This document shows positions 1-34,690 of a DNA stretch of 34,690 nucleotides, one piece after another. The notes beneath the pieces are model-generated. The model saw only the letters and a program-made list of their open reading frames with translations. It was not told the DNA's origin and made no database searches. This DNA comes from an uncultured Lachnospiraceae bacterium (GTDB lineage: Bacteria > Bacillota > Clostridia > Lachnospirales > Lachnospiraceae): contig CANOVJ010000046.1 of the NCBI GenBank assembly GCA_947570615.1, positions 1 to 34,690 on the forward strand, in the 5' to 3' direction. Numbering within the stretch: the stretch's first letter is position 1; each line of letters opens with the position of its first letter. The position numbers and the translations under genes are program-made.

Positions 1-2
1 AG

Positions 3-1544
3 GCGGAGCGGGCCAGCAACGCAAAGAGCGAATTCCTCTCCAGCATGAGCCATGACATCCGTACGCCCATGAACGCCATAATCGGAATGACGGAAATCGC
101 CACGAAAAATATGGACGACAGACAGCGGCTGGAGGACTGTCTGAAGAAGATTACGCTCTCCAGCAAGCATCTTCTCGGCCTGATCAACGACGTGCTGGAT
201 ATGGCCAAAATTGAAAGCGGTAAAATGACGCTGAATATGAATCTCATGTCCCTGCGGGAGATGATGGATGACATTGTCAGTATTATCCAGCCCCAGGTGA
301 AGGCAAAGGGCCAGTTTTTTGATATTTTTATCAGGGACATTCTCTCTGAGGAGGTATACTGCGACAACATACGCTTAAACCAGGTGATGTTAAATCTGCT
401 CTCCAACGCGGTGAAATTCACCCAGGAGCAGGGGCGGATTGATATATATGTCTATCAGGAAGCTTCTCCGATGGGAGAGGATTGTGTGCGGACACATTTT
501 GTGGTGGAGGACAACGGCATTGGCATGTCGGAAGAGTTCCAGGAAAGGGTCTGGGACACATTCGCCAGGGATTCCTCGGAGCAGGTTCAGAAGCTAACGG
601 GAACCGGCCTGGGTACCACCATCACCAAACGAATCGTTGAGCTGATGGGTGGGACCATCGCTCTTACAAGCCGTCTCGGTGAGGGAAGCAGCTTCCACGT
701 GATACTGGATTTTAAGAAAGCCAAGGCGTCCTCGGAGATGAAGCTGCCTGACTGGAAAATCCTGGTGGTGGACGACAACGAGATGCTCTGCTTAAGTGCG
801 GCAGCCAATCTTACGGAGCTTGGCGTAAAGGCCGAGTGGACCACCAGCGGCAGGCAGGCGCTGGAAATGATCGAGGAGCATCACAGCCGGGACGATGACT
901 ACCGTTTTGTGCTGATCGACTGGAAGATGCCGGAGATGAACGGGCTGCAGACCATTCGCCAGATCCATGAGCGGGTGGGGAAAAATGTGCCGGTTTTCCT
1001 GATATCCGCCTATGACTGGAGCGAGATCGAGGAGGAGGCAGGGGAGGCGGAGATTGAGGGTTTTATCTCCAAACCGCTGTTTCGCTCCACACTGTACAGA
1101 TGCCTGAAAAATTATGCCCAGGAGAGTGTGGACGCTGTGCAGGAGGAAGCCGCTGAGGAAATCAGCTTTGCTGGAAAAAGGCTTCTGGTGGCGGAGGATA
1201 TCGACATTAACTGGGAAATTGCCAATGAGATTCTTTCCTCCTTTGGGTTTGAAATGGAGCATGCGCAGAACGGACAGATCTGTGTGGATATGTTTAAGGC
1301 GTCAGAGGAAGGGTATTACGACGGGATACTGATGGATATCCGTATGCCGGTGATGAACGGATATGACGCCACGAAGGCGATCCGGCTTCTGGAGCGGGGG
1401 GACAAAGAGCTGCCGATCATTGCCATGACGGCCGACGCTTTTGAGAATGACGTGCAGGTCTGCCTTGCCTGCGGCATGAACGCCCATGTGGCCAAGCCCC
1501 TTGATATCCAGGAGCTGATAAGGACACTGCAGAGCACACTATAG
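3..1544 (+). CDS. Hybrid sensor histidine kinase with two receiver domains (5' partial)
   Basis: The reading frame is open to the left edge (first codons AERASNAKSEF), so the sensor part and true start lie outside the window. Visible domains, numbered from the first codon here: HisKA with the phospho-acceptor histidine in SMSHDIRTPMN (about residue 17), HATPase with an N box (LNLLSNAVKFT, about 130), a G1 box (EDNGIGM, about 170) and a G2 box (GTGLGTTIT), then two receivers. Receiver 1 starts at ILVVDDNE and has its aspartate in LIDWKMP (about 306). Receiver 2 starts at LLVAEDIDIN, with its aspartate in LMDIRMP (about 445), and ends AKPLDIQEL. Both receivers keep the acidic pair, the phospho-acceptor Asp and the Lys. 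The architecture implies a His-to-Asp relay inside one polypeptide; no HPt or DNA-binding output domain follows. The signal sensed cannot be read from this fragment. Confidence 0.95.
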   Translation, partial: AERASNAKSEFLSSMSHDIRTPMNAIIGMTEIATKNMDDRQRLEDCLKKITLSSKHLLGLINDVLDMAKIESGKMTLNMNLMSLREMMDDIVSIIQPQVKAKGQFFDIFIRDILSEEVYCDNIRLNQVMLNLLSNAVKFTQEQGRIDIYVYQEASPMGEDCVRTHFVVEDNGIGMSEEFQERVWDTFARDSSEQVQKLTGTGLGTTITKRIVELMGGTIALTSRLGEGSSFHVILDFKKAKASSEMKLPDWKILVVDDNEMLCLSAAANLTELGVKAEWTTSGRQALEMIEEHHSRDDDYRFVLIDWKMPEMNGLQTIRQIHERVGKNVPVFLISAYDWSEIEEEAGEAEIEGFISKPLFRSTLYRCLKNYAQESVDAVQEEAAEEISFAGKRLLVAEDIDINWEIANEILSSFGFEMEHAQNGQICVDMFKASEEGYYDGILMDIRMPVMNGYDATKAIRLLERGDKELPIIAMTADAFENDVQVCLACGMNAHVAKPLDIQELIRTLQSTL

Positions 1545-1643
1545 CATACATGGGAAAACACGCTGCGGCATGAAAGAACAGAGGTCACGGGCGCGGGGCC
1601 GGTCTGCGGTCTGCCTGCGGCGTCCGGAAGGCGGCAGAAAGGG

Positions 1644-2300
1644 ATGGATGAATTGCAAATGACAAAGAAGGAGCTGGCGCTGGTAATCATACAGAAACTT
1701 AAAGAGGAGTATCCCCAGGCGGACTGTACGCTGGATTATAATCAGGCCTGGAAGCTGCTGGTAAGCGTGAGGCTGGCGGCGCAGTGTACCGACGCCAGAG
1801 TGAATGTGGTGGTAAAGGATCTGTACGCGAAATTTCCGGACGTGGACGCTCTGGCGCAGGCCAGTGTGGAGGAAATTGAGGAGATTGTAAAGCCCTGCGG
1901 GCTGGGCCACAGCAAGGCGAGGGATATCAGCGCCTGCATGAGGATACTGCGGGACGAGTACCAGGGAAAGGTGCCGGATGATTTTGACAGGCTCTTGAAG
2001 CTTCCCGGCGTGGGGCGAAAAAGCGCGAATCTGATCATGGGGGATGTGTTCGGCAGGCCTGCCATTGTTACTGACACCCACTGTATCCGTCTGGTGAACC
2101 GGATGGGGCTGGTGGACGGGGTGAAGGATCCCAAAAAGGTGGAGATGGCGCTGTGGAAGCTGATCCCGCCCGAGGAGGGAAACGATTTCTGCCACCGTCT
2201 GGTGGAGCATGGCCGGGCGGTCTGTACGGCCAGAACCAGGCCTTACTGCGATAAATGCTGTCTTAAGGATGTGTGCAGGAGGCAGGGGGTGGAGGAGTGA
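1644..2300 (+). CDS. nth: Endonuclease III (DNA glycosylase/AP lyase)
   Basis: Bifunctional base-excision-repair enzyme that removes oxidised pyrimidines and cleaves at the abasic site. The 218-residue protein has the helix-hairpin-helix LPGVGRKSAN with the catalytic lysine (K126) and the catalytic aspartate in VTDTH (D144), both at the positions expected from E. coli Nth. The C-terminal 4Fe-4S ligands are C194, C202, C205 and C211. The first spacing is seven residues, where E. coli Nth has six; the other spacings (2 and 5) are standard. The start at MDELQMTKKE follows a purine-rich stretch (AGAAAGGG); the internal Met at residue 6 is an alternative. The gene stands alone between the kinase and the metal operon and is followed by a terminator. 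Confidence 0.95.
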   Translation: MDELQMTKKELALVIIQKLKEEYPQADCTLDYNQAWKLLVSVRLAAQCTDARVNVVVKDLYAKFPDVDALAQASVEEIEEIVKPCGLGHSKARDISACMRILRDEYQGKVPDDFDRLLKLPGVGRKSANLIMGDVFGRPAIVTDTHCIRLVNRMGLVDGVKDPKKVEMALWKLIPPEEGNDFCHRLVEHGRAVCTARTRPYCDKCCLKDVCRRQGVEE

Positions 2301-2348
2301 ATCTCTTCCGCCTTTTGAGGAGGACGTAGAAGAATTGAAGGAGAAAAG

Positions 2349-2377
2349 GACATTTGCCGGGGGCAGATGTCTTTTTT
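2349..2377 (+). terminator. Rho-independent terminator after nth
   Basis: Inverted repeat GACATTTGCC / GGCAGATGTC (one mismatch) with a short G-rich loop, followed directly by TTTTTT. It lies 48 bases after the nth stop codon and before the metal-operon promoter. Confidence 0.8.
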
Positions 2378-2420
2378 AACATAAGGACAGTTCGCGAAGC
2401 GCGAAAGTGATTTTTTGGGG

Positions 2421-2449
2421 TTGACATTTTAAGAAACAGAGTATAGTAT
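2421..2449 (+). promoter_or_regulatory. Sigma-A promoter of the metal-efflux operon
   Basis: Perfect -35 TTGACA at 2421-2426 and a -10 candidate TAGTAT at 2444-2449 (17-base spacer); TATAGT at 2442 is an alternative with a short spacer. The predicted start site falls inside the palindromic operator at 2451-2476. Confidence 0.75.
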
Positions 2450-2450
2450 A

Positions 2451-2476
2451 AACATATGAACAATTGCTCATATGTT
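2451..2476 (+). promoter_or_regulatory. ArsR/SmtB-type operator palindrome
   Basis: A 26-base inverted repeat with left arm AACATATGAACAA and right arm TTGCTCATATGTT, with one mismatched pair. The TGAACA...TGTTCA-like core resembles the operators of SmtB/CzrA/CadC repressors. It abuts the -10 and covers the predicted start site, so the bound apo-repressor would block transcription. The repressor gene is the first gene downstream, which implies autoregulation. Confidence 0.85.
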
Positions 2477-2620
2477 CAACGGCACTGCAGAACACACACA
2501 GGAGGATGATTCCTTTAAGGTTTGGGACGTGCGCGGCGGGCAGTAAAATCCCCGCCCGGTTTCATGACCTGGTCTGTGGAGCGAGGCTGCGTCTGATGAA
2601 AAAGAGAGGAGGGAAAGGGT

Positions 2621-2980
2621 TTGGCAATAAACGATGTGGAATGCTGCGAGACATTCCAGACTCATGAGGAGCTTCTGGCGCTGGTGAATGCGAATATGCC
2701 GCAGGAGGATAAGCTATATGATCTGGCGGAGCTTTTCAAGGTATTTGGGGATTCCACCAGAATCAGGATACTGTATGTGCTCTTTGAGGCGGAGGTATGC
2801 GTGTGCGATCTGGCGCAGGCGCTGAATATGACCCAGTCGGCCATTTCCCATCAGCTCAGAATCCTGAAGCAGTCCAGACTGGTGAAAAGCAGACGGGAAG
2901 GCAAGTCAGTGTTTTATTCCCTGGCGGACGCTCATGTGAGAACGATCATCGCACAGGGGAGAGAGCATATCGAGGAGTAA
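2621..2980 (+). CDS. ArsR/SmtB-family metal-sensing repressor (CadC-like)
   Basis: A 119-residue winged-helix repressor. The start is a TTG behind a strong AGAGGAGGG ribosome site. Two metal sites are visible. The alpha3N-type thiolate site uses Cys60 and Cys62 in EVCVCDLA, with Cys8 and Cys9 near the N-terminus as possible extra ligands, as in CadC. The alpha5 site D103, H105, H116, E119 keeps exactly the SmtB spacing (+2, +13, +16). The recognition helix is in MTQSAISHQLRILK. Family knowledge suggests derepression by Cd(II), Pb(II) or Zn(II). It is the first gene of an operon with an HMA protein and a P1B ATPase, with its operator directly upstream. The exact metal preference is not readable from sequence. 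Confidence 0.93.
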   Translation: MAINDVECCETFQTHEELLALVNANMPQEDKLYDLAELFKVFGDSTRIRILYVLFEAEVCVCDLAQALNMTQSAISHQLRILKQSRLVKSRREGKSVFYSLADAHVRTIIAQGREHIEE

Positions 2981-3007
2981 AAAGACGAAAAGAAAGGAAG
3001 AAGAAAA

Positions 3008-3226
3008 ATGAAGAAGAAATTTAAGCTTGAGGATCTTGACTGCGCTAACTGCGCCGCAAAGATGGAGGACGCTATCAAGAAGATCGACGGGGTAAACGAT
3101 GCAAACGTCAGCTTTCTGGCACAGAAGATGACCATCGACGCGCAGGATGATCAGTTTGACAGGATCATGGAGGAAGTGGCGAAGGTATGCGCCAGGGTGG
3201 AGCCGGACTGTAAAATTCTGATGTGA
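3008..3226 (+). CDS. Stand-alone heavy-metal-associated (HMA) domain protein
   Basis: A 72-residue ferredoxin-like HMA domain with the metal-binding loop LDCANCAAKMEDA (CxxC at Cys14 and Cys17) and a second Cys pair near the end (VCARVEPDC). An AAGGAAGAAGAAAA ribosome site precedes ATG. It lies 27 bases after the repressor and 25 bases before the P-type ATPase. That ATPase lacks the usual N-terminal HMA domain, so this peptide probably serves as its detached metal-binding domain or as a metallochaperone (inference). Confidence 0.9.
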   Translation: MKKKFKLEDLDCANCAAKMEDAIKKIDGVNDANVSFLAQKMTIDAQDDQFDRIMEEVAKVCARVEPDCKILM

Positions 3227-3251
3227 CAGCACGTCGGGGAAGGAGATTATT

Positions 3252-5120
3252 ATGACGAAAAAGCAGCGGAAGATGCTCGTCCGTATTATTCTGGCGGCCA
3301 TTCTTTTTCTGGGGCTGTCCGTGTGCGGGCATATGGGCGTTTTTGACAAAATTGAATACAAATGGATTCTTTTTATCATTTACCTGATTCCCTATTTTCT
3401 GGTTGGCTACGATATCATTCTCAAGGCGGCAAGAAATATCAGCCACGGGCAGGTGTTCGACGAGAACTTTCTGATGATGATCGCCACCTTCGGGGCGTTT
3501 GGCGTGGGAGAGTATTCGGAAGCGGTGGCTGTGATGCTTTTTTATCAGGTGGGAGAGCTGTTTCAGAGCTATGCCGTGGGAAAATCCCGCCAGTCTATAT
3601 CAGATATGATGGATATCTGCCCGGAGTATGCCAACATTGAGGAGGATGGAAAGCTGCGGCAGGTGGATCCGGATGATGTGGAGGTGGGAAGTATTATCGT
3701 GATAAAGCCGGGGGAGCGGATCCCGCTGGACGGAGTGGTGACGCAGGGGGAGTCCCTGATCGACACCGCAGCCCTTACCGGAGAGTCTGTTCCCAGATCG
3801 GCGCGGGCCGGGGATGAGGTTATCAGCGGCTGTGTCAATGGCAGCGGAACCTTAAGGGTCCGGGTTTCGAAGGAGTTTGATGATTCCACCGTCGCCAAAA
3901 TACTGGAGTTGGTGGAGAATGCCAGCAGCAAGAAAGCCAGGGTGGAGAACTTCATCACCCGGTTTGCCAGATATTATACCCCTGTGGTTACCATCGGCGC
4001 GGTGCTTCTGGCCGTTCTGCCGCCCCTTCTTCTGGGCGGGGCATGGGGCGAGTGGATTCGCAGGGCCTGTATCTTTCTGGTTATTTCCTGTCCCTGCGCG
4101 CTGGTGATTTCGGTTCCCCTGGGATTTTTCGGAGGGATCGGCGCGGCCTCCAGGATGGGCGTTCTGGTAAAGGGAAGTAACTATCTGGAAGCGGTTGCGG
4201 AGATGACCACCATTGTTTTTGACAAGACGGGGACGCTCACCAAAGGAGAATTTAAGGTGCAGGATGTTTTCCCGGAAAAGGGTTCGCAGCAGGAGCTTTT
4301 GGAGCTGGCCGCTCTGGGAGAGGGATATTCCACCCACCCCATCGCCGGTTCCATCCGGGAGGCTTACGGCAGGGAGCCGGATTTAAGCCGTGTCGGTCAG
4401 GCCCTTGAGATTCCGGGGGAGGGAATCTGTATCCCTGTGGACGGAAAAGAGACCCTGATCGGAAACGAAAAGCTCCTGCAGGAGAGAGGGATTCCCTTTA
4501 CCCCCTGTGAGAAGCCGGGAACCGTTGTCTATGTGGCCTGCGCCGGGGAGAGCCGGGGAGCCATCCTGATTTCGGATACGGTGAAGGAGGGGGCAAAGGA
4601 AGCGATTTTGAGTATGAGGCAGGTGGGAGTTAAAAAGTGCGTCATGCTCACCGGCGACAGGAATCAGGCCGCCCAGGCGGTTGCCCGGGAGCTTGGGCTC
4701 GATGAGGCTCACGCGCAGCTCCTTCCCGGAGAAAAGGTGGAGAAGGTGGAGGAGCTTCTGGCGGCCCGCAGAGGGAAGGAGAAGCTGGCCTTTGCAGGGG
4801 ATGGCATCAACGACGCCCCGGTGCTCACGAGGGCGGATATCGGGATCGCCATGGGGAGTATGGGGAGCGATGCGGCCATCGAGGCGGCGGACGTGGTGCT
4901 GATGGACGACGATGTGCGCAAGATCGCCGCCGTGGTGAGGCTCTCCCGCAAGACCCTGCGGATCGTGAAGCAGAATATCGTCTTCGCCCTGGGGGTAAAA
5001 GCGCTGGTGCTGATCCTGGGAGCGTTCGGCCTGGCCAACATGTGGGAGGCGGTGTTCGCGGATGTGGGAGTCTCGGTGATCGCGATCCTGAATTCCATGC
5101 GGGCGCTTAAGAGCGAGTAG
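3252..5120 (+). CDS. P1B-type heavy-metal-exporting ATPase (ZntA/CadA-like)
   Basis: ATP-driven efflux of divalent soft metals across the membrane. The 622-residue protein has the TM-embedded CPC motif (280-282, ISCPCALVIS), actuator TGES (176-179), phosphorylation site DKTGT (324-328), the P1B-specific HP dipeptide (STHPIAG, 362-363) and hinge GDGINDAP (516). The last membrane helix has the FADVGVSV aspartate typical of the Zn/Cd/Pb subgroup (P1B-2). It is about 100 residues shorter than E. coli ZntA because the N-terminal HMA domain is absent; that domain is encoded just upstream as a separate gene. GGGAAGGAG precedes the ATG. A hairpin follows the stop. Zn, Cd or Pb is the expected substrate class from CPC and the repressor type; Cu is less likely. 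Confidence 0.95.
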   Translation: MTKKQRKMLVRIILAAILFLGLSVCGHMGVFDKIEYKWILFIIYLIPYFLVGYDIILKAARNISHGQVFDENFLMMIATFGAFGVGEYSEAVAVMLFYQVGELFQSYAVGKSRQSISDMMDICPEYANIEEDGKLRQVDPDDVEVGSIIVIKPGERIPLDGVVTQGESLIDTAALTGESVPRSARAGDEVISGCVNGSGTLRVRVSKEFDDSTVAKILELVENASSKKARVENFITRFARYYTPVVTIGAVLLAVLPPLLLGGAWGEWIRRACIFLVISCPCALVISVPLGFFGGIGAASRMGVLVKGSNYLEAVAEMTTIVFDKTGTLTKGEFKVQDVFPEKGSQQELLELAALGEGYSTHPIAGSIREAYGREPDLSRVGQALEIPGEGICIPVDGKETLIGNEKLLQERGIPFTPCEKPGTVVYVACAGESRGAILISDTVKEGAKEAILSMRQVGVKKCVMLTGDRNQAAQAVARELGLDEAHAQLLPGEKVEKVEELLAARRGKEKLAFAGDGINDAPVLTRADIGIAMGSMGSDAAIEAADVVLMDDDVRKIAAVVRLSRKTLRIVKQNIVFALGVKALVLILGAFGLANMWEAVFADVGVSVIAILNSMRALKSE

Positions 5121-5126
5121 CGGAAC

Positions 5127-5159
5127 CGCCCGTCACAGCCCTGGAAGCTGTGGCGGGCG
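5127..5159 (+). terminator. Hairpin terminator after the metal-efflux operon
   Basis: Stem CGCCCGTCACAGC / GCTGTGGCGGGCG with one mismatch and a 7-base loop, followed by a broken T-rich stretch (ATCTGTTCTATTCC). It lies between convergent operons. The T tract is weak, so efficiency is uncertain. Confidence 0.6.
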
Positions 5160-5268
5160 ATCTGTTCTATTCCATTCTTTTGTTAAGAGAAGGTTCTGTG
5201 TGTTGCGGTGTTTTATCCTGGTGCGGTTTATATACACTTGGGAATTAATCATAAATCTTACAGCCCTT

Positions 5269-6183
5269 TCACCAGCAATTTTCGCATTTTCCATACTCCT
5301 TAATTGCATACGCTAAAGAAACCTTTTTTGCCTTTTGGGGATTCATGTTCCCGCAATGATCGATACTGTGGTATTTTTTACCTGTAGCCGAAAGCCATAC
5401 CATTTCACCGGTTGGCATTGAATCCTGATCCTCGGGCGGATTATATGCACTGAAATTATTTTGTGAAATATTGCCGGAATTTCCCGGGGATCCCGAAGAA
5501 CTGTTGTCTGAATAGTTCTCAGATTCTGAGTTTGGTATGCTTTGAACGGATGTGCTGTTTATAATGCTGTCCTGCACAGGCGAAGCCCCCTGCTGGAAAT
5601 TCCGGGCAGGCTCGGCGGTTTTCTGTGCATTTTGCCCGGCGGATACGGGTTCCCGAATTTGTCCGAGTGAAGAGGCCGATTCCGCCGTCTCCTGACCAGA
5701 TGCAGAAGCAGTCTGCGGACTCTGACCGGAACCGGTCGTTTTCTGCGGGCCTGCTCCCTGTGAGGAGTCTGGCGCAGTGCTTTCAACAGACGATGTCAGA
5801 GCCTGCCGTTCCTGCCATTCCTGCTCCCGGGCGGCCTGCTCCTTTTGGGCCAGTTCTTCGAAACGTTCCTGTTTTGCGGGGTTGAAACCATCTGCTGTAC
5901 CGTTCGAGGAGGTATTGCCCGCAGTGGAGGAAATCTCTTCCACAGGAGACTGGGCTGTTTCCTGGGAAATGGCCGGGACGGAGACGGGAACTGCTTCCTG
6001 CCCCGCGGCGTAGCCGGTCTGGGCCAGAACGCTCTCCGGAGAGGAGACCCCTTTGTCTGTTGCGGAAAAATCGCCTACAAAATGCGTGTAAGCGAAGATG
6101 TAAACGATCAGGGCGACGACATTTAATCCTATGACAGCCGTAAAGGCGGTCATCAAATGGAAGAGAAGCGGATTCTTTTTCAT
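5269..6183 (-). CDS. Membrane-anchored protein with Ser/Gln-rich linker and C-terminal Cys/His module
   Basis: The 304-residue protein has one N-terminal membrane segment (about residues 9-33). A long low-complexity region follows, rich in Ser, Gln, Glu, Thr and Asn with a short charged stretch (EELAQKEQAAREQEWQE). The end is compact (about residues 257-304): VWLSATGKKYHSIDHCGNM, then SLAYAIKEYGKCENCW. The last part, with one His-Cys pair and a final CxxC, resembles the short terminal module seen on many Clostridial surface and nuclease-like proteins, and may bind zinc. Topology suggests the linker and module are outside the cell. It lies 48 bases downstream of the zinc-ribbon gene on the same strand, so the two are probably co-transcribed. 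Function unknown. The ribosome site (AAAGGAA) is rather far from ATG. Confidence 0.8.
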   Translation of the reverse strand: MKKNPLLFHLMTAFTAVIGLNVVALIVYIFAYTHFVGDFSATDKGVSSPESVLAQTGYAAGQEAVPVSVPAISQETAQSPVEEISSTAGNTSSNGTADGFNPAKQERFEELAQKEQAAREQEWQERQALTSSVESTAPDSSQGAGPQKTTGSGQSPQTASASGQETAESASSLGQIREPVSAGQNAQKTAEPARNFQQGASPVQDSIINSTSVQSIPNSESENYSDNSSSGSPGNSGNISQNNFSAYNPPEDQDSMPTGEMVWLSATGKKYHSIDHCGNMNPQKAKKVSLAYAIKEYGKCENCW

Positions 6184-6231
6184 GGAGACAGTTGTTCCTT
6201 TCCTGAGAATTCAGTAAAATAGAAATATTTC

Positions 6232-7173
6232 CTATTTCGTGATCTCGAATTTAAATTTATTATTGCTCCAGATATTATGTTTGAAATGGATCTCCAGATT
6301 GCTCCATCCGGAGGGAACCTCATAGCCGATCCAGCCTCTCATCTTTTTTCCGGGCGAAATGGAACCGTCAAGCTGTCCCTGATCATTTTCCGCAAGAGCT
6401 TCGAAGGAGTAATTGGCCAGATAGCCATCCGCATATGCGTCGAAGCTTGCGATACTGCTTACAGCCACTTCAGAACCTGAATTATTCACAATTTCAAACT
6501 CTGTAAATACAAAGACGTTCCCCGCATCGGGAGAGAACCAGTCTGAACCGTAGCTCTCCCGATAGTTTGTCATTGTCACCTGGACATTGTTCATTTCAGC
6601 CGTTTCCATAAGTCCGAAGGTATCCCTGGATGGTGTGGACGAGACAGCAGTCTGCTCTCCTGTGAAATAAGTCCGGGCAGCGTTGCCAATGGATTTCGGC
6701 TTGTCGTCAGTTGCAATGGCGTATATTGAGAAAAGAATCCACAGACAGCTTATGATGATTGCGATAACGGAGCATATTTTTTTCTTTCCATCTTTAATGC
6801 ACAGGTCTATGATTGCCAGAACCAGACCGATAAAGGACAGGCAGCACAACATGGAAAAAATCAGTGCGGCTATGCTCAGGCCGGAGGGACCTGCGGCGAC
6901 AGGAGTGGAACGGACGGGAAGCTCTGTATATGGCGGAGGGTTTTGCGCCTGCGACTGTCTGTTGTACGTCTGCGTCTGCCTGCTGTACATCTGTGTCTGT
7001 CGGGGCTGTACGCCGGACGAACCGCGCCTCTGTGACTGTAGCTGCTGTAATCTCTGCTTCCTTGCCTGTTCGGAGTTGTCGATCCCATCCTCAATGATTG
7101 CGCAGCCGCAGACAGGACAGCTCACCGAATGACTTAAAAATTCTCTTCCGCATTGCGGACATATTCTTGCCAT
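6232..7173 (-). CDS. Zinc-ribbon membrane protein with DUF4352-like extracellular domain
   Basis: The 313-residue protein starts with a two-CxxC zinc ribbon (ICPQCGREF, then SCPVCGCAI). Next come a Gln/Arg/Ser/Tyr-rich linker with repeated RQTQ-Y-like units (about 40-80), two hydrophobic segments (about 97-122 and 130-150) separated by a KDGKKK loop, and a C-terminal beta-rich domain (about 185-313). That domain has features of the DUF4352 immunoglobulin-like family (VFVFTEFEIVNNSGSEV; SPGKKMRGWIGYEVP). A good GGGGGAG ribosome site and a clear promoter lie upstream. The family is common in Firmicutes and has no established biochemical role. It is the first gene of a probable two-gene operon with the Cys/His-module protein. 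Confidence 0.85.
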   Translation of the reverse strand: MARICPQCGREFLSHSVSCPVCGCAIIEDGIDNSEQARKQRLQQLQSQRRGSSGVQPRQTQMYSRQTQTYNRQSQAQNPPPYTELPVRSTPVAAGPSGLSIAALIFSMLCCLSFIGLVLAIIDLCIKDGKKKICSVIAIIISCLWILFSIYAIATDDKPKSIGNAARTYFTGEQTAVSSTPSRDTFGLMETAEMNNVQVTMTNYRESYGSDWFSPDAGNVFVFTEFEIVNNSGSEVAVSSIASFDAYADGYLANYSFEALAENDQGQLDGSISPGKKMRGWIGYEVPSGWSNLEIHFKHNIWSNNKFKFEITK

Positions 7174-7214
7174 ATTTTCTCCCCCTTGTAGTTTTGTTTC
7201 ATAGTTTGTTATTC

Positions 7215-7243
7215 AGTATAACTGTTTTCATTGACAAAAGCAA
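7215..7243 (-). promoter_or_regulatory. Promoter of the zinc-ribbon operon
   Basis: Read on the minus strand: -35 TTGCTT (7243-7238), 17-base spacer, -10 TATACT (7220-7215). It points to the gene starting at 7173. A nested inverted repeat (7242-7274) touches its -35. Confidence 0.6.
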
Positions 7244-7274
7244 CTATTAGTTATTTTTATAACATCTGATAGTT
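7242..7274. promoter_or_regulatory. Nested inverted repeat in divergent intergenic region, possible operator
   Basis: Outer arms AACTAT (7242-7247) and ATAGTT (7269-7274) enclose inner arms GTTAT (7250-7254) and ATAAC (7259-7263). The region is AT-rich and lies between the zinc-ribbon promoter and the divergent XRE regulator gene. Operator use by that regulator is only an inference. Confidence 0.35.
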
Positions 7275-7434
7275 AGTTAATGTTTCCCTCCATATCGGCT
7301 AAAATATTAGAATACACAAAATATGACAGGACGGAACAAAGATTGAAAAGTATCAATCCGGAGATTTACGCTATGCACAAAGGCGTAAGACTTCTCGTCT
7401 CCCGGGCAAAAGCTCTGTGAGCTTTGGAAGGAGC

Positions 7435-7770
7435 ATGGCTATCAACATGGATCGAAAGGCTTTGGGCAGTAAAATCCGGCAGGAGCGTTTGCAGTTGAAT
7501 TTCACACAGGAACAGCTTGCGGAGTATGTGGGCGTGTCCTCCACCTATATTGGTTTTGTAGAGCGGGGGGAGCGGGCGGTCACTCTGGAAAAGCTGGTCT
7601 CGATCGCAGGCGCTCTCCATGTTTCTGTGGATTACCTCCTGTCAGATTCCATGGACACCCTGCAGGAAAAGGACTTTCACATTCTGAGGACGCTCTGGAG
7701 CCAGGCTTCTCCCGCCGAGCAGGCGATGATTCTGGATATTGCAAGATCTGTGCTTCACCATTCCAGGTAA
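7435..7770 (+). CDS. Small XRE-family transcriptional regulator
   Basis: A Cro/C1-type HTH occupies the first part (LGSKIRQERLQLNFTQEQLA, then YVGVSSTYIGFVERGERAVT and LHVSVDYLLSD). A helical tail of about 40 residues follows (FHILRTLWSQASPAEQAMIL). This is a stand-alone DNA-binding regulator of the common Clostridial type that begins M-D-x-K-A-L-G. The start is ambiguous. A GGAAGGAG box sits one base before the ATG at 7435 and 13 bases before the ATG at 7447. Relatives usually begin at the second (MDRKALG), and a GTG at 7417 has no ribosome site. It diverges from the zinc-ribbon operon and may control it; no direct proof is visible. Confidence 0.88.
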   Translation: MAINMDRKALGSKIRQERLQLNFTQEQLAEYVGVSSTYIGFVERGERAVTLEKLVSIAGALHVSVDYLLSDSMDTLQEKDFHILRTLWSQASPAEQAMILDIARSVLHHSR

Positions 7771-7848
7771 GGGGCGGATGGCACAGCATCTGTCACGGCA
7801 ACCCTTCTGCCGGGCGATGGAAAATCAGAGCAGAGTTGGATTGCATAC

Positions 7849-7893
7849 AAAAGCGCACCCCTTTATCTGAGTATAAAGGAGTACGCTTTTTAT
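7849..7893. terminator. Bidirectional terminator between convergent genes
   Basis: Imperfect stem AAAAGCGcACcCCTTTAT / ATAAAGGAGtACGCTTTTT with a 6-base loop, A-rich on the left and T-rich on the right, so it can serve both the XRE gene (plus) and the kinase gene (minus). The remaining bases between 7771 and 7981 show no gene. Confidence 0.75.
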
Positions 7894-7981
7894 TTGGTAT
7901 GCTCTGTGCATACAAATAATAAAATCAATGCCCTGTTATGCCGTATTCTGTATGTTCTGCTCTTAACGCGGTCGCCTGTGG

Positions 7982-9085
7982 CTAATCAAAAGACGGAGAA
8001 TAGGACGTTGAGGGAAAGTGGAGCAGATTGATACGGACATATTCATCCAGAATGGCGCCGTAGTAGAAGAAAAGCAGCCAGAGAAAGATGCCCAGAACGA
8101 TATGACCGTTTTTTCCCAATCTGCGGATAACAGGGACTTTATCCATCCAGTGAAGAAAGTTAAAAGGCAAAAATACAGTAAGCCAAAGTTGCATGATAAC
8201 GGCGATCAGCTCCAGAATCATTGTCTGAGGAGTACGGGCGCATTCCAGAACGCGCAGCAGGCTCAGGAAAGGCATAAAGGCATAGTAGCACAGAGCCAGA
8301 GCCCGTCTGCGGGGGGTTCCGGTACGAAAGCCCGGCCAGATGCTCCGGTCCCGGCCGCGGCTCTTTAGTCCCGCCAGAATCGGACTGACAGTCTGATATC
8401 TTTTTTCAGGACCGATCTGAGTGCAGATGCGGATGATCTCCCCCAGCTTCCCCCTCTGCCAGGTCTGTATCCGTGGAAAAACGCCGGTCAGCATCACATT
8501 AATCAGAATACCGACGGAGTAAATATCGGCCCGCTGGTCGCTCTGGCCACCGCCGAACTGTTCCGGGGCGGCGAATCCCGGCGTTCCGAGAATGGTGGTG
8601 TCATATCCCTGCCCTTTTCTGTAGAGTCTGCCGATATCAAAATCCAGTATTTTCAGAACCCCATCCGTAGAAACCAGCAGATTTTTTGGGTTGATATCCC
8701 GATGGACGATGTTTCTTCTGTGAATCTCATCAAGACCCCGGAGCAGCTGGCAGATGTAATCGATGGTCTGCTCTTCGCTGAAATACCCTGATTCCCTTAA
8801 GAGATCTTCCAGTGAACAGCCGCTGATATATTCCATGATTACCAGGGCGGCGCGTCTTCCGGCCGCCACATGAAAAATACGGACGAGATTCGGGTGGGAG
8901 ATTTCCATAAGCTGTTCGTAAAGAATCCCGTTTTCCGCAGGAACGTATTTTTTGACCACGATCTGTCCGCTCACGCTGTCTCTGGCCAGGAAGGTGGAGG
9001 GCGGCTGTCGGCTCCCCAGGGAGCACAGCTCCCGGTATCTCTCGCTCAGATAATCAAATTTTAACTGCTGTGTTACTTCCTGCAT
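7982..9085 (-). CDS. Membrane-anchored Hanks-type Ser/Thr protein kinase
   Basis: The 367-residue protein has a kinase domain at about residues 15-250 and two or three C-terminal membrane helices (about 275-355); it has no PASTA repeats. Seen: the ATP-binding lysine in IVVKKYV (45/46), catalytic loop IVHRDINPKN (D130, N135), metal-binding aspartate in ILDFDIGR (D148; DFD replaces DFG, a variant common in Firmicute kinases of this type), activation segment GTPGFAAPEQFG and DIYSVGIL. A classic GxGxxG loop is not recognisable (SLGSRQPPSTFLAR). The ATG at 9085 is chosen because GGGGAGT lies 5 bases upstream; the frame continues to 9319 without another ribosome site. It diverges from a small HTH-like gene. 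Substrates are unknown. Confidence 0.9.
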   Translation of the reverse strand: MQEVTQQLKFDYLSERYRELCSLGSRQPPSTFLARDSVSGQIVVKKYVPAENGILYEQLMEISHPNLVRIFHVAAGRRAALVIMEYISGCSLEDLLRESGYFSEEQTIDYICQLLRGLDEIHRRNIVHRDINPKNLLVSTDGVLKILDFDIGRLYRKGQGYDTTILGTPGFAAPEQFGGGQSDQRADIYSVGILINVMLTGVFPRIQTWQRGKLGEIIRICTQIGPEKRYQTVSPILAGLKSRGRDRSIWPGFRTGTPRRRALALCYYAFMPFLSLLRVLECARTPQTMILELIAVIMQLWLTVFLPFNFLHWMDKVPVIRRLGKNGHIVLGIFLWLLFFYYGAILDEYVRINLLHFPSTSYSPSFD

Positions 9086-9176
9086 GGTTACTCCCCGTAT
9101 ATTCTGTTTGACGAAAGCTTTGCGATTGACTATACTTTTTTTAAATATATCAGATTTTATCGGAAAGGTCATCACT

Positions 9177-9596
9177 TTGAATAAAAATACGCAGGAGCTG
9201 CTCAGGTCCTTAAAGCACACAAAAAATATAGAAGCATGGCTGACGGAGAACGCGGAGATTTTCGAGAATGTTCCTCTGTGGAGGTATCTGGAAAGGCTGA
9301 TCGCCGAGAAGGGAATCAAAAAGAGCCAGTGTATTCAGAATGCGCTCCTCCAGCGCAATTACGGCTATCAGATTTTTTCCGGGGAGCGTACGCCTTCCCG
9401 GGATAAGGTGATTGCCCTGTGCCTGGCCATGGGTCTGACGCCGGAGGAAGCCCATTCTCTGCTCTGTCATACCGGGTTTTCGGATATTTATCCCAAAAAC
9501 AGGCGAGACAGCGTTCTGATCTTTGCGCTGGAGAGAAAGCTTACAGTTCTGGAGACCAATGAACTGCTGTATGAGCTGGGGGAGGAGCTTCTGTAG
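9177..9596 (+). CDS. HTH-like partner protein of the Ser/Thr kinase
   Basis: The 139-residue protein starts at a TTG preceded by GGAAAGG; an upstream extension of the frame to 9084 would run through the divergent promoter region. The core (LERLIAEKGIKKSQCIQNAL, YGYQIFSGERTPSRDKVIAL, GLTPEEAHSLLCHTGF) has the helical pattern of an XRE-type HTH. It is followed by a conserved ending (RRDSVLIFALERKLTVLETN, ELLYELGEELL). From memory, this family often sits beside Hanks-type kinases in Clostridia. It may be a DNA-binding effector or phosphorylation target of the adjacent kinase; that is inference. No membrane segment or signal peptide is seen. Confidence 0.8.
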   Translation: MNKNTQELLRSLKHTKNIEAWLTENAEIFENVPLWRYLERLIAEKGIKKSQCIQNALLQRNYGYQIFSGERTPSRDKVIALCLAMGLTPEEAHSLLCHTGFSDIYPKNRRDSVLIFALERKLTVLETNELLYELGEELL

Positions 9597-9662
9597 ACGG
9601 GAAAGTATGGAAATAAATCTGACACCGACTGGTTTCACAGCCCGTTATAAAAGAAGTGGGGC

Positions 9663-9691
9663 TTGAGCGCTTCTTTCCATTATGTTAAAAT
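9663..9691 (+). promoter_or_regulatory. Promoter of the four-gene signalling operon
   Basis: -35 TTGAGC (9663-9668), 17-base spacer, -10 TAAAAT (9686-9691). It overlaps a small hairpin (AAGAAGTG / CGCTTCTT, 9651-9675) that may instead end the preceding HTH gene. A leader of about 60 bases precedes the TTG start of the first operon gene. Confidence 0.55.
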
Positions 9692-9760
9692 CAGAGCAGG
9701 CGCTGCCACGCGCTGCGGGGAGGCGGACTGTAATAAAACAAAAGAAAAGCAGGTGGGACA

Positions 9761-10858
9761 TTGAACAAAGCGGGACTTACGCTCTTATCAGTTATATACA
9801 GCGTCATCATTCTTTTTTCCTTCTCACTTCCCGCCCGCGGACAGGAGATGGAGGATCCGGCGGCCCTGCGGGCGGCGTATGAGGATTACCGGCAGCGCAT
9901 GGAGAGAATCGAAAACAGCGCGCAGATCGGGGACGCGGGCTTTGAGGTGATCGAGGAACAGATTTTCCCAATCGAGATGAGGGGATACGGGGAGGTCTCC
10001 ATGATTCCCGCGCTGGATAAGGAATATTGCAGGCTGGCGCTCTTTTTTGCGGATCAGACCGGGACGGTTGTATACCGGACGGATCAGCTCGAGGCCAACA
10101 ACAGAAGCCGCGGGCAGATGAGGCAGCCCATCAGGGAGCTGCGGGCGGTCTCGGTCAGGGAGCTGGACGGGGACGGGCTGATGGATATCATCCTGATCAC
10201 CACCTGTGTCAACGAGAGCGGCCCTTATGCGGGAAAACCATACAAGATCGGAGACGTGCTGTTCCAAAATGAGGAGGGGTTTTACTGGGATTACCGGCTC
10301 TCAGACAAGATCAACCGCTTCAGCATGAACAAAAGCGCGGAGACCATTGCCGCCTTTGTAAAGGGAGGGCGTTCCACGGAGTTTCTCTATACGGCGGCCA
10401 CCAGGCAGGAGCTGGTGCGCAGGGGCTTTGTGATTGCCAGGGAGCAGTGCTATTTCCGGCAGTTTGAGAAGCTGGGGAGGCTGGAGGTGGTCCCGGGGAC
10501 TTACACCATGGCGGATTTTGACATTTTCATGATTTATCTGATCAATGAGGACGGGTATATTGTGTGGAGCCTGCAGCCCATGGGGGATTACGACAATCTT
10601 TACGCGCTTAAGGGGATTACCTGCCGGGATATCGACGGGGACGGGATGAAGGATATTCTGGTCCTGGCCCGTTACAGCTATGAGGGGAGCATGAGCGAGC
10701 TGAACGCGGTGAATGATTACTCCGTTTACTATCAGCGCACCAGCGGGTTTGTGGAGGATACGGAGATCAAAAAGCAGAACCCCTGCACGGAACAGGATAC
10801 GGTGGCGGATCTGGTGGAAAAGGCCAGAGCTTACTGGGGATGGAAGGCAGAATCATGA
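9761..10858 (+). CDS. Secreted protein with two FG-GAP/VCBS-like calcium-loop repeats
   Basis: The 365-residue protein has an N-terminal signal or anchor segment (LTLLSVIYSVIILFSFSLPA, ending near ARGQ). Two Asp-rich loops lie in similar settings: RELDGDGLMDIILITTC (about 132) and CRDIDGDGMKDILVLARY (about 290). These match the calcium-binding DxDGDGxxD pattern of FG-GAP/VCBS beta-propeller blades. Start is a TTG after AGGTGGG. It is the first gene of an operon in which the next start codon overlaps its stop (ATGA at 10855-10858). Because it is translationally coupled to a two-component system, a role as an extracytoplasmic sensor or ligand-binding partner is plausible but unproven. Confidence 0.8.
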   Translation: MNKAGLTLLSVIYSVIILFSFSLPARGQEMEDPAALRAAYEDYRQRMERIENSAQIGDAGFEVIEEQIFPIEMRGYGEVSMIPALDKEYCRLALFFADQTGTVVYRTDQLEANNRSRGQMRQPIRELRAVSVRELDGDGLMDIILITTCVNESGPYAGKPYKIGDVLFQNEEGFYWDYRLSDKINRFSMNKSAETIAAFVKGGRSTEFLYTAATRQELVRRGFVIAREQCYFRQFEKLGRLEVVPGTYTMADFDIFMIYLINEDGYIVWSLQPMGDYDNLYALKGITCRDIDGDGMKDILVLARYSYEGSMSELNAVNDYSVYYQRTSGFVEDTEIKKQNPCTEQDTVADLVEKARAYWGWKAES

Positions 10859-11514
10859 TTAAAATACTTATAGTGGACGATGAAAAGGCAATCTGCGATT
10901 TGATAGACCTGAATCTGACGGCGTCGGGGTATCACTGCCAGACAGTACAGAACGGGCTGGACGCCATCGATATGATAGAGAAGGAGAGCTTTGACCTGAT
11001 CCTTCTGGATATCATGCTTCCGGGGGCGGACGGCTATGATGTGATGGAGTACATACGCCCCTTAAAGATCCCGGTGATCTTTATCACCGCGAAACATGAG
11101 GTGCGGGACCGGGTAAAGGGGCTCAAGCTGGGAGCCGACGACTATCTGGTCAAGCCCTTCGATGTGGTGGAGCTGGTGGCCAGGGTGGAGGCGGTGCTGC
11201 GCCGCTACAATAAGGCGGACAGAGAGCTCACCGCCGGGGATGTGGTGGTGGACGTGGAGGCCCGCAGAGTGGTAAAGGGCGGGAATCCGGTGGTGCTCAC
11301 CAACAAGGAGTTCGGTCTTCTGGTTCTTTTTATGCAGAATAAAAATGTAGCGTTGTTTCGGGAGACGCTCTATGAAAAGGTATGGGAGGATGAGTATATC
11401 AGCGACAGCCGTACCCTGGATCTCCACGTGCAGCGCCTTCGCAAAAAACTTGGATGGGAGCAGAGTCTGGTAGCGGTCTACAAGGTCGGCTACCGGCTAG
11501 AGGTGCCGCAATGA
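10855..11514 (+). CDS. OmpR/PhoB-family response regulator
   Basis: The 219-residue protein has a receiver domain (1-115: acidic pair in IVDDE, phospho-acceptor D52 in LLDIMLP, Thr in FITAKH, Lys in LVKPFD). A winged-helix DNA-binding domain follows (about 130-219: LTNKEFGLLVLFMQN, SRTLDLHVQRLRKKL, VYKVGYRLE). The ATG at 10855 overlaps the stop of the preceding gene as ATGA and has GGAAGG upstream. Its own stop overlaps the next ATG in the same way. PhoB-type regulators bind tandem repeats about 11 bp apart. Such an array lies at 13831-13896, upstream of the amidase gene, and is a candidate target. Confidence 0.95.
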   Translation: MIKILIVDDEKAICDLIDLNLTASGYHCQTVQNGLDAIDMIEKESFDLILLDIMLPGADGYDVMEYIRPLKIPVIFITAKHEVRDRVKGLKLGADDYLVKPFDVVELVARVEAVLRRYNKADRELTAGDVVVDVEARRVVKGGNPVVLTNKEFGLLVLFMQNKNVALFRETLYEKVWEDEYISDSRTLDLHVQRLRKKLGWEQSLVAVYKVGYRLEVPQ

Positions 11515-12974
11515 AATTTTCTTCAAAGCTGCTTTTGTGTACCATGATCGTCATGGCCATCGCGCTGGGACTGAGCGGTTTTTATTTTGTGAACAGCGTG
11601 TTTGAAACCTCCCTGGAGAGGGAGGCAGGGCAGGCGCTGGATGAAAACAGTATTCTGTGCTTTGCCTTTGAGACGGCTGCCCTGAACGTGCCCGCCAAAT
11701 ATGACGTGCTGCAGGACAGCACGGTGGAGCAGGTGGCCTCCAATCTGGAGCGTTCGGGACAGAGCACCGGCCGGATGATCCGCCTCTCCGACGAGGAGAA
11801 GCAGCCCCTCTTTGCCAGCGACGGATTCGAGACGGACGACGAGCTTCTGGCGCAGATCGACGCCGTCACCAGGGCCTACCGCACCATTTATCTGAACGGA
11901 CATTATTATATCCAGACCGGAAGCACGGTGAATGCGCTGGACCGGGTGCTGTATCTGGAAACCCTGCGGGATGTGTCGGTGGTATTCGACGAGCGCGCGC
12001 TGGGCTTTCGGGTCTACCGTCAGATCACCCTGGCGATGCTGGTTCTGGGCATGGCCATCATGCATCTGATCTCCTTTCTGCTGACCAGGCCCATCCGGCT
12101 GCTCACAAGGGCCACCAGGCAGATGGCGGCGGGGGATTATTCCTCCCGGGCCCGGAAGGTCAGCAACGACGAGCTGGGGCAGCTCACCCTGGATTTTAAC
12201 CACATGGCCGGGGCGCTGGAGGAGAACATCAACAAGCTGGAGGATGAGATCCAGGCGAAGGAGGACTTTGTGGGGGCTTTTGCCCATGAGCTGAAAACGC
12301 CTCTGACGGCCATCATCGGCTATGCGGATATGCTCCGCTCCAGGAAGCTGGACGAGGAAAAGAGTCTTCTGTCCGCCAACTATATTTATACGGAAGGGAA
12401 AAGGCTGGAGGCCATGTCCATAAGGCTTCTGGAGATCATGGTCACCCGCCACGGGCAGGCTCATTTCCAGGAGGTGCAGGCGCAGGCGCTGTTCCAGTAT
12501 GTGCAGGACATGTTCCGCACTAACGAGAGCATGAGATTCACCTATTCCTGTGAGAGGGCGCTGGTGTGGGCGGAGAGTAATCTGATTATCACGGTGCTGA
12601 TCAACCTTCTGGACAACGCCTGCAAGGCCTCGGAGCCGGGGAGCGTTATCGAGGTCAGCGGCCAGGTATGTGAGGAAGGGTATCTTTTCAGGGTGCGGGA
12701 CCATGGAATCGGCATCCCAAAGGAGGAGCTTGAGAAGATCACCAAGGCCTTTTACATGGTGGACAAGTCCAGGGCCAGGGAGCAGAGCGGCGCGGGTCTG
12801 GGTCTGGCCCTGTGTACGGAGATCCTGAATCTGCATCACAGCAGCCTTTCCATTGAAAGCGCGCCGGGAGAGGGAACCTGTATCAGCTTTATGCTTCCTG
12901 GAAGAGACGGGGCGGCAGATGAGAAAAACGGATCCGGTTTATCCGCGCACAGAGAGGGATCGGAAGAAGAATGA
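11511..12974 (+). CDS. Membrane sensor histidine kinase, cognate to the PhoB-type regulator
   Basis: The 487-residue protein has a first membrane helix at about 8-28 and an extracellular sensor region at about 29-168. The second helix lies at about 171-191 (ITLAMLVLGMAIMHLISFLL). Then come HAMP (192-245), HisKA with H259 in GAFAHELKTPLTA, and HATPase with an N box (LINLLDNACKAS), G1 box (DHGIGIP) and G2 box (SGAGLGLALCTEI). Its start codon overlaps the regulator stop (ATGA at 11511), so the pair is translationally coupled. The sensor region shows no recognised PAS or Cache motif by eye. It is a typical class I kinase and presumably phosphorylates the regulator encoded just before it. Confidence 0.95.
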   Translation: MKFSSKLLLCTMIVMAIALGLSGFYFVNSVFETSLEREAGQALDENSILCFAFETAALNVPAKYDVLQDSTVEQVASNLERSGQSTGRMIRLSDEEKQPLFASDGFETDDELLAQIDAVTRAYRTIYLNGHYYIQTGSTVNALDRVLYLETLRDVSVVFDERALGFRVYRQITLAMLVLGMAIMHLISFLLTRPIRLLTRATRQMAAGDYSSRARKVSNDELGQLTLDFNHMAGALEENINKLEDEIQAKEDFVGAFAHELKTPLTAIIGYADMLRSRKLDEEKSLLSANYIYTEGKRLEAMSIRLLEIMVTRHGQAHFQEVQAQALFQYVQDMFRTNESMRFTYSCERALVWAESNLIITVLINLLDNACKASEPGSVIEVSGQVCEEGYLFRVRDHGIGIPKEELEKITKAFYMVDKSRAREQSGAGLGLALCTEILNLHHSSLSIESAPGEGTCISFMLPGRDGAADEKNGSGLSAHREGSEEE

Positions 12975-13801
12975 AGAAGACAACCATCAATTTTACCCTG
13001 TTTTTGCTGGCCCTGCTGATCATGGCGCTGTCCATCTGGGGGCCTGAGTATCTCGCGGTCTATAAGGATGGGAGGGTGCTCGACCGGATCCAGACATATA
13101 CCGCCGAGGCGGAGGGAGAAGGGTACCGTTATACGCTGAGCGGCAATGAGAAGCTCTATATCCTCTCCCAGTGCCTGAACAGCCAGACTCTGCCGGAGAG
13201 CGAGCAGAACGCCTTAACCCGCACAGGCACGGAGGGGGCGGAGCTCCAGGAGCTGGAGGGAACCTACGCCTTTGTGGTGAACCACCGGGGACCTGCGGGG
13301 AAGGAGATCACCCGGGAGGAAATCTTTTCCACATGTAATGAAACGATCGCCTCACTAAAGGCCCTGGGGGTTCTGCCGCAGACACTCAGGGAGGTGGAGG
13401 GGGCGGACTATGAGGCGGTTCTCTATTCCGCCATCGATGTGCTTGAGCCCAGAAACAATGTGGCCGTGTGGAAGCTGAGCCTGCTCAGCAACACCCGGAA
13501 CGCGGATAAATCCAACCGCCTTATTGATGTCTGCCTGGACGCGGACGACGGAAGACCCTATGAATTTTATGCCAGGACCGAGCTGAAATGGGAGGAGATA
13601 GACCCGGATCAGATGATTGAGGAATGGAGGAAATATATGGGACTCGATGCGCCTGCGCCCTATGAGACGGAGAATCCTCTGCTGGAGGCCACGCCCTATT
13701 ACAAAAAGTATGTGTTCTCCGGTATGGAGGAGGAGAGAACCATTGTAACCATCGGATTTTATGAAGGGATCAACGAGCTTTTTCTGAAGATTTCCAGGTA
13801 G
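12971..13801 (+). CDS. Exported or membrane-anchored protein of unknown function, part of the TCS operon
   Basis: The 276-residue protein has an N-terminal hydrophobic segment (INFTLFLLALLIMALSIWGP, residues 6-25) that acts as signal peptide or anchor. The remainder is soluble and presumably extracytoplasmic, with no Cys-rich or repeat signature and no motif I recognise. Its ATG overlaps the kinase stop (ATGA at 12971), continuing the same coupling seen along the operon. GGAAGAAG precedes the start. Together with the first operon gene, this flanks the regulator/kinase pair with two extracytoplasmic proteins. It may modulate the kinase or act on the envelope (inference). No terminator hairpin is evident before the repeat array at 13831. 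Confidence 0.75.
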   Translation: MKKTTINFTLFLLALLIMALSIWGPEYLAVYKDGRVLDRIQTYTAEAEGEGYRYTLSGNEKLYILSQCLNSQTLPESEQNALTRTGTEGAELQELEGTYAFVVNHRGPAGKEITREEIFSTCNETIASLKALGVLPQTLREVEGADYEAVLYSAIDVLEPRNNVAVWKLSLLSNTRNADKSNRLIDVCLDADDGRPYEFYARTELKWEEIDPDQMIEEWRKYMGLDAPAPYETENPLLEATPYYKKYVFSGMEEERTIVTIGFYEGINELFLKISR

Positions 13802-13830
13802 ACCCGGCGCGGATGCGGCTCTCTGAAAAG

Positions 13831-13896
13831 ATGCAAAAAGGATGCAGAAATGATGGAAGTCTGATGGAAATATGATGATAAAATGATGCACCTTTC
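13831..13896 (+). repeat. Six tandem 11-bp direct repeats, candidate response-regulator binding array
   Basis: Units begin with ATG at 13831, 13842, 13853, 13864, 13875 and 13886, exactly 11 bases apart: ATGCAAAAAGG, ATGCAGAAATG, ATGGAAGTCTG, ATGGAAATATG, ATGATAAAATG, ATGCACCTTTC. ATG is kept in 6 of 6 units, A at position 5 in 5 of 6, and G at position 11 in 5 of 6. The array lies just after the PhoB-type TCS operon and just before the amidase. A weak -10 (TAGACT, 13900-13905) would place the -35 inside the fifth unit. That is the geometry of activation by PhoB-like regulators bound head to tail once per helical turn. Confidence 0.75.
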
Positions 13897-13943
13897 AGTT
13901 AGACTCACAGGTAAGAGTTAACTGCAAAGGAGCATCATTTTTT

Positions 13944-14909
13944 ATGGGAATGGGAAGATACGAACGGGGAAAAGGTTTTTTAAGATTCTGTCTGTGTACG
14001 GCCCTGACGGCGGGAATACTGGGGATGAGCGCTTTTCAGGTGATGGCCTGGGCTGCGCCAGAAGGGTTCGGGGCGGCGAATGGGCCAAAGGAGGCGTCCG
14101 CAGTGAACGGGGAGAGGGAGCAGAAGACAGCGGAGAGGCCGGAGCCGGAGCAGCGCAGGCAGCAGGAAGAAAAACGGCGCAGGCAGGGAGAGAGCGGGAT
14201 GAAGGCCGCCGAGGGGACGCTCCGCCAAACGCCCGCAGATGAAAGGACGGCGTCTGCGGATACAGAGAAGGAGAATGCGCTGTCCCCGCAGGAGCAGCCG
14301 CCTCTGATCGCCATCGACCCGGGACACGGGGGAATGGACTGCGGCTGTATGGGAAAGCTTTCCTCAGAGAAGGATCTCAATCTTCAGATTGCCAGGGCCC
14401 TCCAGACGGCGCTCATGGAAAAGGGCTACCGGGTTCTGCTTCTTCGGGAGAAGGACGAACTGCAGGACAAGCTGGACCGGGTGGAGATCGCCAACAGCTA
14501 TCAGGCGGATCTGTACATAAGCATTCATCAGAATACCTACGAGGGACAGGATAAGAGCGTGGGCGGGATCGAAACCTGGTATGACGGAGCGGACGCAGCC
14601 CGGGATAATCAGAGGCTGGCCCTTCTGGTTCACCGGGAGACGGTGAAGAGCTCCGGGGCCAGAGGGCGCAGCGTGATCGACAGTCAGGATCTGTATGTGG
14701 TGAGCAAAACGCTGATGCCAGCCTGTCTGATCGAGACCGGTTTTCTCTCGAACCCCCAGGAGGAAGCGCTCCTCGCCTCCTCCGGTTATCAGAGGAAGCT
14801 GGCGGAGGGGATCGCACGGGGGATCGAGCTGTACTTTCACCCGGCGGATACATACCTTCCGTTCAGGGAGGTGTCCGGCGGTTTTATGAACCTGCGGGAA
14901 AAAAATTAA
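13944..14909 (+). CDS. N-acetylmuramoyl-L-alanine amidase (Amidase_3), secreted
   Basis: Zinc-dependent peptidoglycan hydrolase that cleaves the bond between MurNAc and L-Ala. The 321-residue protein has a signal peptide (about 11-37: FLRFCLCTALTAGILGMSAF, ending MAWA) and a charged low-complexity linker rich in Glu, Arg, Gln and Lys (about 40-115). The catalytic domain (about 120-310) has zinc ligands H128 (IDPGHGG), E142 (SSEKDLNLQ) and H195 (ISIHQNTYEG), and catalytic E264 (CLIETGFLSN). AAAGGAG lies 11 bases before the first ATG and 17 before the second (MGRYERG), so the first is preferred. Six 11-bp repeats upstream suggest control by the PhoB-type system encoded immediately before it. 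Confidence 0.95.
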   Translation: MGMGRYERGKGFLRFCLCTALTAGILGMSAFQVMAWAAPEGFGAANGPKEASAVNGEREQKTAERPEPEQRRQQEEKRRRQGESGMKAAEGTLRQTPADERTASADTEKENALSPQEQPPLIAIDPGHGGMDCGCMGKLSSEKDLNLQIARALQTALMEKGYRVLLLREKDELQDKLDRVEIANSYQADLYISIHQNTYEGQDKSVGGIETWYDGADAARDNQRLALLVHRETVKSSGARGRSVIDSQDLYVVSKTLMPACLIETGFLSNPQEEALLASSGYQRKLAEGIARGIELYFHPADTYLPFREVSGGFMNLREKN

Positions 14910-14912
14910 TTT

Positions 14913-16163
14913 TTATTTCCGGACGGATGCAGCTGCCCTCTGGATATAATGCAGGGCCAGTTCTTCCTGTTCCCTGCTTCTGCGCAGCATTTCAATTATA
15001 TGATTTCTCTTTTCCTTCAGAGATTCTTTTGGAAATGAGTCGCGCTGGTGAGCGAGGGAAGCTATTTCCTCTGCGGAGGATATGATATCATTATACTGGT
15101 TTATTGCCAGAGTCATTAATTCTCTGTCTATATCGGGGATGATGTTTATGCACAGTTCAAAAAACTGCTTCGTTCTCAGTTTGTTTTCATAATGGATAAA
15201 CGCATGGGGAAAAACACATTCGATCTGGTCTGAATTGTTCCGGTTTTCTTCCCTTAACAGATCGCACCAGTTTTGGTAGATAACCACGCCATGGCCCTGC
15301 ATTTTATCTTCTGAGTAATGTTCGGTATTTGATAACAGCGCTGTTCCTTTAAGAAGCGCATTGACGCACGCTCTCTCCAGGGGCATTTTTTCGTCGGAGG
15401 GCTTAACGATCATCATATCGCAGTCGGTCCTGTACCAGCCGGAATACCGGCTGAGATGATCAAAGTCTGTTCCGGCATTTTTTTCATCGTCCCCCTCCAG
15501 AAAGCCCAGTCCCTTTAAAATCCGTCCATGGTTGGAAAAACCCACGGCAAAAACCGTATCCGTATACTCTCCGGGGAGAATGACGACAGGATAACCGTGT
15601 TCGATCTGCCTGCAGGCGAGAGCGATAAATTCATCTTCGGAATAATCTGCCTTTGAGTAGATCTCATAATCCAGACCATATATTAAAAAGCTGTCATGAA
15701 CCCATTCATCGGGCGACCAGGAATACCCGAAGCATATATTCCCAATCGCCGACTGCAAAATATATTCTTCGTCGTCATGGATCTGACGGCCTCTGGCGTC
15801 TCTGCGCGGCTCCAGCCCGAAAAACAGTTTTACCGCAGTTAAGAGGGCGGCGGACGAGATGCTTTTTGGCCACCCGGGGCCTGAGTAATCCGCCACGGGA
15901 ATCCGCGGCCTGACAAGGAATTCATAATCAAAGTCCATATCGCGCAGGACACAGGACGACGGGTCGAGAATCCGGTCCACAGAACAGTTAAAAAGCTCGG
16001 ATAATCTGCAGAGCATGGCTGTCTCGGGAACCGCTTTTGCGTTCTCCCATTTGCTGACCGCCTGAGGCGAAACCTTTAATTCCTCTGCGAGCTGTTCCTG
16101 CGTGTAGCCGCGTCCCGTGCGCAGACGTGCGATTTGTTCCCCCATTTTTCTGACATCAAACAT
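14913..16163 (-). CDS. XRE-family HTH protein with large C-terminal domain of unassigned function
   Basis: The 416-residue protein has an N-terminal Cro/C1 HTH (residues 4-62: MGEQIARLRTGRGYTQEQLA, VSPQAVSKWENAKAVP, LFNCSVDRIL). A domain of about 270 residues follows, with features such as DYSGPGWPKSISSAALLTAV, ICFGYSWSPDEWVHDSFLIY, GYPVVILPGEYTDTVFAVGF and DCDMMIVKPSDEK. The end is a helical segment of about 80 residues. The middle pattern reminds me of papain-fold or BtrH-N-like proteins, but I cannot confirm it. AGGGGGAAACGAATATG sets the start at 16163; the frame continues upstream without a better start. The gene has its own promoter with a palindrome in the spacer, consistent with autoregulation. 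Confidence 0.82.
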   Translation of the reverse strand: MFDVRKMGEQIARLRTGRGYTQEQLAEELKVSPQAVSKWENAKAVPETAMLCRLSELFNCSVDRILDPSSCVLRDMDFDYEFLVRPRIPVADYSGPGWPKSISSAALLTAVKLFFGLEPRRDARGRQIHDDEEYILQSAIGNICFGYSWSPDEWVHDSFLIYGLDYEIYSKADYSEDEFIALACRQIEHGYPVVILPGEYTDTVFAVGFSNHGRILKGLGFLEGDDEKNAGTDFDHLSRYSGWYRTDCDMMIVKPSDEKMPLERACVNALLKGTALLSNTEHYSEDKMQGHGVVIYQNWCDLLREENRNNSDQIECVFPHAFIHYENKLRTKQFFELCINIIPDIDRELMTLAINQYNDIISSAEEIASLAHQRDSFPKESLKEKRNHIIEMLRRSREQEELALHYIQRAAASVRK

Positions 16164-16209
16164 ATTCGTTTCCCCCTGATTTTGTAATGGCAGTACCCGC
16201 TGCGATCTT

Positions 16210-16238
16210 ATTATGCCTGTTGTACAGGGGAATGTCCA
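16210..16238 (-). promoter_or_regulatory. Promoter of the XRE gene with palindromic spacer
   Basis: Minus strand: -35 TGGACA (16238-16233), 17-base spacer, -10 CATAAT (16215-16210). Within the spacer is the perfect inverted repeat CCTGTtgtACAGG (16216-16228), positioned as a repressor operator would be. Confidence 0.6.
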
Positions 16239-16243
16239 TATAT

Positions 16244-16279
16244 TGCGGGTTGTTTTTCGGGGCGAAAACGCAACCCGCA
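16244..16279. promoter_or_regulatory. Long palindrome upstream of the XRE promoter
   Basis: Perfect outer arms TGCGGGTTG (16244-16252) and CAACCCGCA (16271-16279), and inner arms TTTTCG (16254-16259) and CGAAAA (16263-16268), around a GGG loop with a small asymmetric bulge. It lies between divergent genes. Neither side has a T run typical of a terminator, so a protein-binding site is as likely as an RNA hairpin. The rest of 16280-16417 carries no gene. Confidence 0.55.
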
Positions 16280-16417
16280 GTTGAGAGCTGCCCGGGAGCA
16301 TAATGATCCCGCGGGAAATGGCCCGCCGCCCATGTATAAAATCTCCTTTTTTCTCCATAATATGGGAAGAGACATTCATACAGCACCCTTATTATATGGA
16401 AGGAAAAGGAGATTATT

Positions 16418-17014
16418 ATGGCAGTGGATTTTCGAAACAGTGTCACGAAGGACAACCTGATGCGTTCCTTCGCGGGAGAAAGCCAGGCGAGGAACCGTTA
16501 CACCATCGCCGCGGCAAAAGCCAGGCAGCAGAATCTGCATGTGATCGAGGCGGTATTCACCTACACCGCCAATCAGGAGAGGGAGCATGCGGAGATTTTT
16601 TACAATCACTTAAAGGAGCTGGCGGGAGAGACCATCCATATCGACGGAGGATATCCGGTGGACAGCTCGGAGAATCTGGCAGAGCTTTTGCGTATGGCCC
16701 AGCACAATGAATATGAGGAGCACGACGACGTGTACAGATCGTTCGGCGAAAAGGCGAAGGAGGAGGGCTTCCATGCCATCGCAAACTCCTTTTTCCTGAT
16801 TGCGGAGATCGAGAAGGCCCACGGAGACCGGTTCGGAAGATTTGCGGAGCTGATGGAGGCGGATAAGCTTTTCAGGGCGGATGGAAAAATCAGATGGATC
16901 TGCTTAAACTGCGGTTATATCTATGAGGGCGAGGCCGCGCCCTCGAAATGTCCCGTCTGCACCCATGACCAGGGGTATTTTATCCGGCTGGAGCAGTCGC
17001 CCTTTGAGAGGTAG
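16418..17014 (+). CDS. rbr: Rubrerythrin
   Basis: Non-haem diiron peroxidase that reduces hydrogen peroxide in anaerobes. The 198-residue protein has a ferritin-like four-helix domain (about 1-150) with ligands in SFAGESQARNRY (Glu), QEREHAEIF (ExxH) and AEIEKAHGDRF (ExxxH type). The C-terminal rubredoxin-like domain has two CxxC pairs (CLNCGYIYEG and CPVCTHD). Domain order and length match classical rubrerythrin. AAGGAAAAGGAG precedes the ATG. It is a single gene, diverging from the XRE regulator across a 254-base region; control by peroxide-sensing regulators is likely, but no clear PerR box is seen. Confidence 0.96.
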   Translation: MAVDFRNSVTKDNLMRSFAGESQARNRYTIAAAKARQQNLHVIEAVFTYTANQEREHAEIFYNHLKELAGETIHIDGGYPVDSSENLAELLRMAQHNEYEEHDDVYRSFGEKAKEEGFHAIANSFFLIAEIEKAHGDRFGRFAELMEADKLFRADGKIRWICLNCGYIYEGEAAPSKCPVCTHDQGYFIRLEQSPFER

Positions 17015-17089
17015 AGGGAAAGATCATTGCTTTTGAGTCTGCGGCGGCACAGATAGTATAAAGAATTTATTAAGATGCCCCACCGGTAA

Positions 17090-17119
17090 TTGACAACGTC
17101 AGGCGCGCGCGAATATAAT
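17090..17119 (+). promoter_or_regulatory. Near-consensus sigma-A promoter of the VanZ-like gene
   Basis: Perfect -35 TTGACA (17090-17095), 18-base spacer, perfect -10 TATAAT (17114-17119). This rules out the TTG at 17090 as the translation start of the downstream frame. Confidence 0.85.
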
Positions 17120-17188
17120 GAAACTGTCACAATGGCGGTGGAAAACATGCGTCTGGCGTTGTTTTCCGGAAGGTATTACGGGGGCAAA

Positions 17189-17698
17189 ATGAAAAAAAGA
17201 AAGAGATGGCCGGCAGTGGTTTTGCTGTGGCTTATTTTTATATCCATGACAGCGGTGATTTTTTATCTTTCACTGCAGAGCGGAGAGGAGACCAAAGCGC
17301 TTGGCAGGAGCATGATTTTGCAGTTTTCCGGCGCGCAGGAGGCGGGCGGGGCCGTGAATCAGCAGGAGCTGGATTCCTTTACCTATCTTGTGAGACAGAG
17401 CGGAAGGGTGCTGGCGTTTCTGATGATCGGGATCGTTGGAACCATCACCATCCACGTGACCTGCGCGGGCTGTAACTGGCTGATCAGGACGGGGATCACG
17501 CTGCTGATCCTGACCACCATCGCCTGCTTTACGGAAAAGCTCAAGATCTACATCCCCAGCAGGCACTACAGCTATGAGGAAATGATGCTCAGCGTGGCCG
17601 CGGCGGCCGCCGGATTTGCGGCGGTGACGTTCATCACCCTTCTGGGAAAGGCGATGAAGGGAATCACCCGCCTGATCACCACCAGCCATACCCTATAG
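17189..17698 (+). CDS. VanZ-like integral membrane protein
   Basis: The 169-residue protein has four predicted membrane segments: about 8-27 (WPAVVLLWLIFISMTAVIFY), 73-93, 98-120 and 132-155. The pattern IFYLSLQSGEET after helix 1, a middle helix beginning QSGRVLAFLMIGIVG, then TEKLKIYIPSRHYSYEEMML before the last helix follows the VanZ/RDD-like layout (S-x-Q, then D/E-x-x-Q-x-x-x-P-x-R). The usual His of the second motif is replaced by Ala. The start at 17189 is preferred because it lies about 65 bases after the promoter with GGGGG upstream; ATG at 17132 and 17147 are alternatives. Its stop overlaps the convergent pyrI stop region by six bases. Function of most VanZ-like proteins is unknown. 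Confidence 0.75.
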   Translation: MKKRKRWPAVVLLWLIFISMTAVIFYLSLQSGEETKALGRSMILQFSGAQEAGGAVNQQELDSFTYLVRQSGRVLAFLMIGIVGTITIHVTCAGCNWLIRTGITLLILTTIACFTEKLKIYIPSRHYSYEEMMLSVAAAAAGFAAVTFITLLGKAMKGITRLITTSHTL

Positions 17699-18145
17699 GA
17701 GCGGGGACTGCTCCTGGAGAGAATCCGTACATTTCTCCTCACAATACTTGCAGCGGTAGATTTCCTTCTTCTCGTCTGCAAGTACGAAGATGTGGGGAAG
17801 TCCCTGCTCGATGGAGGTAATGCACCGGGGATTTTTACACCGGATAATATTTTTCAGCTCCTTCGGGAGCATTAATTCTTTTTTGGAGACAATCTCTCCG
17901 TCCCGGATCACATTGACTGTAATGTTATGGTCAATGAAGGCCAGCACATCCAGATTCATCATGTCCACATCGCATTCCACCTTCAGGATATCCTTTTTTC
18001 CCATCTTGTTACTGCGGGCGTTTTTGATGATGGCGACGGTACAGTCCAGCTTGTCAAGCTGCAGATGATGATAGATGGAAAGGCTTTTTCCGGCCCGGAT
18101 ATGGTCCAGCACAAACCCCTCCTCGATTTTTCCTACGTTAAGCAT
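17693..18145 (-). CDS. pyrI: Aspartate carbamoyltransferase regulatory subunit
   Basis: The 150-residue non-catalytic subunit binds nucleotides (CTP/ATP in known homologues) and a structural zinc, and holds catalytic trimers together. The N-terminal allosteric domain (LDHIRAGKSLSIYHHLQLDK) and C-terminal zinc domain are both present. The ligands are C-N-P-R-C (IIRCKNPRCIT) and C-K-Y-C (YRCKYCEEKC). AACGAGGTAATTTATG gives a good start. It follows pyrB by 101 bases on the same strand, the usual pyrBI order. Its stop codon overlaps the end of the convergent VanZ-like gene, and no terminator fits between them. A hairpin in the pyrB-pyrI gap may affect relative expression. Confidence 0.96.
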   Translation of the reverse strand: MLNVGKIEEGFVLDHIRAGKSLSIYHHLQLDKLDCTVAIIKNARSNKMGKKDILKVECDVDMMNLDVLAFIDHNITVNVIRDGEIVSKKELMLPKELKNIIRCKNPRCITSIEQGLPHIFVLADEKKEIYRCKYCEEKCTDSLQEQSPLL

Positions 18146-18180
18146 AAATTACCTCGTTTCTGCGCTGCTTCTGGTGTTTT

Positions 18181-18212
18181 CAGGTTTGCGTAAGGCAGCG
18201 CGCACAAACCTG
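18181..18212 (-). other. Hairpin between pyrB and pyrI
   Basis: Arms CAGGTTTG (18181-18188) and CAAACCTG (18205-18212), extendable by CG pairs. On the transcribed strand it is followed by AAAAC, not by a U run, so it is not a standard terminator. It could stabilise or separate the two cistrons. Confidence 0.4.
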
Positions 18213-18246
18213 AGCGTCTTACAGTTCCATATGCGACGCCGGTGGG

Positions 18247-19164
18247 TCAGTGGACGTGAATGTCCAGCAGGGTGAGGATCAGCGCCATTCTCACATAGAC
18301 GCCGTACTGCACCTGTCTGAAATAGGCCGCTCTGGGATCCTCGTCCACCTCGACGGCAATCTCGTTGACCCGGGGCAGGGGGTGAAGCACCAGCATATCC
18401 GGGCCTGCCAGCTCCATTTTGGCCCTGTCCAGAATATAAAAATCCTTCAGGCGCACATAATCCTCCTCGTTGAAGAAGCGCTCCTTCTGCACTCTTGTCA
18501 TGTAGAGCATGTCCAGCCGGTGCATGATGGACTCCAGCCGGATCACCTCCTCGTAGGGGATATTTTTTTCGTTCAGCATTTCCGTCACATAGTCGGGAAC
18601 CATCAGCTCTCTGGGGGAGATGAAGATAAAACGGATCCCTTCATAGCGGGAGAGAGCGTTGATCAGAGAGTGGACGGTGCGGCCGAATTTGAGATCCCCG
18701 CACAGGCCGATGGTAAAATGGTCAAGACGGCCCTTCAGGGAGCGGATGGTGAGAAGGTCGGTGAGAGTCTGGGTGGGATGCTGGTGCCCGCCGTCCCCGG
18801 CGTTGATCACGGGAATGGAGGAGCGTTCCGCCGCCACCTTCGGGGCCCCCTCCTTAGGATGGCGCATGGCGCAGATATCCGCGAAGCAGGAGATCACCCG
18901 GATGGTGTCCGACACGCTCTCCCCCTTGGAAGCGGAGGAGGAGGCGGCGTCGGAAAAACCGATCACACTTCCGCCCAGATTGAGCATGGCGGCCTCGAAG
19001 CTTAAGCGTGTGCGTGTGCTGGGCTCGTAAAAGCAGGTGGCAAGCTTTTTGCCTGCGCAGGCATGCGCATATTTTCCCCGGTGGGCTTCAATATCGCCTG
19101 CCAGATCGAACAGTCTCTCCAGCTCCTCCACGGAAAAGTCCAGCGGGCTCATAAGATGTCTCAT
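18247..19164 (-). CDS. pyrB: Aspartate carbamoyltransferase catalytic subunit
   Basis: Catalyses carbamoyl phosphate plus aspartate to carbamoyl aspartate, the first committed step of pyrimidine synthesis. The 305-residue protein has the carbamoyl-phosphate loop [13 protein letters not shown] (S49-R53), a second loop with [23 protein letters not shown] in the carbamoyl-phosphate domain, [11 protein letters not shown], and [10 protein letters not shown] near the C-terminus (aspartate domain). Length and motifs match E. coli PyrB. GGAGGTTGTTTTATG marks the start. It is co-oriented with pyrI downstream. The 125-base upstream region holds two consecutive hairpins, the second a full terminator, and no convincing promoter after it, so attenuation is possible. 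Confidence 0.97.
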
Positions 19165-19209
19165 AAAACAACCTCCATAATCTGAAAACAGGAACAGTTT
19201 GATTTCCGT

Positions 19210-19241
19210 AAAAAATCGAAGAGGGGCTCTCTTCGATTTTT
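19210..19241. terminator. Strong terminator/attenuator before pyrB
   Basis: Perfect 13-bp stem AAAAATCGAAGAG (19211-19223) / CTCTTCGATTTTT (19229-19241) with a 5-base loop. On the minus strand it ends in TTTTTT about 45 bases before the pyrB start. It can end the nitroreductase transcript or attenuate pyrBI. The stem also works in the plus direction. Confidence 0.85.
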
Positions 19242-19253
19242 ATTTTAACATAA

Positions 19254-19278
19254 GGATGTCTGGCACAGCCTGACATCC
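19254..19278 (-). other. Upstream hairpin in the nitroreductase-pyrB gap
   Basis: GGATGTC-A-GGC / GCC-A-GACATCC stem with a 3-base loop, 13 bases after the nitroreductase stop and 12 bases before the terminator hairpin. The minus strand continues TTATGTTAAAATA, a poor U tract. It may be a second weak terminator or part of a pyrB leader structure. Confidence 0.55.
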
Positions 19279-19290
19279 GTTGTCGTTAGA

Positions 19291-19833
19291 TTAACTCTGG
19301 AAAGTCAGCAGATCCTCCACCGGCTTTCTCCTGGGCGCCGCGGGGGCCTCGTCGGGATATCCCACAGGGATCAGCGCGGCCAGCTCTCTTCCCTGCGGGA
19401 GATTCAGCAGGGCTGCCGCCTTCTCATCGTCGAAAATTCCCATGATCACGCTGCCGATCCCCTTATCCCATGCGGCCAGGCAAAAGGTCTGGGTGGCGAT
19501 TCCCGCATCGTAGGACTGCCAGAAGCTGCCTTTGGCGGTGGAAAAGGAGCCGTCCCGCTCAAAACCGCTTCTTCCGGTGAGGAAGGTAACGGCGATCAGC
19601 ATGGGTGCCTGTGCGATGATCTCCCCGTTTTTGGGCCAGGCCGAGGTACATTCTGCGGCAATTTTGTCCTTGAGCTCCCCCTCCACGGCAATATAACGGG
19701 CGATCTGGGTATGCTTCCAGCTCGGGGCATAGGACGCCGTCTCGATAATCTCGCGCAGCAGGGCGTGATCAACGGGATCAGCCTTGAATCTGCGGATACT
19801 TCTGCGTTCTCTGATACAGTCTTTTGCGGTCAT
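19291..19833 (-). CDS. Nitroreductase-family flavoprotein
   Basis: FMN-dependent NAD(P)H oxidoreductase family, natural substrate unknown. The 180-residue protein has the N-terminal FMN-phosphate motif CIRERRSIRRFKADPV, the ASYAPSWKHTQ segment typical of the SAPSxxN region (Lys-His replaces the usual Asn area), the dimer helix YDAGIATQTFCLAAWDKGIG, and a C-terminal VGYPDEAPAAPRRKPVEDLL. The start at 19833 is set by AAGAAGGAGGATTCTT; a longer frame to 19959 would overlap the promoter. Its promoter is separate, and it diverges from the diguanylate cyclase gene. Two hairpins separate it from pyrB. Confidence 0.92.
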   Translation of the reverse strand: MTAKDCIRERRSIRRFKADPVDHALLREIIETASYAPSWKHTQIARYIAVEGELKDKIAAECTSAWPKNGEIIAQAPMLIAVTFLTGRSGFERDGSFSTAKGSFWQSYDAGIATQTFCLAAWDKGIGSVIMGIFDDEKAAALLNLPQGRELAALIPVGYPDEAPAAPRRKPVEDLLTFQS

Positions 19834-19875
19834 AAGAATCCTCCTTCTTATCCTGATTATCGAACCTGTTATCTT

Positions 19876-19904
19876 ATCATAGCATATCGGAGGTGTTCTT
19901 TCAA
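19876..19904 (-). promoter_or_regulatory. Promoter of the nitroreductase gene
   Basis: Minus strand: -35 TTGAAA (19904-19899), 17-base spacer, -10 TATGAT (19881-19876), about 43 bases before the start codon. Confidence 0.65.
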
Positions 19905-19952
19905 TCGGACAAAGATAAAATTTCCGGCGGATGAAAAGAAAAACATAAGGCG

Positions 19953-19981
19953 TGGACAATCAGATGGTTTTAGAATATAAT
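19953..19981 (+). promoter_or_regulatory. Promoter of the diguanylate cyclase gene
   Basis: -35 TGGACA (19953-19958), 17-base spacer, perfect -10 TATAAT (19976-19981). A leader of about 90 bases follows, which supports the internal ATG at 20078 as the real start. Confidence 0.75.
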
Positions 19982-20077
19982 AGACGCAGACAGGAAAACA
20001 TCGCAGACAGAGCCCCGGCGCAGAGAGGCTCTGATCGGGACAAAGGATCCATTCTGTGCAAAAAGGACGGGGCGAAT

Positions 20078-21013
20078 ATGGATAAGATACTGGTCATAGA
20101 CGACAGCCTGCTGCAGGCGGAAGCGGTAAGGTCTCTTTTGAAGGACGACTATGAGGTGACGGTGTGCGGAACAGCGGAGAAAGGCCTTGAAAAGGCGAGA
20201 AGCGGGGAGTATTCGCTGATCCTGCTGGATGTGATCATGCCGCATATGAGCGGCTTTACCCTGCTTAAGGAATTGCAGGCGGATGCGTCCACCAAATTTA
20301 TTCCGGTGATCCTGATCACCAGTCTGACGGATATCATGCACGAGCAGGAGGGGCTTGTCCTGGGGGCGGTGGATTATATCACCAAGCCGTTCGAACCCCT
20401 GATTGTGAAGGCAAGGGTAAATACCCATATCAGGCTGTTCCGCTATCGTATGCAGTTTATGAAGGACGCCATGATCGACGAGCTGACAGGAGTGGCCAAC
20501 AGAAGAAGCTATGAGACCAACAGCATCGTCAGATGGCGGGAGGCCATCCGGCTTCGGCTCCCCTTCACGGTCTGCATGTTTGACATCGACAAATTCAAAA
20601 AATACAACGATACCTACGGCCATCCCGCCGGGGATCATGTGATCGCTTCCGTGGCCAGGACGGTGTCCGAAAGTCTTCGCAGAACCACGGATTTCTTTGC
20701 CCGCTACGGGGGCGAGGAGTTCGTCGCAATCTTTCTCGGGGAGAGGGACGACCCGGCCTTCCACTTTATGCAGAAGATCCGCGCCGCGGTGGAGGCGCTT
20801 CATATCCCGCACTGCGCCGGAATCTCAAAATGGGTCACGGTCAGCATCGGCGGCGTCACGGTCAACCCCAGGGAGGGCGATTCCTACAGTGAGATCCTGA
20901 AAAAGGCGGACGAAATGCTTTACACAGCCAAGGAGCAGGGCAGAAACACAGTGGTGTGGCTGAGCGAAAAAGGGCAGAAGTGGCAGGAAAAGCAGGTCGG
21001 CAAAAAGCCGTGA
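20078..21013 (+). CDS. Response-regulator diguanylate cyclase (REC-GGDEF)
   Basis: Makes cyclic di-GMP from two GTP. The 311-residue protein has a receiver (1-118; acidic pair VIDDS, phospho-acceptor D51 in LLDVIMP, ITSLTD, ITKPFEP). A GGDEF domain follows (about 133-305) with MFDIDKFKKYNDTYGH, active site GGEEF (211-215) and a product-inhibition I-site RTTD (202-205) five residues upstream. All key residues are kept, so activity with feedback inhibition is expected. This is a PleD/WspR-like one-receiver layout. No histidine kinase is adjacent, so its input is unknown. The PH-domain gene begins 51 bases downstream on the same strand and is probably co-transcribed. Confidence 0.95.
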   Translation: MDKILVIDDSLLQAEAVRSLLKDDYEVTVCGTAEKGLEKARSGEYSLILLDVIMPHMSGFTLLKELQADASTKFIPVILITSLTDIMHEQEGLVLGAVDYITKPFEPLIVKARVNTHIRLFRYRMQFMKDAMIDELTGVANRRSYETNSIVRWREAIRLRLPFTVCMFDIDKFKKYNDTYGHPAGDHVIASVARTVSESLRRTTDFFARYGGEEFVAIFLGERDDPAFHFMQKIRAAVEALHIPHCAGISKWVTVSIGGVTVNPREGDSYSEILKKADEMLYTAKEQGRNTVVWLSEKGQKWQEKQVGKKP

Positions 21014-21064
21014 CAGTGTCCGGCGGGCGGACAGGCGCGCAGGAACAGGAGAAGGAGGAGCGAC

Positions 21065-21436
21065 ATGGCGATGGAATTTACGGAGAGAAAAAGATGGCTG
21101 TTTCTGGGACTGCCATTTACCTTTACCACCTATCATGTGAAGGAGAATCTGATTACCATAGAGAGCGGGCTGTTAAGGAAGACAGAAAACGACTGTTATA
21201 TGTACAAGGTGCAGGATGTGGAGCTGGTGACCTCTCTCATGGAGCGGATAATGGGGCTTGGGAGCGTGGTGTGCTATACCGGGGATGTGACCCATCCCAG
21301 GCTGGAGCTGACCCATATCCGGAATGCGAAGGCCATAAAGGACTACATTCTCGAGGCCTCCGAGCAGGCGAGAATGAAGCGGCGCACCTTAAACACGCTG
21401 GATATCGGCGCACAGGCGGACGATCCGGAGGAATAA
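21065..21436 (+). CDS. Bacterial PH-domain protein (bPH2/DUF304-like)
   Basis: The 123-residue protein shows the small beta-sheet pattern of bacterial PH domains: a region with FTTYHVKENLITIESGLLRK, then NDCYMYKVQDVELVTSLMER, then VVCYTGDVTHPRLELTHIRN and a final helix AKAIKDYILEASEQARMKRR. It has no clear membrane helix, unlike many relatives. GAGAAGGAGGAGCGAC is an excellent ribosome site. It is downstream of the diguanylate cyclase and ends at a strong hairpin. Role unknown; the family is often linked to membrane proteins. Confidence 0.85.
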   Translation: MAMEFTERKRWLFLGLPFTFTTYHVKENLITIESGLLRKTENDCYMYKVQDVELVTSLMERIMGLGSVVCYTGDVTHPRLELTHIRNAKAIKDYILEASEQARMKRRTLNTLDIGAQADDPEE

Positions 21437-21450
21437 GAAAACAGGTTCAG

Positions 21451-21482
21451 AAAGAGTTGATCCATGGCGGGATCAGCTCTTT
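21451..21482. terminator. Hairpin terminator between convergent genes
   Basis: Stem AAAGAGtTGATCC / GGATCAgCTCTTT with a 6-base loop. T richness on the plus side is modest (TTTGCTTTG), and CTCTTTC lies on the minus side. The stem overlaps the 3' end of the convergent membrane-protein gene. Confidence 0.65.
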
Positions 21483-21928
21483 GCTTTGTGGGGGAACGAC
21501 TGGCATACCGCTCTGTCCGGACCGGAGATTTTTTCTCCGGGGGAAAGGAGCCGTTCAAAGAGAAGGCCCGCCAGGAACCAGTTGGGGAAGTAGTCAAGGC
21601 GCACCACCCTGCGGATGTTCCAGCGTGAGCGCTCGTAGTTCCAGGGACAGAGACTGCGTCTGGACAAAAGGCTTCCGGCGGCGAATTCTCCGGTAAAGAT
21701 ACAGAGCGCATAGATGGTTCCCCGCCAGAAGGCGGGAACCTTTCGCAGCACATGGAACAGAGGCGTGAGCAGACACACGCTGCCGTAGATGGGGAACATC
21801 CACAGAGAGGTAGTGCCGTGAAGCCGCATGTCCCGCCGCCGCAGGCTTCCCAGGGCGGTGAAGAAGATTTCCAGGCACCATCCAAGGAGCCCGCATTCAA
21901 AGAAGGATTTCGCAAATTTTTTCATCAT
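21473..21928 (-). CDS. CmpB/PF06541-like membrane protein (putative ABC-transporter type IV family)
   Basis: The 151-residue protein carries hallmarks of the family: FFECGLLGWCLEIFFTALGS near the start, HGTTSLWMFPIYGSVCLLTP, a third helix FWRGTIYALCIFTGEFAAGS, then LCPWNYERSRWNIRRVVRLD and YFPNWFLAGLLFERL. Three to four membrane helices are predicted. Members are often annotated as putative ABC transporter permease, but no transport function is proven and no ATPase is adjacent. The start (tandem ATG codons) has no strong ribosome site. It lies between the PH-domain gene and the folate operon, oriented opposite to both. Confidence 0.82.
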   Translation of the reverse strand: MMKKFAKSFFECGLLGWCLEIFFTALGSLRRRDMRLHGTTSLWMFPIYGSVCLLTPLFHVLRKVPAFWRGTIYALCIFTGEFAAGSLLSRRSLCPWNYERSRWNIRRVVRLDYFPNWFLAGLLFERLLSPGEKISGPDRAVCQSFPHKAKS

Positions 21929-22055
21929 ATCAGGAGTATGAGGAAAAACATCTGTTTTTATTCAAAGAAAGCATGGATGATGAGGGATGGCCTGTGTGAA
22001 TGCGCGCTTCTGAGAGGTGCGTCCCCGGGGCGCGCCCACAGGGAGGGAGGAGCTG

Positions 22056-23435
22056 ATGGAAAAAATGATGACCCTGAAACAGACAATGGACTATGTGGAG
22101 GAGCTGGGGAAATATGGCGTTGTGCCGGGACTTGAAAATATGGAGAACCTGGCGCGGAAGCTGGGAAATCCCCAGGACGGGCTGTCCTTTGTCCATATTG
22201 CGGGGACCAACGGAAAGGGCTCGGTGAGCGCCTTCATCTCAGAGATACTGCAGCAGGCGGGATACCGGACAGGAAGGTATATATCGCCCGTTATTTTTGA
22301 TTACAGAGAGAGAATCCAGGTAAATAAGAGACCCATCAGTCAGAAGGAGCTCTGCCGGAAGATGAGCGTCATGCGGCGGATCTGTGAGGAGCTGACAGCG
22401 GAGGGAAAGCCTCATCCCACAGCTTTTGAGGTGGAGACGGCCATGGCGCTGTGGCATTTTAAGGAGCAGGGATGCGGGATCGTCGTGCTGGAGACCGGTA
22501 TGGGAGGGCTTCTGGACGCCACGAATATTGTAAGCACCACGAAGGTTGCCGTGTTTACCTCCATCAGCCCGGATCACATGGCCGTGCTTGGAGGGACCGT
22601 CCGGAAGATTGCGGAGCAGAAGGCGGGGATCATGAAGCCCGGAGCCGCCGCGGTCGCCTTTAAGGGGGATGAGGACGCGGTGGAGGTGTTGAAAGAACAT
22701 GCGTTATCATTGGGCGTTCCTCTGACGCTGGTGGACGCGGCGGATGCGCGCAGGGTCAGGCGCGGGCTTGACAGGCAGAGCTTTTCCTATGGAGGGTATG
22801 AGGATCTGACCATCACCCTTGCGGGGAATTACCAGATTGAAAATGCCATGGTGGCCCTGGCGGCGGTGAGGGCGCTTTCAGAAAAGGGGTTCCCGGTTCC
22901 GGAGAAGGCGGTTTATGAGGGGCTGTCAAAGGCTTCCTGGCCGGCACGCTTTCAGATTCTTTCCCGGAAGCCTTATTTTATTGTGGACGGGGCCCACAAC
23001 AGGGATGCGGCCAGACGGCTGTCGGAGTCCCTGGAGTTTTATTTTACAAACCGCAGGATCCTGTATATAATAGGAATGCTGCGGGATAAGGAGCAGGATA
23101 AGGTGCTGGCTCTCACCTGCCCTCTGGCGGAGCAGGTGTTTACCGTTTCCACCAGAGGGAGCCGTGGGTGCTCTGCCTGGGATCTGGCATGCAGGGCCGG
23201 GCAGTACCATCCGAACGTCACGGCGCTGGACAGTCTGGAGGAAGCGGTGGAGCTTTCTTATCTTCTGGCGGATAAGGATACGGTCATCGTTGCCTTTGGC
23301 TCCCTTTCCTGGCTGGGAGAGCTGATCGGAATACAGGAGCGTTTTCTGTCGCAGCGGGAGCGCCCCGGAAGGGAAGCGGGCCGGGGCAGGAACCATATGA
23401 GGAGTGATTTGCATGGTAAACAGAAAAAAGATTGA
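22056..23435 (+). CDS. folC: Folylpolyglutamate/dihydrofolate synthase
   Basis: ATP-dependent ligase that adds glutamate to dihydropteroate and folates. The 459-residue protein has the P-loop [14 protein letters not shown] (G50-S56), the omega-loop region [50 protein letters not shown] with KAGIMK, and DGAHN in the C-terminal domain. GGGAGGAG lies 5 bases before the ATG; the frame starts upstream without a better site. It is the first gene of a folate operon (folC-folE-folP-folBK); its 3' end overlaps folE by 23 bases. Position before folE and folP supports the dual synthase role. Confidence 0.95.
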
Positions 23436-23967
23436 GGAAGCGGTCAGGCTTCTGCTGGAGGCCATCGGTGAGGAGCCGGAAAGGGATGGGCTTAAGGAAA
23501 CCCCTGAGAGAGTGGCCAGGATGTACGGGGAGATCCTTGGGGGGATGGACGCCTCGGCGGCGCAGCACCTTGAAAAGACCTTCCAGGCGGCGGACAATGA
23601 GATGGTGATCGAGAAGGATATCACCTTTTATTCCATGTGCGAGCATCACCTGATGCCTTTTTACGGGAAGGTGCATATCGCCTATATCCCCAATGGAAAG
23701 GTGGTCGGGATCAGCAAGCTGGCCCGGACGGTGGAGGTGTTTGCCGCAAGGCTCCAGATCCAGGAGAGGATGACGGCGCAGATCGCGGACGCCATCATGG
23801 AGAGCTTAAAGCCCGCCGGGGTGATCGTGATGGCCCGGGCGGAGCATATGTGCATGACCATGCGCGGCGTGAAAAAGCCCGGGAGCCAGACGATGACGCT
23901 GGCCTCCAGAGGAGCCTTCGCGCAGGATGAAGGGTTGAAAAACCGTTTTTTGCAGATGATACAATGA
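23413..23967 (+). CDS. folE: GTP cyclohydrolase I
   Basis: Converts GTP to 7,8-dihydroneopterin triphosphate, the entry to folate synthesis. The 184-residue protein shows [20 protein letters not shown] (zinc-binding Cys and catalytic His residues), [14 protein letters not shown], and [18 protein letters not shown] (second zinc Cys). These match the type IA family. ATG at 23413 with GAGGAG nine bases upstream is preferred to the GTG at 23404. It overlaps the end of folC and lies 32 bases before folP. Confidence 0.96.
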
Positions 23968-23999
23968 AAATGAGGCACAGACTAAGAAGGAGAGACTGA

Positions 24000-24824
24000 A
24001 TGAGGATTGGCAGGAGGGAGTTTGACCTGGAGCATCACACTTACATCATGGGGATTCTGAATGTGACGCCGGATTCCTTTTCCGACGGAGGCAGATACAG
24101 GAGATTGGACGCGGCGCTTTTCCGGGTGGAGGAAATGCTGGGCGAGGGCATGGACATTCTGGATATCGGCGGGGAGTCCACCAGGCCGGGATACAGCCAG
24201 GTTTCCGCTCAGGAGGAGACGGAGCGGGTTCTTCCCGTGATCGAGGCGGTGAAAAAGCGGTTCGATGTTCCCATTTCCCTGGATACCTGCAAGGCCGGGG
24301 TGGCGCGGGCGGGGATTCTGGCCGGGGCAGATCTGATCAACGATATCTGGGGGCTGAAATCCGACCCGGAGATGGCTTCGGTGATTTCCGGGGCGGATCT
24401 TCCCTGTGTTCTGATGCATAACCGCAGGGAGGCGGTGTACGGGAATCTGGTGGAGGATGTGCTGGAGGACTTAAGGGGAACCCTCTCTCTTGCCGAAAAG
24501 GCGCGGATCGGCCGGGAAAGGATCATTCTCGACCCGGGGATCGGCTTCGGAAAGACATACGATCACAATCTGCAGATGCTTTCCTCACTGGAGATGCTTG
24601 GGGAGCTGGGACTGCCGGTTCTGCTGGGAGCCAGCCGTAAATCCGTGATCGGGCTTACACTGGATCTGCCGGTGAATGAGCGGGTGGAGGGGACGCTGGT
24701 CACCACCGTATTCGCGGTCCTGAAGGGATGCGCCTTTGTGAGAGTGCATGATATTAAGGAAAATGTCCGGGCGGTAAGGATGGCCGAGGCGATCCTTACC
24801 GCTGGAAGGACGAATGCGCAGTAA
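24000..24824 (+). CDS. folP: Dihydropteroate synthase
   Basis: Joins p-aminobenzoate to 6-hydroxymethyl-7,8-dihydropterin diphosphate; target of sulfonamides. The 274-residue TIM-barrel protein has MGILNVTPDSFSDGGRY (pterin and pABA loop 1), DIGGESTRPGYSQV (loop 2), NDIWGLKSDPEM, LMHNRR, DPGIGFGKTYDHN and LLGASRKSVIG. All catalytic loops are present. AAGAAGGAGAGACTG precedes the ATG. It is third in the folate operon. Confidence 0.97.
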   Translation: MRIGRREFDLEHHTYIMGILNVTPDSFSDGGRYRRLDAALFRVEEMLGEGMDILDIGGESTRPGYSQVSAQEETERVLPVIEAVKKRFDVPISLDTCKAGVARAGILAGADLINDIWGLKSDPEMASVISGADLPCVLMHNRREAVYGNLVEDVLEDLRGTLSLAEKARIGRERIILDPGIGFGKTYDHNLQMLSSLEMLGELGLPVLLGASRKSVIGLTLDLPVNERVEGTLVTTVFAVLKGCAFVRVHDIKENVRAVRMAEAILTAGRTNAQ

Positions 24825-24937
24825 AAAAACGCCTGGGTCTGACCGGAGGGGCGCTGGGGCTGGATGATGTACGGCGGCAGACCAGGAAACCCCAGGCCGG
24901 GATGAACGGGATAAAAGAAGAAAAGGAGCCGGAGAGG

Positions 24938-25804
24938 ATGGATCAGATCAGAATCGAAAACCTGGAGGTGTACGCCGCTCACGGCGTTTATCCGAAGGAG
25001 ACAAGGCAGGGGCAGCTTTTTAAGGTGGATGTGACGCTGAATATGGATACAGGGCCTGCGGGGCTTGCGGACGATCTCGCCCTTTCCACCAACTACGGGG
25101 AGGTCAGCCGGCTGATCCAGCGTTATCTGTGGGAGAACACCTTTTCGCTGATCGAGGCGGCGGCGGAGCATCTGGCCAGGGAGATTCTTCTTTCCTTTCC
25201 CAGGGTGGAGAGTCTTGCGTTGGAGTTAAAAAAGCCGCAGGCCCCCGTGAAGATCCCCTTTTCCAATATTTCCGTGCGGATTGAGAGAGGCTGGCATCAG
25301 GCCTGGCTGGGGATCGGCTCTAACATGGGAGACCGGAAGGCATACATCGATCAGGCCCTTGCAGCTCTTGAGGAAAAGCCGGAGATCCGGCAGGTGAGGT
25401 GTTCGCGGCTGATCACCACAGCGCCCTATGGGGGTGTGGAGCAGGAGGATTTCCTGAACGGAGCGGTGGGACTGAAAACCCTTCTTTCCCCCCAGGAGCT
25501 GCTGGCCTTTTTGCAGGAGCTGGAGCACAGGGCCGGGCGGGAGCGGAAGATTCACTGGGGCCCCCGGACCCTGGATCTGGATATTCTTTTTTTTGAAGGG
25601 TTTGTGTCCGATGATCCGCTGCTTACCGTTCCGCACCCCGATATGGAGAACCGCGGCTTTGTGCTGGAGCCGCTTGACGAGCTGTGTCCCTGGCTTCGGC
25701 ATCCCCTGAATGGCAGGAGCGTCAGACAGATGAGACAGGAGCTGGAGAAAAGAGGCGAAGGGGCGGCGTTACGCTCTCTGACAAAAAACGCCTCCGGAAG
25801 CTAG
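24938..25804 (+). CDS. folBK: Bifunctional dihydroneopterin aldolase/HPPK (FolB-FolK fusion)
   Basis: The 288-residue fusion covers two consecutive folate steps. Residues 1-118 are FolB: IENLEVYAAHGVYPKETRQG and LIEAAAEHLAREIL, aldolase fold with the conserved Glu and Lys regions. Residues about 125-275 are FolK: WLGIGSNMGDRKAYIDQAL, PYGGVEQEDFLNGAV, GPRTLDLDILFFEG (metal-binding Asp pair) and VPHPDMENRGFVLEPLDEL. Domain order is the same as S. pneumoniae SulD. AAGGAG nine bases upstream supports the ATG at 24938. It is the last gene of the folate operon; its TAG stop shares a CTAG with the stop of the convergent thioredoxin gene. Confidence 0.95.
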   Translation: MDQIRIENLEVYAAHGVYPKETRQGQLFKVDVTLNMDTGPAGLADDLALSTNYGEVSRLIQRYLWENTFSLIEAAAEHLAREILLSFPRVESLALELKKPQAPVKIPFSNISVRIERGWHQAWLGIGSNMGDRKAYIDQALAALEEKPEIRQVRCSRLITTAPYGGVEQEDFLNGAVGLKTLLSPQELLAFLQELEHRAGRERKIHWGPRTLDLDILFFEGFVSDDPLLTVPHPDMENRGFVLEPLDELCPWLRHPLNGRSVRQMRQELEKRGEGAALRSLTKNASGS

Positions 25805-26109
25805 ACCTTTAACATGGCGAGGATCTCCGCTTTCGGCCTTGCGCCTGCCGACTGGCTTATGACGTTTCCGTTTTTGATTACAGCCAGTGTGGGGATGCTC
25901 ATGACATGGAATTTCTCCGCCAGCTCCGGTTCTCTGTCCACATTGATTTTGCCTGTCAGGTACTGAGGGTTTTCCGCCGCGATTTCCTCCACTATGGGAG
26001 ATATCATGCGGCAGGGGCCGCACCAGTCGGCATAGAAATCCAGGAGCACGGGCTTTTCGCTGGTTCTTACAGAATCGAAGTTGTCTTTGGTTACATGAAT
26101 TACGGACAT
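25801..26109 (-). CDS. trxA: Thioredoxin
   Basis: Small thiol-disulfide oxidoreductase, 102 residues. Active site FYADWCGPCRMISP, cis-proline loop in VMSIPTLAVIKNG, and the usual thioredoxin fold pattern throughout. ATG at 26109 is preferred over the upstream TTG because GGAAGG is 8 bases away. A promoter is visible upstream, so it need not depend on the Fe-S genes before it. Its stop overlaps that of the convergent folBK. Confidence 0.96.
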   Translation of the reverse strand: MSVIHVTKDNFDSVRTSEKPVLLDFYADWCGPCRMISPIVEEIAAENPQYLTGKINVDREPELAEKFHVMSIPTLAVIKNGNVISQSAGARPKAEILAMLKV

Positions 26110-26147
26110 AATCAATACCTTCCTTTCTTCTTATCTGTTGGCAGTGT

Positions 26148-26175
26148 ATTATATTCTGCTTATTATTTCTGTAAC
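26148..26175 (-). promoter_or_regulatory. Promoter of the thioredoxin gene
   Basis: Minus strand: -35 GTTACA (26175-26170), 16-base spacer, perfect -10 TATAAT (26153-26148). The -35 lies in the last codons of the preceding Fe-S membrane protein gene. Confidence 0.5.
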
Positions 26176-26753
26176 GTAGTCACGTTTCTTGCTTTACATA
26201 TCAGCTGCGTCATTGTTCCCATGGGGCAGTATACGCACCAGGAGCGGGGCCGGAATAAAACCATGGTCAGAAATCCCAGTACGGTAGAGGTGAGCATCAC
26301 GCTGTAGAAGCCGAAAGCAAACTGGGCGACGCCGTCGGAGAACAGGGTGCCATGGTAAGCCCAATGCCATGGGAGTTTGAATGTCCACAGCAGTGTTACT
26401 ACGGTACCGGTACTTTTTGTTCCGGCGAAGACCAGCCAGGTGTTCCACAGCATGAGGAAGAACATTACAAAGAAGAATATCAAAAATCCATATCGGAAAT
26501 AACCCGATCTCATCCAGCCCGGGATATCCTTTTTCCGTGACAGCCCAAATCTGCTGCCGACAAGGGAAAACAGCTGGCCTCTGCCGCAATATTTGTTGCA
26601 GTATGCCTTATTGCCCTTTACAACCGCTATGGCAAGGGGGATAAAAAAGCAGAAAAGCCCCAGCCATGCAAAGAGGATATTAAAGAATCCAAGGATCAGG
26701 TAGGTCAGTGAGGCAATCCAGAGGTAATCATACCATTTCTTTTTTCCTTTCAT
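26163..26753 (-). CDS. Polytopic membrane protein with NapH-like Fe-S motif
   Basis: The 196-residue protein has about five membrane helices (about 10-30, 32-46, 88-108, 118-132, 150-170). Two cysteine motifs face the same side: NKAYCNKYCGRGQLF (about 48-62) and SWCVYCPMGTMTQLIC (about 171-186). The C-x-x-C-P-x-G-T pattern is that of the NapH/NosR/Fer4_5 group, where such proteins pass electrons between quinol or flavin partners and Fe-S proteins. GGAGGTGACAG precedes the ATG, which overlaps the stop of the ferredoxin gene (ATGA). The pair probably forms an electron-transfer module; donor and acceptor are unknown. Confidence 0.85.
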   Translation of the reverse strand: MKGKKKWYDYLWIASLTYLILGFFNILFAWLGLFCFFIPLAIAVVKGNKAYCNKYCGRGQLFSLVGSRFGLSRKKDIPGWMRSGYFRYGFLIFFFVMFFLMLWNTWLVFAGTKSTGTVVTLLWTFKLPWHWAYHGTLFSDGVAQFAFGFYSVMLTSTVLGFLTMVLFRPRSWCVYCPMGTMTQLICKARNVTTLQK

Positions 26754-26947
26754 TTTTCTGTCACCTCCAATGAGATAATACTTGCGGGACATTCCTTTAC
26801 ACATTTCCCGCATCCGACACATAACTCCCTGTCAATGACTGCATGGATGCCGTTGGGAACGGTGATCGCGTTTCGAGGACAGACTTTTATGCAGCATCCG
26901 CAGGCAACGCATTCCCGGATGCTGACAGCCGCTTTCCTTTTTGCCAT
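26750..26947 (-). CDS. Dicluster ferredoxin-type 4Fe-4S protein
   Basis: The 65-residue protein has two classical CxxCxxCxxxCP motifs: CVACGCCIKVCP and CVGCGKCVKECP, each expected to hold a [4Fe-4S] cluster. AAAAGGAGTTTTACC precedes ATG. First gene of a two-gene operon with the NapH-like membrane protein (ATGA overlap). Its promoter has a good -10 but no -35 and carries a palindrome at about -41, suggesting activator control. Confidence 0.95.
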   Translation of the reverse strand: MAKRKAAVSIRECVACGCCIKVCPRNAITVPNGIHAVIDRELCVGCGKCVKECPASIISLEVTEK

Positions 26948-26973
26948 GGTAAAACTCCTTTTGTTTTTTCTTT

Positions 26974-26979
26974 ATTATA
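26974..26979 (-). promoter_or_regulatory. -10 element of the ferredoxin operon
   Basis: Perfect TATAAT on the minus strand, 27 bases before the start codon, with no recognisable -35 at the normal distance. Predicted start site near 26967. Confidence 0.6.
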
Positions 26980-27000
26980 CAGAAAGAATATGTGTGATTC

Positions 27001-27015
27001 TGTGACGAAGTCACA
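27001..27015. promoter_or_regulatory. Crp/Fnr-like palindrome centred near -41 of the ferredoxin promoter
   Basis: TGTGAC-GAA-GTCACA, a perfect 15-base inverted repeat. Its centre (27008) is about 41 bases upstream of the predicted start, where class II Crp/Fnr-family activators bind. The half-site distance (TGTGA-N5-TCACA) is one base shorter than the usual N6. Confidence 0.5.
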
Positions 27016-27191
27016 CTGTTGCTGATCCCGGGTGAATCCGGAGAGGAGCAGATTACGTATTAATTTCAAAGTAGCTTGATATCCGGTGTTTTTAATGATA
27101 TTGTATTATCGTCGTCTGTCGGAAATGTATGAAAGAGCCGGGACGAAGACCGCGGACTGAAATCGGAGTTGAAAGAAAGGAAGATGGGATT

Positions 27192-27605
27192 ATGAAGATT
27201 GCAGTTACTTATGAAAATGGAAATGTATTCCCGCATTTTGGGCATACAGAGCAGTTTAAGGTTTATGAAATTGCAGACGGGAAGGTTGCCGGGGCGCGGG
27301 TAGTGGATACAGACGGAAGCGGCCATGGCGCCCTTGCGGGGATGCTCTCCGCGCTGAATGTGGATACGCTGATCTGCGGAGGGATTGGGGCAGGCGCACA
27401 GAATGCTCTGGCAGAAGCAGGCATCCGCCTTTATGGAGGCGTGTCCGGCAGTGCGGATGAGGCAGTGGATAAACTGCTTGCAGGAAACCTGACGTTTAAC
27501 CCGGATGTCCATTGCGACCATCATGGGGAGGGACATCATTATGGAAACGGGCATGGCTGCGGGGAAGATAAGCATGGCTGTGCAGGAAATGGGGGTACAT
27601 GTTAA
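27192..27605 (+). CDS. NifX/NifB-type (dinitrogenase FeMo-cofactor family) protein with His/Cys-rich tail
   Basis: The 137-residue protein matches the PF02579 fold. It has MKIAVTYENGNVFPHFGHTE, FKVYEIADGKV, LSALNVDTLICGGIGAGAQN and ALAEAGIRLYGGVSG. The last 30 or so residues are rich in His, Cys and Gly (HCDHHGEGHHYG, then HGCGEDKHGC), a likely metal-binding tail. Such stand-alone proteins are common in non-nitrogen-fixing anaerobes and are thought to handle iron or Fe-S clusters; no nif genes are present here. AAAGGAAG precedes the ATG. It diverges from the ferredoxin operon and overlaps the start of the following membrane-protein gene. Confidence 0.88.
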   Translation: MKIAVTYENGNVFPHFGHTEQFKVYEIADGKVAGARVVDTDGSGHGALAGMLSALNVDTLICGGIGAGAQNALAEAGIRLYGGVSGSADEAVDKLLAGNLTFNPDVHCDHHGEGHHYGNGHGCGEDKHGCAGNGGTC

Positions 27606-28443
27606 GGATGGATCGGAATGAAGTGCAAACCAGGCGCAAATACCCTGTTGGCTGGAAGCTTTCTGTTTTTTTTGGTGCCTTTATATTGCTTTATACGGCA
27701 GGAGTAGTATTGCCGCTGGAAGTCACTCCGCATTATCATATTTTTATGTCCAGAATCTGGAACTGGACAGAGATTTTGACGTTATTGCTGGCGGTTTATT
27801 ACATTATCAGGACGAAAGTGTTTCAGTGGAAACAGGCTGTCATAGCATTGTCCCTTGGATTAATATGTCTGGTTTCGCTGTTTCGTGATCCCAGGACAGC
27901 AGATATTATCGTAACGAGCTTATGTGTGGCGGCGGCTTTTTATGCCGCATGCAGGCCGTATGAGTTAGCGGGGGTGGAAAATGTTTCCATTCATACCGGT
28001 ATTGTTGGAAGCATTCGATATTTTGGTCTGGGCGCAGCAGTCTCTGTACCACTGGCGGTTTTAAATGTGTATATTATTCATTAAACCGCCAGATAAGTGT
28101 CAGAAATGTGTTCGCTTCCGCCGCTTTCGCGCTGAAGCCCGCAATAGCAGAGGAAGTCGTATTTCGTTTCTTTTTCCTGTCATATGCATATTATTTACTG
28201 CATGGCGAAACGAAAAAACGTTCTCTAAACGTGTGTATTTATATTTTGCTGATCATTCCCCATGAGCTCTTACATTACCCCGACTTATTTACAGAATCAC
28301 CCGGCCAGGCGATTGTGATGACCATAGTGGGCAGTGTCGCTTTTGGCTTGCCCATGGCGCTGTTAATGAAAAAGAAAAATCTGCAAATGGCAGCAGGTAT
28401 GCACTGGTTTATAGACTTTATCAGGTTTGCGGCCGGTTTTTAA
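27599..28443 (+). pseudogene. CPBP-family intramembrane protease, frameshifted
   Basis: The first part (27599-28084, 161 codons) encodes about five hydrophobic helices and stops at TAA right after NVYIIH. The second part, one frame away, continues without a credible start. It reads LNRQISVRNVFASAAFALKP, then AIAEEVVFRFFFLSYA (the EExxxR motif of CPBP/Abi proteases), IIPHELLHYP (second His motif) and GMHWFIDFIRF (third motif). Adding one T in CATTAAAC near 28081 restores a single frame of 281 residues, a normal length for the family. So this is either a recent one-base deletion or a sequencing error. The alternative is two separate proteins, but the second lacks a ribosome site. Start at 27599 overlaps the NifX-like stop; ATG at 27608 is possible. 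Confidence 0.8.
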
Positions 28444-28455
28444 GAACAGATGCCC

Positions 28456-29481
28456 TTATTGAGCCGCCGCTTCCATGGCCGCCGTGAAGGGAGTCACATT
28501 CACCGGCCCGCTTACCGGCGTGTGATAAACCGGGGTCGGCTCCCCGAACGCGTTAAAGTAGGCGTAGGTGGAGGTGAGATTGATGTTTTCATAATTTCCC
28601 TCGGCCACCACCTCCGGATTGCTGCCGTCCAGATTCATCCGCATGAGGGCGGGACTTTCGGCGGAGTTGCGCTGATAATAGATGGCGTAGTCCCCCACAT
28701 TGAAGCCGTCCACCCGGTCGTTGGTGAGAATCTCCACCGTGTTGGCGGAGAGAGAGTAGCGGCACAGACGGTAATTGGAGGAGACGTCCATATAGTAGAT
28801 ATAGCCCTGGTGGTAAACCGGGAACCAGAGATCCCCTTCATAAACCGTGTAGATGCTGTCTGTCCTGGTGTCCAGGGCGTAGAGGTAGTGATCCCGCTCT
28901 GTGCCGTTAAAGTATATGGTGCCGTCAAAGCAGGCGGCGGGATTGATCACACTGTCGGATACCAGCTCTTTGCCGGTTTTGTCAGTTTTTATCTTGTAGA
29001 GCTGGGTAAAGTCCCTGTTGTTGTAGTGCTGATAATAAATATAATCCCCCACAAGCTGCATGGAAACGGCGGCGGTCCGATCGAGACATTTGCTCTCCCG
29101 GCCGTTTGATTTGCAGCGATAAACGCCTCTGGTGGGGATCACGTAACCCATGCCGTCCCCGCCGTCGGAGCTGTCCATGTAGTAGTAGAGATAGTCCCCG
29201 CCCACATTGATGTACGAGGCTCTGGAGTTCGAGAGCCTGGTGATCTGCGTCTCGTCCGCATTCATGGAATACAGGCATCCGCCGTCGTATGCGTTGGAGA
29301 AATAAATCTTCCCCTCTGACTGGGCAAAAAGACCGTTGTTGTTTAAGTTTCCGCCGGTATTTCCGGTGACGGCGATATTATTTGAGGGAATCCGGCCGGT
29401 CAGCAGGGAAATCACGTAAAAAGCCACCATGGCGGCCAGAAGAATTCCCGTGATCAGCAAAACCTTCCATTCTTTTTTCAT
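28456..29481 (-). CDS. Anchored DUF5050-like beta-propeller protein
   Basis: The 341-residue protein has an N-terminal membrane anchor (VLLITGILLAAMVAFYVISL, residues 7-26). Repeated units of the type G-x-I-Y-F/Y follow: EGKIYFSNAYDGG, GGDYLYYYMDSSD, VGDYIYYQHYN, DGTIYFNGTERDH, QGYIYYMDVSSN and VGDYAIYYQRNS. About 45-50 residues separate the units, as in DUF5050/TolB-like propellers. It is presumably outside the cell; function unknown. GGAAAGGAGCTTTTACTC precedes the ATG. It is a single gene, convergent with the CPBP gene with only 12 bases between them and no terminator hairpin. Confidence 0.85.
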   Translation of the reverse strand: MKKEWKVLLITGILLAAMVAFYVISLLTGRIPSNNIAVTGNTGGNLNNNGLFAQSEGKIYFSNAYDGGCLYSMNADETQITRLSNSRASYINVGGDYLYYYMDSSDGGDGMGYVIPTRGVYRCKSNGRESKCLDRTAAVSMQLVGDYIYYQHYNNRDFTQLYKIKTDKTGKELVSDSVINPAACFDGTIYFNGTERDHYLYALDTRTDSIYTVYEGDLWFPVYHQGYIYYMDVSSNYRLCRYSLSANTVEILTNDRVDGFNVGDYAIYYQRNSAESPALMRMNLDGSNPEVVAEGNYENINLTSTYAYFNAFGEPTPVYHTPVSGPVNVTPFTAAMEAAAQ

Positions 29482-29668
29482 GAGTAAAAGCTCCTTTCCT
29501 GTGCGTGGCCATGAGCAGGCGCCTGACGGGGGTTGCGCGTGGACGGCAATCCCTGTATATTTCTTATTATAATGAGTGGTAAAATATTACGCAACCGCAA
29601 TTTGAAAAATATATTCTGGCTTTGGCAAAGGTTTCCTTTCACAGAATCAGAGCGGGGAGGGCAGAACG

Positions 29669-30727
29669 ATGGCATCCGCAAAAGTAATCTGGCGTATCAT
29701 AAAATTCTTTTTCCGGAAAATACCGTTGGAGAGTGTTTTTTCGGGGCTGTCCTATCTTATGGAAAATTTTCATCCCACCATCATAACGGTTCTCTGTGCA
29801 TATTTCTTTGAAGCTGCGTACGGCTATCTGGAAGGAAGCGCCGCCGCGGCGGCCTTATGGAGATGTGCGGGCTGGATGATCGGGTATTATATTCTTTATA
29901 AGTGTGTGTATTCGCTGTCAAGTATCTGCATCAATGCAGGAATCTGTGAAAAAGCGCTGCATTTCTTAAACGATGACCTGATCAGGGCCGGAGCAGGCCT
30001 TCCCATGGTTTTGTATGAGGACGAGGAGGCGCTCTCCTGCAGAAAGAGGGCGGAGGAATGTGTAAAGGGTGAACGCATCCCCGGCATTTTTATGCTGGTG
30101 ATCGCACTCGCCACATCGACGGCCGGTATTCTTTCGCTGCTGGCCACCCTGGGGACTTACCATCCGGCGCTGCCTCTGGTGGCGGCGCTGAGCGTGGCCT
30201 CTTATTATGTTTCGGACTGGCTCATTGAAAGGGAGGGGTATCAGCTGGAGAAGGTCCTGACCCGGAAGAAAAGGATGCGGGATTACATATGGTCTCTGTT
30301 TACCTCGCCCGGAAATGTGAGGGAAATGCGGGTAATGGGCTTTTCCTCTTATCCGGGAGAGCGCTGGAAGCAGGAGCGGGACGGGATAAATGAGCAGCAG
30401 TGGAGGCTGAAAAGGAAGAAATGCCGCTTTCAGCTGCTCTGCGACGCCATAAAGACGTTTGGGTATCTGGCGGGCGTGGCGTTGTCCATGGCGCTGCTGG
30501 CCAGAGGGCGCACTACGATCATTATCTCTCACCGTGTGGGATTGTGCCGGTATGTGGATAAGATTGCCGTGATGGCGGGCGGAACCCTCAGAGAGTGGGG
30601 CAGTCATGAGGAGCTCATGGAAAAAGGGGGAGAGTATGCCAGGCTCTACCGTGTACAGAGTAAGTGGTATTCCGGGGCGGCTCCCTTCCCGGAATACAGG
30701 AAAACGAGGACAGAGGAGGAAGGATAA
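29669..30727 (+). pseudogene. ABC exporter half-gene 1 with the ATPase core deleted in frame
   Basis: The frame is open (352 codons), but the product cannot be a working ABC protein. Residues 1-275 are the start of an exporter transmembrane domain, through ALSMALLARG. The sequence then passes directly into the end of a nucleotide-binding domain: RTTIIISHRVGL (H loop), DKIAVMAGGTLREWGSHEEL, YARLYRVQSKWY. The last membrane helices, Walker A, Q loop, signature and Walker B are missing, about 250 residues relative to a normal half-transporter of about 600. The Arg-Gly-Arg at the join suits both flanks, which suggests deletion between short repeats (inference). GGGGAGGG precedes ATG. Overlaps the next half-gene (TAATG). 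Confidence 0.85.
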
Positions 30728-31612
30728 TGAAGAAATCCGGATATAAACCTGTGTTTACCTTTCTTTTCAGGGACTGTGGGGGAGCGATGGCGTGGTACCT
30801 GTTTATGATGCTTCTGACCGCCCTGGCAGGGCCTGCGCTGCTTCTTCTGCAGGGCAGGATCGTGGACGCTGCGGTGTCAGGAGGCGGAAGCCTTCTGTGG
30901 GAAATGGGGCTCTTTGGGGCGGTTTCCTGTCTCTCCTTTCTGGTATCATACGCGGGAAGCATGGGCAGGCAGAGGCTGAAGCGGAAGCTCTACGGGACAT
31001 TTTCGGCAAGGACGCTGGACAAATTCTCCCGGATCCGGTACTGTGCTTATGAATCGGAGCAGACCTTCAACACCATAAAGCGTATGGGGGATGCGCCCCA
31101 GGAGCATATTCTGGAGTTTCTGAACGTTTTTCTGGAGGTATCCTCTGAAACGGTCAGCGCAGTCTGCTATGGGGCGGTTTTGCCAGTCTTTCCCCCTGGT
31201 GCCTGGCGCTGGGGGCGCTGGCCTTTGGCCTGATGCTGTTTTTTGATTTCCGGCGGATGCGGCTTATGACCGGACTTTACGAAGAACAGACCAGGGACGA
31301 GCGGCTGATGGACAGCTATGGACAGATGCCGGGCAGCAGAACCGCTCTGTACGATCTGCGGGTGGCCGGGGCAGGAGCGTCCGGCTCTGCGGGATGTGAG
31401 CTTTACGCTCAGTCCCGGCAGCAAAATCGCCCTGGTAGGACATAACGGATCGGGAAAATCCACGCTGGTAAAGCTGATGTGTGGGCTCTACCGGCCGGAT
31501 TCTGGTGATGCAGGGGGGCGCGTTGGTGGAGGAGGGAGATCACGACTTTCTGATGAAAAAGGACGGAGCGTACGCTTCCATGTACCGGGCCCAGAGCCAC
31601 TGGTATCTGTAA
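30727..31612 (+). pseudogene. ABC exporter half-gene 2, multiply deleted and frameshifted
   Basis: Pieces of one ABC half-transporter in three frames. First, a transmembrane-domain start (MKKSGYKPVFTFLFRDCGGA) is open to TGA at 31233. Adding one T to the TTTT run near 31180 restores VFASLSPWCLALGALAFGLM and continues to RLMDSYGQ. Then comes a join to the ATPase domain (RPALRDVSFTLSPGSKIALV, Walker A GHNGSGKSTLVK, CGLYRPDSG). A further join, in another frame, leads to its last 35 residues (ILVMQGGALVEEGDHDFLM, YASMYRAQSHWYL, TAA at 31610-31612). About 130 residues of membrane domain and most of the ATPase core are gone. The last join reads GGATTCTGGTG, which fits both flanks. This pairs with half-gene 1 as a dead heterodimeric exporter. 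Confidence 0.82.
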
Positions 31613-31634
31613 GACGGACAGGAGGATTTGAAAA

Positions 31635-32207
31635 ATGGAATGGAAAGACGGAAAAACGCGTTGTAAATGGGCAAACCCCGATAACGATCTCTACATACAC
31701 TATCACGACAGGGAGTGGGGCGTACCGGTGTACGACGACCGCAGACTGTTTGAGATGCTGATCCTGGAATCCTTCCAGGCCGGGCTCTCCTGGGAGTGCG
31801 TGCTGAACAAAAGGGAGGCGTTCCGGCAGGCATTCGACGGGTTTGATCTGGAAAAGGTCTGCGCCTGGGGGGAGGAAAAGATGGAGGAGCTGCGCACGAA
31901 TCCGGCCATCATCAGAAACCGCCTGAAAATCCGCGCGGCGGTGAACAATGCCAGGATATTCCGCCAGATTCAGGAGGAATACGGCAGCTTTTCAGAGTAT
32001 CTCTGGCGCTGGAGCGACGGGAAGATCATCTGCGAGAGGGATAAGGCCAGCTCGCCCCTCTCCGACGCCATATCGAAGGATCTGCAAAGGAGGGGGATGA
32101 AGTTCGTGGGGACGGTTATTATCTACGCCTATCTGCAGGCGGTGGGCGTGATCTGGTCTCATGAAGAGGGGTGCTTTCTGGAGCATGAGACGCCGATTCT
32201 ATTGTAG
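31635..32207 (+). CDS. tag: DNA-3-methyladenine glycosylase I
   Basis: Removes 3-methyladenine from alkylated DNA. The 190-residue protein has the zinc ligands and active site of Tag: TRCKWANPDNDLYIHYHDRE with WGVPVYDD (first Cys and His), LILESFQAGLSWECVLNKRE, MKFVGTVIIYAYLQAVG, and a C-terminal HEEGCF (second His and Cys). GACAGGAGGATTTGAAAA is a strong ribosome site. Start, length and all motifs are intact, in contrast to the damaged genes on both sides. Confidence 0.96.
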   Translation: MEWKDGKTRCKWANPDNDLYIHYHDREWGVPVYDDRRLFEMLILESFQAGLSWECVLNKREAFRQAFDGFDLEKVCAWGEEKMEELRTNPAIIRNRLKIRAAVNNARIFRQIQEEYGSFSEYLWRWSDGKIICERDKASSPLSDAISKDLQRRGMKFVGTVIIYAYLQAVGVIWSHEEGCFLEHETPILL

Positions 32208-32230
32208 AAGGGGGATCGGCATGTTATAAT
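32202..32230 (+). promoter_or_regulatory. Promoter before the Fic-like gene
   Basis: -35 TTGTAG (32202-32207, overlapping the tag stop), 17-base spacer, perfect -10 TATAAT (32225-32230). The -10 overlaps the first possible ATG (32229), so if used, translation must begin further downstream. Confidence 0.5.
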
Positions 32231-32737
32231 GAAGCCATATCCAGGCGTGACAGTAAATGATATTCAGACGGTTCTTAATCTGCGGGACGCATGGAAATAC
32301 TGTATAGAGAATATTGACGGGACAGTGGATCTGAAGTATATCTGTAAAATAAATGAGCTGGTTTCCAGAAATGAGAGTCTGCAGTGGGGGCGTTGAGAAC
32401 AGGCAAAGTCGGCGTGGGCGTCTTTCGCCCGTCAATACCTGTAAAACAAGAAGTGATAAAAGAGCTGGAAAGAATCATGGCGATAAAGGATGCCATTGAG
32501 CGGGCCATCGCATACTTCGCCTATGCCTGTAAGCGGCAGCTTTTCCGGGATGGAAACAAGAGAACGTCTACCATAGTGGCCAGTAAAATACTGATTGAGT
32601 CGGGAAACGGAATACTGACCATCGGGAAGGATCACGCGGAAGAATTTAACACCGCTCTGAACAACTGGTATCTGAACGACGAACGAAAGCCATTGGAGGA
32701 CTGTCTGAGAAAGTGTATTAAAACCCTGGAGCTTTAG
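32229..32737 (+). pseudogene. Short Fic-family gene, frameshifted in a G run
   Basis: The first frame reads MKPYPGVTVNDIQTVLNL, then YCIENIDGTVDLKYICKINE, LVSRNESLQWGR and TGA. The next frame continues ALRTGKVGVGVF..., then RAIAYFAYACKRQLFRDGNK, RTSTIVASKILIESG and the C-terminal helices. One extra G in the TGGGGG run near 32391 joins them into 169 residues. The Fic motif is RQLFRDGNKRTS: the FxDGNKR loop is kept, but the catalytic His (HPFxxGN) is replaced by Gln. I recall short Fic relatives of this kind, so loss of His may be old and the frameshift recent. It is not paired with an antitoxin that I can recognise. Confidence 0.75.
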
Positions 32738-32753
32738 CCTGAAAGGAATGCGC

Positions 32754-33551
32754 ATGAAAAACCACATCGTGGACACTTACGAAAATTACCGGGAAGAAGA
32801 CCGTCTGACCACCAACAATGCGAGACGAATCGAATTTATCACTACCGTCAGGATCCTGGAGGAGACGATTCCCTCCGGGTGTAAGGTGCTTGACTGTGCG
32901 GCGGGGACGGGCGTATATGCCTTCTGGCTTGCCGAGAGAGGGCATGATGTGACCGCCACAGATATTACTCCGAGACATATCGATCTCATCAACCAAAAGC
33001 TCAGGTCCACCGGTCACGCCATGCGGACGGCCGTTCTGGACGCCACGGATCTCTCGCTCTTTGAGGATGAGGCCTTCGACGTGGTTTTGAACATGGGGCC
33101 CTTCTATCATCTTATCGCGCAGCAACAGCGGGGAAAATGTCTGTCGGAGTGCCTGCGGGTGCTGAAAAAGGGAGGGCTTCTCGTCACGGCCTATATCCCC
33201 AGATTTTTTGTATTCCAGTACGCAGCCATGAGCGATGTGAAATACCTGGACAGTGAGCTGGCCAGGCAGTTGGTCGAAACCGGCGTACTGCGTCACGAGG
33301 ATGAGAAGTGCTTCTGGACGGACACCTATTATTCGTCAAAGGAAGAGATGGAAGCGATTTACCGCAGTCACAGCCTGAAGGTCACAGACCATTTCGCGCA
33401 GGACGGACTGGCGCCTCTTTTGTCCCGCCAGGTGGATGGCTGGGATGAGAGCCAGTTCAGAATATGGTGCGATTACCATTACAGCATCTGCCGGGAGCCG
33501 TCTGTTCTGGGGGCAGGCAATCATGTGATCATCATCGGTGAAAAAAATTAA
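32754..33551 (+). CDS. Class I SAM-dependent methyltransferase
   Basis: The 265-residue protein has the Rossmann-type SAM-binding core. Motif I is VLDCAAGTGVYAFWLAERGH, followed by VTATDITPRHID (acidic residue after strand 2), TAVLDATDLSLFEDEAFDVV, LNMGPFYHLI and CLRVLKKGGLLVTAYIP. The substrate is not predictable from sequence (UbiE/Methyltransf_11 group). ATG at 32754 with GAAAGGA seven bases upstream is preferred to ATG 32748. It is followed by a clear terminator and is intact within a region of damaged genes. Confidence 0.92.
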   Translation: MKNHIVDTYENYREEDRLTTNNARRIEFITTVRILEETIPSGCKVLDCAAGTGVYAFWLAERGHDVTATDITPRHIDLINQKLRSTGHAMRTAVLDATDLSLFEDEAFDVVLNMGPFYHLIAQQQRGKCLSECLRVLKKGGLLVTAYIPRFFVFQYAAMSDVKYLDSELARQLVETGVLRHEDEKCFWTDTYYSSKEEMEAIYRSHSLKVTDHFAQDGLAPLLSRQVDGWDESQFRIWCDYHYSICREPSVLGAGNHVIIIGEKN

Positions 33552-33578
33552 AATCAGGAAACGCCGATCACGTATCGG

Positions 33579-33613
33579 AGCGCACAGCAGGATCAGCCCT
33601 CTGTGCGCTTTTT
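33579..33613 (+). terminator. Rho-independent terminator after the methyltransferase
   Basis: Perfect stem AGCGCACAG / CTGTGCGCT with a 13-base loop, then TTTTT. The following sigma-factor remnant begins only a few bases after it. Confidence 0.85.
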
Positions 33614-33619
33614 CATGCC

Positions 33620-34483
33620 ATGGACATCGTGCAGGAGGGAGCGTACAGGGCGATGCTGAAGGCATCCTCGCTTCGAGATGAGAGTCTGGCCGGAACCTGG
33701 GTGTACCGGATTATGATCAACACGGCGAAGGAATATCTGCGGAAATACAAAAGAGAATATGAGCAGTTGGAGGAGGAAAGCGAGGCTGCGGCGGATGAGA
33801 GCATTGACCTGGATCTGCGGGAAGCGGTGGAGCGGCTTCCGCCGCAGGAGGAGACAACGGGAGCTGCACAGGAGAGCGGAGAGGAGACGAAAGGGGCGGA
33901 CGATCCCTCCGGGAAGCTGGAGGAGACCATCAAGCAGGTGAATATTGATATCGAACAGGTGACGAATCAGATGATTGAGGAGTTTCAGGCCTGTGCAGAC
34001 TCCGGGGAGAGCTACGGCGGACTGGAAATCCGCCACGAGACCGTGACGGACAATGAATCTTATTTTACATTGAAGCTCTCCGTTTTCCGCTCCTCGGGCA
34101 ACGGAATGGAGTCGTATAAGTTTTACACCATCGATAAGCACAGCGGCCGGCGGATTCAGATCGGGGATCTGTTTCAGGAGGGCAGCGGCTATGCACAGCT
34201 TCTCGGCGATGAGATCCACCGGCAGATGAAGGAAATCATGGAACGGGATGAATCGAAGGTGTACTGAGTTGACAGTGTGGATATGCCGGAGCTGAACTGG
34301 CAGGGAATTAAGGAGGATCAGAACTTCTATTTTGATGCAGGCGGGAATCTGGTTATCGTCTTTGACGAGTACGAGGTTGCGCCGGGATACATGGGAGCGC
34401 AGGAGTTTACGGTGGACAGAGCCCTGTTTGAGGGAATATTAAAGCAGCAGGGGGAGAGAAAGCCCACGGACAGTGTGGGATGA
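33620..34483 (+). pseudogene. Sigma-factor/anti-sigma (RsiV-like) fusion remnant with internal TGA
   Basis: Residues 1-75 match an ECF sigma region 2 without its beginning: MDIVQEGAYRAMLKASSLRD, GTWVYRIMINTAKEYLRKYK, DLDLREAVERLP. Region 4 is absent. A Glu/Gly-rich join leads to the extracytoplasmic part of an RsiV/DUF3298-type anti-sigma factor: VNIDIEQVTNQMIEEFQ, NESYFTLKLSVFRSSG, YKFYTIDKHSGRRIQIGDLF. TGA at 34265-34267 interrupts, and the same frame continues VDSVDMPELNWQGIKEDQNF, then VIVFDEYEVAPGYMG to 34483. In RsiV relatives a Trp is expected near this point (TGG to TGA would explain it). No ribosome site precedes 33620, where the terminator T run ends. One in-frame deletion appears to have fused two adjacent genes, and both functions should be lost. 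Confidence 0.8.
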
Positions 34484-34510
34484 AACGCCCGGCGGAGAGC
34501 AAATTCTGCG

Positions 34511-34539
34511 TTGATTTAAGGCGGCGTATCGTGTATAAT
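34511..34539 (+). promoter_or_regulatory. Strong sigma-A promoter near the right edge
   Basis: -35 TTGATT (34511-34516), 17-base spacer, perfect -10 TATAAT (34534-34539). Drives a transcript beginning near 34546 that meets a terminator within about 85 bases. Confidence 0.75.
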
Positions 34540-34544
34540 AAACA

Positions 34545-34630
34545 AAAAGCAAGCGGTCTGTACAGAAAAGGGTGATGTTTGCTGAATGTATGTTACCGCT
34601 TCGGGCAGGTGTGGCTCGAAGCGGTTTTTG
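34545..34630 (+). promoter_or_regulatory. Candidate attenuator or riboswitch-type leader
   Basis: Terminator stem ACCGCTTCG (34595-34603) / CGAAGCGGT (34617-34625) followed by TTTTT. An upstream segment AAGCGGT (34551-34557) is fully complementary to ACCGCTT (34595-34601), so an antiterminator helix could replace the terminator. AAAGGGTGATG in between resembles a ribosome site, and short frames start at 34575, 34579 and 34586. The last runs open to the window edge and could be a leader peptide or the start of the next gene. No known RNA class was recognised. From 34631 to 34690 I see only a small CGATGC / GCATCG repeat. Confidence 0.5.
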
Positions 34631-34690
34631 TCAGGTTCAATCCAAGGTGGGTCTGATTCCCCGATGCTCTGCATCGTAACTTGCTTTATC

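Follow-up and report, generated by a model that had tools for sequence, protein, structure and literature searches.

Organization of the locus

Examination of the window (the whole stretch of 34,690 nucleotides that was analysed) revealed a two-component operon and an amidase gene arranged in the order FGGAP-RR-HK-U276-array-amidase, which is conserved (Table 1). The response regulator carries both a receiver domain and a Trans_reg_C winged helix and thus belongs to the OmpR/PhoB family; it scores under the cut-off of all 25 NCBIfam models listed, the best 25 of 102 matched. The product of the fourth operon gene, U276, has no family match in Pfam or NCBIfam.

Table 1. Coordinates of the features at the operon-amidase locus of the window
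Feature	Position	Strand	Basis
FGGAP, opening the conserved locus; by eye, a signal-like segment at the N terminus; weak FG-GAP repeats	9761..10858	+	Pfam FG-GAP_3 E 8.7e-5, below curated cut-off; beside the regulator in relatives' loci
OmpR/PhoB-family response regulator (RR), presumed array binder	10855..11514 (ORF list start 10840)	+	Response_reg 3.1e-30, Trans_reg_C 1.5e-20
Histidine kinase (HK), HAMP + HisKA + HATPase_c	11511..12974 (ORF list start 11454)	+	Pfam
U276, 276 aa, one N-terminal hydrophobic segment, fourth operon gene	12971..13801	+	
Candidate operator array, six 11-bp direct repeats, consensus GATGCA-N5	13830..13895	+	Sequence, shuffles, conservation in relatives
Terminator-like hairpin; 5' arm 13880-13906 (last unit and -10), loop 13907-13914, 3' arm 13915-13941	13880..13941	+	Fold
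-10-like element TAGACT, at +15 from the first base of the last unit	13900..13905	+	Conserved TAnnnT offset
Amidase ribosome-binding site AAAGGAG, within the 3' arm of the hairpin	13926..13932	+	Sequence, pairing
T-run (TTTTTT) ending the hairpin, abutting the amidase start codon ATG	13938..13943	+	Sequence
Amidase_3 N-acetylmuramoyl-L-alanine amidase, N-terminal hydrophobic segment (by eye), presumed target	13944..14909	+	Pfam PF01520 E 2e-46

An array of six phased direct repeats

The array lies 28 bp past the stop codon of the last gene of the operon and 48 bp ahead of the Amidase_3 gene. Its units start at 13830, 13841, 13852, 13863, 13874 and 13885 and read, in order, GATGCAAAAAG, GATGCAGAAAT, GATGGAAGTCT, GATGGAAATAT, GATGATAAAAT and GATGCACCTTT; they are alike without being identical, and their phasing is perfect. 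The six perfectly phased 11-bp direct repeats of the original prediction are confirmed. It had also described the units as led by ATG, of which the 11-bp register stands; the common core is GATG, so that each unit begins one base earlier, the first at 13830 rather than 13831.

Nowhere else in the window, on either strand, do three or more ATG follow one another at period 11. The longest such run in 400 dinucleotide-shuffled windows was 2 in 263 shuffles, 3 in 134 and 4 in three, none exceeding four, against an observed 6. When any non-homopolymer trinucleotide and any period from 8 to 14 were admitted, the longest run in 60 shuffles was again at most 4. Repeats with about one helical turn per unit, placed inside a promoter region, are the arrangement of an OmpR/PhoB operator.

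Period-11 repeats led by GATG or GATA (of the GATGTTCCACC and GATGCTTCTCC types) were also seen at G043:C107:83804-83906 and G000:C18:57294-57330, where these look-alikes of the motif are apparently coding minisatellites.

Promoter layout and number of units

A TAnnnT element was found at +15 from the start of the last unit in all 61 operon-adjacent arrays and in 124 of the 131 distal sites among the matches listed (six were not anchored and one was a merged duplicate), a result slightly favoured by the anchoring, which allowed the last unit one register of freedom. The unforced profile of the 119 even-numbered distal sites among the matches listed gave T in 96%, A in 97% and T in 96% at the TAnnnT positions. 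The -10-like elements of the four known arrays of the window's genome are TAGACT in the window, TATTCT at L129, TAGAAT at L130 and TATGAT at L131. No -35 is recognisable at a matching distance, and a simple sigma-70 scan gives no promoter there; the placing of a -35 inside the array is accordingly unsupported. The array had also been thought to end at a -10, whereas the element conserved in relatives is the TAGACT that lies beyond it.

Operon-adjacent arrays have 4 units in 19 cases, 6 in 34, 8 in six and 7 in two, both of the latter doubtful (61 arrays). Anchored distal sites, among the matches listed, have 4 (93), 6 (20), 8 (2), 5 (8) or 3 (1) units. The pattern used to search for distal sites required four units, leaving shorter sites invisible, so that parity is informative only for distal sites longer than four, of which 22 are even and 8 odd among the matches listed. 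Mostly even numbers are what is expected of dimers, and they agree with the proposal that the units are occupied by dimers.

Conservation of the array in relatives

A DNA search with positions 13700-14000 gave matches in 19 of 40 genomes, its own included, all of the same genus. The loci of relatives were collected by a regulator search of titled genome records, of which the best 80 of 237 were kept (82-94% identical). When 20 of the 24 positions in four units were required to match, a strict threshold, the array was present in 61 of these 80 loci, its usual place being directly 3' of U276 and ahead of the amidase. A relaxed score tied to the -10 distance, applied to 400 bp, recovered a phased array at the fixed -10 distance in 62 of the 65 loci where U276 was accompanied by an amidase detectable at tblastn E<=1e-5, among the same best 80 of 237; the array was weak in the other three (L307, L311, L334). 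Loss of the phasing and the core in relatives keeping both operon and amidase had been named as grounds for rejecting the prediction, and these counts do not refute it.

Where U276 was present without a detectable amidase, the array was found within the 400 bp searched in only 2 of 13 loci; two further loci are without U276. The comparison of 62/65 with 2/13 gives a Fisher p of 3e-9, an overstated value because related genomes are not independent. Among the 13 loci, L322 breaks off with U276, and in L317 a strict array lies at a distance of about 3.5 kb beyond. In L287 (8883-9880) and L341 (8886-9927, from [Clostridium] citroniae), which have the array without the amidase, the next gene resembles, by eye, a polysaccharide deacetylase. 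A MATE-like transporter gene stands between U276 and the array in L268 (9693-11057), where the array is still before the amidase.

In a more distant genus, g30, whose regulators are 80-84% identical, a drifted array at the same -10 distance was found in all six amidase loci and no array in the single locus lacking the amidase. By sequence, the g30 locus L347 is on the same contig as L333 of the 80 loci. The expectation that relatives would carry the same array was borne out upstream of the amidase; ahead of the operon itself none was found in the relatives' loci at the threshold used. Across many species the register, the core and the -10 distance are kept, and the bases between vary.

A hairpin at the amidase start

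The hairpin has a folding energy of -27.9 kcal/mol (z -7.6), equalled in none of 200 shuffles, and with the T-run it has the sequence of an intrinsic terminator; a simple terminator scanner, applying rules of its own, did not report it in the window. Three of four stretches folded gave strong hairpins, the window included, and the weak one, L251, was cut too short to include the 3' arm. At least nine arm pairs were counted in 55 of the 61 operon-adjacent arrays, 36 of which have a z of -3 or lower and 29 a T-run; the corresponding numbers for 124 distal sites, among the matches listed, are 62, 21 and 3. Operon-adjacent 5' arms pair more strongly with the 3' region of their own locus than with the 3' regions of other species, by a mean of 4.6 kcal/mol, and the own pairing ranks within the best 5% for 27 of the 61 arrays. 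For distal 5' arms, among the matches listed, the advantage is 0.7 kcal/mol and the own pairing ranks within the best 5% for 14 of 124. An alignment-based fold of 24 stretches retained only six near-invariant basal pairs, without compensatory change. We infer that the hairpin serves as the terminator of the operon and also hides the amidase ribosome-binding site in read-through RNA.

GCATC or GAGCAT occurs 3' of the array in 14 of 125 distal sites, among the matches listed, and in 35 of 61 operon-adjacent ones, and some distal targets (L206, L217 and L236 among them) have GGAGCATC, an inverted half-site, around the ribosome-binding site.

Distal sites and the candidate regulon

A total of 122 stretches around distal sites (L129-L250) were taken among the matches listed, the set leaving out the amidase sites and eleven places that were coding-like or at contig ends. 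An N-terminal hydrophobic segment was predicted in 108 of the 123 distinct ORFs 3' of an array and in 60 of the 225 other ORFs of the same stretches (among the matches listed). Many of the 15 misses show lipoprotein or membrane signals by eye, and a few probably have wrong starts. The 127 downstream ORFs, again among the matches listed, fall into 13 groups of at least two members and 14 singletons. Annotated group representatives include VIT/VWA, LRR, LtaS-like sulfatase, polysaccharide deacetylase, DUF5050, LysM, GH25 and GDSL proteins, and several groups have no family match in Pfam or NCBIfam. In the window's own genome, L129 precedes a VIT/VWA protein, and L130 and L131 precede two family-less proteins with an N-terminal hydrophobic segment.

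Co-occurrence of the motif and the regulator

A 16-base GATG pattern with at most one mismatch was searched in 37 genomes of the genus, with the reversed pattern as control. The motif was present in 31 of the 37 genomes and the reversed control in one. A regulator ortholog was found in 29 genomes and U276 in the identical 29. All 29 genomes with the regulator have the motif, as do two of the eight without it (p 1.2e-5 counting every hit); with the hit of G005 set aside, one of eight remains (p 8e-7), and both values are overstated, the genomes being related. The single hit of G005, which lacks the regulator, resembles coding sequence and looks like chance. G007 has no U276 and its best regulator is only 43% identical, yet it has two good-looking sites (L242, L243); this may reflect a recent loss of the operon or an unassembled locus. 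One of these two sites precedes a gene of the VIT/VWA group. The other six regulator-less genomes have no motif.

Among 392 genomes of the order, a strict 24-base motif (at most two mismatches) was found in the window's genome and G216 only, the latter with a regulator 87% identical to that of the window. The sample contains another seven genomes in which the regulator reaches at least 80% identity and the strict motif is missing: in six a drifted array stands ahead of the amidase, and the seventh lacks both amidase and array at this locus.

The half-site itself varies with the recognition helix in one group. Five loci, with four distinct arrays between them, have RTLELH in the regulator in place of the usual RTLDLH; 13 of their 24 units start with a base other than G, compared with 18 of 358 elsewhere. 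L348 and L350, in which RTLDLH is retained, also show a non-G first base in 3 of 6 units, so the drift is not tied to the RTLELH residue alone; the shift was seen in this single group, all of whose genomes are related. Glu215 of the M. tuberculosis regulator PhoP contacts bases, according to the excerpted text of PMC4832192, and by residue numbers in our own alignment it would correspond to the E of RTLELH.

Proposed mechanism and alternative explanations

In our judgement the array is quite probably the operator of the neighbouring two-component system, which would activate an envelope regulon that includes the amidase. The phosphorylated regulator would bind in head-to-tail order, each GATGCA half-site taking a monomer and each 22 bp a dimer, so that two to four dimers would line up in phase along a single face of the helix. 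With 9 bp between the end of the last half-site and the -10, the row occupies the place of a -35 and would therefore, most probably, bring RNA polymerase to a promoter devoid of a -35, activation being the most likely outcome. The regulon would consist mostly of exported envelope proteins, namely the amidase next to the array together with VIT/VWA proteins, LtaS-like sulfatases, polysaccharide deacetylases, lipoproteins and LysM and GH25 proteins encoded in the genome of the window or in relatives. At the locus itself, the hairpin would stop read-through from the operon and cover the amidase ribosome-binding site; a transcript from the array promoter, with a start estimated at about 13912 in the loop, would be made without the 5' arm and be translated. 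The co-occurrence with the regulator, the mostly exported targets and the mostly even unit numbers lend support, from sequence comparison, to the proposed link from an envelope sensor to the amidase. The scope looks wider than first suggested, extending from one promoter to an apparent operator code that serves an envelope regulon across many Lachnospiraceae.

Another OmpR-type regulator of the cell might bind the array, the neighbouring system being linked to it by position only. Such regulators are many per genome (15 matches at E<=1e-30 in G216, for example), G007 keeps its two sites without the neighbouring operon, and the half-site drifts without a helix change in L348 and L350. We nevertheless regard this as unlikely, since the motif accompanies the regulator in 29 of 29 genomes against two (or one) of eight without it, since G216, the one further genome with the motif among the 392 of the order, encodes the ortholog, and since the array adjoins the operon across many Lachnospiraceae loci. 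That the neighbouring system binds the array and represses most of its targets, shutting envelope genes when phosphorylated, appears slightly less probable still. The last half-site is near the -10, and WalR of S. aureus acts both ways depending on site position, as stated in the available part of PMC10746227; on the other side, no -35 is recognisable and the row occupies its place with constant spacing, both beside the operon and at distal sites, which is the layout expected of an activator.

It is very improbable that the array is bound by no protein and arose as a mutational repeat or belongs to a structure in RNA or DNA. The last unit does join a strong hairpin, and look-alikes of the same period, seemingly coding, exist in G043:C107 and G000:C18; however, the remaining units lie outside the hairpin, the reversed pattern is nearly absent from the genomes that were searched (1/37 against 31/37 for the motif), and register, core and -10 distance persist across species while the intervening bases vary. 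In the favoured reading, computation supplies the array and its conservation, the fixed spacing to the -10, the mostly even number of units, the co-occurrence with the regulator, the exported targets and the fit between the hairpin arms; binding by the regulator, activation over repression and the block to read-through are the steps that we infer.

Comparison with known systems

The PHO box sits in the place of the -35, as the array appears to do. It is made of 11-nucleotide repeat units to which PhoB/PhoP binds head to tail (PMC4415409, in part), and the array resembles it in the length of its units and in the predicted head-to-tail binding; as far as that excerpt goes, the two differ in half-site, targets and number of units. 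Assignment of the regulator to the PhoB phosphate system was rejected (TIGR02154, 193.2 bits, below the curated cut-off of 296.2). The closest likeness among the systems compared is to the multi-repeat sites of ArcA, an OmpR/PhoB-family regulator of E. coli: the excerpt of PMC3798270 describes 11-bp centre-to-centre direct repeats, two to five per site, three included, and a varied position. Of 158 such sites, 92 exceed two repeats, and a site takes up several dimers. Unlike the ArcA sites described there, the present arrays mostly have 4, 6 or 8 units, a fixed -10 distance, a GATGCA half-site and envelope targets. The OmpR-type regulator RR_1586 of Clostridioides difficile, likewise a member of the Clostridia, recognises a direct repeat of an 11-base motif (consensus DRTTAAGNWWW, twice) at phosphate, sporulation or germination targets in the portion of PMC6222199 consulted, from which our half-site consensus and target set differ.

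In the case of WalRK, two further comparisons concern the proteins themselves. Membership in this system was rejected for the regulator (YycF, 174.9 against 340 bits) and for the kinase, whose best NCBIfam match is WalK (187.3 bits, where 725 is required); in the 37 genus genomes no kinase passed the WalK threshold. The WalRK operon carries the accessory membrane proteins YycHI, a feature that the present operon may share through U276; comparison of U276 with YycH and YycI established no tie. WalRK (YycFG) of Bacilli targets cell-wall hydrolases and lipoteichoic acid synthesis (PMC10746227, in part), and within that partial account the likeness extends to an envelope two-component system with cell-wall hydrolase and LtaS-like targets. 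The WalR motif given there, TGTHH[N]6WGTNDD, has TGT-type half-sites, which the array GATGCA-N5 does not share.

A readable motif for an undescribed system had been anticipated, and GATGCA-N5 does recur in relatives, no description of the system having been found among the matches listed in the open-licence literature. The motif offers a readable candidate operator for a two-component system present at many gut Lachnospiraceae loci, together with a testable list of envelope targets. Should the mostly even arrays and the operator-terminator overlap hold, they would provide a clean system for the study of how rows of OmpR-type dimers set promoter output; the overlap, if it holds, would also be a model for the way in which a regulator operon insulates a neighbouring target. 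More speculatively, and with doubt prevailing, the system might be a family-wide envelope master regulator of gut Lachnospiraceae that takes the place WalRK has in Bacilli and acts only on rows of at least two contiguous dimers (4, 6 or 8 half-sites), the length of the row setting promoter strength; the operator at its own locus would then be fused with a terminator that ends the operon and hides the ribosome-binding site, leaving the amidase readable only from the regulator's promoter.

Other features of the window

Within the kinase gene, a 27-bp unit occurs twice in tandem at positions 12455-12507 with 80% matching, duplicating nine residues. On the minus strand, an ORF at 7982-9319 resembles, by eye, a serine/threonine protein kinase.
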